From an uncultured Woeseiaceae bacterium (GTDB lineage: Bacteria > Pseudomonadota > Gammaproteobacteria > Steroidobacterales > Woeseiaceae), in assembly GCA_947259285.1 (NCBI GenBank), contig CAMYMR010000001.1:41310-105309 (forward strand): DNA of 64,000 nucleotides, given 5' to 3'. This document shows positions 1 through 64,000 of the stretch, piece after piece (the first letter of the stretch is position 1; each line of letters opens with the position of its first letter). The notes below the pieces were generated by a model. It was not told the origin of the DNA, did no database searches, and saw only the letters and a list, made by a program, of their open reading frames with translations. A program made the position numbers and the translations under genes.

Positions 1-951
1 GGTGTGCTCGTTAACCGCATTTGATACAGCATTGATCAGGTCACCCGGTTCCGTCAGAAACGGCTCGCCCGACAGGTGCCAGTTGAGTTCATAGACAATG
101 TCATGTGCATCGAAGACGCTTTCGACCTTCTCCCGCAACGACTCGTGCGTCCACTCAGTTGAATAACGGAAGTTAAAGCGGGCGCTCAACTCCGCCGGGG
201 TAACGTTCGGCGCTCCGACACCCGCCCTGATATCGACGACCTGGAAGCTGGTGGGCGGGAAATGCTGGTTACCCTCGTCCCATTGGATACCGTGCAGTTC
301 GGCCAGGATGGGCGCAAACCGCCGGATCGGGTTGTCCGCGTGTTGCGGGAACGCCACGTGCCCCTGTACCCCGCGCACGGTCAACATGCCGCTTAGAGAT
401 CCACGACGGCCGATGCGCACCATATCGCCGATTCGGTGCTGACTGGAGGGCTCTCCGAGGACGCACCAGTCAATGCGCTCTCCGCGCTCGGTCAAGGCCT
501 GCATCACCTTTAGCGTGCCGTCGCGCGCGCGGCCTTCCTCATCGCTGGTTATCAACAGCGCCAGACTGCCATTGTGGTCCGAATGTTCTGTAAGAAATGT
601 CTCGAGAGCGACGATCATGGCGGCAAGTCCGCTTTTCATGTCCGCGGCGCCCCGCCCGTACAGGCGATCGCCGACGAAGGTCGGTTCGAACGGCCGACTG
701 CTCCATTGGTTTTCGTCGCCGGGCGGAACGACATCGGTGTGGCCCGCAAAACACAGTACAGGTGATGCGCTGCCGCGACGCGCCCAAAGGTTGGTAACAT
801 CGTTAAACCGCAATGTTTCACACGTGAATCCGATATTGCGCAGGCGCTCGGACAGCAGCGCCTGGCAGCCGGCGTCATCGGGTGTAATCGACGGGCGCCG
901 AATCAGGTCACACAGGAGTTCGACAACAGGCGCTTTTATCGCGTCATTCAT
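1..951 (-). CDS. dapE: Succinyl-diaminopimelate desuccinylase DapE (3' end truncated by window edge)
   Basis: Own translation of the - strand from ATG at 951: MNDAIKAPVVELLCDLIRRPSITPDDAGCQ...VLCFAGHTDVVPPGD...LYGRGAADMKSGLAAM, open to position 1; M20 peptidase/DapE motifs. Absent from the ORF track because it runs off the edge. Confidence 0.95.
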   Translation of the reverse strand, partial: MNDAIKAPVVELLCDLIRRPSITPDDAGCQALLSERLRNIGFTCETLRFNDVTNLWARRGSASPVLCFAGHTDVVPPGDENQWSSRPFEPTFVGDRLYGRGAADMKSGLAAMIVALETFLTEHSDHNGSLALLITSDEEGRARDGTLKVMQALTERGERIDWCVLGEPSSQHRIGDMVRIGRRGSLSGMLTVRGVQGHVAFPQHADNPIRRFAPILAELHGIQWDEGNQHFPPTSFQVVDIRAGVGAPNVTPAELSARFNFRYSTEWTHESLREKVESVFDAHDIVYELNWHLSGEPFLTEPGDLINAVSNAVNEHT

Positions 952-1037
952 GACTTAAGAATAAACCATAACTATATGAAAAATATATGGAATAACAAAA
1001 TTTTCACTTTTCAAGTAGCGCCGCTTTAGGCGTCCGA

Positions 1038-1055
1038 CTGCAACAATTCGGTAAC
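1038..1055 (+). promoter_or_regulatory. Candidate Pho box upstream of pstS
   Basis: CTGCAAC-AATT-CGGTAAC: two 7-bp half-repeats separated by 4 AT bases (11-bp period), about 50 bp upstream of the pstS start; resembles the PhoB-box layout CTGTCAY-N4-CTGTCAY. Confidence 0.4.
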
Positions 1056-1106
1056 AATTCAGGGCTAACATTTGCGCCAGTTCGTAAACCATTCGGAGAA
1101 CTCATC

Positions 1107-2255
1107 GTGAGCATCCAGAAGAAATCCATTGTCCTGCCACTGCTGGCGCTCGTAGCCCTTCAAGCCTGTGGCAAAGATGGCACCGACTCAAAGACTACTG
1201 CCGGCGACATGGCGCAGCCGGCCGCGGCCGAACAGTCTGAACCGAAAATGTCCGGAGGCGCGGTTGCTCAGTCCGGCCGAGATTACGTCTATATTGTCGG
1301 ATCGTCGACAGTCTATCCGTTCGCTACGGTTGTTGCCGAGCGATTTGGTCGCGGCAGCGAATTCAAAACGCCCAAGATTGAATCGACGGGTTCGGGCGGC
1401 GGCTTGAAGCTGTTTTGCGACGGAGTCGGTGTCGACCATCCTGACGTGACCAACTCGTCGAGAGCCATCAAGCAGTCCGAAGTCGACACTTGCGCCGAGA
1501 ACGGCGTTACGGAGATCGTGGAAGTCAAGATAGGCTACGATGGCATCGTTCTGGCAAATGCGCTCGCCGCTGACTCTGTCGAACTCAGCCGCGCCGACAT
1601 CTACCTGGCGCTGGCGAAGGAAGTTCCTGGCGAAGCAGAAGGCGAGTTGATCGAGAATCCGTTTGAAACCTGGTCAGACGTGAATCCCGCGCTGCCCGAT
1701 TCCCAAATCGAGGTTCTGGGCCCCCCGCCGACGTCCGGAACGCGGGATGCTTTCGTCGAACTGGCGATGGAAGGCGGTTGTAAGTCCGTCGATTGGATCG
1801 CCGCGCTTAAGAAGACCGACAAGAATCGTTACAAGGCTATTTGCCACACGATTCGCGAGGACGGCGCTTTCGTCGAAGCTGGCGAGAACGACAACCTGAT
1901 TGTGCAGAAGCTGGAAGCCAATCCGAACGCGTTCGGTATTTTCGGATTCAGTTTCCTCGACCAGAATAAAGAGAAGGTGAAAGGTGCGCTGGTTGACGGC
2001 GTGGCGCCGACTTTCGATGCGATCGCCGCAGGCGACTACCCGGTCTCCCGGCCCCTGTTCTTCTATGTGAAGAAGGCGCACGTGGATGTCATACCCGGTC
2101 TGCGCGGTTACCTACGTGAGTTCACGAGCGAACGAACCTGGGGCGAGGAAGGCTACCTTTCCGAGCGTGGCCTGATTCCGATGCCGGATAAGGAGCGCAG
2201 AGAAGTGGCTGCCGCCGTGCGTGACCTTACGCCACTGTCGATGGTGATCGAGTAA
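1107..2255 (+). CDS. pstS: Phosphate ABC transporter substrate-binding lipoprotein PstS
   Basis: Signal peptide with lipobox (LVALQAC); YIVGSSTVYPFATVVAE...STGSGGGLKLFC...SSRAIKQSE PstS-type motifs; followed by pstCAB. Confidence 0.93.
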   Translation: MSIQKKSIVLPLLALVALQACGKDGTDSKTTAGDMAQPAAAEQSEPKMSGGAVAQSGRDYVYIVGSSTVYPFATVVAERFGRGSEFKTPKIESTGSGGGLKLFCDGVGVDHPDVTNSSRAIKQSEVDTCAENGVTEIVEVKIGYDGIVLANALAADSVELSRADIYLALAKEVPGEAEGELIENPFETWSDVNPALPDSQIEVLGPPPTSGTRDAFVELAMEGGCKSVDWIAALKKTDKNRYKAICHTIREDGAFVEAGENDNLIVQKLEANPNAFGIFGFSFLDQNKEKVKGALVDGVAPTFDAIAAGDYPVSRPLFFYVKKAHVDVIPGLRGYLREFTSERTWGEEGYLSERGLIPMPDKERREVAAAVRDLTPLSMVIE

Positions 2256-2276
2256 TCCTGCCATAATCGAGACAGA

Positions 2277-2303
2277 CGCGGCGACCCTATAGGGGTCGCC
2301 GCG
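2277..2303 (+). terminator. Strong hairpin between pstS and pstC (attenuator/terminator-like)
   Basis: CGCGGCGACCC-TATAG-GGGTCGCCGCG: perfect 11-bp stem, 5-nt loop; no clear poly-T tail. Position fits differential expression or mRNA stabilisation of pstS. Confidence 0.5.
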
Positions 2304-2342
2304 GTCATTTGAGATGCGGTTGCGCTGCGATAGAAGAACCTT

Positions 2343-3731
2343 ATGCAAAGCACGACACTGATCCTGTTGCTTACCTTCATGGCGGTAGCGGCGTTCTACT
2401 TCGGGCGCAGGCGCTCGCTCGCGACGGTCGGCGGGCCGGGCCACAGGATGGATTTGCATTCCTTGCCGGGCTATTACGGTTACTACGTTGCCATCTGGTG
2501 TGCGCTGCCGGCTTTGTTGCTGCTCTCCGCCTGGTTATTCATGGAACCGAGACTGGTGGTAGCGCTGGTCGTGCAGGGGCTTCCGGAGTCGTATGCATCA
2601 TTGGCGTCCGGCGAGCTGGATCTGCTGGTTAACAACATTCAGAATCTCGCGTCCGGAGACGTTGTCAGTATTGAAGTCGATCCCGAACTGCAGGCGGCGG
2701 CAGCGATGTTCAACGACTACATCGGAAAGAGCCGCCAGATGCTGGCAGGACTCGCGCTGGGCGTTGCGGTCCTTGGGGGCGCGCTGGCATGGCGCCGGAT
2801 TCAACCGGACCTGCGCGCGCGTAACCGCGTAGAGAAAGTTATCCGCTTGCTGTTGATTGCTGCTTCGAGTATCGCGATCTTCACGACCATCGGTATCGTT
2901 TTATCGGTGCTCTTCGAGGCGATACTGTTCTTTCGCAAGGTACCCGTATCGGAGTTCCTGTTCGGCCTGACCTGGAGCCCGCAGACTGCCATACGGGCGG
3001 ACCAGGTCGGTTCCTCAGGCAGTTTCGGCGCGGTCCCGCTTTTCACCGGTACGTTGCTCATTACTGCGATCGCAATGTTCGTTGCGGTGCCGGTTGGTCT
3101 GATGACCGCCATTTACCTGGCCGAGTATTCATCATCTCGGGTGCGCGGAATTGCCAAGCCACTGCTGGAAGTGCTGGCCGGTATTCCGACAGTCGTATAT
3201 GGCTTCTTCGCCGCATTGACAGTTGCACCGTGGATTCGGCAGTTCGGTGAATCGGTGGGGCTCGCGGTTGCATCCGAGAGCGCATTAGCCGCCGGTGTGG
3301 TCATGGGCATCATGATTATTCCGCTTGTTTCCTCGTTGTCCGACGATGCGATCAACGCGGTGCCCGCCGCAATGCGCGACGGTGCACTGGGCCTCGGTTC
3401 GACACGTTCGGAGACGATGAAAAAGGTCATCCTGCCCGCGGCTCTGCCCGGAATCGTCGGCGGCATTCTGCTGGCGGTCTCGCGCGCGATCGGCGAAACG
3501 ATGATCGTGGTCATGGCCGCTGGTTTATCGGCGAATCTGACGGCCAACCCTTTCGAAGCGGTCACTACCGTGACCGTGCAGATTGTGACGCTGCTGGTTG
3601 GCGACCAGGAATTCGACAGTGCCAAAACGCTGGCCGCATTCGCCCTTGGATTGATGCTGTTCGTCGTTACCTTGTGCCTGAACGTCATTGGCCTGAGCGT
3701 CGTTCGCAAGTATCGCGAGCAGTATGAATAG
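2343..3731 (+). CDS. pstC: Phosphate ABC transporter permease PstC
   Basis: Multi-TM permease; GLMTAIYLAEYSSSRVRGIAKPLLEVLAGIPTVVYGFFA, DGALGLGSTRSETMKKVILPAALPGIVGG. Confidence 0.93.
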   Translation: MQSTTLILLLTFMAVAAFYFGRRRSLATVGGPGHRMDLHSLPGYYGYYVAIWCALPALLLLSAWLFMEPRLVVALVVQGLPESYASLASGELDLLVNNIQNLASGDVVSIEVDPELQAAAAMFNDYIGKSRQMLAGLALGVAVLGGALAWRRIQPDLRARNRVEKVIRLLLIAASSIAIFTTIGIVLSVLFEAILFFRKVPVSEFLFGLTWSPQTAIRADQVGSSGSFGAVPLFTGTLLITAIAMFVAVPVGLMTAIYLAEYSSSRVRGIAKPLLEVLAGIPTVVYGFFAALTVAPWIRQFGESVGLAVASESALAAGVVMGIMIIPLVSSLSDDAINAVPAAMRDGALGLGSTRSETMKKVILPAALPGIVGGILLAVSRAIGETMIVVMAAGLSANLTANPFEAVTTVTVQIVTLLVGDQEFDSAKTLAAFALGLMLFVVTLCLNVIGLSVVRKYREQYE

Positions 3732-3742
3732 CGGTGGCAGTC

Positions 3743-5020
3743 ATGGGAAATAAACTGACAACCAGCGAAATCGTTGCGGCCGGTCTCGCCAGGCGCCGAC
3801 GCAAGGAGACGACGTTTCGCCTCCTAGGCATTCTTGCGACAGCGGTCGGTGTGCTATTTCTCGGTGTCTTCTTTGCAACCCTGATCGCCAAAGGCGCCAG
3901 TGCATTCAAGCAGACCTTCGTGCAACTCGAGATTACGCTGGATGCCGAGGTCATTGCGCCGGGTGGCGAAATAGATCTCGAGTACGCGGATTTCGACGGC
4001 CTCGTGCGTACTGCGCTGCGATCAAGGTTTCCGGACGCCAAGAGCCGTGCTGATCGTCGTGAACTGTATCGCCTCATCAGTGTCGGTGCGGGTTACCAGC
4101 TGCGCGATCTCGTCGCGTCCAATCCGGACCTAATCGGCGCCAAACAGTCGCTGTGGGTGCCCGCGTCTTCGGATGTCGATATGCTCCTCAAGGGCAATAT
4201 CGATGCGAGCGTCGAAGAAGCGCTGCGAACGATGTCCGATAAGCAGATCGCCTGGGTCGAATCGCTCGAAAATTCGGGTGAGATTCGCTCCGAATTCAAC
4301 GACGCTTTATTCGGTAATGGCGACTCGCGAGACCCGGAGCTGGCAGGAATCAAGGGTGCTGTTATGGGATCCTTTTACATGCTGCTGGTCACGATCGCTT
4401 TGTCGTTTCCGATCGGTGTGGCCGCCGCAATCTACCTGGAGGAATTTGCGCCGAAAAACCGCTGGTCGGACCTGATCGAGGTAAATATCAATAATCTCGC
4501 CGCAGTGCCGTCCATAGTCTTCGGCTTGCTCGGACTGGCCGTTTTCATCAACTGGATGTCATTGCCGCGGTCAGCGCCTGTGGTAGGCGGCCTGGTGCTA
4601 ACGCTTTTGACACTGCCAGTGATAATCATCGCGTCCCGGGCATCGATTCAGGCAGTTCCGCCGTCGATTCGCGAGGCCGCGTTGGGGCTTGGTGCCTCCA
4701 GCACCCAGGTCGTGTTTCATCACGTGCTGCCGCTGGCCATGCCCGGCATGCTGACGGGCGCGATTATCGGCATGAGTCGAGCACTCGGTGAGTCGGCTCC
4801 ACTGCTTATGATCGGCATGGTCGCGTTTATTGTTGATGTGCCTGGCGGATTCACCGATCCTGCGACGGCATTGCCCGTGCAGATATATCTCTGGGCCGAC
4901 AGTCCCGAGCGCGCATTTGCCGAGCGCACATCGGCGGCGATTATCGTGCTGCTGGGATTCCTGCTGCTGATGAACCTGGCTGCGGTAATCATCAGAAAAC
5001 GTATGGAGCGCAAATGGTAA
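3743..5020 (+). CDS. pstA: Phosphate ABC transporter permease PstA
   Basis: EEFAPKNRWSDLIEVNINNLAAVPSIVFGLLGLAVF, REAALGLGASSTQVVFHHVLPLAMPGMLTGAIIGMSRALGESAP; follows pstC. Confidence 0.93.
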   Translation: MGNKLTTSEIVAAGLARRRRKETTFRLLGILATAVGVLFLGVFFATLIAKGASAFKQTFVQLEITLDAEVIAPGGEIDLEYADFDGLVRTALRSRFPDAKSRADRRELYRLISVGAGYQLRDLVASNPDLIGAKQSLWVPASSDVDMLLKGNIDASVEEALRTMSDKQIAWVESLENSGEIRSEFNDALFGNGDSRDPELAGIKGAVMGSFYMLLVTIALSFPIGVAAAIYLEEFAPKNRWSDLIEVNINNLAAVPSIVFGLLGLAVFINWMSLPRSAPVVGGLVLTLLTLPVIIIASRASIQAVPPSIREAALGLGASSTQVVFHHVLPLAMPGMLTGAIIGMSRALGESAPLLMIGMVAFIVDVPGGFTDPATALPVQIYLWADSPERAFAERTSAAIIVLLGFLLLMNLAAVIIRKRMERKW

Positions 5021-5050
5021 GCGCAGTATTTGAGCTGTGAGGAAGCCTGT

Positions 5051-5974
5051 ATGACAATGCCTGTTATGACCGAGACGATCCCCGACAATTCGACCGCGCC
5101 AGAGGCGCCCGCCCCGAAGGCCGACAATCCTGATTCGGCCGGTCGAATGGGCCTCGATGAATTTTTGGAACAGGCAACCGACCTTACTGACGAGACGGTG
5201 GGAACGGTCACTTGTGATCATCCTTTCATGGTGGCCGACGACGTCAACGTCTACTACGGTGACAACCACGCGATAAAGCACGTCTCACTGGAAATCGGCA
5301 AGAAGGAAGTGATTGCTCTGATCGGTCCCTCAGGATGCGGCAAGTCGACCTTCCTGCGGTGTCTGAATCGCATGAACGACACGATCGAAACCGCTCGCGT
5401 TACCGGAACCATCACACTGGACGGCAAGGATATCTATCGCAAGGAGCAGGATCCTGTGGCGCTGCGTGCGCGGGTCGGCATGGTGTTCCAGAAGCCGAAC
5501 CCCTTCCCAAAGAGCATTTACGATAATGTTGCGTACGGACCCCGTATCCACGGGATTGCAGCGGACCGCGCCGAACTCGATGAAATTGTGCACACGAGCC
5601 TTGAACGGGCGGGGCTACTGAAGGAAGTCAAAGACCGTATGGATGAGCCAGGCACCAGCCTGTCCGGCGGTCAGCAACAGCGCCTTTGCATCGCACGGAC
5701 CATTGCCGTGAATCCCGAGGTTATTCTTATGGATGAGCCGTGCTCGGCGCTGGATCCGATCGCGACGGCGCGCATCGAAGACCTGATGGACGAGCTTTGC
5801 GAGGATTACGCGATAGTCATCGTCACGCACTCGATGCAACAGGCGGCACGTGTTTCCAAGCGCGTCGCCTACTTCCACCTGGGGTTGCTGGTTGAAGTGG
5901 ACAGTACCGACAGGATCTTTACCAATCCGCAGCACAAGCTGACCGAGGATTACATTACCGGCCGAATTGGCTAA
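5051..5974 (+). CDS. pstB: Phosphate ABC transporter ATP-binding protein PstB
   Basis: Walker [20 protein letters not shown], signature [16 protein letters not shown], Walker B VILMDEP; ATG at 5051 chosen over an upstream TTG. Confidence 0.95.
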
Positions 5975-5994
5975 GGGTAAGACGCGACGGCGCG

Positions 5995-6351
5995 CTACGA
6001 GGAGTTTTCGGACCAATACTCGGCGAAGCGCTTTTCCGAAAAACCGACTGCAAGGAAGCTGTCGGATTCGAGTACCGGGCGTTTCAGTAAAGTCGGGCGG
6101 TCAATAATCAATTCGAATGCCCGCTCTTTATCCATATCGTTACGGTCCACCTCGGGAATCTTGCGCCACGTCAGGCTGCGCCGATTCAAGAGCTTTTGCC
6201 AGTCGAGGCCGGTCGACCAGCGTTCCAGCATCTCGAGAGTGAGCCCATCCTCGCGAATATCATGAAAACGGAACTCGATGTCGTGCTCCGCGAGGTACTT
6301 GCGCGCCGTGCGGCACGTGTCGCAACTCATGATTCCGTAAACCGTCAGCAT
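5995..6351 (-). CDS. ArsC/Spx-family reductase-like protein (YffB type)
   Basis: MLTVYGIMSCDTCRTARKYLAEHDIEFRFHDIREDGL; C-x2-C, RRSLTWRKIP, RPTLLKRPVLE; lies next to dapD. Confidence 0.88.
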   Translation of the reverse strand: MLTVYGIMSCDTCRTARKYLAEHDIEFRFHDIREDGLTLEMLERWSTGLDWQKLLNRRSLTWRKIPEVDRNDMDKERAFELIIDRPTLLKRPVLESDSFLAVGFSEKRFAEYWSENSS

Positions 6352-6360
6352 CGTCGTTGC

Positions 6361-7179
6361 TTAATCCAGATTCCTCAATAGATCGTTCAACCCGGTTTTT
6401 GCCCGCGTCTTCTCGTCAACCTGCTTCACAATGACCGCGCAGTACAGTGAGTATTTTCCATCGTCTGACGGCAGGTTGCCAGCGACAACCACGGACCCTT
6501 CCGGAATTCTGCCGTAGCTGATTTCGCCGGTTCGTCGATCGTAGATGCGCGTGCTCTGGCCAATATACACGCCCATCGAAATGACGGACCCTTTTTCCAC
6601 CACGACGCCCTCGACGATCTCCGATCGGGCGCCGATAAAGCAGCCGTCCTCGATAATGGTCGGCCCGGCCTGGACGGGCTCCAGCACGCCGCCGATGCCC
6701 ACGCCGCCGGACAGGTGCACATTCTTGCCGATCTGTGCGCAGCTGCCAACGGTTGCCCATGTGTCCACCATCGTGCCGCTGTCGACGTAAGCGCCGATAT
6801 TCACGAAGCTCGGCATCAGCACGACATCCGGCGCGACATGAGCGCCCCGGCGAACGACCGCATCCGGTACGACGCGAACCCCGTCGGCGGCGAATTGTTC
6901 TGCCGTGTAGCCGGCGTACTTCAGCGGCACTTTGTCAAAGAACCGCGTGTGGCCGCTCTCGTGAATCCGGTTATCGGTTAGCGCGAAGCTCAGGAGTACC
7001 GCTTTTTTCAGCCACTGATTAACATGCCAGCCGTTTTCATTTGGCTCCGCAACCCGCGCCTCGCCGGAATCGAGCAGCTGGATCGCATCCTCCACAGCCG
7101 CCGCGACGGATGCTTTATCCTCAAATCCCTGTGCCCGATCGTCAAAAGCCCGGTCGATAATCTGCTCTAGTTTCTGCAT
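6361..7179 (-). CDS. dapD: 2,3,4,5-tetrahydropyridine-2,6-dicarboxylate N-succinyltransferase DapD
   Basis: Left-handed beta-helix hexapeptide repeats; [43 protein letters not shown]. Confidence 0.96.
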
Positions 7180-7191
7180 GGATCTTTCCCG

Positions 7192-9804
7192 TTAATTGAA
7201 GTCGCTGTCCAGCCTTGCGAGCAGCGCCTCGCGCACCTCTGCCTGTCTGTTGTCATCGAGCGGTCCGCCGGTCTCTTCGCTAATATAAAAGACATCCTCT
7301 GCGCGTTCACCGATCGTCATGATCTTGGCTGCCTCGATATCGACGTACTTCTCGACAAAGACGCGACCGATCTCGCTCAGCAGTCCTGGCCGGTCGGCCG
7401 CCACAATCTCGAGTACCGTATTGTCATTCGACGAGCTCGGACTGAAATCGACGCTGGTTTTCGTGGTGAACATGCGGGCCTGGCGCGGCAATTTGCGCGT
7501 TACGGTGAGTTCGCTGTCGTCCTGAGCGGTCAGGACACGCGCCAACATTCGGCGAATCTTGTTGATGCGGGCATCGTCGATATCGACTCGCGCGTCGAGT
7601 TCCATGAATACGAAGGAATCGATGCTATAGCCTTTCTCCAGGGGCACAACGCGGGCGTCGATAATTGTCATGCCCATTTCGTCCAGCACCGCAGTCGCGT
7701 GCGCAAACGTTCTTTTCGCTCTTGGTGTATACAGGACCGCTTCTACACCGTCGCCATTCTCACGACGTCGCACGTCGACCAGTCCGATATCGGACGCCGT
7801 GTCCGAGTTAGCCAACCATTCCGTATGCCAGGCGATTTCATGACTGCGATGACGCAGGAAGTAGTTCGCATTCATCAGCTCCCAAATTTCGTCAATGCGT
7901 GAGTCGCGGATACCGTTCGCATGGAGGATCTCCCGGGCCTTGGTCTGTTTTTCCAGTATCAGCTGCTCCCGGTCGATCGGATTCTCGAGGCCGCGACGTA
8001 ATGCACGACGGGTCAGTTCATAGAGATCATGAAACAGCTGTGCCTTCCAGGAGTTCCACAGCTTCGGGTTGGTGCCGCGCACGTCGGCCACGGTCAGCAG
8101 ATACAGGTAATCCAGGTGCCCCGGATCACCGACCATCGTCGCAAACGCGTTAACAACGTCCGGATCGCCGATATCCTTTTTCTGCGCCGTCGTTGACAAA
8201 ATCAGGTGATGTCTTACCAGCCAGGCGACGACGCCCGCTTCGTACTTACTGAGGCCGTGTTCAAGACAAAAAGCCTCGGCATCGACCGCACCCAGCTCCG
8301 AGTGATCGCCACCGCGACCCTTGGCAATGTCGTGAAACAGGCCGGCAAGGTAGACTATTTCGGGCTGCTCGATGCTCTGCATGATCGCGCTGCAGTCCGG
8401 GAACTCATCGTTGTAGCGGGGGAGCGCGAAGCGCCGAAGGTTGCTGACAACAAACAGGGTGTGTTCGTCCACCGTGTACGCGTGAAACAGGTCGTATTGC
8501 ATGCGGCCGACAATCCGCCCGAAGGACGGGATGTAAAGCCCCAGCACGCCATAAAGATTCATGCGCCGCAGTTCGTGCGTAACGCCTGCAGGCGCGCGCA
8601 GTATATTCAGAAACAGACGATGATTGCGCGGGTGCTGTCGAAATTCCTCGTCAATCAGATAGAGGTGCCGCTTTATAAGGCCGATCGTGTAGGCGCTGAC
8701 GCCCCGAATTTGCGGGTTTTGCTGCAATACGAGGAAGAGTTCCAGCAGCGCCGAAGGGTCGTCCGAGAAAACCCGATCGTGGATGGTCTGCAGGTAGCCG
8801 TTCTTGATCTGGAAGTGCTCATTCAGCGGCTCCGGAGCGGCATCGGGGTCCATCAGGATGGCTTCCTCGAACAGCTGCAGCAGCATCTCATTCAGGCGGC
8901 TCAGCTCCATCACCGTGCGGTAGTAGCGCTGCATGAGTTGCTCGACGGCGAGGGTGTAGCTCGCGTCTTCATAACCAAGCATGTGTGCGAGCTTGATCTG
9001 GTGATCGAAAAGCAGGCGGTCCTCGCGCCGCCCGGTCAGTATGTGCAGGCCGAAGCGAATGCGCCACAAGAACGTCTGACCTTCTTCGAGCCGCCTGAGC
9101 TGGCCTGGGGTCAGGAATTCATGATCCACCAGCTCCGCCAGCGTCGCCGCACCGAAATGTCGCTTGGCGACCCAGCCAATCATCTGGATGTCGCGCAGCC
9201 CGCCCGGACTGCCTTTCACATTGGGTTCGAGATTGTACGCCGTGTCGTAATAACGGTGGTGCCGCGCAATCTGCTCCTTGCGCTTTTCGGCAAAGAATTC
9301 GGTCGACGGCCAGATCTTGTCGGGCCCGATGCTCTCTTGCATCGCGTCGAAAAGGGAGACCGGTCCTGCCAGAAGCCGTGCCTCCATCAGGGTGGTTGCG
9401 ACCGATAGGTCGGCGCTGGCTTGTTCAAAACACTGATCGATCGTGCGCACGCTGTGGCCGATCTCGAGGCCGATGTCCCATAGCGCCGTAATGAAAGCAG
9501 AGAGCGCTTCCTCGGCACCGTCCGGCAGTTCGTCCGGCACCAGGATCATGACGTCGACGTCCGAATACGGGTGCAATTCGCCGCGGCCATAGCCGCCGAC
9601 TGCGACGAGCGCAGAACCGGATTCCTCGACACCCTGCCGCCAAAGTCTGATCAGCTGCTCGTCGATGATGGCGGCACGGGCATGGACAAGCTCGACAACC
9701 GGCTCCCCGGCCTCGAATCGTGCTTTCAGATCGTCGGCGCAGGCCGCCAGCGCTGCGCGAATTTCCCTGTAAGTGTTTGAATTATTGACGGTCGTCTGCG
9801 CCAA
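7192..9804 (-). CDS. glnD: Bifunctional uridylyltransferase/uridylyl-removing enzyme GlnD
   Basis: 870 aa; NT motif GGYGRGELHPYSDVDVMIL, HD domain LFHDIAKGRGGDHSELG, C-terminal ACT domain. Confidence 0.97.
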   Translation of the reverse strand: MAQTTVNNSNTYREIRAALAACADDLKARFEAGEPVVELVHARAAIIDEQLIRLWRQGVEESGSALVAVGGYGRGELHPYSDVDVMILVPDELPDGAEEALSAFITALWDIGLEIGHSVRTIDQCFEQASADLSVATTLMEARLLAGPVSLFDAMQESIGPDKIWPSTEFFAEKRKEQIARHHRYYDTAYNLEPNVKGSPGGLRDIQMIGWVAKRHFGAATLAELVDHEFLTPGQLRRLEEGQTFLWRIRFGLHILTGRREDRLLFDHQIKLAHMLGYEDASYTLAVEQLMQRYYRTVMELSRLNEMLLQLFEEAILMDPDAAPEPLNEHFQIKNGYLQTIHDRVFSDDPSALLELFLVLQQNPQIRGVSAYTIGLIKRHLYLIDEEFRQHPRNHRLFLNILRAPAGVTHELRRMNLYGVLGLYIPSFGRIVGRMQYDLFHAYTVDEHTLFVVSNLRRFALPRYNDEFPDCSAIMQSIEQPEIVYLAGLFHDIAKGRGGDHSELGAVDAEAFCLEHGLSKYEAGVVAWLVRHHLILSTTAQKKDIGDPDVVNAFATMVGDPGHLDYLYLLTVADVRGTNPKLWNSWKAQLFHDLYELTRRALRRGLENPIDREQLILEKQTKAREILHANGIRDSRIDEIWELMNANYFLRHRSHEIAWHTEWLANSDTASDIGLVDVRRRENGDGVEAVLYTPRAKRTFAHATAVLDEMGMTIIDARVVPLEKGYSIDSFVFMELDARVDIDDARINKIRRMLARVLTAQDDSELTVTRKLPRQARMFTTKTSVDFSPSSSNDNTVLEIVAADRPGLLSEIGRVFVEKYVDIEAAKIMTIGERAEDVFYISEETGGPLDDNRQAEVREALLARLDSDFN

Positions 9805-10549
9805 GCGTGAGGACCTCGTAGCCGCCAGCTGTGATTAAGACCGTATGTTCCCACTGTGCCGACAGGCTATGGTCCTTGGTGACCACGGTCCAGCCGTCCG
9901 GCAGCAGTTTGACGTTGGCTTTGCCGGCGTTGACCATCGGCTCGACGGTCAAGGTCATGCCTTCGCGGAGCTCCATCCCGGTTCCCGGTTTCCCGTAGTG
10001 CAGCACCTGGGGATCCTCGTGAAAAGCCTGGCCGATACCGTGGCCGCAATACTCTCTCACGATCGAAAACCGATTCTTCTCAACGTGCCTCTGCACCGCC
10101 GCTCCAACATCGCCAAGGTGCTTGCCAGGGCCCAACTCCTTGATGCCTAACCACATGCTTTCAAACGCAATATCCGACAGACGCTGGGCCTGAATATTGG
10201 GCTTGCCGACATGAAACATACGGCTGGTATCCCCGTGGAAGCCGTCCTTGATGACGGTCACGTCGATATTGAGCGCATCGCCGGACCTGAGCGTCTTGTC
10301 GCCCGGGATGCCGTGACAAACGACGTGGTTGACCGAGGTGCAGATCGATTTCGGGAAGCCGCGATAATTCAGCGGCGCCGGGATCGCCTGCTGCTCCTGG
10401 GTGATGAAGTCGTGACAGATGCGGTCCAGCTCGTCGGTGCGGACTCCAGGTTTTACATAATCCCCGATCATATCGAGGACCTCGGACGCCAGCCGTCCGG
10501 CGACCCGCATCTTGTCCTGCTGTTCCTGGTTCTTGATCGTCACTGTCAT
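9782..10549 (-). CDS. map: Type I methionine aminopeptidase
   Basis: HDFITQEQQAIPAPLNYRGFPKSICTSVNHVVCHGIPGDK, YCGHGIGQAFHEDPQVLHYG; divergent to rpsB. Confidence 0.96.
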   Translation of the reverse strand: MTVTIKNQEQQDKMRVAGRLASEVLDMIGDYVKPGVRTDELDRICHDFITQEQQAIPAPLNYRGFPKSICTSVNHVVCHGIPGDKTLRSGDALNIDVTVIKDGFHGDTSRMFHVGKPNIQAQRLSDIAFESMWLGIKELGPGKHLGDVGAAVQRHVEKNRFSIVREYCGHGIGQAFHEDPQVLHYGKPGTGMELREGMTLTVEPMVNAGKANVKLLPDGWTVVTKDHSLSAQWEHTVLITAGGYEVLTLGADDRQ

Positions 10550-10572
10550 TCGATTCGCATATCACTCAATGA

Positions 10573-10657
10573 AAACCGGGGTCGAACCGAGGTTTTCTGC
10601 CACGTCGCGGCGAGCTGCCGTCCTGTAAACAGGAAAACCTCGGTTCGACCCCGGTTT
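10573..10657. repeat. Large inverted repeat (25-bp perfect arms, 35-nt loop) between map and rpsB
   Basis: AAACCGGGGTCGAACCGAGGTTTTC (10573-10597) and its exact reverse complement (10633-10657); each arm is itself a near-palindrome. Confidence 0.85.
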
Positions 10658-10672
10658 CGCTGCAATTCCGCG

Positions 10673-10701
10673 TTGTTGAGCGCGGTCGGCTATGGTATAA
10701 A
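10673..10701 (+). promoter_or_regulatory. Candidate sigma70 promoter of rpsB
   Basis: TTGTTG - 17 bp - TATAAA. Confidence 0.6.
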
Positions 10702-10707
10702 GCGCGC

Positions 10708-10838
10708 GCGCTGGTAGCAACTAGTTGCTGCTTGCAGCAAAAAAACTTCACACGTGTACCGTCACATCCTGCTGGGTGCCCCGCCAAAAAAGGGGTTGCG
10801 GGATGGGGTATGCGGAGGCCTAACCCGGAGATAATTCA
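10708..10838 (+). promoter_or_regulatory. rpsB 5' leader with several hairpins (candidate S2 autoregulatory leader)
   Basis: About 130-nt leader with perfect palindrome AGCAACTAGTTGCT (10716-10729), GCTGCTTGCAGC hairpin followed by an A-tract, and CCCCGCC-A6-GGGG; rpsB leaders in gammaproteobacteria are known autoregulatory sites. Family assignment is inferred, not searched. Confidence 0.45.
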
Positions 10839-12068
10839 ATGGCAGACGTAACCATGCGCCAGATGCTAGAGGCTGGCGTGCATTTCGGTCATCAGACCCG
10901 TTACTGGAACCCAAAGATGGCGCCCTTCATCTTTGGCGAACGTAACAAGATCCACATCATCAACCTCGAAAAGAGCCTGCCGCTCGCCCGTGAAGCGTGC
11001 GCGTTCGTCAAAGCGACGGTCGCAGACGGCGGTACCGTGCTGTTCGTCGGCACCAAACGCGCGGCCCGTGAAGCCGTTCAGACACACGCGAAACGCTGTG
11101 AAATGCCCTATGTGAGCCAACGTTGGCTGGGCGGAATGTTAACGAACTACAAGACCATCCGGCAGTCGGTTAAACGTCTGATGACGCTTGAGCAAATGGC
11201 GGAAGAGGGTGGCTTCGAGGGCCTGACCAAGAAAGAGATTCTGGGCTTAAGCCGCGAGCAGGAGAAGCTGGAACGCAGCCTTGGCGGTATCAAGACAATG
11301 CGGTCCCTCCCCGACGTGCTGTTCGTCGTTGACGTCGACCATGAGGACATCGCAATCCGGGAAGCCAAGAAACTGGGTATTCCAGTGGTTGCCATTGTGG
11401 ACACCAATTGCTCGCCGGATGGTGTTGATTACATTATTCCGGGTAATGACGATGCAATGCGCGCGATTGAACTCTACTCCGGGCTGATCGCCGACGCGGT
11501 ACTGGACGGGAAAGCGTCTATTCCAGAGGTTGCGCTCGGCGAGGACGAGTTTGTTGAACTCGACGAAGAAGGCAAGCCGAAAAAGACTCGGGCAAAAAAG
11601 AAAGCCGCCAAGAAGAAGACAGCCAAGAAAGCGGCTGTGAAGAAGAGGCCGACGGTGAAGAAGGCAGAGGCTGACGTTGAAGCCAAGGCCGGCGACGAGG
11701 CGCCTGCGACGGACGAGGCAACGCCGAAGGCGGAAGCCAAGGCACAGGTTGAGGTCGAGCCGCAATCCGAATCGGCGACAAAGGCAAAGCCCGTAGAAGC
11801 CGAGCCCCAGGTCGAGACCAAGCCGAAGGCAGAAGCCAAGCCGAAGGCAGAAGCCAAGCCCAAGGCTGAAGCCAAGCCCAAGGCAGAGGCCAAGCCCAAG
11901 GCAGAGGCCAAGCCCAAGGCAGAGGCCAAGCCGAAGGCAGAAGCCAAGCCCAAGGCAGAGGCCAAGCCCAAGGCAGAAGCCAAGCCCAAGGCAGAAGCCA
12001 AGCCCAAGGCAGAAGCCAAGCCCAAGGCAGAAGCCAAGCCCAAGGCAGACGAGAAGGCGGAGGACTGA
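10839..12068 (+). CDS. rpsB: 30S ribosomal protein S2 with long low-complexity C-terminal extension
   Basis: [46 protein letters not shown] canonical S2, then a Lys/Ala/Pro/Glu tail ending in (KPKAEA)n. Confidence 0.97.
11820..12050 (+). repeat. 18-bp in-frame tandem repeat array (KPKAEA)x12 plus a partial unit within rpsB
   Basis: Twelve full 18-bp units AAGCC[G/C]AAGGC[A/T]GA[A/G]GCC from 11820 to 12035, then a partial unit to 12050; counted by hand. Confidence 0.95.
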
Positions 12069-12071
12069 GCG

Positions 12072-12947
12072 ATGACGATCACAGCATCAATGGTTAAGGA
12101 ACTTCGCGAGCGCACCGGCGCGGGGATGATGGAGTGTAAGAAGGCTCTCGTCGCGACGGATGGCGATATCAATGCGGCGGCGGAAGAACTGCGCAAGTCC
12201 GGTCAGGCCAAAGCTGACAAGAAGGCCGGCCGAGTCGCTGCTGATGGGCGTGTCGTGATCAAGACCGACGCGGGTAAAGCCGTCATTGCGGAAATCAACT
12301 CCGAGACCGACTTCGTCGCCAAAGACGAGAATTTTGTGAGCTTCTCTGAAGGTGTTGCAGCGGCCGCGCTGGCCTCGGATACGGTTGACGCAACGGCGCT
12401 CGCTGCGATGCCGATCGACGGCTCGGCCACTGTCGAGCAAGCACGCACCGAGTTAATTACGAAGGTCGGTGAAAACATCTCGGTTCGTCGGCTCGCGATT
12501 GTCAGTGGAAGCGGCCCGATCGGGCACTATACGCACGGTGCTCGTATTGGCGCGGTAGTCGTGCTCAACGGCGGCAACGAAGAACTGGCGCGCGACATTG
12601 CCATGCACATTGCGGCAAGCAATCCCGTCTGTGTCGACGAGAATCAGGTGCCCGCCGAAACGCTGGACCGGGAACGACGGATCTTCTCCGAGCAAGCGGC
12701 AGCTACCGGCAAGCCGGCCGAGATCATCGAGAAAATGGTCACCGGGCGAATTGCCAAGTTCCTGAAAGAGATCACACTGGTTGGCCAGCCTTTCGTAAAG
12801 GATCCGGATATCTCCGTCGGTAAGCTACTGAAAGACGCGGGCGCCAGTGTCGATTCCTTTGTACGTTTCGAAGTCGGCGAAGGCATCGAGAAGAAAGAAG
12901 ACAATTTCGTCGAAGAAGTCATGGCACAGGTGAAAGGCACCGCTTGA
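12072..12947 (+). CDS. tsf: Elongation factor Ts
   Basis: [38 protein letters not shown]; downstream of rpsB. Confidence 0.97.
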
Positions 12948-13051
12948 AAGGAATCGCTTAAGCCTTTGATTTTATAGGAGACCTCGTATCCAAAATACGC
13001 TAGAATCAGGCACCGTCGGGGTACCGGCCTCGGCACCGAAGAGAGCGCTGC

Positions 13052-13774
13052 ATGAATGATTCTGACGTTCGATACGGTCGCGTGCTGCTGAAGCTGAGCG
13101 GTGAGGCGCTGATGGGCGACCTCGATTACGGCATCGAGCCCCAGGTCATCCAGCGAATCGCGGCGGAGGTAGCGACGGCACGCAAAACCGGCGTCGAGAT
13201 TGCAATTGTGATTGGCGGCGGCAACATTTTCCGCGGCGCCGGTCTCGCGCGCGCCGGGATGGATCGTGTGACCGGCGACTACATGGGCATGCTCGCGACG
13301 GTAATGAATGCGCTGGCGATCCAGGACGCGCTCGAGTCCCTCGATGTCTATGCGCGCGTCATGTCGGCCCTGCAGATACACGACGTATGCGAGGATTACA
13401 TCCGCCGTCGCGCGGTGCGGCATCTGGAAAAAGGCCGCGTTGTCATACTGGCAGCCGGTACCGGTAACCCGTTTTTTACGACTGACACCGCGGCTAGCCT
13501 GCGTGCGATTGAAATCGGAGCCGACGTCCTGCTCAAAGCGACCAAGGTTGATGGAGTTTACGATGCGGACCCAATGACCAATTCGAATGCGAAACGCTAC
13601 GAAACAGTCTCGTTCGACCAGGTACTCGCGGACAAACTAACCGTTATGGATGCCACGGCAATCGTGATGTGTCGCGACAACGAGTTACCGCTGCGCGTTT
13701 TTGATCTGACGCGTAAGGAGGCTTTGGTGCAGGCTATATCGGGCGACCAGGTTGGCACGCTGGTAACCGCCTGA
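13052..13774 (+). CDS. pyrH: UMP kinase
   Basis: [19 protein letters not shown]...[35 protein letters not shown]. Confidence 0.97.
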
Positions 13775-13836
13775 TCTCGATATCAGTCTGGAAAAACGGG
13801 TTACGAAATACGAAGTAAGCACTGAGGGCACTGAAC

Positions 13837-14394
13837 GTGTTGGATGAAATCAAGAAAGACGCTGCAGAGCGGATGGCAAAGAGTGTTAACTCGTTGCGGC
13901 AGGATTTGACCAAGATTCGCACGGGTCGCGCGCACACGAGCCTGCTTGATCATATTACGGTCGAATATTATGGCAGCCCGGTTCCCCTGAACCAGGTCTC
14001 GAATGTCGGCGTTGAGGACTCACGCACGCTGATCATTACGCCATGGGAGAAAGACATGGTGCAGCCCATTGAAAAAGCGATTATGGGGTCTGACCTCGGT
14101 CTTAACCCGTCATCGGCAGGCACGGTAATTCGAGTGCCGTTGCCCCCACTGACCGAAGAGCGTCGCAAAGACATGATCCGCGTCGTGCGCCAGGAAGCGG
14201 AAGGCGGGAGAATCGCGGTTCGCAACATCCGCCGCGATGCGATGCATGATATCAAGGAGCTCCTCAAGGAGAAGATGATCGGTGAAGACGAGGAGCGTCG
14301 TGCGGAAGTTGAAATACAGGGCATCACCGACAAACACGTCGCGGAAATTGACAAGCTACTCGCTGAAAAAGAAGCGGAGTTGATGGAGGTCTGA
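13837..14394 (+). CDS. frr: Ribosome recycling factor
   Basis: [33 protein letters not shown] start. Confidence 0.97.
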
Positions 14395-14422
14395 CAGGCC
14401 TGCAATCGTCGTCAAGAACACC

Positions 14423-15163
14423 GTGACCTTGAATCAGACAAGTTTGCCGAAACACGTCGCCGTCATCATGGATGGCAACGGTCGCTGGGCGAAAGCGCGG
14501 CAAAAGCCCCGTCGAGCTGGTCACCGGGCAGGCGTGAAGGCGGTCCGCGCAACGGTGGAGGAAGCCGCGAAGCAGGGCGTCGAAGTCTTGACGCTGTTTG
14601 CTTTCAGCAGTGAGAACTGGGCGCGGCCCGAGGAAGAGGTGCATAGCCTCATGGCCCTTTTTCTCGAGGCATTGCGACGAGAAGTGGACGAACTGCATCG
14701 TAATAATGTGCGACTGCGCGTTATCGGTGCCAGGGAGCTGCTGAATCCCGGCCTCGTCAAAAAATTTGGTGATGCCGAAGAAAAGACCGCCAACAACACA
14801 GGCCTGTTGTTGAACGTCGCGGTCGCTTACGGAGGGCGCTGGGATATTCTCGTGGCAACAAAGCGCATCGCGCGGAAAGTTGCGGACGGTGAGATCGAGG
14901 TGGACGACATCGACGAAGCACGACTGGCAGCGGAGATGCAGCTCGCGGACTGCCCGGAACCGGATCTCTTGATACGTACCGGCGGCGAACAGCGCATCAG
15001 CAATTTCCTGCTCTGGAATATTGCCTATGCGGAACTCTGGTTCACGGACGTCCTCTGGCCAGATTTTGACGCCGGCGAATTCCACAAGGCCCTGCAGTAC
15101 TTTGCCGAGAAGCAGCGCCGCTTCGGTCAGACCGGCGAACAGCTGGCGGCGGCAGAATGTTAA
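14423..15163 (+). CDS. uppS: Undecaprenyl diphosphate synthase
   Basis: KHVAVIMDGNGRWAKARQKPRRAGHRAGVKAVR; LLIRTGGEQRISNFLLWNIAYAELWFTDVLWPDF. Confidence 0.96.
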   Translation: MTLNQTSLPKHVAVIMDGNGRWAKARQKPRRAGHRAGVKAVRATVEEAAKQGVEVLTLFAFSSENWARPEEEVHSLMALFLEALRREVDELHRNNVRLRVIGARELLNPGLVKKFGDAEEKTANNTGLLLNVAVAYGGRWDILVATKRIARKVADGEIEVDDIDEARLAAEMQLADCPEPDLLIRTGGEQRISNFLLWNIAYAELWFTDVLWPDFDAGEFHKALQYFAEKQRRFGQTGEQLAAAEC

Positions 15164-15942
15164 AGACACGCATCATAACGTCCGTCATAGCGCTGCTCGC
15201 GCTGGGCGTCATTTTGTTCGTCGTTCCTGGCTACGCAGCCGAGCTTATTATTACGGTGCTCGTGATTGCAGGGGCCTGGGAGTGGTCGGGTTTCCTCGGC
15301 GTGCCGGGGTCGGCGTTTCGCGGTGTTTTCGTCGCGGTTATTGGCGGACTGATGGCCGCGTCCTACCTGCTGCTGCCACAGATTTCCGCCCTCATCCTGC
15401 AAATCGCATTCGGCTGGTGGTTCATCGCCTTCGTCTGGGCACTGTTCTTCCCGACGCCGATTCCTACGGTCGTACGCTGGACTGTCGGCGTGCTGGTCCT
15501 GGTGCCGATGTACGTCGCACTGATTAGTCTGTATCGGACCGGGCCCGAAATCCTGCTGTTCGCCCTACTGATTGTCTGGGCCGCAGACGCGGGCGCCTAT
15601 TTTGCGGGCAAACAGTTTGGGCGCGTGAAGCTGGCGCCGAGCATCAGTCCCGGAAAGACCTGGGAGGGCGTTTTTGGCGGGCTGCTGGTCGTTGCACTGC
15701 TGGCGGCAGCTACCGCGCGCTGGACCGGTAACGATCTCGCGGTGTTGCTGCCGTTTTGCCTGGCCGTTGCCGTCTTGTCTATTGTCGGCGACCTCACGGT
15801 GAGTATGTTCAAGCGCACGGCCGGCGTGAAAGACAGCGGTACGATGTTCCCGGGCCACGGCGGCGTCCTCGATCGTGTGGACAGCGTCGCCGCGGCGGCG
15901 CCGCTGTTCGCGCTCGGATTGGGCTGGCTGGGACTCGTTTAA
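15157..15942 (+). CDS. cdsA: Phosphatidate cytidylyltransferase
   Basis: Multi-TM; ISPGKTWEGVFGG, SMFKRTAGVKDSGTMFPGHGGVLDRVDS; overlaps uppS. Confidence 0.95.
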   Translation: MLKTRIITSVIALLALGVILFVVPGYAAELIITVLVIAGAWEWSGFLGVPGSAFRGVFVAVIGGLMAASYLLLPQISALILQIAFGWWFIAFVWALFFPTPIPTVVRWTVGVLVLVPMYVALISLYRTGPEILLFALLIVWAADAGAYFAGKQFGRVKLAPSISPGKTWEGVFGGLLVVALLAAATARWTGNDLAVLLPFCLAVAVLSIVGDLTVSMFKRTAGVKDSGTMFPGHGGVLDRVDSVAAAAPLFALGLGWLGLV

Positions 15943-16107
15943 TGGGATATTCATCGTGCATTCATCGTGATTCGGTTAGCGTGTCGAATCGACCGGGCGG
16001 AACTGACGCGCGCCGTGTCAGTCACATAGCACAGGGCGACCGGAGTACGACAGACGGCACGCGCCAACACCACAAGTACATGTTTAACTTCGGAATTATG
16101 ACTCTAG

Positions 16108-17460
16108 ATGGATAGCGCAATCATTAGTATCCTGGCTTTCATTGCCGCGATCAGCATTCTGGTCGCCGTGCACGAATATGGCCATTATATTGTTGGTCGC
16201 TGGACCGGAATGAAGGTGCTTCGGTTTTCCATCGGCTTTGGCTCGCCAATCTGGTCTCGTACGTCAGGCAAGGATCAGACCGAATACTGCATCTCGGCCA
16301 TTCCACTCGGCGGATACGTGCGCTTCCTGGATAGCCGTGATGGCCCGGTCGACCCGGAAGACGAAGGTCGCGCATTCAATCATCGACCGATTCCGGCGCG
16401 CATCGCTGTGCTGCTGGCCGGACCTGGTTTCAATTTTGTTTTTGCGGTGATCGCCTACTGGCTATTACTGGCCGGCGGGGTCATGGCACTGAAGCCGGCT
16501 ATAGGAGATGTAACGCCGGGATCCTATGCAGATGAGGCCGGCCTCAATTTCGGCGACAAGATCGTTGCCGTCGGCGATATCGAGGCAACGGAATGGGAAA
16601 CGACGCTTGTTGAGATCCTTAACAACCTCGTCGCCGATGGCCGCGTGCCGATGACGCTGGAGAATGAGCAGGGACGGCAACGTTCGGTCGTCCTCGACGT
16701 TGGCGATGATCGCACGCGTTTAACCGAGCCCGGACTGCTTTTCGACGGCCTGGGTTTCGAGGTCTGGCAGCCGCCGGCCGAGATCGGCACACTGTCGCCG
16801 GGCGGCGCGGCAGAAACAGCGGGGCTCAGGGTGGGTGACCGCATACATGCCGTAAACGGGGAGCGCATCCGGACGTTCAACGACCTGATCGCCGTGTTGG
16901 CGCCGCTCGCCAGGCAGCGGGTGACGTTGGAATACGTCCGTGGCGGCCAGCTGGCCAGTATGGATCTTACGCTCGACGAGCATGAGGTCGACGGAGAGAA
17001 GCGCGGCCTGTTGGGCATCAGCCTGCCTCAAACGTCGTCCGATTATTACTATCGTCAGACTTTCACCCCGATGCAGTCGCTTCTGGCCGCCGTCAACAAG
17101 ACCTGGGACACGAGCGTCTTTACGGTAAGCATGCTCGGCCGCATGATTACCGGTGACGTTTCGATCAAGAACATCAGTGGACCCATCAATATCGGCCAGA
17201 TTGCCGGCGAGTCCGCACAGCGGGGTGTGAAGTATTTCCTGGGTTTTCTGGCCGTCGTCAGTATCAGCCTTGGCATCCTCAATTTATTGCCGATACCCGT
17301 TCTCGATGGTGGCCAGATCGTCTATCAGGTCGTGGAGATGATAAAGGGCAGCCCGATGACCGAACGCGCACAAATGCTCGGGCAACAGGTCGGTATTTTC
17401 GCGTTAATCTTGCTAATGAGCTACGCGTTTTACAATGACATATCGAGAATCCTGAGTTAG
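16108..17460 (+). CDS. rseP: RIP metalloprotease RseP
   Basis: VAVHEYGHYIVGRWTGMKVLRFSIGFG (HExxH), tandem PDZ domains, NLLPIPVLDGGQIVY. Confidence 0.95.
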   Translation: MDSAIISILAFIAAISILVAVHEYGHYIVGRWTGMKVLRFSIGFGSPIWSRTSGKDQTEYCISAIPLGGYVRFLDSRDGPVDPEDEGRAFNHRPIPARIAVLLAGPGFNFVFAVIAYWLLLAGGVMALKPAIGDVTPGSYADEAGLNFGDKIVAVGDIEATEWETTLVEILNNLVADGRVPMTLENEQGRQRSVVLDVGDDRTRLTEPGLLFDGLGFEVWQPPAEIGTLSPGGAAETAGLRVGDRIHAVNGERIRTFNDLIAVLAPLARQRVTLEYVRGGQLASMDLTLDEHEVDGEKRGLLGISLPQTSSDYYYRQTFTPMQSLLAAVNKTWDTSVFTVSMLGRMITGDVSIKNISGPINIGQIAGESAQRGVKYFLGFLAVVSISLGILNLLPIPVLDGGQIVYQVVEMIKGSPMTERAQMLGQQVGIFALILLMSYAFYNDISRILS

Positions 17461-17480
17461 TCGGCACAGGCGGCGATACA

Positions 17481-19859
17481 TTGCAGATAAGACAAACATT
17501 TTTCGCGATCTTGATGATGCTACCGATGGCTACGGTCGTCGCCGCTGATTTCGTCGTCAAAGACATGCGAGTCGAGGGCCTGCAGCGTATATCGGAAGGC
17601 ACCGTGTTCAATTATCTACCCGTGAATATTGGCGACAGAATCGACAATATTCGTATCGGTGAGGCGATTCGTGCGCTGTACCTTCAGGGCTTGTTCGACA
17701 ACATCGAAATGCGTCGCGATGGTGACACGCTCGTTATCGTGGTCGTGGAGCGCCCGTCCATCGAGAGCTTCGAGATCGACGGCAACAAGGACATCAAGAC
17801 AGAAGACCTGATGGAATCCTTGCGCGGCGTCGGGCTGGCGCGAGGTAGAACATTTGATCGCTCAGTGCTCGATAACGTCGAGATGTTTCTTCGCGAGCAG
17901 TACTACGACCGTGGCAAGTATGGTGTCGCTATAGAGACCAACATTCAGGAGCGTCCAAACAATACGGTGCGTGTGAAAGTCGATGTGAAGGAAGGCGATC
18001 GCGCCAAAATTCGACAGGTCAACATTGTCGGCAACGAGACTTTTGACGACGATGAAATTCGTGAGGACTTCACGCTGGATACTGCCAACTGGCTTTCCTG
18101 GATTCGCCAGGATGACCGCTATGCCAAGGAGGCGCTGGAAGGGGACCTTGAAATACTTCGCTCTTTCTACATGGATCGTGGCTACGCCGACTTCAAAATC
18201 GAATCCACGCAGGTAGCGATATCACCGAACAAGAAGGACATCTTCGTAACAATCGGAATTCGCGAGGGAGATCTGTATACGATTTCCGACGTCAAGCTTG
18301 TTGGTGAAATGGTCATTCCCGAAGCGTTCTTGCGTGGCTTGATTCTTACGGCGCCGGGGGCTATCTACAACCAGCGCGCGCTGACCCAGACAACCGAGTT
18401 GATGGCGTTCCGCCTGGGTGAGGAAGGCTACGCCAACGCGGAAATCGAGCCTGTCCCCGAGCTTGATCGAGAAAAGAAAGAAGCGTCGGTGACCTTTTAC
18501 GTCAACCCGCAGAACCGGGTATACGTCCGTCGCATCAGCTTTAACGGTGTTGACCAGGTGGACGACGAGGTGTTGCGGCGTGAAATGCGGCAGATGGAGG
18601 GTTCGTACCTTTCCAATTCGCTGGTTGATCGTTCGAAGGTTCGTCTGCAACGCCTGCCCTACATCGAGTCCGTCGAAGTAGATAACTCGCCGGTACCGGG
18701 AAGCCCCGACCTGGTCGATGTGGATTTTGACCTCGAGTACAGAATGCCGGGCCAGTTTTCAGGTGGCGTCGGCTATTCCGAGTCACAGAAACTGTTGCTG
18801 AACGGTAGCATCGTGCACACGAACTTTCTCGGCAGCGGCAACCGCGTAGCGCTTGAACTCAATTCCGGCCGCTTTCAGAAGCTGTACAGCCTGTCTCACT
18901 CTGATCCTTACCGTTCCATGGACGGCATACGTCGCACGGTAAGTATCAACTACCGGGATATCACGCAGTTTACGTCGGCCGCGTCAGATTTTTCGACGAC
19001 CAGCGCCGGGGCGACCATCGATTACGGCTATCCGATTACGGAATACCAGTCGGTATCGATCGGTGCGACATTTCAGCATTCGGAACTTCTGTCGTCGACG
19101 GGTAGTACTCAGCAGGCGCAGGACTGGGTACTCAACAATGGCAATCCCTTCATCGAAGATTTGGGTAGCGGGGTGGTCTTCTTTGGTTCGGAATTCGATA
19201 CCGTTGAGCTGATCGCGGGCTGGACCTACGACAGCCGTAACCGCTCGCTGTTTGCGAACCGCGGTACCCGACAGCAGCTGTTCCTCTCGATGGCGGTGCC
19301 CGGCAGTGACGTCGAGTACTACCAGGCGCGTTACAGTTTCACCAAATATTTCCCAATCACCCCAAAATGGGTACTCAGATTCAACTCTGAACTGGGCATT
19401 GGCGAGGGCATCGGCGACACCACGGCGCTGCCCCCTTACAAACAGTTTTACGGCGGCGGGCCGCAGTCGGTCAGAGGCTTCAAGGAGTCGTATCTCGGGC
19501 CGCGCGACAGCTTCGGCCGTCCTTACGGCGGTAACGTGTTGGTTGCGAGTCAGCTAGAGCTTATACTGCCGCTTCCGGACAAATGGGCCAGCCAGGCGCG
19601 CGCCAGCTTATTTTACGACGTCGGTAACGTGTTCAACACGGGCGAAGTGGCGTTTACGGACAAGCTTGGCAGCCCGATTTTGTACGAACCCGATTTGGAT
19701 GACTTACGCACATCGATTGGAATAGGCGTGCAGTGGCTCGCGCCATTGGGACTGTTCCGGTTCAGTTATGCATACCCGTTAGATGCTTTTGACGGGAATG
19801 ACAGGTATTACGGAGACGAGCTGGAGCGATTCCAGTTCTCCATTGGACAAGCGTTTTAA
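17481..19859 (+). CDS. bamA: Outer membrane protein assembly factor BamA
   Basis: 792 aa; POTRA repeats (FVVKDMRVEGLQRISEGTVFNYLPVNIGD), Omp85 barrel with FYGGGPQSVRGFKESYLGPRD. Confidence 0.96.
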   Translation: MQIRQTFFAILMMLPMATVVAADFVVKDMRVEGLQRISEGTVFNYLPVNIGDRIDNIRIGEAIRALYLQGLFDNIEMRRDGDTLVIVVVERPSIESFEIDGNKDIKTEDLMESLRGVGLARGRTFDRSVLDNVEMFLREQYYDRGKYGVAIETNIQERPNNTVRVKVDVKEGDRAKIRQVNIVGNETFDDDEIREDFTLDTANWLSWIRQDDRYAKEALEGDLEILRSFYMDRGYADFKIESTQVAISPNKKDIFVTIGIREGDLYTISDVKLVGEMVIPEAFLRGLILTAPGAIYNQRALTQTTELMAFRLGEEGYANAEIEPVPELDREKKEASVTFYVNPQNRVYVRRISFNGVDQVDDEVLRREMRQMEGSYLSNSLVDRSKVRLQRLPYIESVEVDNSPVPGSPDLVDVDFDLEYRMPGQFSGGVGYSESQKLLLNGSIVHTNFLGSGNRVALELNSGRFQKLYSLSHSDPYRSMDGIRRTVSINYRDITQFTSAASDFSTTSAGATIDYGYPITEYQSVSIGATFQHSELLSSTGSTQQAQDWVLNNGNPFIEDLGSGVVFFGSEFDTVELIAGWTYDSRNRSLFANRGTRQQLFLSMAVPGSDVEYYQARYSFTKYFPITPKWVLRFNSELGIGEGIGDTTALPPYKQFYGGGPQSVRGFKESYLGPRDSFGRPYGGNVLVASQLELILPLPDKWASQARASLFYDVGNVFNTGEVAFTDKLGSPILYEPDLDDLRTSIGIGVQWLAPLGLFRFSYAYPLDAFDGNDRYYGDELERFQFSIGQAF

Positions 19860-19873
19860 GGAATGGAAGGTTT

Positions 19874-20413
19874 ATGAGTCTTGTGAAGCGACAATTGGTC
19901 AAAGCAGTATTGGGGGTAGCGTTGGTGTGCGCATTTGCGTTGCCGGCGGTAGCGCAAGATATGAAAATTGGTGTCGTCAGTTTGCCGGCGCTGATCGAAC
20001 GGGCACCGCAGACAAAGATTGCCATGGACGCACTTCAGGAAGAGTTTGCGCCGCGCCAGCGAGAGTTCCTTGCGAAGCAAAAGGAATTCGAAGACCTGAC
20101 GGCCAAAGCGCAAAAAGACTTTGCCGTTATGGGTGAGACCGAGCGTCGCAATGCGGAAAAAGACCTTCGCGATTTACAGCGTGAGGTGACCCGATTGCAG
20201 AATGAATTCCGCGAGGACCTTAATCTCCGTCAGAACGAAGAGTACGGCGTTCTTCAGCGGGCGATGCTAAAGGAAGTCCAGGATTACGCGCAGGAGCAGG
20301 GCTATGACCTGATCGTTGGAGATGGCGTCCTGTTTGCAAGCAATGCCGTTAATATTACGGAGGAGGTATTGCGCGCTGTCGAAGCCAATCATCAGGCAAC
20401 AAGCGCTCGTTAG
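19874..20413 (+). CDS. skp: OmpH/Skp-family periplasmic chaperone
   Basis: Signal peptide, MKIGVVSLPALIERAPQ, coiled-coil; between bamA and lpxD. Confidence 0.9.
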   Translation: MSLVKRQLVKAVLGVALVCAFALPAVAQDMKIGVVSLPALIERAPQTKIAMDALQEEFAPRQREFLAKQKEFEDLTAKAQKDFAVMGETERRNAEKDLRDLQREVTRLQNEFREDLNLRQNEEYGVLQRAMLKEVQDYAQEQGYDLIVGDGVLFASNAVNITEEVLRAVEANHQATSAR

Positions 20414-20448
20414 CCCCGGTCTTTGAATAAAGGGAGGCGTGCCGTCGT

Positions 20449-21462
20449 ATGCCGATCAGCCTCGGAGAGCTTGCCACGCAGTTTGGTTGTGAGTTGATCG
20501 GTGACCCCGATGTTGTCGTCAAGGGCGTTGCGTCATTGTCCAGCGCGTCGCCGGACTCACTGAGTTTTCTCTCCAATGCCGCGCTTAAAGAGCAGCTTCT
20601 GACGACCAAGGCTGCCGCCGTAATTCTGCGTGCCGCCGATGCCGACGCATCGCCCGTTGCGTCGATCATTCATGATGACCCCTATGCCTGTTACGCGCGA
20701 ATGGCCGCCGTGCTCTGCCCCCCGGCTGTCGTTGAGCCGGGCATCCATCCGACCGCGGTTGTAGCAGCTTCGGCAACGGTTGCCGACAGCGCGCAGATCG
20801 CCGCGAACGCCGTTGTTGGCGAGCGTTCGGTAATTGGCGAACAAGCATTCGTGGGGCCCGGTACGGTCGTCGGGCCGGATTGCACGGTTGGTGACGAGTG
20901 CCGACTGATCGCCAACGTCACGCTGGCGCGCAGCGTACGCGTTGGGGTACGTAGCATTCTGCATCCCGGAGTTGTCATCGGCGCAGACGGATTTGGCAAT
21001 GCCATGTCGCCGGAAGGCTGGGTCAAAGTGCCCCAGCTGGGCGGTGTGCGCATTGGCGCTGATGTCGAGATTGGCGCCAACTCTACGGTCGATTGTGGCG
21101 CGCTGGACGATACCGTCATCGAGGACGGTGTGCGCATCGATAACCTTTGTATGATTGCACACAATGTGCGTGTCGGCGCGCACACGGCCCTTGCTGGGAT
21201 GGTGGGGATCGCGGGGAGCACCACGATTGGCGAACGTTGCCTGTTTGCCGGAAAAGCGGGAGCCGTCGGCCACATCACCGTGTGCGATGACGTCATCGTT
21301 GCCGCAAGGACCTTCCTGTCCAAGGACGTTTCGGAACCGGGAACCTATGCGGCAAGCTTTCCCGCAACGAATGCGAAGAGCTGGGCACGCCAGCTTGCCC
21401 GCTTCCGGCGATTAGGCGACCTGATCGAGCGGGTCAGGAAACTGGAAAAGGGACGCGACTGA
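20449..21462 (+). CDS. lpxD: UDP-3-O-(3-hydroxyacyl)glucosamine N-acyltransferase LpxD
   Basis: LSSASPDSLSFLSN N-terminal domain, hexapeptide repeats, GVVIGADGFGNAMSPEGWVKVPQLGGVRIG, MIAHNVRVGAHTALAG. Confidence 0.96.
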   Translation: MPISLGELATQFGCELIGDPDVVVKGVASLSSASPDSLSFLSNAALKEQLLTTKAAAVILRAADADASPVASIIHDDPYACYARMAAVLCPPAVVEPGIHPTAVVAASATVADSAQIAANAVVGERSVIGEQAFVGPGTVVGPDCTVGDECRLIANVTLARSVRVGVRSILHPGVVIGADGFGNAMSPEGWVKVPQLGGVRIGADVEIGANSTVDCGALDDTVIEDGVRIDNLCMIAHNVRVGAHTALAGMVGIAGSTTIGERCLFAGKAGAVGHITVCDDVIVAARTFLSKDVSEPGTYAASFPATNAKSWARQLARFRRLGDLIERVRKLEKGRD

Positions 21463-21490
21463 TGGCTGCTTGTCCGCGGGTGCAAATGCG

Positions 21491-22261
21491 ATGATACATC
21501 CCACTGCCGTAGTCTCCGATCGAGCCGACATTGCCGACGACGTCGTGGTTGGCCCGTACGTCGTGATTGGTGACGAGGTCGAAATCGGTAGCGGCACGAC
21601 TGTCGATAGCCACGTTGTCATCAATGGTCCGACGTCGATCGGTAAAGACAACCATATCTACCAGTTCGCGTCGGTCGGGGATGACCCGCAGGACAAAAAG
21701 TACGCGAAGGAACCCACCCGTCTGCAAATCGGGGACCGCAATACGATTCGCGAATTTTGCACGATCAGCCGCGGCACGGTGCAGGACAGAGGTGAAACCG
21801 TAATCGGCGATGACAACTGGATCATGGCGTATGTACACATCGCCCACGATTGTGTGGTTGGAAACAAAACGATCATGGCCAATAACACGACATTGGCCGG
21901 CCACGTCCATGTAGGCGACTGGGTGATTTGCGGAGGATTCTCCGGCGCTCATCAGTTTTGCAAGATTGGTGCGCACGCTTTTCTCGGCATGTACGCGGGC
22001 ATAAACCGCGACGTTCCGGCCTACACGATCGTATCCGGTCAGCCAGCCGTGCCGCGTGGAATTAACAGCGAAGGTCTAAAGCGCCGCGGTTTTTCGCCGC
22101 AGCAGATTCGAAATATCAAGAACGCCTATCGCCTTACATTCAGAAAGGGCAAGAAGTTGTCCGACGCGATTGACGAGATCGCCGAACTCAGCCAGGGCCA
22201 ACCCGAGTTAGAGCTGTTCTTGGAGTCGCTTCGCACGTCCGAGCGGGGCCTGGTCCGTTAG
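21491..22261 (+). CDS. lpxA: Acyl-ACP--UDP-N-acetylglucosamine O-acyltransferase LpxA
   Basis: MIHPTAVVSDRADIADDVVVGPYVVIGDEVEIG...QFASVGDDPQDKKYAKEPTRLQIGDRNTIREFCTISRGT; ATG 21491 preferred over TTG 21470. Confidence 0.96.
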   Translation: MIHPTAVVSDRADIADDVVVGPYVVIGDEVEIGSGTTVDSHVVINGPTSIGKDNHIYQFASVGDDPQDKKYAKEPTRLQIGDRNTIREFCTISRGTVQDRGETVIGDDNWIMAYVHIAHDCVVGNKTIMANNTTLAGHVHVGDWVICGGFSGAHQFCKIGAHAFLGMYAGINRDVPAYTIVSGQPAVPRGINSEGLKRRGFSPQQIRNIKNAYRLTFRKGKKLSDAIDEIAELSQGQPELELFLESLRTSERGLVR

Positions 22262-22319
22262 GGCCTGCGAATGCTATGGACGGTGCCGCTATAGCATTAA
22301 CAAGCCCCTGGGTTTCTCG

Positions 22320-23456
22320 ATGAAGTTTGGCCTGGTTGCGGGTGAGGCGTCCGGCGACCTTCTTGGCGCAGGGCTGATTCGGGCGCTGCGCGAGCGCGAC
22401 CCGAACGCAACGTTCGAGGGCGTTGCCGGGCCCGCGATGCTGGCCGCCGGCTGCGAGCAGTGGGAGCCGGCGGAGTCGCTTGCTGTCATGGGCCTCGTCG
22501 AACCACTGGCGCATGTCCCGCGCCTGTTGCGACTGCGGAAAGAACTCTTCAGGCGCTGGAGGGCGTCGCCGCCGGATGCATTCGTTGGTATCGATGCGCC
22601 CGACTTTAACCTGGGTCTCGAAAAGATGTTGCGCAAGCAGGGCATCAGGACTGCGCATTACGTCAGTCCCTCCGTCTGGGCCTGGCGTCAAGGACGTATC
22701 AAGACAATCAAGCGAGCGGTGGACAGGATGCTGTGTATCTTGCCGTTCGAGAAGACGCTCTACGATACGCACGGCGTTGATGCCGTGTTTGTGGGCCATC
22801 CCAAAGCCGACAGTACGCCAGCATTCGCGAACGCTTCAGAGGCACGACAGTCGCTCGGAATCGGCGCGGGAGACGTCGTCGCGGTCCTGCCCGGCAGTCG
22901 CGCCGGCGAGGTCGCCAGGCTTGGTGCGACGCTCGCGACAACGGCCAGCCTACTGGCGGAGTTGCGGCCCGGCATCCGTTTCCTGACGCCGGTCGCCTCG
23001 CCATCTTTGCGGCCGGTATTCGAGCAACAGCTTCAGGATGCCGGGATCGACGATAAGTTCCTGCTGCTCGATGGCGCATCCGAGGCCGTCATGATGGCAG
23101 CGGACGTCGTGTTGCTCGCGTCGGGCACGGCGGCGCTCGAGGCCGCGCTGCTTGGAAAGCCGATGGTTGCGACCTACCGACTGGCAGCGATGACTTATGC
23201 AATTGTCGCAGGGCTGCGGCTGGTCAAGCTGAGCCACTACACGCTGCCCAACCTGCTGACCGCGACGCCTCTGGTACCGGAGTTCTTTCAGCGCAATGCG
23301 AGGCCCGCGATGATAGCGGAGGCGGTCGCGTCGTTGCTCGATGATTCAGCGCGCAGGCGTATGATCGGCGACGAATTTGCTAAACTTCGAACCGAGCTGG
23401 CGCTTGACGCAGACCAGCGCGCGGCCGATGCGGTATTCGAGCTTGCGCAACCGTAA
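22320..23456 (+). CDS. lpxB: Lipid-A-disaccharide synthase
   Basis: [69 protein letters not shown]. Confidence 0.96.
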
Positions 23457-23463
23457 GGTACCG

Positions 23464-24066
23464 ATGCAGCAGGCGAAATTGTCTAAATTCCGGGAACTCG
23501 TTGCCGGTGTCGACGAAGCGGGTCGCGGTCCGTTAGCCGGTCCCGTTGCGGCGGCCGCGGTCATTTTGCATCCTGATCGGCCCGTTGCTGGCCTGGCGGA
23601 TTCGAAAAAGCTGTCGGAAGCGCGACGTGAGCTGCTCGCAAAGGAGATTCGGGAGCGCGCTTTGGCCTGGTCAGTCGCGTGGGCAGATCCGGCGGAAATC
23701 GATGCGTTGAATATTCTTGCAGCAACCCTGCTCGCGATGCGGCGTGCGATCCTCGGCTTATGGATCCTGCCGGGCGCGGTGATGGTCGATGGTAATCGGC
23801 TGCCGGACCTCCGTTTCGGGCTGCGACAGCTGCAGGGTGAGGCGATAGTAGGCGGAGATAGTCGCGTAGCGGAGATCAGCGCCGCATCAATTATTGCCAA
23901 GACAAGCCGCGACCGGATGATGATGGAACTTGACAGTCTTTACCCTTGCTATGAATTTGCGCGCCACAAAGGCTATGGAACGGAGGTTCACCGGGCTCGC
24001 CTGCGTGAGTTTGGTCCGTGTCGGGAGCACCGCCTGACCTTTGCCCCGGTCAAGACGGCGATATGA
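23464..24066 (+). CDS. rnhB: Ribonuclease HII
   Basis: [48 protein letters not shown]. Confidence 0.96.
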
Positions 24067-27000
24067 AGTCGCCGAAGTTTGCTCACCTGCACCTGCACAC
24101 CGAGTATTCGATGGTGGACAGCACGGTGCGTATTCCCGCGCTGATGGAGCGGTGCGCCTCTCTGAGAATGCCGGCGATCGCGCTGACAGACCAGAATAAT
24201 CTGTTTGGTTTCGTGAAGTTTTACCGCAAGGCGATCGCTGCCGGCGTGAAACCGATAATCGGACTCGATGTTCGTATTCGGAACGACGACGAGCCTGACC
24301 GGCCGTACACCTTAGTGCTGCTTTGCCAGGACAATTCCGGCTATCGCAGGCTGTCGGAACTCGTGACCCGGAGCTATCTTGAAGGGCAGTTCCGTGGTCA
24401 TCCGATGGCGCGACGCGAGTGGCTGAACGAAGAAAGCTGCCAGGGCTTGATTGCCTTGTCGGGAGGCCTGCAAGGCGATATCGGTCACGCCCTGCATGCC
24501 GGTCATCGGCAGAAAGCCGCCGACCTGCTGGAAAGCTGGCGAGCCGTATTTCCGGATCGATTCTATCTCGAGCTGATCCGGACGGGCCGTGCCGCCGAGG
24601 AAGACTGCGTGCGGATGAGTCTCGAGCTCGCGAGCGAGAAAGGCGTTCCCGTCGTCGCGACCAACGATGTCAGGTTCCTGAGTCCGGAGGATTTCAATGC
24701 GCACGAGGCGCGTGTTTGCATCCACGAAGGTCGTGGGCTGGGCGACGCCGATCGTCCACATCTGTATAGCGAGCAACAGTACTTGCGTTCGCCGGAGGAA
24801 ATGGCGGAGCTGTTTAGAGACGTGCCGGCAGCGCTGGAAAACACCGTAGAAATTGCACGTCGCTGCAATCTCGATCTGCAGCTGGGTACAAGCGTCCTTC
24901 CGGCGTTTCCGGTCCCCGACGGACAAACCGAGTCGGCGTTTCTCGAGGTCGAGGCAAGGCGCGGTCTGGAAGCCGCACTCGCTCGCAAGTTCGAACATGA
25001 CGGGGTTCCGAAGGAGAAACGGGACGTGCAAAGCGCCCCGTATTTCGAGCGACTCGATACGGAGCTGGGCGTCATCCAGTCGATGGGTTTCCCCGGATAT
25101 TTTCTCATTGTCGCCGATTTCATGCGCTGGGCGCGTGAGAACAAGGTGCCGGTTGGCCCGGGACGAGGGTCTGGCGCCGGCTCGCTTGTAGCATGGGTAC
25201 TCGGGATAACTGCCCTGGACCCGCTGGAACACGATCTTCTTTTCGAACGTTTCCTGAATCCCGAACGTGTCTCGATGCCCGATTTTGACATCGACTTTTG
25301 CATGGACGGTCGTGACGACGTAATTGACTACGTCGCGCAGCGCTATGGGCGTGAACGTGTTTCACAGATCATCACGTTTGGCACGATGGCGGCGAAAGCG
25401 GTGATCAGGGACACGGGTCGCGTTCTGGGGCAGCCCTATGGCTTCGTCGACCGTATCGCCAAGCAGGTGCCTTTCGAGATCGGGATTACGCTCGAGAAAG
25501 CACTCGAACAGTCTGAGGAGCTGGCCTCGATGTACCGTGATGACGAGGAAGTTGCGGCGATAATCGATCTCGCCAGACCGCTCGAAGGCCTGGTGCGCAA
25601 CGCGGGCAAACATGCGGGTGGTGTCGTTATTTCGCCGGGCCCCTTGACCGATTTTGCGCCGCTCTATTGCGAAGAAGGCGGCAGCAATGTCGTAACGCAG
25701 CTCGACAAGGACGACGTCGAAGCGGTCGGTCTCGTGAAATTCGACTTCCTGGGATTGAAAACGCTGACGATCATCGAACGGGCCGTGCGCATGATCAACC
25801 AGACGTACCCCGAACGTAATCTCGACATCACCAGCATCCCGACGAACGATGCCGCCACATTCGAGCTCTTGCGCAGCACGCAGACGGCGGCCGTGTTCCA
25901 GCTTGAGTCAAATGGAATGCGCGACTTGATAAAGCGCTTACGGCCGGATCAGTTCGGAGATCTGGTGGCGTTGGTGGCACTGTTTCGCCCTGGGCCACTG
26001 CAGTCCGGAATGGTCGACGACTTCATGACGCGCAAGCACGCGTCGAACAAGGCGGATATCGACTATCTGCATCCGGATCTGAAGCCGGTGCTCGAAGAAA
26101 CCTACGGCGTGATCCTGTACCAGGAGCAGGTCATGCAAATCGCGCAGGTGCTTGCAGGGTATACGTTGGGTGGTGCGGACCTCTTGCGTCGGGCAATGGG
26201 AAAGAAGAAGCCGGAGGAAATGGCCAAGCAGCGGGAAATCTTCGTCAAGGGCGCGACGCAGCGCGGCGTCACCGGCGCCACCGCGACGCGCATATTCGAT
26301 CTGATGGAGAAGTTTGCCGGCTACGGCTTTAACAAATCGCATTCAGCTGCGTATGCCGTGCTTTCCTACCAGACGGCCTATTTGAAGGCGCATTACCCGG
26401 CGGCATTTATGGCTGCTGTGATGAGTGCCGACCTGCAGAACACCGATCGGCTGGTTACGCTGAAGGACGACTGTCGTCAGCTGGGACTTAAGCTGGGACC
26501 GCCCGATGTCAACGAGTCGTCATTTCAATTCAGCGTCTCGGACGACCATACGATTTCATACGGTCTTGGCGCGATCAAAGGTGTCGGCCACGCGGCCGTT
26601 GATTCGCTGATCAACGAGCGTGAGGCAAACGGTCCCTTTGCCAGCCTCGCAGAATTTTGCCGGCGCGTGGATCATGAGAAGATCAATCGCCGAGCGCTCG
26701 AAGCCATGGTCAAATCGGGTGCGATGGACGGCTTCGGCCAATCCCGTCGCAGCCTCATGCACCAGGTTCCGGAGGCCCTGCGGAGCGCGGATCAACAGGC
26801 GAGGGCGGCGGCGGCTGGCCAGAATGATATGTTTGGGCTGGACGCTCCAGCCGCCGAGATCGAATCGGCGGCGCCCGTGGATCTCGCCGAGTGGCAGGAA
26901 CATATCCTGCTGAGCAACGAAAAGGAGGCCCTTGGACTTTATCTGACTGGGCACCCTTTCGATGCCGTGCGCAACGATGCAGGTTTCTTCGCCGACGGCC

Positions 27001-27584
27001 GCCTGGCCGACATCACAGCCGAACCGCCGCCCCAGAATGGCAAGGGAGGGCGCAATTTTTCGCAGCCGCGTCGAGAGGCCACGGTCGCGGGTCTTATCGT
27101 CGATGTCCGCAAGCGCGGCAATCGCGTGAGCATCGTATTGGACGACGACACCGGCCGTATGGAAATCAGCTTTTTCAACGAGGCATTCCAGGAGTTCAGG
27201 CATCTGCTGGTCAAGGACGAGATTGTTGTGATATCCGGCGGACTTCGCTATGACGACTTCATCGGGAGCTGGACGATCAACGCGAAAAACGTTCTGCATA
27301 TCGATCGTGTCATCGAATCGAGGGCAAAGAGCATGATCCTGAGTCTGGCTCCCAACGGTCAGGGTGAACAACTGCTGGTGAAATTACACGACCTGCTATT
27401 GCCCTTCCGCGAAGGCAGTTGTGATGTTTCCGTTCGATACATCGGTGACGGTGCGACCGCCCGCTTGTCGCTCGGTCCGGAATGGGCCGTGCGCCCCAGT
27501 CGCGAACTGCGCGACAAACTAACCGAGCTTCTGGGAAATAATAATGTCCGCCTGCTGTACGCGCCTGGCCGCGAAATAATGTAA
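24063..27584 (+). CDS. dnaE: DNA polymerase III subunit alpha
   Basis: [80 protein letters not shown] overlap with rnhB. Confidence 0.98.
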
Positions 27585-27594
27585 TCTCGGATTC

Positions 27595-28554
27595 ATGGAT
27601 TTAAAGTTCCTTGATTTTGAGCAGCCGATCGCCGAGCTCGAGGCGAAGATCGAAGAATTGCGCTACGTCGGCGATGATTCCGAGGTCAACATCAACGAGG
27701 AAGTTACGCGCCTCAAGAGCAAAAGCGAGACGCTGACAAAAGGCATTTTCGCGAAGCTGAATCCGTGGCAGATTGCTCGGGTCGCGCGGCACGAATCGCG
27801 GCCCTACACGATGGACTACCTGCGGGTTATTGCCCCGGATTTTCAGGAGCTGCACGGTGACCGCATGTATGCCGACGATCCAGCGATCGTGGGCGGCGTC
27901 GGGCGCATTAGCGGTCGAGCGCTTATGATCATCGGTCACCAGAAGGGTCGTGACACCAAAGAGCGGGTGCGCCGAAACTACGGAATGCCGAAGCCGGAGG
28001 GTTACCGAAAAGCGCAGCGCCTGATGCGCCTCGCGGAGAAGTTTTCACTGCCGGTCGTTACTTTCATCGATACGCCAGGCGCATACCCCGGCGTCGGTGC
28101 GGAAGAGCGCGGGCAAAGCGAGGCGATCGCTCGGAGCCTTTATCTGATGTCCACGCTCAAGACCCCGATTATTAGCGTGGTGATCGGCGAGGGCGGATCC
28201 GGCGGCGCGCTCGCGATCGGTGTCAGTGACCGCCTGTTGATGCTGCAGTATGCAATCTACTCCGTGATCTCGCCGGAAGGTTGCGCGTCGATACTCTGGA
28301 AGAGTGCTGAGAAGGCAGAGGTCGCTGCCGATGCAATGCGCATCACGGCGCCAAGTCTCAGTGAATTCGGTCTTGTCGACGAGGTGTTGACGGAACCGCT
28401 TGGCGGCGCGCATCGCAATCCAGCGGAGATGGCCGAGGTTATTCGAAACGCTGTACTCAAGAACCTCGATGAGCTCGACGGTCTTTCGATCGAACTCCTG
28501 CTCGAGCAGAGGCAGCAGCGTCTCGCCGGCTTCGGTCAGTTTAAAGAGGCGTGA
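27595..28554 (+). CDS. accA: Acetyl-CoA carboxylase carboxyltransferase subunit alpha
   Basis: [85 protein letters not shown]. Confidence 0.98.
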
Positions 28555-29882
28555 CCTTCAGCGTTGAGACGCTGCGAGCCAGGTTCGAAGAACTCCAGGC
28601 TGTCGCCGGCACGCCGTCCCGTCTCGTACTGGCATTCAGCGGCGGCCTCGATTCGACGGTTCTCCTGCATGCATTGGCGTCCCTGCAAGGTCAGCATCAC
28701 ATTCGGTTGCTCGCCGTCCATATCGATCACGGACTTCAGGAGGACTCCGCGAACTGGAGCGCGCACTGCAAGGAAGCTGCGCAAGCGCTCGGCGTGGACT
28801 ATTTGTGTAAATCGGTGACGGTTCAGCTGGAGTCCGGTAAGGGCCCCGAAGCTTCGGCACGAGATGCCCGCTATGGTGCACTGCACGCCGAGCTGGGTCT
28901 TGGCGACTGGCTCATTAGTGCACATCATCGAGAAGACCAGGCCGAGACGCTGCTGCTTAACCTCGTTCGTGGCAGCGGTCCCATGGGGATCGCGGGAATT
29001 GGAGCCATGCGTCGATTTGGTCCGGGCTGGCTGGCGCGTCCGCTTCTCGAAACGAGTCGCGAGGAACTACTCGATTATGCGGAGCGCATGGGCCTTAAAT
29101 GGCTGGAGGATCCAACGAACGTCGACCGCCGATTCGATCGTAACTTCCTGAGGCACGATATCCTGCCAAGACTGAAGTCACGATGGCCGGACATTTCAGC
29201 GCGCCTGTTGCGCAGCGCGGGCCATGCGGGTGAGGCCGCAGAGCTGCTCGAGGATCTCGCCGACATCGACCTCGAGGGCCTTGGTGGTCGGCCTGACCGG
29301 CTACCCATCGACCGGCTGATAGAATTGTCGCAGGCGCGCCAGAGGAACCTGCTGCGCTATTCATTGAAGAAGCTTGGCCTGTCGACGCCGACCGCAATGC
29401 AACTGTCGCGAGTCCTGGAAGAGGTCATTCCTGCTCGCCACGATGCGCAGCCGCTCGTGAGCTGGCCCGGCGCCTCCGTGCGGCGCTATCGGAATGGTCT
29501 GTACCTCTTGCCGGAGAATCTTGTGGAATCCCCCGCGACGATCCAGGTGTCGTCAGCTGACGTGCCGCTGGGACCCGGGCTGGGCACGCTGCAGTTCGTT
29601 CACGACGCGCCGCGCGGAATGGCGGAGCGGTTTTGGCAGGCGGAGGTTCAGGTCCGATTCCGACAGGGTGGTGAGGGATTTCAGCCGGAAGGTCAATCAC
29701 ATACGCGAAAATTGAAGAAACTACTTCAAGAAGAGGGCGTGGTGCCCTGGATGCGCGATCGGCTGCCGCTGGTCTATGCCGGCGACGAGCTCGTGGCGGT
29801 GGGCGATCTCTGGATCGCCGCACAGGCTGTCGCCGAACCCGGAATCGCGATTCGCTGGAACGAGCGCCCGGCGTTGCACTGA
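28551..29882 (+). CDS. tilS: tRNA(Ile)-lysidine synthase
   Basis: [18 protein letters not shown]-loop; [22 protein letters not shown] start overlapping accA stop. Confidence 0.93.
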
Positions 29883-29940
29883 GCGGGCTCAGCAGGCGGT
29901 TCAGTCATTGTGTACCAGAGGGGTATCTGATAACGTTTAA

Positions 29941-33868
<3,928 letters not shown>

Positions 33869-33902
33869 GCACCGCGCAGAAAAACGTACTTGGGGTCATC
33901 GT

Positions 33903-34199
33903 TTGTTTCGTACACGCCTGTTACTGGCCGTGCTCGCTGTTGCCGGGCTGGGTCTTCAAGCCGAGCTCTGGTTCTCGGACGAGGGTTATCGAAAAACGCT
34001 GAACCTGCGCGACGCGGTTGCCGAGCAGCGCGCGCTCAATGACTCATTGCGCAATCGAAACGCGGCGCTCGATGCCGAGGTGGTCAATCTGAAGCAAGGA
34101 CGAGACGCGGCAGAAGAGCGCGCGCGAACCGATCTTGGCATGATTGGCCGGAAGGAAACTTTCTACCAGGTCGTGCCGGTCGCTGACAACGATCCTTAA
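33903..34199 (+). CDS. ftsB: Cell division protein FtsB
   Basis: Short single-TM coiled-coil: LRNRNAALDAEVVNLKQGRDAAEERARTDLGMIGRKETFYQVV; directly after eno. Confidence 0.92.
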   Translation: MFRTRLLLAVLAVAGLGLQAELWFSDEGYRKTLNLRDAVAEQRALNDSLRNRNAALDAEVVNLKQGRDAAEERARTDLGMIGRKETFYQVVPVADNDP

Positions 34200-34208
34200 G
34201 GGCAGCCG

Positions 34209-35198
34209 GTGTCCCTGCCAGATTGGGCCCGAGCGCACGGACCCGCGCTATTTACCGCCGTTATACGAAGCGAACCCTCTGAGTTTGACGTGACCGAGGA
34301 ACTCGGTTTCGAATTCAGCGCTGACGGCGAGCATGACTACCTTTTCATTGAAAAGACCAACGCCAATACCGAGTGGGTTTCGAGACAGCTGGCCCGGTTC
34401 GCCAACGTTTCGCAGCGTGATGTCGGCTACGCGGGCCTGAAAGACCGGCGTGCCGTAACGCGACAGTGGTTCAGCGTCCCGCGATGGCACTCACCGGACT
34501 GGCGGCGGCTCGAGGCCGTCGGGGTCCGCCTGCTTGAGGTCCAACGACATGACCGAAAGCTGAGACGGGGCGCCCATCGAGGCAATCGCTTTCGCATCGT
34601 TTTGCGCGGTGCGCCACCGCCAGCCGACGACCTGGACGAGCGCCTGAAGACCCTCCTCGATCACGGAGTACCGAACTATTTCGGCGAGCAGCGATTCGGT
34701 CGAGGCGGCGGCAACCTGGCCCTGGCGGACGACTGGTCACGTGGCAAAGGGTTGACTCGCCACAAGAGAGGGCTGGCGATCTCCACCGTGCGTTCCTTTC
34801 TTTTCAATGAGTTTCTCGATGCGCGTGTCCGCGCAGGAAGCTGGAATACGCTCATCGATGGGGACGTGGCGAATCTCGACGGATCCCGCAGCGTATTCCC
34901 GGTCCATGCGGTGGACGAAGACTTGCTGAGTCGCTGCGAGCAAATGGACCTGCATCCTGCTGGACCGCTATACGGCGACGGCTCGCCGACGGGCGGGGTT
35001 GCTGTGGGGCATGAAGGCTGGCTGGATGCGCTCTCACGAGCTCGCATCAAACCGGCGAACAGGAGTTTGCGACTGCGCGTCAACGACCTCGAATGGGCGG
35101 TCCAGGGCGACGCGATCGTCCTCGAATTCGCCCTTCGCCGCGGTACGTTTGCTACCGCTGTGCTGCGCGAGGTCGCCCAGGTCTCCGGCAGGAGTTAG
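34209..35198 (+). CDS. truD: tRNA pseudouridine(13) synthase TruD
   Basis: EFDVTEELGFEFSADGEHDYLFIEKTNANTEWVSRQLARFANVSQRDVGYAGLKDRRAVTRQWFSV. Confidence 0.97.
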   Translation: MSLPDWARAHGPALFTAVIRSEPSEFDVTEELGFEFSADGEHDYLFIEKTNANTEWVSRQLARFANVSQRDVGYAGLKDRRAVTRQWFSVPRWHSPDWRRLEAVGVRLLEVQRHDRKLRRGAHRGNRFRIVLRGAPPPADDLDERLKTLLDHGVPNYFGEQRFGRGGGNLALADDWSRGKGLTRHKRGLAISTVRSFLFNEFLDARVRAGSWNTLIDGDVANLDGSRSVFPVHAVDEDLLSRCEQMDLHPAGPLYGDGSPTGGVAVGHEGWLDALSRARIKPANRSLRLRVNDLEWAVQGDAIVLEFALRRGTFATAVLREVAQVSGRS

Positions 35199-35210
35199 CC
35201 GGCGCGGAGA

Positions 35211-35804
35211 TCATAAACGCTGCAACAATACATACACAGCCCCGGTACCGCCGTCGACCTGGCGCGTCGACACAAACGCCAATACGCTGTCCCAGTTTCT
35301 TAGCCATCGATTGATCGCATTTTTCAGCACCGGACCACGATGGCCCGATCCCAGGCCCTTGCCATGGACAATTCGAACGCAGAGATTACCCGAGATTACG
35401 CTGTACTCGATGAAATCGGCGAGCCGCTGCTTCGCTTCGGCAACCGTCATGCCATGCAGGTCGATTTCCGCCTGCACGCTGTAACCGCCGCGCGCAAGCT
35501 TGCGCATGGTTCTCCGTCCGACCGACGCTCGCTGAAACCGTAATGCAGCGCCGTAGCCGTGTTCGATCGTGTCGATATCGTCATGCAGGCTTTCTTTCAG
35601 CGCTTCGCGCTCGTCAGCGCGAGAAAAACGTGCTCTCGGTTTCGGCTTCGGCTTCGCTTCGGGAACACGGTTTTCGACCTTGAGCGGCGTTGCATCGGAA
35701 AACGCCCGGCGGAATTCGTCTATGTCATTGTCGTCGTCGATCACAGCATGCTCATCAAGGCTATGGTGTGTGCAAAACATTGAGTATAGTGAGCGCCACG
35801 CCAT
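35211..35804 (-). CDS. Smr-domain protein (SmrA/YdaL-like endonuclease family)
   Basis: EIDLHGMTVAEAKQRLADFIEYSVISGNLCVRIVHGKGLGSGHRGPVLKNAINRWL; start uncertain. Confidence 0.92.
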   Translation of the reverse strand: MAWRSLYSMFCTHHSLDEHAVIDDDNDIDEFRRAFSDATPLKVENRVPEAKPKPKPRARFSRADEREALKESLHDDIDTIEHGYGAALRFQRASVGRRTMRKLARGGYSVQAEIDLHGMTVAEAKQRLADFIEYSVISGNLCVRIVHGKGLGSGHRGPVLKNAINRWLRNWDSVLAFVSTRQVDGGTGAVYVLLQRL

Positions 35805-35814
35805 CCACCAATCC

Positions 35815-36084
35815 CTAGCAGCCTGTTGAAAAAGTATTTGGAGGCTCAGTTAAATGCTCAGCACTGCGATCAAGGCGCGTCTCGACGTACAGGTTGGGCA
35901 CCTTTACAAGAGGCGCAACGCAGGGCGCAGTGCTGAGCATTTAACCCGCAGGGCGCGCCAGAGAAGGGGTTCGACTTTGTTGCGCGCTTTGCGAAGGGTC
36001 CCGCCCTGCGCGGCATCGCGCGCCGCGCCGAACCCCTTCTCTGAGCGCGCTGAGCCCCTAACTACTTCTTCAACAGGCTGCTAG
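35815..36084. mobile_element. MITE-like non-autonomous element with TIRs and nested palindromes
   Basis: 22-bp terminal inverted repeats CTAGCAGCCTGTTGAAAAAGTA / TACTTCTTCAACAGGCTGCTAG (1 mismatch); internal perfect 20-bp inverted repeat (35849-35868 / 35926-35945) and 14-bp inverted repeat (35960-35973 / 36029-36042); no plausible protein. Confidence 0.8.
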
Positions 36085-36091
36085 ACGACGC

Positions 36092-36835
36092 ATGAAAATC
36101 CTCGTAAGCAACGACGACGGGTATCTCGCGACCGGTATCATCGCCCTGGCCGAGGCCCTGGAACGCGTTGCCGACGTTGTCGTCGTGGCGCCCGACCGCA
36201 ATCGGTCGGCTGCGAGCAGCTCGCTTACCCTCGATAGACCACTGCGCGTCGCAAAAGTGTCTCAAAATCGCTATCGAGTGGATGGCACGCCGTCGGACTG
36301 CGTGCACTTAGCCTTGACCGGTTTCCTCGACGACGAACCGGACCTGGTTGTCTCAGGGATCAATCACGGCGCGAATCTCGGTGATGACGTCATTTACTCG
36401 GGGACGGTCGCAGCGGCGCTGGAGGGCCGCTTCCTGGGTCTTCCAACGATTGCGGTGTCCCTGGTCGGCCGGAGGTTCGATCATTTCGATACCGCTGCGC
36501 GAGTCGCCTCGGAGCTGGTCGAGAAGATCGAACGGGCAGGGCTCGCGTCGGACGTGGTGTTGAACGTCAACGTGCCGGATCGTCCGTATGACGAGCTTCG
36601 GGGGGTCCGGGCAACACGGCTCGGGTTCCGGCACAAGGCGGAGCAGATCCTGAAAGACAGCGACCCCTATGGGCGGCCAATTTACTGGGTGGGTCCGGCC
36701 GGCGCCGGTCAGGACGCGGGCGCGGGCACCGATTTTCACGCGATCGAAGAGGGCGCGGCGTCCGTTACTCCCCTCAGGGTGGACCTGACACGTCACGAGG
36801 CTGTCGCCGGTATCGCGGATTGGCTGAAGCAATGA
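36092..36835 (+). CDS. surE: 5'/3'-nucleotidase SurE
   Basis: [66 protein letters not shown]. Confidence 0.97.
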
Positions 36836-37497
36836 TCCATCAACGGCGCGGCGTACAAGGTATTGGCATGACGTCGAAGCGAACCCGGGACCGGCTGGTC
36901 GCCAGGCTCCGGGAAGCGGGCATCCGTTCGGAGGCCGTTCTCGAACAGATTCGCAATGTGCCAAGGCACTTGTTCGTCGACGAGGCGCTCGAGAGTCGCG
37001 CGTATGAAGATACGGCGCTGCCTATCGGCCTTGGCCAGACCATCAGTCAGCCCTACGTGGTTGCGAAGATGACCGAGGCCTTGCTCGATGGTTTCCGGGG
37101 CGGGTCGGTGCTCGAAATAGGCACGGGTTGCGGCTACCAGACGGCCGTGCTCGCGCCGCTTGTAACGAAGGTCTACACGGTGGAGCGTATCCGCGAGTTG
37201 TTGCGAAAGACGCAGCAACGATTACGTGGTCTCGATATTTATAACGTCCAGTTTCGTCTGGGCGACGGCTGGGAGGGCTGGCGCAAGTACGGTCCTTACG
37301 ACGGGATTATCGTAGCGGCAGCGGCATCCGAAGTTCCGGAAAAGCTGCTTCAGCAGCTTGCGCCGGGTGGACGATTGGTTATTCCCGTCGGGCCTCCCGG
37401 CCGCCAGGAACTCACCGTTGTCACCCGAAAAGACGACCACTACGCGCAGCAGCCGCTGGAGCCAGTGAAATTTGTGCCCCTTATAAGAGGAGATTAA
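36832..37497 (+). CDS. pcm: Protein-L-isoaspartate O-methyltransferase
   Basis: [45 protein letters not shown]...[20 protein letters not shown] overlap with surE. Confidence 0.96.
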
Positions 37498-37571
37498 ATC
37501 ATTATTTATCAATTTAGTATGGATGCTTTTGAATGTATATTATTGGAAAATTCTCTTAACTGGTTGCGCAA

Positions 37572-38159
37572 ATGATTCTATTTGGTCCGTTGTACGAGCG
37601 GGTTCTTACCTGGTCGAGGCACCCGCACGCCGAGTGGTACCTCGGTGCGATGAGTTTTGCCGAATCTTCGTTCTTTCCGATTCCAGTTGACGTCATGCTG
37701 GCGCCGATGTGTCTCGCCGATCGCGATCGCTGGATTCGTTACGCGCTGATCGCAACGCTGTTATCGGTAGCCGGCGGCCTTGCCGGTTACGCAATCGGAT
37801 ACGCCATGTTCGAGGCCATCGAGCCGTGGCTGCGGCAGTCCCATTACTGGGATGCCTACGAGACCAGCCGGCGTTGGTTTGACGAGTACGGCGTCGTCGT
37901 TGTGTTCGTGGCCGGCTTCTCGCCGATCCCATACAAAGTTTTCACCATCGCCGCCGGCGTCGCGGCGCTGAGCGTGCCGGGCTTCCTGGTGGCTTCGCTC
38001 GTAGGTCGGGCGGCGCGCTTCTTCCTTGTTGCAGGGCTGGTGCGAGCGGGTGGTGAGCGGTTCGAGAGTACCTTGCGACAACATATCGAACGGATTGGCT
38101 GGGCCGTGGTGGTACTCGCGGCGCTACTGATCGCCTGGCTTATGATGCGGGGACAATGA
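37572..38159 (+). CDS. YqaA/DedA-family membrane protein
   Basis: AMSFAESSFFPIPVDVMLAPMCLADRDRWIRYALIATLLSVAGGLAGYAIGY; FSPIPYKVFTIAAGVAALSVPGFLVASLVGRAARFFLVA. Confidence 0.88.
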   Translation: MILFGPLYERVLTWSRHPHAEWYLGAMSFAESSFFPIPVDVMLAPMCLADRDRWIRYALIATLLSVAGGLAGYAIGYAMFEAIEPWLRQSHYWDAYETSRRWFDEYGVVVVFVAGFSPIPYKVFTIAAGVAALSVPGFLVASLVGRAARFFLVAGLVRAGGERFESTLRQHIERIGWAVVVLAALLIAWLMMRGQ

Positions 38160-38839
38160 CATCGCGGATTGTAGCCCTCGTCTTCGCCGCACTACTGCTC
38201 GCGTCTTGTAGCAGCACGCGATGGCAGGATACGCCGCAAACGCACATCGTGCGGCGCGGAGAAACACTGTTTTCGATCGCCTGGCGTTACGGCAAAGATC
38301 CATCGGATGTTGCCCGCTGGAATCGGCTGGGTGACGGCTCGCTGATTTACCCTGGGCAGGTATTGCGCCTGACACCAGCTGCCGGTTCGGGCGCACGGTC
38401 CTCTGCCGACAAGCGGCCCCGAACGTCGCCGGCAGCAAAACCATTGCCGGACATCCCGGCGCAGCCGATGCCGACCTGGGCGTGGCCGACCAGCGGTCGA
38501 ATCGCCGTCAATTTTGGCGCGAAACCAGGCCCGGGAACAGGCGTTTTGATTGACGGCAAGTCGGGCCAGCCCATTATTGCCGCGGCACCAGGCCGTGTCG
38601 TTTACGCAGGCGGTGGACTGATCGGCTACGGGAAGCTTATTATTCTCAAGCATAACGATACTTATCTGAGTGCCTACGGGTACAACGCGTCGCTGCTGGT
38701 CAAAGAAGGCGAAGAAATAAAGCAGGGCCAGCGCATAGCGACGATGGGTGAGGGTCCGGAACGCAAGGCGCGACTGCATTTTGAAATCAGGCGCAATGGC
38801 CAACCAATAAATCCGAGGCAGCACCTGCCGCGGCGATAA
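38156..38839 (+). CDS. nlpD: LysM/M23 peptidoglycan DD-metallopeptidase family lipoprotein (NlpD-like)
   Basis: Lipobox LLASCS; LysM HIVRRGETLFSIAWRYGKDPSDVARWNRL; degenerate LytM domain; upstream of rpoS. Confidence 0.9.
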   Translation: MTSRIVALVFAALLLASCSSTRWQDTPQTHIVRRGETLFSIAWRYGKDPSDVARWNRLGDGSLIYPGQVLRLTPAAGSGARSSADKRPRTSPAAKPLPDIPAQPMPTWAWPTSGRIAVNFGAKPGPGTGVLIDGKSGQPIIAAAPGRVVYAGGGLIGYGKLIILKHNDTYLSAYGYNASLLVKEGEEIKQGQRIATMGEGPERKARLHFEIRRNGQPINPRQHLPRR

Positions 38840-38890
38840 AGGCGAAGGCACCTGACTTTCTTGCGCAACGCTCCTTGCAAGGGGTGATAG

Positions 38891-39721
38891 GTGGGACAGC
38901 TGCTCGATTCGACGCGCCAGTACCTCGACGAGATCGGAGTCTCGCCGCTGCTCACGGCGGACGAGGAAAAAGAACTTGCTCGCAAAGCGCGGCGTGGTGA
39001 CGAGTCGGCCCGCCAACGCATGATCGAATGCAATCTGCGTCTGGTGGTAACCATTGCTCGGCGTTACAACGGACGCGGCCTGCCGCTACTCGACCTGATT
39101 GAGGAAGGCAATCTCGGTCTCATTCGCGCGGTCGAAAAGTTCGACCCGGAGCGCGGCTTCAGATTTTCCACCTATGCTACCTGGTGGATTCGTCAAACGA
39201 TCGAGCGCGGCATCATGAACCAGTCGCGCACGGTACGACTGCCGATACACATCATTAAAGAAATCAATGCCTGTCTAAGAACGGCCAGGCGTTTGAGGTA
39301 TCAGCTTGACCGTGAGCCCTCGTCTGAGGAAGTCGCGACGGCACTCGATAAATCGACGAATGACGTCGAGCGGCTGATGGCCTTGCATCAACGCGTTATG
39401 GTGCGCGAACCCAATATGGGCGAAGTCAGTACGGTCGATCGCCTGCGTGCGAAGCGCGATGCCGAACCCTCCCGTTGCGCTCAAAAAGACGACGTCCACG
39501 ATATTGTTGATCGTTGGGTATTCGCGCTCAGCGAAATGCAGCGCGCTGTCGTCGAACGTCGCTTCGGTCTGCACGGCTGTCGGAGATCGACACTGGAGCA
39601 AGTAGGGGACGAGATCGGGCTAACCCGTGAGCGCGTCCGCCAGATTCAGCTCGATGCTTTAAAGAAACTGCGAGAAATGATGGAAAGCAATGGCCTGTCC
39701 AGTGATACCTTACTGGATTGA
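38891..39721 (+). CDS. rpoS: RNA polymerase sigma factor RpoS (short, divergent)
   Basis: [77 protein letters not shown]; region 4 [34 protein letters not shown]; nlpD-rpoS synteny. Confidence 0.9.
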
Positions 39722-39740
39722 ATGTTCCAACCTTCACTGC

Positions 39741-40124
39741 CTATAAATACAATACCGCTGCTACCTGCCGACCTTCGTTCGCCAAAACGTTGAAGGTGCG
39801 TGCGGCCGCGGCCGTGTCCATGCATTCGAGTCCGATGCCGCGGCGTGCGAAGGCGAACATAAGCTCTCGCGGCGGGAACACGTTCTTGGATCCGGTGCCG
39901 AGCAGTATGATTTCCGGGGCGGTCTCGAGCAATGCGTCGAAATCGGAATCGGCGAGGTCGGCAACAGGTTTAGGTCGCCAATCCGAAATGATCTCCCCAG
40001 GCGTCAGCGCGAGGCTGTGCGCGTACGGTTTACCGTTGACGGTAATACTCGACGGAGTGACCCGTTGAATCGTCACGGCGCTGGTCATTTCTCTTGTGAA
40101 TTTCAACAGCGTATCCCTTAACAT
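39741..40124 (-). CDS. Mth938-like domain (DUF498/NDUFAF3-type) protein
   Basis: ITVNGKPYAHSLALTPGEIISDWRP...PEIILLGTGSKNVFPPRELMFAFARRGIGLECMDTAAAARTFNVLANEGRQVAAVLY. Confidence 0.85.
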   Translation of the reverse strand: MLRDTLLKFTREMTSAVTIQRVTPSSITVNGKPYAHSLALTPGEIISDWRPKPVADLADSDFDALLETAPEIILLGTGSKNVFPPRELMFAFARRGIGLECMDTAAAARTFNVLANEGRQVAAVLYL

Positions 40125-40136
40125 CGGCGCTTCATC

Positions 40137-41093
40137 GTGACGGCATCATACGACAATTCAGCGGCACTGGCGGTATTGCCACCAGTGTCTGGCGGCCGCT
40201 TGCAGGATAAATCATTACGGGCCTGGCTCGCGCAATCGAGCCTGCGTCGGGCGCCTATGGACCGGGAACTGCTGGCGATAATCGTCGACATACTTGGCCT
40301 GCCTTACCCCGAGGAAGGTCTGGCGGCGCTCCGGATGTGGGGGCAGACGGGCGAGCGGCCGTCCGTCTGGGTCGCAGCAGCTGACCCGGTTTACCTGGAG
40401 CCTCGACTCGACCACCTTTGCCTGCATATGCTGCCACCGGAGCGGCTGCAGCCCGGCGATTTTGGCGCACTGATTAATCATGTCCAGGAGAAGCTGGGGG
40501 GCGAGCAAGGAATCGGCCTTATCCGCCTTGGTGACTGCGGCTACCTGCATGCTGACAAACCGCTGTCGACGGCGCGTCTGCCGGCCTACCTTGTCGACCA
40601 GAAGGTGCCGAGCGAATACCTGCCTGGAGGTAAAGATGCCGCGACCTATCGGAACCTGCTTGGCGAGATCGAGATGTCATTGCACGATCACGAGGTGAAT
40701 TTGCGGCGTACCGCGGCTGGCGAGCATCCGGTCAACTCACTCTGGATATGGGGCGGCGGCTTCGCGCCCGAGCGCGAGACGCGAACACAGCCGCGCCTGT
40801 TTGCGGACGATCCTCTGCTGCGGGGCTATTGGGACAGTGCGAACGCCGTCGCGAGGGTATGGCCCGGTAGCATCGCCGGCTGTATCGCAGCCGAGGGCGA
40901 TACCGATATTGTCGCTGTAACCCCGGAGCAGGACGACCCGGAATTTCTCGAGCAGTGCCTCGCGGAGCTGCGTGCGGCACTGCGACAGAATCGCCTGAGG
41001 CAATTGACGCTCTTGTTCCGCGACGGGTTGCGAGCCGATGTGGCGCGAACGCACGGCCTCAGGTTCTGGCGCCGCGATTCCGAATTTCTATGA
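40137..41093 (+). CDS. Conserved protein resembling Xanthomonas RpfE, adjacent to recJ
   Basis: WVAADPVYLEPRLDHLCLHML..., WIWGGGFAPE...; next to recJ-prfB-lysS. Family assignment from memory of motif and context. Confidence 0.6.
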   Translation: MTASYDNSAALAVLPPVSGGRLQDKSLRAWLAQSSLRRAPMDRELLAIIVDILGLPYPEEGLAALRMWGQTGERPSVWVAAADPVYLEPRLDHLCLHMLPPERLQPGDFGALINHVQEKLGGEQGIGLIRLGDCGYLHADKPLSTARLPAYLVDQKVPSEYLPGGKDAATYRNLLGEIEMSLHDHEVNLRRTAAGEHPVNSLWIWGGGFAPERETRTQPRLFADDPLLRGYWDSANAVARVWPGSIAGCIAAEGDTDIVAVTPEQDDPEFLEQCLAELRAALRQNRLRQLTLLFRDGLRADVARTHGLRFWRRDSEFL

Positions 41094-42793
41094 AATCTGT
41101 CAGACCGATCGTGTCCCGACCGATGCCAAGCCGACAGCAACTGGCTCGATTCGGCGACATTGATCCGCTGCACGCACGACTGTATGCAACGCGCGGACTG
41201 ACCACTGCAGACGACCTCGACTACAGCCTTGCACGCCTGGCGCCGGTCGGCACGCTTGAAAATATCGACGAGGCGGCGCAACTCGTTATCGCGAACCGTG
41301 ACAAGCGGATTATTGTCGTCGGCGACTACGACGTGGACGGCGCAACGAGCACGGCGCTGCTCATTCGGTGCCTGCGCGAGTTCGGTTTCGCCGATGTGGA
41401 TTACCTCGTTCCCAACCGTTTCGACTACGGCTATGGTCTGTCGAAGGAAATTGTCCGTGTCGCGGCCGAGCGGAAGCCTGCGCTGCTGATTACCGTCGAC
41501 AACGGCGTGTCCAGTGTCGCGGGCGTTCGAGAGGCCAACGATCTCGGCATACGCGTACTGGTGACCGACCACCATCTGCCTGGCGACGAGCTCCCCGCTG
41601 CCACCGCCATCCTGAATCCGAACCTCGAGGGCAGCTCATTTCCCAGTCGAAATCTCGCCGGGGTAGGCGTGGCTTTCTACCTGGCGGCAAGGACGGGTTG
41701 GCTTCTCGAGGAACGTGGCGTTGCCGGTGCCGCCAGGATACCGGCCCGGTACCTGGACCTGGTCGCATTGGGCACGGTGGCTGACGTCGTGCCGCTCGAC
41801 TACAACAACCGGATACTCGTGCATCAGGGACTCAGGCGAATTCGCGCGGGGCACACGGTGCCCGGTGTCAAAGCATTGCTGCGACAGTCCGGCAGACAGC
41901 TCGGTCGTTGTATCAGCACCGATCTCGGCTTCGCCGTGGGACCGCGAATAAATGCGGCCGGTCGCCTCGACGATATTTCGGTCGGCATCGAGTGTCTGTT
42001 GACCGATAACGAAGAAACGGCGCGCGAACATGCGAGCCTGCTCGATCGGATCAATAGCGAGCGGCGCGATATCGAGTCCACGATGCGAGACCAGGCGTTT
42101 TCCTACGTCGACCAGCTGGGTGCCGAGCGCTGGCCGTCCTGCGTATGCATCTACGACGAGTCCTGGCATCAGGGCATCGTCGGATTGATCGCGGCACGTG
42201 TGCGAGAGCGCTGCCACCGTCCGGTCATTGCGTTCGCCCGCGAGAATGATCAACTCCTCAAAGGGTCGGCGCGTTCAATCTCCGGCGTCCATATTCGTGA
42301 CTTGCTTGAGGCCGTGTCAACGGTGAAGCCGGGCCTCATCGCGAAGTTCGGCGGACACGCGATGGCGGCCGGCCTGTCCATTGCCGAAGCGGATTTGCCA
42401 GCATTCAGGAAGCTCGCGGCGCAGCAAATGGGGCGCCTCTACCCGAATGCAGATTTCAGCGGCGCGATTGTTACTGACGGAGCGCTGCCGGGATCGGCGT
42501 TTAACATCGACTTTGCGCGCTCATTACGCGACGCGGGACCCTGGGGTTCTGGATTCCCGGAACCGACATGGAGCGGCCACTTCGTCATCGTAGAGCAACG
42601 CACGGTTGGCGAGAATCACCTGAAAATGCGGGTGCGTCCTGCTGACGGCGGCAACGTGCTCGACGCAATTGCATTCAATCAGGCGGGCACCGCGCACCGC
42701 GGCGTGGTGCAACTCGCCTACAGGCTGGATGTCAACGAATATCGTGGCGTCGAGAATCCGCAGCTGGTCGTCGAGCAAATTGCCCCTTTTTAG
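41090..42793 (+). CDS. recJ: Single-stranded-DNA-specific exonuclease RecJ
   Basis: IIVVGDYDVDGATSTALLIRCLREFG; ITVDNGVSSVAGVREANDLGIRVLVTDHHLPGDELP. Confidence 0.96.
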   Translation: MKSVRPIVSRPMPSRQQLARFGDIDPLHARLYATRGLTTADDLDYSLARLAPVGTLENIDEAAQLVIANRDKRIIVVGDYDVDGATSTALLIRCLREFGFADVDYLVPNRFDYGYGLSKEIVRVAAERKPALLITVDNGVSSVAGVREANDLGIRVLVTDHHLPGDELPAATAILNPNLEGSSFPSRNLAGVGVAFYLAARTGWLLEERGVAGAARIPARYLDLVALGTVADVVPLDYNNRILVHQGLRRIRAGHTVPGVKALLRQSGRQLGRCISTDLGFAVGPRINAAGRLDDISVGIECLLTDNEETAREHASLLDRINSERRDIESTMRDQAFSYVDQLGAERWPSCVCIYDESWHQGIVGLIAARVRERCHRPVIAFARENDQLLKGSARSISGVHIRDLLEAVSTVKPGLIAKFGGHAMAAGLSIAEADLPAFRKLAAQQMGRLYPNADFSGAIVTDGALPGSAFNIDFARSLRDAGPWGSGFPEPTWSGHFVIVEQRTVGENHLKMRVRPADGGNVLDAIAFNQAGTAHRGVVQLAYRLDVNEYRGVENPQLVVEQIAPF

Positions 42794-42837
42794 ATGGGCG
42801 ACGCGTGATAAGATCGCGCACTTTTGAAGCCGTGCCG

Positions 42838-43933
42838 ATGGAAACGAACCCGATCAAATTGACCATAGTCGACCTCAAGGAGCGCTGTGACGCGCTGAGG
42901 AGGTATCTTTGACTATGAGGGCAAAGCCGAACGCCTGACCGAGGTTCAGCGCGAACTGGAGCAGCCAGACGTCTGGGAGAATCCTGCCCGCGCCCAGGCA
43001 CTTGGCCAGGAACGATCGCAGCTCGAACAGGTCGTCGTCAATCTCGATACTTTATCAACCGGCCTGGTCGAAGCTGAGGACCTCCTCGCCCTGGCCGAGG
43101 AGGAGGACGACAGCGCTACAGTCGACGCCGTCGTATCAGACATCGCGCAGTTCGAGCAGCAGCTGGCCGGCCTCGAGTTTCGACGCATGTTCTCCGGCGA
43201 GATGGATTCGAACAACGCCTACGTCGATATTCAGTCCGGTGCGGGCGGTACCGAGGCGCAGGACTGGGCGGAAATGCTACTACGCATGTATTTGCGCTGG
43301 GCAGAGGCGCATGACTTCAAGGCCGAGGTTATCGAAGCATCCGCCGGCGAAGTGGCCGGTATCAAAAGCGCGACCGTGCACCTGGTGGGCGAGTATGCCT
43401 ATGGTTGGCTCAGGACCGAAACCGGCGTCCATCGACTTGTGCGCAAATCGCCTTTCGATTCCGGCAACCGCCGTCACACGTCCTTCGCGTCGGTGTTCGT
43501 ATCGCCTGAAGTCGATGACGACATCGATATCGAAATCGATCCGTCCGACCTTCGTATCGACGTTTACCGCGCAAGCGGCGCCGGGGGGCAGCACGTCAAC
43601 AGAACGGAGTCGGCGGTTCGTATAACACATCTGCCAACGAACACCGTGGTGCAGTGTCAGAATGACCGCTCGCAGCACAAGAACAAAGCGACGGCGATGA
43701 ATCAACTCAAAGCAAAACTTTACGAACTCGAGATGCAAAAGCGCCGCGCCGAGGCATCCGTTGTGGAAGAGAGCAAAGCCGACGTCGGATGGGGTAGCCA
43801 GATTCGCTCCTACGTTCTGGATCAAAGCCGCATAAAGGATTTGCGTACCGGTGTCGAAACCGGTAACACTCAGGCCGTACTCGATGGCGGCCTCGATGCC
43901 TTTATCGAAGCAAGCCTGAAGCAGGGACTTTGA
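42838..43933 (+). CDS. prfB: Peptide chain release factor 2, expressed by programmed +1 frameshift at 42910
   Basis: Frame 0 from ATG 42838: [27 protein letters not shown] (42910-42912). Shift site AGGAGG-TAT-CTT-TGA-C; +1 frame continues [25 protein letters not shown]... into the listed ORF 43187-43933 with [18 protein letters not shown] (GGQ). Confidence 0.95.
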
Positions 43934-43934
43934 A

Positions 43935-45467
43935 TTGAGCAATAACAAGCGACAAGACGACGCCAGGCCGACGGAAGCCGGGCCGGATGAAAACAAGCTT
44001 ATCGCCGAAAGGCGAGCGAAGCTTGATGGGCTGCGGGAGCACGGCAACGCTTTCCCGAACGACTTTCGGCGCAATTCGGTCGCGGAAGAGTTACATCAGA
44101 CCTTCGACTCGCACGATGACGAGGCGCTTCGTGAAGAGCATGTGCAGGTTTCCGTATCGGGCCGCATGATGGCGAAACGGGTCATGGGCAAGGCGAGTTT
44201 TGTCAAACTTCAGGATCGCACCGGGCAAATCCAGCTACGCCTCGAGCGTGACCGATTGCCTGAGGGCGTGTACCAGGCCTTCAAGAAGTGGGATGTCGGC
44301 GACATCGTTGGCGCCAGGGGAGAGCTGTTCCGCACACAGACCGGCGAGCTGACGGTCATGGCCGACTCGGTTCGCTTGTTGACCAAATCACTGCGTCCGC
44401 TCCCGGAAAAATTCCACGGACTTGCGGACCAGGAAACCCGATACCGGCAACGCTACGTCGATCTGATTATCAACGAGCCCAGCCGCGATGTATTTCGAAA
44501 GCGCTCGCAGATCATTACCTATATGCGATCGTTTCTCGAGGCAGCCGATTTTCTCGAAGTCGAAACGCCGATGATGCAGACTACGCCTGGTGGCGCCATC
44601 GCGCGACCCTTCACGACGCATCACAACGCGCTCGACATGAAGCTGTATCTGCGTATCGCACCCGAGCTGAATCTCAAACGGCTCATCGTCGGTGGCTTCG
44701 AACGCGTCTATGAGATCAATCGCAACTTCCGCAACGAAGGTGTGTCCACGCAGCACAATCCTGAATTCACGATGATGGAAGCTTACCGGGCGTATGCCGA
44801 TTACAATGACTGGATGGACATGACCGAGGCGATGCTGCACGGTATGTCCGAGGCGATTCTGGGCACAACGATCGTCAACTACCAGGGTGAAGAATACGAC
44901 TTTGGCAAGCCCTTCAAACGGCTGACCGTCGAGGAGGCGATCGCGGCCTACTGTCCCGATATCGAGATGTCGCGGGTGCGCGACCGGGACTATCTTGCCG
45001 CCGTTTGCGACAAACTGGGAGTCCCGGTCAAAGACAACTTCGGACCCGGCAAATTACAGACTGAAATATTCGAGGCAACGGCCGAGCGGGAACTCCGCGA
45101 ACCGATATTTATCACGCAGTACCCGACCGAAGTTTCGCCGCTTTCGCGGGAGAATGATGCGGATCCGTTCGTAACCGATCGTTTCGAGCTGTTCATCGCC
45201 GGGCGCGAGATCGCCAACGGATTTTCCGAGCTCAATGACCCCGAGGCGCAGGCGGAGCGGTTTCGGGCGCAGGTCGAGAACCGGGAAGCCGGCGACGACG
45301 AAGCCATGGCATACGACTATGACTATATCCGGGCGCTCGAGTACGGCATGCCGCCGACTGCGGGCATAGGTGTCGGTATCGACCGGCTCGTGATGATCCT
45401 CACCGACTCACCGTCGATCCGGGACGTCCTGCTGTTCCCTCACATGCGACCGGAAGTCTTCGACTAG
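43935..45467 (+). CDS. lysS: Lysine--tRNA ligase
   Basis: [67 protein letters not shown]. Confidence 0.98.
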
Positions 45468-45487
45468 GCGATTCTCCACGGATTTTT

Positions 45488-45651
45488 GGCGGCGATCGCA
45501 CGCATGTCTCAGTCGCTCGAACAGTGCTTCGCAAACTCGCTTTGTGACACATGCTCGCACTCGCCGCCCGATTGCGGTTCGATCGTCGAGCGCGCGAGAT
45601 GTCCGCCGGCGAGACATAAAGCGAGCGAAGCGAAGTAGTCCGACGACGGAC
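45488..45651. repeat. Structured intergenic region with several inverted repeats between convergent lysS and ygfZ
   Basis: Imperfect inverted repeat of about 24 bp, GGCGGCGA..GCATGT / ACATGC..TCGCCGCC (45488-45568); ATGTC..GACAT hairpin (45599-45617); GTCCG-ACGA-CGGAC (45638-45651). Confidence 0.5.
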
Positions 45652-45693
45652 ATGTCGGGTGATCGCCCCAACCACAGTTTTAGCGGCGACTGG

Positions 45694-46371
45694 TCAGGAT
45701 TCCGGCGCTGAGTCAGGGTTGATGGCGTAGGGCAGGGGATGGTGTATCAGCTTAACGCCGTTGGCTGTGAGCGGTATGTCGGCTTTGTCGACCGGCACGA
45801 CCGCCAGCAGCTCGTTGCCGGCGACATTGAGAACTTCACCGACCTCGCGTTCGCCGTCCGAGACTTTATCGCCCTCGGCGACAGGCTGTTCGCTGCTGAA
45901 GAGCAGCGTCCGCCGTTTGGTAGCGCCTTTGTAGTGTGTACGCGCAACAATTTCCTGTCCGGGGTAGCAACCCTTGTCCCAATTGAGGGCGTCGATAAGG
46001 TCGAGATTCAGCATATGCGGTGTGAACTGCTCGGCCTGCTGTCGACCAATAAACGCGTACCCATTCTGAACCAGGAATGCCGGATCAGCGCTGCCGTCTT
46101 CATCGACGATCTCGAAGTCCACTTTTGAGCGGAAGCGGAAGATGGTGAGGCGTTTGACGATGTCCGGCGCCGTTTCGGCCGGCGCCGAGAGGGCATATCC
46201 CGAGTCAATTGCCCGCACCGTTCCGAACCAGATTACCCGGCCTTTCGGGCTGCACCACGCGGCGAGAATCTCGGCCTCGGTTTCGAGTCGACGAAGATCG
46301 TTGCTGAGTTGCCCCTGAAGAAAATCAAAGGCATCGGGGCCGGTCACCTTTATCATCGAAATCGTAAGCAT
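45694..46371 (-). CDS. ygfZ: Folate-binding protein YgfZ
   Basis: WDKGCYPGQEIVARTHYKGATKRR motif (K-G-C-Y-x-G-Q-E). Confidence 0.93.
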   Translation of the reverse strand: MLTISMIKVTGPDAFDFLQGQLSNDLRRLETEAEILAAWCSPKGRVIWFGTVRAIDSGYALSAPAETAPDIVKRLTIFRFRSKVDFEIVDEDGSADPAFLVQNGYAFIGRQQAEQFTPHMLNLDLIDALNWDKGCYPGQEIVARTHYKGATKRRTLLFSSEQPVAEGDKVSDGEREVGEVLNVAGNELLAVVPVDKADIPLTANGVKLIHHPLPYAINPDSAPES

Positions 46372-46429
46372 TTGTATCCCGTTAAGTGCAGTTGCTGCAG
46401 CCGGTTAACGCGTCTGGCATACTCCCGCC

Positions 46430-46606
46430 ATGAAACAAAACGACAGCAAAGACAAGGTTGACACCGTCGAGCCCGACGACGTCATAGAAAAGGATGATAC
46501 CGCGTCTGAGGCTTCCGATCCGCCCACAGAAGTCGGCGGACGGGGCGGCCTCGACCCAACGCGTTACGGTGATTGGGAAAAAGCCGGACGGTGTATCGAT
46601 TTTTGA
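46430..46606 (+). CDS. DUF1674/SDHAF4-like small protein (58 aa), putative succinate dehydrogenase assembly factor
   Basis: Not in the supplied ORF track (<60 aa). Own translation: MKQNDSKDKVDTVEPDDVIEKDDTASEASDPPTEVGGRGGLDPTRYGDWEKAGRCIDF*; C-terminal PTRYGDWE-GRCIDF signature; immediately upstream of sdhC. Confidence 0.85.
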   Translation: MKQNDSKDKVDTVEPDDVIEKDDTASEASDPPTEVGGRGGLDPTRYGDWEKAGRCIDF

Positions 46607-46669
46607 AGATCCATTCCGGATAATAGCCGGCGCCGTAACCGGCTGGAAACGACCGAAAGAAGCAAACGA

Positions 46670-47047
46670 ATGAGCAATCACGGCAGGCCGCTGTCACCCC
46701 ACATTTCAATCTACCGTTGGCCCATCACGATGGTTCTGTCGATTCTCCATCGCGCTACGGGTATAGCCATGTCAGTTGGGCTGATCGTATTCGTGGCCTG
46801 GCTGTTCGACGCCGCATCGGGACCTGAGTCCTATGCCGTCTTTCAGTCCGTGATGGGCTCGCTTACCGGCAAGCTGTTGTTAATCGCCTGGTCGTTCGCA
46901 TTCTTCTACCATCTCTCCAACGGAGTAAGACACCTGGTCTGGGATACGGGCCGAGGCATGGAAAAGGATGAGGCCAATCGGTCATCCTGGTTAGTCCTTG
47001 TTGGCACGCTCGTCTTGACGGCGGTATTCTGGTGGGCGGCAGCATGA
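46670..47047 (+). CDS. sdhC: Succinate dehydrogenase cytochrome b556 subunit
   Basis: RPLSPHISIYRWPITMVLSILHRATGIAMS; FFYHLSNGVRHLVWD. Confidence 0.96.
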   Translation: MSNHGRPLSPHISIYRWPITMVLSILHRATGIAMSVGLIVFVAWLFDAASGPESYAVFQSVMGSLTGKLLLIAWSFAFFYHLSNGVRHLVWDTGRGMEKDEANRSSWLVLVGTLVLTAVFWWAAA

Positions 47048-47424
47048 GCCTTCGGTCGCCGCTGGGTCGGGTGCTGGGCCTCGGTACCGCGAAAGACGGT
47101 ACGTCGCACTGGTGGGGCCAACGCGTCTCGGCGATCGCGCTGTTGTTCCTTGGTCTCTGGTTCGCCGTCAGCCTTGCGACAATGCCTGGCTTTAATTACG
47201 CCGAGGCGGTCACTTTCATCGGACGCCCCTTCAACAGTATTTTGCTGTTGCTGCTCTCTTTGTCGCTGGCCTACCACTCTTACCTCGGCTTGCAGGTGGT
47301 CATAGAGGACTATGTGCATGCACCGGGAATAAAGCTGATTGCGCTGGTCCTTTCTCGCTTCGCGCATGTGCTCCTCGCGGTGGCGGCTGTCTTCTCCGTA
47401 TTGAAAATCGGGCTCAACGCATGA
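47044..47424 (+). CDS. sdhD: Succinate dehydrogenase hydrophobic membrane anchor
   Basis: [57 protein letters not shown] 47044. Confidence 0.95.
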
Positions 47425-49205
47425 GCGACTACGAATTTATCGATCACAGTTATGACATCGTCGTCATCGGTGCCGGTGGCGCCGGCCTGCGTGCGACGTT
47501 CGGCCTGGCACAGGCAGGTTTCGACACGGCCTGCATCAGCAAGGTGTTCCCGACGCGCAGTCATACGGTAGCGGCGCAGGGGGGAATCAGCGCCGCGCTG
47601 GGGAACATGGGCGAGGATGACTGGCGCTGGCATATGTACGATACGGTCAAGGGTTCCGACTGGCTCGGTGACCAGGACGCCATCGAGTACATGTGCAAGG
47701 AAGCCCCGGATGCGGTGATCGAGCTTGAGCACTACGGCGTGCCGTTCTCCAGAACCGAGGACGGCAAGATTTACCAGCGACCTTTCGGTGGCATGACGAC
47801 CCGCTTCGGTGAGGGAACCGCGCAGCGCACCTGTGCTGCGGCAGACCGGACCGGTCACGCGATGCTGCATGCGCTGTATCAGCAGTCACTCAAGCACAAC
47901 GCCGAGTTCTACATCGAATATTTCGCTGTTGACCTGATTATGGAAGACGGCGCGTGCCGCGGCGTCGTTGCGATCGACATGGCGACCGGCCGTCTGCATC
48001 GATTCCGCTCACACCAGGTCATCCTCGCGACCGGTGGTTACGGGCGCGCGTATTTTTCCTGCACCTCTGCGCATACCTGCACCGGTGACGGCACTGCCAT
48101 GGTGCTCCGCGCGAGACTTCCCGTACAGGATATGGAATTTGTACAGTTTCACCCGACCGGGATCTATGGCGCTGGCTGCCTGATTACCGAAGGCGTCAGA
48201 GGCGAGGGCGGATATCTGACAAACTCTGACGGCGAACGTTTTATGGAGCGCTACGCACCCAATGCCAAAGACCTCGCGTCGCGCGACGTTGTGAGCCGAT
48301 CAATGACGATCGAAATTCGCGAGGGACGCGGCGTCGGTGCCGAAAAAGACCACATCTTTCTGCATCTGGAACACCTCGGACCCGAGGTTATCGAAGAACG
48401 CTTGCCTGGCATTGCGGAGACCGCGCGCATATTTTCCGGCGTCGACGTGACCGAGCAGCCGATTCCCGTACTGCCCACCGTGCACTACAACATGGGCGGC
48501 ATCCCGGCCAATTTCAACGGCCAGGTAACGACATTGAAAAACGGCGATCCCGAATCCGTCGTGCCGGGCCTGATGGCCGTCGGTGAGGCCGCCTGCGTAT
48601 CGGTGCACGGTGCCAATCGTCTCGGCTCGAATTCGCTGCTCGATCTCGTCGTCTTCGGCCGGGCGGCCGCGCATTTCTGTGCAGACCATATGACGCCGGG
48701 CCAGCGCCACAAACCGCTCGGGCCCGACGCCGGCGAAGACAGCGTCGCGCGAATCGACAAGTTGCGTAATGCGAATGGCGAACGCCGTACATCAGAGATT
48801 CGCCTGGAAATGCAAAAGGTGATGCAGGGCCACGCAGCCGTCTTCCGCACCGGTGAAGTGCTCGACGAGGGGGTCGAGGCGCTGAGAAAGACCTTCGCCG
48901 CTTTTGATGACGTAGCGGTCAGCGACCGCTCGCTCGTGTGGAACACTGACCTGATCGAAACGATGGAGCTGGAGAATCTGCTGCTCAACGCCACCGCGAC
49001 TATCGAGTCCGCGGCAAACCGCCTCGAAAGCCGTGGGGCCCACGCCAGAGAGGATTATCCGGATCGTGACGATGAGAACTGGATGAAACATACTTTGGTC
49101 TGGGTCGGTGGCGCTGGCGAAGTCCGGTTTGACTATCGCCCCGTTCACGACCAGACGCTGACCGACGAGGTCGACTATGTCGAGCCCAAAGCCCGTGTCT
49201 ACTAG
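47421..49205 (+). CDS. sdhA: Succinate dehydrogenase flavoprotein subunit
   Basis: [51 protein letters not shown]. Confidence 0.98.
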
Positions 49206-49225
49206 CATCCGGGAGATGACCGAGA

Positions 49226-50008
49226 GTGGCTGAATTCAGACTCCCCAAGAATTCCAGAATCAAGAAAGGCAAGCACTTCGCCGTGGCGAACGGAGCCTCG
49301 AATGTGCGGCGTTTCGCCGTCTATCGCTACGACCCGAGTAGCGGCGAAAACCCGCGCCTGGACACCTACGAGGTGGATCTCGACAGCTGCGGCCCAATGG
49401 TGCTGGACGCGCTCATCAAGATTAAGAACGAGATTGACCCGACGTTGACGTTCCGCCGCTCGTGTCGCGAGGGAATCTGTGGTTCCTGTGCAATGAACAT
49501 TGATGGTGGTAACACACTGGCCTGCACACGCTCGATAGACAGTGTCAAAGGCGACGTCAAAATCTATCCGCTGCCGCACCTTCCCATCGTTAAAGACCTC
49601 GTGGGTGACCTCACCAATTTCTATGCCCAATATGCTTCGATCAAACCGTGGCTGCAGTCGCGCACGCCACCGCCCCCGGATCAGGAGCGCCTGCAGAGCA
49701 AGGAAGACCAGGAGCTGATCGATGAGCCGTCAGCATGCATACTGTGTGCTTGCTGCTCGACGAGTTGTCCGAGTTACTGGTGGAACAGTGACCGCTACCT
49801 CGGCCCGGCGGCGTTGCTGGCGGCCTACCGGTGGCTGGTCGACAGTCGCGACGATGCCACCGGGGAGCGCCTGGACGAACTTGAGGACCCGTTTCGACTG
49901 TATCGCTGCCATACGATCATGAACTGCACCCAGACCTGCCCGAAGGACCTGAATCCGGCGAAAGCAATCGCCGAGACCAAGAAAATGCTGGCGGAGCGAA
50001 AATACTAG
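49226..50008 (+). CDS. sdhB: Succinate dehydrogenase iron-sulfur subunit
   Basis: [47 protein letters not shown]. Confidence 0.98.
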
Positions 50009-50011
50009 GTT

Positions 50012-50076
50012 GTAGGAGCGCGCCCCAGCGCGCGACCTTCACGAACCATGAATCGCGCGCTGGGGCGCGCTCCTAC
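50012..50076. repeat. REPIN-like element (two inverted REP-like units)
   Basis: GTAGGAGCGCGCCCCAGCGCGCGA (50012-50035) and its exact reverse complement (50053-50076), 17-nt spacer; each unit has an internal GCGCGC-CCCA-GCGCGC palindrome and a GTAGGAGC head as in gammaproteobacterial REPs. Confidence 0.8.
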
Positions 50077-50088
50077 GAGACTGGACCG

Positions 50089-50331
50089 ATGAGCGAGGAA
50101 TCCAGGCTTCGCTGGCAGTGTCGACGGGGCATGCGCGAGCTCGATGAGCTGCTCCTGGCATACCTCGAGACACGCTACCCGCTGGCCGATGAAGCGGAAA
50201 AGGCGGCTTTCGAGGCCGTTTTGGCGCTTGCCGACCCTGAGATAAACGCTTACTTGTTGCAACGGCAGTCCCCAGCATCAGAGCCGATCGCACGTGTCAT
50301 CGAGCAAATACTTCGCCGACCTCCCCCCTGA
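50089..50331 (+). CDS. sdhE: FAD assembly factor SdhE (YgfY family)
   Basis: RLRWQCRRGMRELDELLLAYLETRYPLADEAEKAAFEAVLALADPEINAYL (RGMxE motif). Confidence 0.95.
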   Translation: MSEESRLRWQCRRGMRELDELLLAYLETRYPLADEAEKAAFEAVLALADPEINAYLLQRQSPASEPIARVIEQILRRPPP

Positions 50332-50734
50332 TGCCCGCTTGCGCCGACTGGTGCAGCTGTCCGGCATCTTCCTGGCTATGCTGGGAGCCCTCTTGGTATT
50401 GACTCTGCCGCTGCGCCCGATGGCCACAATACCCGGCGCGGGTGCCTGGCTGTCTTTCTGTGTCCGGGAGTTCATCCTGCTCAGGCGCGGATTCTTTTTG
50501 TGCCGTCGTATCCGGATCATGGCGGACGGCGGGCTCCGGGTGCTCGGTCCTGACGGTAGCTGGCGCGCAGCACGGCTCGCGACCGGCACTGTTGTGCTGC
50601 GCCGATACGCGTGGATTCGCTGTCGGACCGAAGCGGGCCGGTACTGCGCGGAGCTCGTGCAGGGTAACTGCCGTCAGAGCCATGATTGGCGCCGTCTGCA
50701 GGTTATCTGGCGCCACATTGGAGGGGCCCTGTGA
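50294..50734 (+). CDS. YgfX/CptA-like membrane protein
   Basis: Two short TM segments, overlaps sdhE, ygfX position; divergent sequence, GTG start. Confidence 0.65.
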   Translation: MSSSKYFADLPPDARLRRLVQLSGIFLAMLGALLVLTLPLRPMATIPGAGAWLSFCVREFILLRRGFFLCRRIRIMADGGLRVLGPDGSWRAARLATGTVVLRRYAWIRCRTEAGRYCAELVQGNCRQSHDWRRLQVIWRHIGGAL

Positions 50735-50829
50735 AGCTGCTAACATGACAATAAGGTCAGGAAAAATAACGAACAATTCGGGGACGAGGTGCAATCTGCC
50801 GGCCGTAAATCGAACGGTGTCACAGAACG

Positions 50830-50925
50830 ATGATGAATAAGGCAGATATCCGAGAACTTATCGATCTCCCGCCGGTCTATCCCGGAGTCGATCGGCTGTA
50901 TTGCCATCAGAGCGGGTGCGTCTGA
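50830..50925 (+). CDS. Candidate 31-aa upstream ORF abutting rpoE
   Basis: Own translation MMNKADIRELIDLPPVYPGVDRLYCHQSGCV*; its TGA is immediately followed by the rpoE ATG at 50926. Confidence 0.4.
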   Translation: MMNKADIRELIDLPPVYPGVDRLYCHQSGCV

Positions 50926-51501
50926 ATGTCCAGTCAGTCGTCGGACAAGAAACTGGTCAAACGCGTCCAGCGGGGTGACAAAGGCGCGTTTGACCTGCTG
51001 GTCCTCAAATACCAGCACAAGATAGTGAATCTGGTCATGCGATACGTACGAGATCCGGAACTGGCGTTGGACATTACGCAGGAAGCATTCATCAAAGCCT
51101 ATCGCGCGCTGCCGCGGTTCCGCGGCGACAGCGCCTTTTACACCTGGATGTATCGAATTGCGGTGAACACGGCGAAGAACCATCTGGCAGCGCAGCGCCG
51201 GCGGCCGATGAACGTCGAACTGGATTTCCAGGATCCGGATCAGTATGACCTGCACGCGCAGCTCAAGGAAACGGATACGCCTGAGGCGATTTCGTTGAGT
51301 CATGAACTTAAGGAAACCGTTGAGAATGCCATCGCCGCGCTGCCGGAGGATCTCAGGACGGCGATTATTCTCAGAGAGCTGGAAGGTATGAGCTACGAGG
51401 AAATAGCGCAGACCATGGAGTGTCCGGTTGGCACTGTCAGGTCAAGGATTTTTAGAGCACGCGATGCGATCAGTAAGAAGATCGGATCGCTTACACGATA
51501 A
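50926..51501 (+). CDS. rpoE: RNA polymerase sigma factor RpoE (sigma-E/AlgU)
   Basis: KLVKRVQRGDKGAFDLLVLKYQHKIVNLVMRYVRDPELALDITQEAFIKAYRALPRFRGDSAFYTWMYRIAVNTAKNHL. Confidence 0.97.
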   Translation: MSSQSSDKKLVKRVQRGDKGAFDLLVLKYQHKIVNLVMRYVRDPELALDITQEAFIKAYRALPRFRGDSAFYTWMYRIAVNTAKNHLAAQRRRPMNVELDFQDPDQYDLHAQLKETDTPEAISLSHELKETVENAIAALPEDLRTAIILRELEGMSYEEIAQTMECPVGTVRSRIFRARDAISKKIGSLTR

Positions 51502-51531
51502 AGAAGGCCGAAAGGCCCATGCGAGTGAACT

Positions 51532-52125
51532 ATGAATGACGCAATTCAAATGCAAATCTCGGCGTTTGTGGACGGAGAGCTTCCCGATAACGAAGCTGAC
51601 CTGCTGCTACGGCGAATGAGCCAGGACGCTGACCTCAGGCAAAAGGTCGCGGAGTACCTGGCGATCGGAAGGGCGCTGCGGGGCGAAACCTCCGTGCCTG
51701 GGGTTCATCGTATCCACGAGAGAGTTTCGGCTGCCATCGATGACAAGCCGTTGGATGAGGTTAGCGCAACATCGGGATCACAGCCGGCGAGGGCGATTCG
51801 ACCGCTGGCGGGTGCAGCGATTGCGGCATCGGTCGCGCTGCTCGCTGTTTTCGGACTGCAGCAGACAGTCACTGTGGACGATTCCAGCACCAACGACGGT
51901 TCGGTTGCGGACGCAGAACCCGGCTATACCGTGCCGCAGCAGCTTGATGATCAGCTGCGCCAGTACTACCTGAGCCACGGCGCGACCGCGACGGAATTCG
52001 GTGCCAACGGAATCAACTCGCGTTTTGTTTCACTGCGATTGAGTGAAGAGGTAATCGCCGAATCGGCGGACGCCGAGGACGCAGCGGCCAACGACCGCAA
52101 CGAACAATCGGCGACGCAACCTTGA
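51532..52125 (+). CDS. rseA: Anti-sigma-E factor RseA/MucA-like
   Basis: ISAFVDGELPDNEADLLLRRMSQDADLRQKVAEYLAIGRALRGE; single TM; follows rpoE. Confidence 0.9.
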   Translation: MNDAIQMQISAFVDGELPDNEADLLLRRMSQDADLRQKVAEYLAIGRALRGETSVPGVHRIHERVSAAIDDKPLDEVSATSGSQPARAIRPLAGAAIAASVALLAVFGLQQTVTVDDSSTNDGSVADAEPGYTVPQQLDDQLRQYYLSHGATATEFGANGINSRFVSLRLSEEVIAESADAEDAAANDRNEQSATQP

Positions 52126-53096
52126 TGCGACCTCGGCGAAAACAATCGTTTGCCGGCTTGACGCTGTTGGTCGGGTTACTCGCGGCGTTCGGCACGACGC
52201 TGGGAGACTCGAGAGAGCCGAATGACTGGCTCGATCGAATGACCGATGCGGTGAAAAAGACGAGCTACGAGGGCACTGTCATTCGGATTCGTGATGGGGA
52301 GGCCGAGGCGCTGAAGGTAGCGCATACGTTTGCCGACGGGGTCATTCGCGAAAAGATTGTTGCCCAGGAAGGGAACGGTCTGGAGATCATTCGCGACGGC
52401 AACAAGGTGCATTGCATCCTGCCGGATCGTAAGTCAGTTCTGGTTGAGGAATGGGACGATCAGTCGACATTGTTCTCGACGTTGCCGTCGAGCAACATTC
52501 GCTTTGGCAGCGAGTACGACGTATCGATTGTCCGAGAGGACCGCGTGGCAGCGCGTCAGACGAAGCTGCTGGCGATTCGCCCGCACGACGCCTATCGCTA
52601 CGGTTATCGCATCTGGCTCGATATCGAGACGGGATTTCCGCTGCAGACTCAGCTGATCGACACGGACGGCTCGGCAATCGAACAGATCAAGTTCGCCGAA
52701 ATCGCTTTGAACAAGGAGATTCGAGCCAGCGCGCTGGCGCCGTCGTATAGCACTGATACCTTCAGCTGGGTCAATCAGTCCAATCCGCACGTGACTCGCT
52801 CCATCGATACGGAGTGGTTTAGCGAGGATTTGCCGCAGGGTTTTCGAGCGATATCGACCCACGAGGAACGGATGGCCGACGGCGAGAAGTATGTAACCCA
52901 TATTCTCTACAGTGATGGCCTGGCGAACGTGTCCGTTTTCGTCGCAGAGCTTGACGATGGCGATTCCCTGGGCAAGTCAAATGTTGCCGGCTCGAACGCT
53001 TACAGTACCGTCGTCGGCGATCATCACGTAACCGCCGTTGGCAAGGTCCCGACGATCACCGTTGAGCAAATAGCCACGACCATGCGTCACCCCTGA
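52122..53096 (+). CDS. rseB: Sigma-E regulatory protein RseB/MucB
   Basis: DWLDRMTDAVKKTSYEGTVIRIRDGEAEALKVAHTFADGVIREKIVAQEGNGLEIIRDGNKVHCILPD. Confidence 0.93.
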   Translation: MMRPRRKQSFAGLTLLVGLLAAFGTTLGDSREPNDWLDRMTDAVKKTSYEGTVIRIRDGEAEALKVAHTFADGVIREKIVAQEGNGLEIIRDGNKVHCILPDRKSVLVEEWDDQSTLFSTLPSSNIRFGSEYDVSIVREDRVAARQTKLLAIRPHDAYRYGYRIWLDIETGFPLQTQLIDTDGSAIEQIKFAEIALNKEIRASALAPSYSTDTFSWVNQSNPHVTRSIDTEWFSEDLPQGFRAISTHEERMADGEKYVTHILYSDGLANVSVFVAELDDGDSLGKSNVAGSNAYSTVVGDHHVTAVGKVPTITVEQIATTMRHP

Positions 53097-53152
53097 TAGA
53101 TCGATCTCCTCGCCGATCGCGGCGGCTGTTGCTACTACTGTAAACTTCGCCT

Positions 53153-53620
53153 ATGGAAAACCCACGCGGCCGCATTATCGCCGTCAAGCACTCAGATCCC
53201 ACTGTCCACGCGCTCGTTGAAGTCGATGCAACTGTTCAATGCAAGCGCTGTGCGGAGGGCAAAGGCTGCGGGGCAGGAGTCTTCGGGACAAGCCCTGCAA
53301 CGCGTCGCGTCGAAGCGCTTATTCGTGAGGATATATCTGTTGGCGAGGGAGACGAGGTGCGTATCGCACTCGAACCGAGGAATCTGCTGAGGGCCTCCCT
53401 GCTCGTCTACGGCCTGCCGCTAGCCTTCGCTGTTATCGCGGCCGCGCTTGCCTATGTTACAGGCTTAGGCGATCTGAGCGCCGCTTTGGCTGCGCTGGCG
53501 GGCGTTGCCGGAGGCCTTCTCGTTGCCCGCTCGCAGATACGAAAGTCGGGCTGCCTGCGCGAGTTCACGCCGACCGTCGTTGAACGCATTCCTGTCCAGC
53601 AACGATCTTTGGGGGCCTGA
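53153..53620 (+). CDS. rseC: RseC/MucC-like positive regulator of sigma-E
   Basis: ATVQCKRCAEGKGCGAGVFG Cys-rich motif, two TMs; follows rseB. Confidence 0.88.
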   Translation: MENPRGRIIAVKHSDPTVHALVEVDATVQCKRCAEGKGCGAGVFGTSPATRRVEALIREDISVGEGDEVRIALEPRNLLRASLLVYGLPLAFAVIAAALAYVTGLGDLSAALAALAGVAGGLLVARSQIRKSGCLREFTPTVVERIPVQQRSLGA

Positions 53621-53869
53621 TTGTCTGGGCTGCGAGTTTACAGCCGGCAGGGCTGCCACCTTTGCGAGCTGCTGATCGAGGAGCTTTTGCCGCAGGTTCG
53701 TGGACGTCTGCCCGTCGAGGTTTGTGATATCGATTCGCGGGCGGATTGGCAGGCCGAATACGGTATTCGTGTCCCGGTTGTGGAGTTCGAGGACAGGCAG
53801 ATTTCAGAGTATCCGCTGGATCGCGACGCCATTTCGGAGCTGCTCGCGTCGCTGCCGGGCGTGGCTTGA
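53621..53869 (+). CDS. Glutaredoxin family (DUF836-like) protein
   Basis: LRVYSRQGCHLCELLIEELLPQVRGRLPVEVCDIDSRADWQAEYGIRVPVVEF (CxxC thioredoxin-like). Confidence 0.85.
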   Translation: MSGLRVYSRQGCHLCELLIEELLPQVRGRLPVEVCDIDSRADWQAEYGIRVPVVEFEDRQISEYPLDRDAISELLASLPGVA

Positions 53870-53960
53870 AAATGATGCGTAGCAAACTGGCCGAAGCCCG
53901 GTATACTTCGCCGCTGAGTCGGCGCGCGGGCGTGCCGCTTATGCCCGGTTTCCGAGTCTC

Positions 53961-55751
53961 ATGAAGCAAATTCGCAACTTTTCAATCATTGCCCATATTG
54001 ATCACGGCAAGTCGACGCTGGCCGATCGTTTCATCCAGCTGTGCGGCGGTCTGGCAGAGCGTGAGATGGAAGCGCAGGTGCTCGACACCATGGACCTGGA
54101 GCGTGAGCGAGGTATTACGATCAAGGCGCAGAGCGTCTCGCTGCCCTTTGTGGCCGAGGACGGTAACGAGTATCAGCTGAATTTTATCGACACACCGGGC
54201 CACGTCGATTTTTCCTACGAGGTCTCACGCTCGCTTGCAGCGTGTGAGGGCGCGCTGCTGGTTGTCGACGCCGCGCAGGGCGTCGAAGCGCAGAGCGTCG
54301 CAAACTGCATGACGGCGATTGATCAGGGCCTCGAAGTACTGCCGGTTCTCAACAAGGTCGATTTACCCGCCGCCGACCCGGACAAGGTTGTTGCAGAAAT
54401 CGAGGACATCATCGGCATTGATGCCCAGGATGCGCTGCGAGTCAGCGCCAAGACGGGCGCCGGCGTGTCCGAACTTCTGAACGAGATCGTCGCACGCATA
54501 CCGCCGCCGCACGGCGATTCGGAAGAGCCCTTGCAGGCATTGATAATTGATTCCTGGTTCGACAATTACGTCGGCGTCGTCTCGCTGGTCCGGGTTATGA
54601 ACGGCAGCCTCGCCAAGGGAGACAAGATCACCGTCATGTCCACAGGCACTTCCTACTCGGCGGATCGAGTCGGCGTGTTCACACCGAAAATGCTGGATCG
54701 CAAGGAACTCGGGACCGGCGAGGTCGGTTACGTCATCGCCGGCATAAAGGACATATACGGCGCCCCGGTGGGTGACACATTGACGGCGACGCGCAGACCG
54801 TGCGAGACGCCGCTGCCCGGATTCATGCAGGTACAGCCGCGGGTGTTCGCCGGCCTGTTTCCCATCAGCTCGGAAGATTACGAGGCGTTTCGCGAAGCGT
54901 TGCAGAAGCTGCGGCTCAACGATGCCGCATTGCACTTCGAGCCGGAAACGTCGGCTGCTCTCGGCTTCGGGTTTCGCTGTGGGTTTCTCGGCATGTTACA
55001 CATGGAAATCGTGCAGCAGCGTCTGGAGCGTGAATACGATCTCGAGTTGATTACCACCGCGCCGACGGTTGTTTTCGAAGTTGTCACAGCGAGTGGCGAG
55101 ACGCTGGAGGTCGATAATCCGGCGAAACTGCCGCCTGCCAACGAGATAGAAGAACTGCGAGAACCGATAATCATCGCGAACATTCTCGTTCCGGAAAAGT
55201 TTGTAGGGGCCGTCATTAAACTTTGCATCGACAAACGCGGTGTTCAGAAACACATGCGCTATCTCGGCGGACAGGTTTCTCTGGAATATGAGATGCCGCT
55301 GTCCGAGGTCGTGCTGGACTTCTTTGATCGGCTAAAGTCCGTCAGCCGCGGCTTTGCCTCATTCGATTACCATTTTGAACGGTTTGAGCCAGCGCAGCTC
55401 GTGCGCCTCGATCTCCTGATTAACCGAGAGCGTGTAGACGCGCTTTCCGTTATCGTGCACCGCGACAACGTCAAGCATCGAGGCCGCGAACTGGTCGAGA
55501 AAATGCGAGAATTGATTCCACGACAGATGTTTGACGTGGCCATTCAAGCCGCAATAGGCAGTCAGGTCATCGCGCGCAGCACGGTGAAAGCGTTACGCAA
55601 GAACGTGACCGCAAAATGCTACGGTGGCGACGTTTCCCGCAAGCGTAAGTTGCTGGAAAAGCAAAAGGCGGGCAAAAAGCGAATGAAGCAGGTGGGTTCT
55701 GTCGAGATTCCTCAGGAGGCCTTTCTGGCCGTCCTGCGAGTTGAAAAGTGA
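53961..55751 (+). CDS. lepA: Elongation factor 4 (LepA)
   Basis: [28 protein letters not shown]...[18 protein letters not shown]. Confidence 0.98.
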
Positions 55752-56519
55752 GTGGACGTTTTGATTGTTAATCTTGCGCTGATTCTTACCGCACTGACCT
55801 TGTTTTCTGGTGTCGTTATCGTGCTCGACAAAATCTTCTGGAAAACGGGGGAGGCCGATGATCGCCAGCCGCCCGGGCCGCTGCAGACCCTGGTTGAGTA
55901 TGCGCGCTCGTTTTTTCCGGTTCTCGTTATTGTCCTGGTTATTCGATCGTTTATCTTCGAGCCGTTCAGGATCCCGTCAGGCTCTATGATGCCGACTCTG
56001 CTGGAGGGCGATTTCATCTTCGTCCAGAAATTTGCCTATGGATTGCGCCTTCCGGTCACGGAGACAAAAATCGTAGAAACAGGCAGCCCGGAGCGTGGTG
56101 ACGTCGTCGTGTTTCGCCTGCCGTCGGACCCGAGCATCAACTACATCAAGCGGGTTATCGGCCTGCCGGGAGATGAGATCGTCTATCAAAGACAGCGGCT
56201 CATCATCAACGGAGAGACAGTGAGTCTGGATCGTGGGCCCGACGCGTCTTCCGAGGCGCCAGTTTTTGTCGAGGATCTCGACGGCCGCTTGCATGACATC
56301 CTGGTCACCAACCCGCAGTTCTCTACACGCGACGGTACGTACCGCGTTCCGGAGGGCCACTATTTTGTCATGGGTGATAATCGTGACCGCAGCAGGGACA
56401 GTCGGTTTATTGGCGCAATTCCGGAAAAGTACCTCGTTGGCGAGGCGGTTCGCATCTGGATGCATTTCGTACCGTGGAGCCTGCCGGATTGGCGACGAAT
56501 CGGGATGAAAATTCAATAA
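55752..56519 (+). CDS. lepB: Signal peptidase I
   Basis: PFRIPSGSMMPTLLEGDFIFVQKF; GDVVVFRLPSDPSINYIKRVIGLPGDEI; GHYFVMGDNRDRSRDSR. Confidence 0.97.
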   Translation: MDVLIVNLALILTALTLFSGVVIVLDKIFWKTGEADDRQPPGPLQTLVEYARSFFPVLVIVLVIRSFIFEPFRIPSGSMMPTLLEGDFIFVQKFAYGLRLPVTETKIVETGSPERGDVVVFRLPSDPSINYIKRVIGLPGDEIVYQRQRLIINGETVSLDRGPDASSEAPVFVEDLDGRLHDILVTNPQFSTRDGTYRVPEGHYFVMGDNRDRSRDSRFIGAIPEKYLVGEAVRIWMHFVPWSLPDWRRIGMKIQ

Positions 56520-56611
56520 TGTGGTACCAGTCACTGATTTTGCCGATAATATGGCGCTAGGCTGGAACGTAGTTGCTGCGCGCTCAATCAGATTTGAACG
56601 GAGAAATCGGA

Positions 56612-57007
56612 ATGTCAATTAAGTCGCTGGAAAAATACCGTTCCAGGCATCGGCAGACGGGTATGACGACCCTGGGCGTGGTCATACTGGTTGCATTTGT
56701 CGGACTGTTCGCATTTGCGGGGATTCGCCTGACTCCGGTATATCTGAACTATATGAAAGTCGCCAGCGTCATTTCGGGCGTCCATGAGGAGTTCGATGGG
56801 CAAGGCCCGACGAAGGCCACCATTCGCAAGTCGATTGCGCGGCGCTTTGGTATCGAAAGCGTCAGCGTTATCAAGGCGAAGGATGTCGATATCAAGACGG
56901 TTGAAGGTGGCTTTGAGGTGTCGGCTACGTATTCGCACAAAGCTGATTTTATCGGCAACGTTTCTTTCCTCGTCGATTTCGACGAAAGGGCCGTCATCCG
57001 CAAATAG
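56612..57007 (+). CDS. DUF4845 domain-containing protein
   Basis: RQTGMTTLGVVILVAFVGLFAFAGIRLTPVYLNYMKVASVISGV; between lepB and rnc. Start may be 56573 or 56612. Confidence 0.85.
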   Translation: MSIKSLEKYRSRHRQTGMTTLGVVILVAFVGLFAFAGIRLTPVYLNYMKVASVISGVHEEFDGQGPTKATIRKSIARRFGIESVSVIKAKDVDIKTVEGGFEVSATYSHKADFIGNVSFLVDFDERAVIRK

Positions 57008-57057
57008 CACAAAACTCGGTCGGCGAGATTTCTCGACCGGCCACAAGAGCGAAGACA

Positions 57058-57741
57058 TTGGAAAAGGCGGAGCGCTGGCTCTACAACACGCTACAGTATA
57101 AATTTAACGATGTCGGCTTGTTCCATCGGGCCCTGACGCACAGAAGCGCGATCGGTGCCAATAACGAGCGCCTGGAGTTTCTCGGCGATGCCGTGCTCGA
57201 TCTCGTCATATCCGAAGCGGTCTTCGAGGCGCGCCCGGGTGCGCAAGAAGGAGACCTGAGCAAGCTGCGGTCCTCACTCGTCAAAGATTCAACACTTGCG
57301 GAGCTTGCTTCGGATCTTGGCATTGGCGCTTACCTGGTTCTCGGCAGCGGCGAGCAAAAGTCGGGCGGCCATCGTCGCGAGTCAATACTCGCGGATGCAT
57401 TGGAGGCGATATTCGGCGCTGTCTACCTCGACAGCGGCATCGAAACGGCCAGGCAAATAATACGAAGCGTCTTCGAGACGCGTCTCAAGGAGCTTCCCGA
57501 TGCCAAAGATCTCCGTGACCCGAAGACTCGTTTGCAGGAGTGGTTGCAGTCGCGAGGCATGGCCCTGCCTGATTATCAACTGGCAAACGTGACGGGCAAG
57601 GCGCACAAGCAGCGGTTTGAAGTCAGCTGTTCGGTAGACGGAGTATCCGAGCCGACCCGCGGAGAATCGACGACGCGGCGCAAAGCAGAGCAACAGGCCG
57701 CCGCACGTATGCTTGAAACGCTTGCCGACGTGCCGAAATGA
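57058..57741 (+). CDS. rnc: Ribonuclease III
   Basis: ERLEFLGDAVLDLVISEAVFEARPGAQEGDLSKLRSSLVKDSTLA; C-terminal dsRBD. Confidence 0.97.
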   Translation: MEKAERWLYNTLQYKFNDVGLFHRALTHRSAIGANNERLEFLGDAVLDLVISEAVFEARPGAQEGDLSKLRSSLVKDSTLAELASDLGIGAYLVLGSGEQKSGGHRRESILADALEAIFGAVYLDSGIETARQIIRSVFETRLKELPDAKDLRDPKTRLQEWLQSRGMALPDYQLANVTGKAHKQRFEVSCSVDGVSEPTRGESTTRRKAEQQAAARMLETLADVPK

Positions 57742-58631
57742 GCGAGTTTCGCTGCGGGATGGTTGCAGTTGTCGGTCGGCCCAATGTCGGCAAGTCAACG
57801 CTGATCAATGCCGTGATGGGTCGCAAAGTCAGCATCGTGACTGCAAAGCCACAGACAACCCGTCATCGCATACTCGCGGTGCACACGGCGGCCAATGAGC
57901 AGGTCATTTTTGTCGATACGCCGGGGCTGCACCGAAAAGCGGACAAGGCGATGAACCGGGCAATGAACCGAATGGCGGCGAATGCACTGATGGACGCCGA
58001 CCTGGTGTTATTCGTCACAGATGTAACCCGTTGGACGAATGAAGATGACGATGTTTTGCGGCGTCTTGAGAACTGTCACGCTCCCGTCATCGCCCTGCTG
58101 AACAAAGTCGACAAGGTGCATCCAAAAGAAAAGCTTCTCGATGCGCTATCGGTCATGTCCGGCCGCCACGATTTCGCAGAGGTTGTCCCGATCTCAGCAC
58201 AAAAGCTCGACAACCTTGACCGTCTGATGGCGATGATTCCGAAATTCTTGCCGGAATCGCCGCCGCTGTTTCCTGCCGATATGCATACTGACCGCAGCGT
58301 TGAATTCCACACCGCCGAAATCATACGCGAGAAGCTAACATTGCAGCTGCACCAGGAGTTGCCGTACGGACTGTCGGTACAGGTGGAGCGTTTTGTGACA
58401 GAGGAAAGCGGTGTGACAATCAGCGCGGTTATCTGGGTCGAGCGCGACAGCCAGAAGGGCATCGTAGTTGGTAAGGGCGGCGGTGTACTGAAGAAGGTTG
58501 GGCGCCTCGCACGGCTGGAGATCTCGGAACAGCTTCGAAAGCCCGTTCATCTGGAGCTATGGGTCAAGGTGAAAACGAATTGGGCGGACAGTGAGAAAGA
58601 CCTGATTAGCCTTGGCTATGATGTGCCTTAG
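57738..58631 (+). CDS. era: GTPase Era
   Basis: GMVAVVGRPNVGKSTLINAVMGRKVSIVTAKPQTTRHRILAVHT; KH domain VVGKGGGVLKKVG. Confidence 0.98.
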   Translation: MSEFRCGMVAVVGRPNVGKSTLINAVMGRKVSIVTAKPQTTRHRILAVHTAANEQVIFVDTPGLHRKADKAMNRAMNRMAANALMDADLVLFVTDVTRWTNEDDDVLRRLENCHAPVIALLNKVDKVHPKEKLLDALSVMSGRHDFAEVVPISAQKLDNLDRLMAMIPKFLPESPPLFPADMHTDRSVEFHTAEIIREKLTLQLHQELPYGLSVQVERFVTEESGVTISAVIWVERDSQKGIVVGKGGGVLKKVGRLARLEISEQLRKPVHLELWVKVKTNWADSEKDLISLGYDVP

Positions 58632-58646
58632 GCGCTGCAGTTTCCT

Positions 58647-59405
58647 ATGACAGTCCCGCGGCGTGTGCAGCAGCAGCCGGCCTACATACTGCATCGTCGG
58701 CCGTTTCGTGATTCCAGTCAGATTCTCGATATTGTTACGCGCGACTACGGAAAAATCGCGCTTGTCGCGCGCGGTAGTCGCAGCTCGAAATCGCGTCTCG
58801 CCGGCATCCTGCGACCGTTCTTGCCGCTCAGTATGTCGTGGGTCGCTCGCAGCGACCTGGGGACACTGACCGGCGCCGAGGCGGCGGGAGTGCCCAGGGG
58901 GATTCGCGGTGACGCGATGCTCTCTGCGTTTTACGTCAATGAGCTGCTATTGAACTTTCTGCACCGCCATGACCCGCAACCGGAAATATACTCACTCTAC
59001 GACGAAGTCATTGGCGCATTAGCATCCGCTGCCGACGTCGCCGCCTGTCTGCGGTCGTTTGAAATGGAGTTTCTGGGACTGCTGGGGTACGCGGTCAGCT
59101 TTCATGACGATTCGAGGCAGGACAGGGCGCTGGACCCTGATCGCTACTATAGCTACCGCGTCGAACAGGGGCCGGTTGCCGTCGAGCGTCGCGAAGGGCC
59201 GATGCTATTCTCCGGGGCAGTGCTGCTGGCGATTCAGGCACAGGAATTCGACAAGCCGGAGATCCTGCGTGCCGCCAGTCGCTTGTTGCGCGAAATCATC
59301 AACTATCACCTCGGCGGGAAAGAACTCAAGAGTCGCAAGGTGCTGATCGAGTTGCATCGCGGTAGAATCGCCGAGACAAATCAGCGTGGCGGCGAAAGTG
59401 ACTGA
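58647..59405 (+). CDS. recO: DNA repair protein RecO
   Basis: [38 protein letters not shown]. Confidence 0.95.
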
Positions 59406-60138
59406 ATCGAATCCAATCTTGCTCGGGGTCAATATTGACCACGTTGCGACCCTGCGGCAGGCACGCGGCACGCGTTACCCGGAACCGGCCGAGGCGGCCC
59501 GCATCGCGGAGGAGGCGGGCGCCGATAGCATCACGATTCATTTGCGCGAGGACCGTCGCCACATTCAGGACATCGACCTCGAGGACATCAAAGCGGTGAT
59601 GCGCACGCACATGAATCTCGAATTGGCGGTTACCGACGAGATGATCGATATCGCCGCGAGATTTCGGCCAACCGACTGTTGCCTCGTCCCTGAAAAGCGC
59701 CAGGAACTGACGACCGAGGGCGGGCTGGACGTCGCGGGACAGCTGAGCAAGGTACGAGCGGCCTGTGAGCGCCTGACGGATGCTGGTATCCGGGTGTCAC
59801 TGTTCATCGATCCCGTTCGGGAACAGCTGGATGCCGCCGCGTCCGTTGGCGCGCCGGTCGTCGAGCTGCATACCGGACAGTATGCGGAGGCCGGGGGCGA
59901 CGAACAGCTGGCCGAGCTTCAACGCATCGAGGACGCGGCCCGCTATGGCCGCAGTCGTGGCCTCGTCATCAATGCGGGTCACGGCCTGCACTATCAAAAC
60001 GTCTCGGCCATAGCGCGCATCGGGGAGATCGTCGAGCTGAATATAGGCCATTCGATCATTTCGCGTGCCGTGTTTGACGGTCTGGCGGCGGCCGTCTCTG
60101 AAATGAAACACCGGATGGTAGAGGCGCGAAACGGATGA
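59386..60138 (+). CDS. pdxJ: Pyridoxine 5'-phosphate synthase
   Basis: [53 protein letters not shown]; alternative GTG at 59398. Confidence 0.97.
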
Positions 60139-60145
60139 AGATTCT

Positions 60146-60544
60146 GTGATTTTCGGTGTCGGGACCGACATCGTCGAGTTATCCCGTATCGAGGCAATCC
60201 TCGAGCGCTTCGGCGAACATTTTGTGCGCCGCATGCTGATGGACGAGGAGATCGCCCTGTATCGGCGCAGCAAACAGCCGGTGCGTTTTCTCGCAATGCG
60301 CTTTGCGGGCAAGGAAGCAACGGTGAAAGCGATGGGGACAGGGTTTGCACACGGTGTCTGGTTGCGCGATGTTGGCATACTGAATAACGACTGGGGCAGG
60401 CCGATCGTTACCTGGTCGGAGCGTGGTCGTCGCACGTGCGACAGGTTAGGTATTGGCGCAGGCCATGTCAGCCTGACCGACGATGCCGGTCTCGTTATCG
60501 CGTTCGCGGTCGTCGAAACGGCCGCTACGTCGGCCGAAAGCTGA
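60146..60544 (+). CDS. acpS: Holo-[acyl-carrier-protein] synthase
   Basis: IFGVGTDIVELSRIEAILERFGEHFVRRML...RFLAMRFAGKEATVKAMGTGF; GTG start. Confidence 0.95.
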   Translation: MIFGVGTDIVELSRIEAILERFGEHFVRRMLMDEEIALYRRSKQPVRFLAMRFAGKEATVKAMGTGFAHGVWLRDVGILNNDWGRPIVTWSERGRRTCDRLGIGAGHVSLTDDAGLVIAFAVVETAATSAES

Positions 60545-60574
60545 CCAGGACAGACCAGGGGGCGAGCGGACGAT

Positions 60575-61348
60575 ATGCATTGTTTTTCTTTCGATATCGA
60601 AACGGTACCGGACGTCGAGTTTGGTCGCCGCTTCTGGGACCTGGATGACGTATCCGACGACGACGTTGCGACCGTAATGATGTTCAAGCGGCAGCAGTCC
60701 GCGGGAACCGATTTTCTGCCGCTGCATCAACAGCGCATAGTCGCTATATCAGTGACTTTTCGGACGGCGAACTCCTTCAGAGTCTGGAGCCTGGGCGACG
60801 AGGAATCGGATGAAGCCGAAATCGTGCAGCGCTTCTTCGACGGCATAGAACGCTATACCCCGGACCTTGTGTCCTGGAACGGTGGCGGCTTTGATCTTCC
60901 CGTCTTGCACTACCGGGCGCTCAAGCACGGCGTCAAGGCGCCACGATACTGGGAAATGGGCGACGGTGACAGGGACTTCAAGTGGAATAACTACCTGAGC
61001 CGATTTCACTGGCGGCATATCGACCTGATGGATGTCCTGGCCGGTTTTCAGCCCAGAGGCCGCGCCAGCCTCGACCAGATGGCCGTCATGCTGGGCTTTC
61101 CCGGCAAGCTCGGCATGAGTGGTGACAAGGTCTGGGATACATACCGCGCGGGCGGCATAAAGGAAATTCGCGACTACTGCGAGACGGATGTCTTGAATAC
61201 CTGGCTGGTCTACCTGCGTTTCGAACTGATGCGCGGTAAGCTCGATGAGAAAGACCTGCAACATGAGTACGCCCTCGTCCGTACTACGCTGGAGAGTATG
61301 GATCAGGCGCACCTGAACGAGTTCCTTGCCGCCTGGGGCGAGGACTGA
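60575..61348 (+). CDS. Predicted 3'-5' exonuclease (PolB-like DEDD family)
   Basis: FSFDIETVPD, DLVSWNGGGFDLPVLHYRAL, YCETDVLNTWLVYLR. Confidence 0.9.
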   Translation: MHCFSFDIETVPDVEFGRRFWDLDDVSDDDVATVMMFKRQQSAGTDFLPLHQQRIVAISVTFRTANSFRVWSLGDEESDEAEIVQRFFDGIERYTPDLVSWNGGGFDLPVLHYRALKHGVKAPRYWEMGDGDRDFKWNNYLSRFHWRHIDLMDVLAGFQPRGRASLDQMAVMLGFPGKLGMSGDKVWDTYRAGGIKEIRDYCETDVLNTWLVYLRFELMRGKLDEKDLQHEYALVRTTLESMDQAHLNEFLAAWGED

Positions 61349-61363
61349 CAGGTCCTGGTCAGC

Positions 61364-62683
61364 ATGCCAAAGCGACGACGGGAGCCGGAAACGGCAACGA
61401 TAGGTGATGTGACCCACGATGGTCGTGGCATCGCCAGCGTCGAAGGCAAGAAAGCATTCGTTGCCGGGGCCTTGCCCGGTGAGACGGTGCAGTTCATTCG
61501 TCGCAAGTCGCGCCGCAACTTTGATGAATGTGAATTGCTTGACGTTCTGGAAGCTTCCGCAGATCGAATCGCCGCGCGCTGCGCGGTGTTTGGTCGTTGT
61601 GGCGGTTGCGCGTTGCAGCATGTGACGCCGCGCATGCAACGCGATATCAAGGCACAGACGCTCAAGGACAACCTCGAGCGCATTGGACGCGTCGCGCCGG
61701 AAAGCTGGCTTGCTCCGATGGAGGGGCCGGAATGGAACTATCGCAGGCGCGCACGACTGGCCGTGAAGGACGTACCGGCAAAGGGCCGCGTGCTGGTTGG
61801 TTTTCGCGAACGCCACGCGCCGTTCATTACCGATATGCATCGCTGCGAGGTGCTGGCAAAGCCCGTCGACGACATGATCGACGCGTTGAGCGAGCTTATC
61901 GGCCGGCTTTCGATCCGCGCCCGACTGCCGCAGATCGAAGTCGCTGTTGCCGACAATGACGTCGCGCTGGTATTCCGTGTACTCGATCCGCCCAGCGAGG
62001 CCGATAAGGCGGAGCTATTCGCTTTCGGCGCCGATAAGCAGCTGCGGATATACCTGCAGACCGGCGGCCTCGATTCTGTGTCGCTGCTACACCCATCGTC
62101 CGAGAGCGAAGCGCTTTATTATGCGCTCCCCGAGTTCGACATCAGCATCGCTTTCGAGCCGGTCGACTTTATCCAGGTCAATAGCGACATCAATCAGCGC
62201 ATGGTCAGCTTCGCAATCGAAAATTTGCAGGCGGGCCCCGACGATCGTGTGCTCGATCTTTACTGTGGCATCGGCAATTTTTCTTTGCCACTGGCGCGAC
62301 GCGCGGGAACGGTTTCAGGCGTTGAGGGCGAGGCCGGGCTGGTGGCCCGCGCCGGCGAAAATGCGCAGCGAAACAGCCTCTCGAACGTCGAATTTCGCGT
62401 CGCCGATCTTAGCAAGATTGATGGCACGGAAAGCTGGGTCAAGGCGGGGTGCGATCGAATGTTGTTGGACCCGGCGCGAAGCGGCGCCGCCGAGGTGGTC
62501 CGGCAAATGCATTTGTTCGGTCCCGAGCGGATCGTATACGTATCCTGCCACCCCGGCACCCTGGCGCGGGACGCGGCTACACTGGTGCACGAAAAAGGCT
62601 ACAGGCTGGAGGCGGCCGGCATCATCGATATGTTCCCGCACACTGCCCATGTAGAATCGGTTGGTATCTTTACCAAGTCTTGA
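61364..62683 (+). CDS. rlmD: 23S rRNA (uracil(1939)-C(5))-methyltransferase RlmD
   Basis: TRAM domain; CAVFGRCGGCALQHV 4Fe-4S Cys motif; VLDLYCGIGNFSLPLA; MLLDPARSG. Confidence 0.95.
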   Translation: MPKRRREPETATIGDVTHDGRGIASVEGKKAFVAGALPGETVQFIRRKSRRNFDECELLDVLEASADRIAARCAVFGRCGGCALQHVTPRMQRDIKAQTLKDNLERIGRVAPESWLAPMEGPEWNYRRRARLAVKDVPAKGRVLVGFRERHAPFITDMHRCEVLAKPVDDMIDALSELIGRLSIRARLPQIEVAVADNDVALVFRVLDPPSEADKAELFAFGADKQLRIYLQTGGLDSVSLLHPSSESEALYYALPEFDISIAFEPVDFIQVNSDINQRMVSFAIENLQAGPDDRVLDLYCGIGNFSLPLARRAGTVSGVEGEAGLVARAGENAQRNSLSNVEFRVADLSKIDGTESWVKAGCDRMLLDPARSGAAEVVRQMHLFGPERIVYVSCHPGTLARDAATLVHEKGYRLEAAGIIDMFPHTAHVESVGIFTKS

Positions 62684-62706
62684 CCACGACCAGCGAGGCG
62701 CAGCGG

Positions 62707-63753
62707 ATGTCACTAGGGCCCGTAATGCTGGACATCGACGGACTCGCCCTGAGTCCGGCAGACCGGGATCTCCTCCGGGAGCCTGCCGTCGGTGGCGTGA
62801 TCCTGTTTACTCGAAACTTCGAATCGCCGGACCAGATCGCGGACCTGGTTCAGGATATTCGTGCGTTGCGCAGTCCGCCGCTGCTGATCGCAGTTGACCA
62901 TGAGGGTGGTCGTGTGCAGCGCTTTCGCAATGGCTTTACGGCGATTCCGCCGATGCGACGCATCGGGCGGGAATACGATCGGGATGCCGAATCGGGGCTG
63001 CAAGCGGCGCGAGAAGCAGGTTGGATGATTGGCTCGGAGTTACGCTCTGTCGGCATCGACCTGTGTTTTGCACCCTGCGTCGACCTGGACTGGGGCGTCA
63101 GCGAGATCATCGGCAACCGCGCCTTTCACAACAAACCCGATGTCGTTGGCGAACTGGCCGGCGCTTTCTCGCGTGGACTTCGCAGTGCCGGCATGGTCGC
63201 GGTTGGCAAGCATTTTCCTGGACATGGCGCGGTGCTGGCCGATTCCCACCTGAAACTGCCGGTCGACCGACGCGAATATGGGCTCGTTCTCGATGACATG
63301 CGGCCGTACGAACGGCTTATCGCCAATGGGGCACTGGCGGGCGTCATGCTCGCCCATATCATCTATACGCAGATGGACACGATGCCGGCGGGGTTCTCCG
63401 AGTATTGGATACAACGTGAACTGCGTTCCCGGCTGGGCTTCGGCGGTGCGGTATTCTGCGATGACCTCAGCATGAAAGCGACACGAGACTATGGATCCAT
63501 GGCTAAACGTGCACGACTGGCACTTGATGCCGGCTGTGACATGGTAATGGTGTGCAACGACCGAGATGCCGCACAGCAGGCTGTTGCCGCGCTCAGCGAG
63601 TACTCCAATCCGCTATCGCTGGTACGACTGGCGCGATTGCACGGTACCGGCCACCCGCTGCGCGAAACCTTACTGGCAAGCGACGAATGGCAGTCGATCA
63701 ACCAGCAGTTTGCGCGCTGGAGTGAACGTCCCGAGCTGCATCTCGATGCTTGA
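62707..63753 (+). CDS. nagZ: Beta-N-acetylhexosaminidase NagZ
   Basis: VDHEGGRVQRFRNGFTAIPPMRRIG; GKHFPGHGAVLADSHLKLPVDRR; FCDDLSMKA. Confidence 0.97.
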   Translation: MSLGPVMLDIDGLALSPADRDLLREPAVGGVILFTRNFESPDQIADLVQDIRALRSPPLLIAVDHEGGRVQRFRNGFTAIPPMRRIGREYDRDAESGLQAAREAGWMIGSELRSVGIDLCFAPCVDLDWGVSEIIGNRAFHNKPDVVGELAGAFSRGLRSAGMVAVGKHFPGHGAVLADSHLKLPVDRREYGLVLDDMRPYERLIANGALAGVMLAHIIYTQMDTMPAGFSEYWIQRELRSRLGFGGAVFCDDLSMKATRDYGSMAKRARLALDAGCDMVMVCNDRDAAQQAVAALSEYSNPLSLVRLARLHGTGHPLRETLLASDEWQSINQQFARWSERPELHLDA

Positions 63754-63765
63754 TTCCGGACCGGC

Positions 63766-64000
63766 ATGACAGCAGCGTCGCGATACTCGATTATTATCGG
63801 CAGCGGTTTCCCGTCACTGGCGGGCGAGGGCACGGGTCGCACGGTTACGACGCGCTTCGGTGCGCCGTCGGCCGCGCTTCAGACGGTCGCATTGCGGAGC
63901 CACGCCGTGCTTACGCTGCGTCCGCATGGCGCCGACCACTCGCTGCCTCCGCACGCGATTAACTATCGTGCCAACCTTGCCGCATCGAAAGAGCTGGGTG
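63766..64000 (+). CDS. MTAP/MTIP-family purine nucleoside phosphorylase, N-terminal part (truncated by window edge)
   Basis: Own translation MTAASRYSIIIGSGFPSLAGEGTGRTVTTRFGAPSAALQTVALRSHAVLTLRPHGADHSLPPHAINYRANLAASKELG; follows nagZ as in Pseudomonas; runs off the edge. Confidence 0.8.
   Translation, partial: MTAASRYSIIIGSGFPSLAGEGTGRTVTTRFGAPSAALQTVALRSHAVLTLRPHGADHSLPPHAINYRANLAASKELG

Follow-up and report, generated by a model that had tools for sequence, protein, structure and literature searches.

Proposed replacement of the MEP pathway by a mevalonate gene cluster with an HMG-CoA reductase::mevalonate kinase fusion in Woeseiaceae

Introduction

The mevalonate route is the isoprenoid route of animals and archaea, and the MEP pathway is the usual bacterial one. 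Across 4,249 species, the MEP pathway is found in 82.9%, the mevalonate pathway in 12.0%, and both in 2.4% (PMC13001223). Coxiella burnetii and Legionella are Gammaproteobacteria that use mevalonate and lack the MEP pathway (PMC9803151, PMC9997736), and in Legionella PmvK has been reported missing (PMC13001223). Fusions of isoprenoid enzymes are also known, IspDF being a common one (PMC13001223). In marine sediments, Woeseiales reportedly account for 1–22% of 16S sequences (PMC7082342). Neither isoprenoids nor mevalonate are mentioned in the Woeseiaceae genome papers PMC12175321 and PMC7082342. Here we describe a 64,000-nucleotide stretch of a Woeseiaceae genome, called the window throughout, that lies at positions 41310-105309 of contig C1 in a bin of 3.2 Mb and 166 contigs with 84.8% completeness (genome G000; genomes, contigs, loci and families carry our own labels).

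Empty ispD-ispF and dxr slots

The order ftsB-ispD-ispF-truD is present in outgroup gammaproteobacteria, in keeping with the initial annotation, which had described eno-ftsB-ispD-ispF-truD as a conserved gammaproteobacterial order and pointed out that in the window ftsB stops at 34199 and truD starts at 34209, 9 bp apart and without ispD or ispF. Our coordinates and gene calls agree with it, and eno, ftsB and truD are consecutive and all on the + strand (Table 1). The same annotation had found dxr missing as well, about 18 kb away, and the gap between cdsA and rseP is indeed just 165 bp with no dxr remnant in it; the corresponding gap in G303, a genome of the same order, is about 1.2 kb and contains a 434-aa dxr frame. 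The window retains uppS, and IPP is therefore still consumed by the cell. Searches with tblastn, using queries from an MEP-bearing relative of the same order, found no remnant of ispD, ispF or dxr in the window (best E values of 0.02 for dxr, lying inside eno, 0.26 for ispF and 1.1 for ispD), and they revealed neither a deletion scar nor a pseudogene. In 28 further Woeseiaceae loci that were measured, ftsB and truD are likewise adjacent and 4–21 bp apart; the spacing widens to about 40–48 bp in G006 and G009, which are more distant members of the family. A separate feature of this region is an element of about 270 bp between smr and surE (35815-36084), MITE-type in look. It is bounded by 35-nt terminal inverted repeats (89%) and contains two further inverted repeats that are perfect; its end sequence has no second copy in the window and is absent from the 126 loci examined.

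Table 1. Features of the window around the two empty slots, and pdxJ.
Feature	Position	Strand	Evidence or remark
kdsA-type DAHP synthetase family gene, conserved neighbour	31728..32585	+	Pfam DAHP_synth_1 232 bits
eno (enolase), conserved neighbour	32588..33868	+	Pfam Enolase_C 429 bits
ftsB, left flank of ispD-ispF slot	33903..34199	+	Pfam DivIC 67.2 bits
empty ispD-ispF slot (9-bp ftsB-truD junction)	34200..34208	.	occupied by ispD-ispF in G303 and G075, two genomes from this order
truD, right flank of ispD-ispF slot	34209..35198	+	Pfam TruD 197 bits
uppS, undecaprenyl diphosphate synthase	14423..15163	+	Pfam Prenyltransf 281 bits
cdsA, left flank of dxr slot	15157..15942	+	Pfam CTP_transf_1 175 bits
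empty dxr slot (cdsA-rseP gap)	15943..16107	.	165-bp gap; G303 counterpart about 1.2 kb
rseP, right flank of dxr slot	16108..17460	+	Pfam Peptidase_M50 229 bits
pdxJ, pyridoxine 5'-phosphate synthase	59386..60138	+	Pfam PdxJ 335 bits; DXP consumer in a family without dxs

The history of truD was followed separately. In a scan of named genomes, the closest relatives of the TruD of the window are mostly Woeseiaceae bins, at 58–68% identity. Horizontal replacement of truD as the cause of the junction was rejected, as the Woeseiaceae genes form their own clade against other gammaproteobacteria. Because copies from Halieaceae nest inside this clade (in a tree with rough bootstrap), the gene is probably native to Woeseiaceae, and Halieaceae probably received theirs from this family. 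The Halieaceae copies (L043-L049, L052 and L057) stand without eno, ftsB or surE as neighbours.

Absence of MEP genes across the family

IspF is present in 305 of the 370 genomes of a class-wide draw and in none of the 61 genomes of the family, 37 of which are of high quality. Neither DXR nor IspH exceeds the cut-off in any of 25 Woeseiaceae, including the single-contig 4.06-Mb genome G006, and the same 25 lack a true DXS over the cut-off, the best matches being partial in every case and reaching at most 173 bits. Five MEP-bearing comparison genomes (G075, G303, G096, G270 and G402) give 150–164 bits for DXR, 320–336 for IspH and 882–920 for DXS. When the IspD model was run on the window genome, its single match proved to be GlmU (494 bits to glmU) and not IspD. 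The loss of the MEP pathway is thus family-wide and not peculiar to the window genome; individual bins may be incomplete, yet the 37 high-quality genomes and the single-contig genome agree. Ordinary rearrangement, by which ispD-ispF and dxr would have moved elsewhere in a cell whose MEP pathway still works, might be entertained from one bin of 84.8% completeness, where a single absence is weak evidence, but it is scarcely credible given that IspF is missing in 37 high-quality genomes and DXR, IspH and DXS in 25, one of them closed, while the same searches yield 150–920 bits in MEP-bearing relatives, and it is refuted for these four enzymes at the search sensitivity used. The pathway-level loss proposed in the initial annotation has therefore held up: its ispD and ispF were sought elsewhere, with IspF found in 0/61 genomes and the IspD-model match of the window genome falling to GlmU; the MEP-bearing relatives G303 and G075 do not share the arrangement, as they hold ispD-ispF between ftsB and truD; and a mevalonate cluster stands in the place of the pathway.

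The mevalonate cluster and its fused enzyme

HMG-CoA reductase (HMGR) is found in 58 of the 61 family genomes and in 37/37 of high quality (class-wide, 71/370). The genes for diphosphomevalonate decarboxylase (mvaD), a PMK-like GHMP kinase and hmgR::mvk are clustered in 13/13 Woeseiaceae loci, joined by idi1 in 11 and hmgS in 12. Their layout has dinB-ispA divergent from mvaD, the PMK-like kinase, hmgR::mvk and idi1, and hmgS convergent. ispA and dinB lie beside the cluster in nearly all Woeseiaceae loci; G004 is without a dinB match, and the cluster of G009 shows no match to ispA or idi1. In the window genome (84.8% complete) a contig end falls inside mvk, and idi1 and hmgS are not seen there. 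Four of the enzymes, MvaD, HMGR, MVK and IDI1, match NCBIfam models over the cut-off. These include mevalonate kinase (TIGR00549, 230–238 bits against a cut-off of 163, in G006 and G009), diphosphomevalonate decarboxylase (TIGR01240, 238–245 against 171) and type-1 IPP isomerase (TIGR02150, 154 against 106). A type-2 IPP isomerase was considered and rejected, being absent in the search. The putative HMG-CoA synthase is homologous to TIGR01835 at 150–158 bits, below its cut-off of 360, and adjoins the cluster in those 12 loci.

The HMGR domain matches TIGR00532 at 361–379 bits, a model that NCBIfam names 'degradative', which would suit a cell that lost its MEP genes, scavenges isoprenoid precursors from outside and uses HMGR in catabolism rather than biosynthesis. 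We hold this to be very improbable, since the gene is fused to MVK and clustered with MvaD, the PMK-like kinase, IDI1, HMGS and ispA, a biosynthetic context, and since the degradation of mevalonate would have no need of MVK, MvaD or IDI1. A second HMGR, unfused and of the NADPH type (TIGR00533, below the cut-off), is encoded next to a gene for wax-ester synthase in the window genome (L067 9635-10807, G000:C31), and several other Woeseiaceae also have a second HMGR.

With one exception, every complete case has HMGR and MVK in a single open frame of 714–762 aa, in Woeseiaceae as well as in families f3, f103, f146 and f38. The exception is G007, where the chain reaches 937 aa with an added IDI1 domain; this ORF (L088, G007:C61) is a triple fusion of HMG-CoA reductase, mevalonate kinase and type-1 IPP isomerase. 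The E/K/D/H catalytic motifs in the HMGR part and the GHMP motifs in the MVK part are present in every complete fusion, and we take the four E/K/D/H positions to be the class II HMGR catalytic residues. The Woeseiaceae fusions make up one clade (100/100) in the fusion tree, which does not settle the place of f3. G270 and G402 also have long HMGR frames, which are not HMGR::MVK fusions. This enzyme architecture looks new, with no earlier report in the literature searched, from which subscription papers were mostly absent, and HMGR::MVK suggests itself as a candidate for use in pathway engineering.

The remaining kinase of the cluster is more divergent. It scores 73–81 bits with TIGR01220, below the cut-off of 165.7, and in a profile search its best solved match is 3k17 (Listeria Lin0012; E 2.7e-42), followed by mammalian and other mevalonate kinases and the PMK of S. 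pneumoniae. The predicted model (pLDDT 90.5) superposes on 3k17 with a TM of 0.82 and on 3gon, the S. pneumoniae PMK with phosphomevalonate, with a TM of 0.75–0.77 at 3.6 A, and an invariant GAGGGD motif agrees with GSGGGD of 3k17. Judging from sequence and model, phosphomevalonate kinase is most likely its role. One may speculate that a similarly divergent kinase could explain the PmvK reported missing in Legionella.

Relatives and timing of the loss

Family f2 of the same order (G303 and G075) retains kdsA-eno-ftsB-ispD-ispF-truD-smr-surE-pcm, and genome search finds DXR in both genomes. Both slots are empty in f3 (G379), another family of this order, and in the Woeseiaceae genome G006, and the ispDF slot is empty in G009. 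Outside the order, ispDF is likewise gone from the ftsB-truD slot in f146 (G212 and G306), and f38 (G096) has both pathways with the ispDF slot still filled. The locus L097 (G096:C4) belongs to this gammaproteobacterium, which carries dxs, dxr, ispD, ispF and ispH plus an HMGR::MVK mevalonate cluster. In a tree of KdsA, Eno, SurE, Pcm and FtsB, Woeseiaceae and f3 form one clade (99/97) with the MEP-bearing f2 outside it, and the alternative pairing of f2 and f3 fails the AU test (p 0.013). Because the tree joins Woeseiaceae with f3 and leaves f2 outside, one MEP loss in their common ancestor, with an independent loss in f146, is the simplest account. The order thus contains both MEP-bearing and MEP-less families, and G096, with mevalonate plus MEP pathways, offers a further comparison from outside the order for complete pathway replacement.

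PdxJ retained without DXS

In the known DXP-dependent pathway of vitamin B6, DXP is made by DXS (PMC9997740). The PdxJ of the window aligns over its full length to E. coli PdxJ (1m5w/1ho1, 313 bits), and PdxJ is found in 25/25 Woeseiaceae at 321–350 bits, with 338–348 in MEP-bearing relatives. An intact pdxJ kept without DXS looks new. As PdxJ needs DXP while DXS is missing, we infer a small DXS-independent supply of DXP for vitamin B6. ThiG, the other consumer of DXP, is present in f103 and f146 and missing from Woeseiaceae, f2 and f3; among the genomes of f103 and f146, DXS occurs in G266 (f103) alone. No gene for a DXP source lies beside pdxJ, whose neighbours are recO, acpS, an exonuclease and a tRNA/rRNA uracil-methyltransferase-like gene.

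One candidate for the source is a divergent or split DXS-like transketolase that serves PdxJ from below the DXS cut-off. Separate C-terminal DXS-like subunits do exist in G051, G033 and G018 (154–173 bits, 306–363 aa), and for no MEP enzyme other than Dxs has an isolated absence been reported in candidate species (PMC10663253), but such subunits occur in 3 of the 25 genomes and the rest give weaker partial matches, mostly to transketolase-sized frames (about 680–750 aa) or short E1-beta-like frames, which makes this source unlikely. A side activity of pyruvate dehydrogenase (PDH), RibB or another enzyme, yielding a trace of DXP enough for B6 and not for isoprenoids, is by analogy a real possibility, if somewhat short of an even chance: point mutations in aceE or ribB rescue dxs mutants of E. 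coli, and PDH makes 1-deoxyxylulose that XylB then phosphorylates (PMC3424233). Since ThiG is absent, the demand for DXP in Woeseiaceae would be small; against this, the mevalonate-only families f103 and f146 also retain ThiG. Tentatively, and with more doubt than confidence, we suggest that in Woeseiaceae and the mevalonate-only families f3, f103 and f146 a non-DXS enzyme makes DXP for B6, and in f103 and f146 for thiamine as well, having taken over when dxs disappeared together with the MEP pathway, or having been adequate by then. The combination of pdxJ with a missing dxs makes the origin of this DXP a concrete and testable question. The three C-terminal DXS-like subunits (306–363 aa; loci L120, L121 and L122) adjoin ORFs of similar size, a possible split transketolase.

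Proposed replacement and comparison with known systems

In our preferred reading, to which we assign a probability of about 0.93, the whole MEP pathway was lost in the ancestor of Woeseiaceae and f3, IPP is made instead by the classical mevalonate pathway, and DXP for PdxJ comes from the small DXS-independent supply. The mevalonate genes would have been present first, an order that, like the enzyme activities, we infer, and would have made dxs, dxr, ispD, ispF and ispH dispensable, whereupon these were presumably deleted and their operons closed up; the 9-bp ftsB-truD junction would be one trace of this whole-pathway loss. HMG-CoA synthase would feed the HMGR::MVK fusion, on which mevalonate may be formed and phosphorylated on one polypeptide, after which the divergent PMK-like kinase and MvaD would act in turn, type-1 IPP isomerase would provide DMAPP, and the products would supply ispA and uppS.

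The replacement in Woeseiaceae is a new instance of a kind already known from Coxiella and Legionella, which likewise belong to the Gammaproteobacteria, lack MEP and depend on mevalonate genes. Those are intracellular pathogens, whereas Woeseiaceae are abundant bacteria of marine sediments, and unlike theirs the HMGR of Woeseiaceae is fused to mevalonate kinase. A PMK-like gene is also present, in contrast to Legionella with its reportedly missing PmvK (PMC13001223). Compared with the mvaK1-mvaD-mvaK2 and mvaE/mvaS genes of Gram-positive cocci, Woeseiaceae probably have the same enzyme set and the same three-GHMP logic, and the solved structure nearest to their PMK-like kinase is that of Listeria Lin0012 (3k17); the cocci use a type-2 IPP isomerase, whereas that of Woeseiaceae is of type 1. 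In Enterococcus MvaE, HMGR is fused to thiolase, and its partner in Woeseiaceae is mevalonate kinase. Like IspDF, HMGR::MVK places two isoprenoid enzymes on one chain, and unlike IspDF it unites consecutive steps of the mevalonate pathway.
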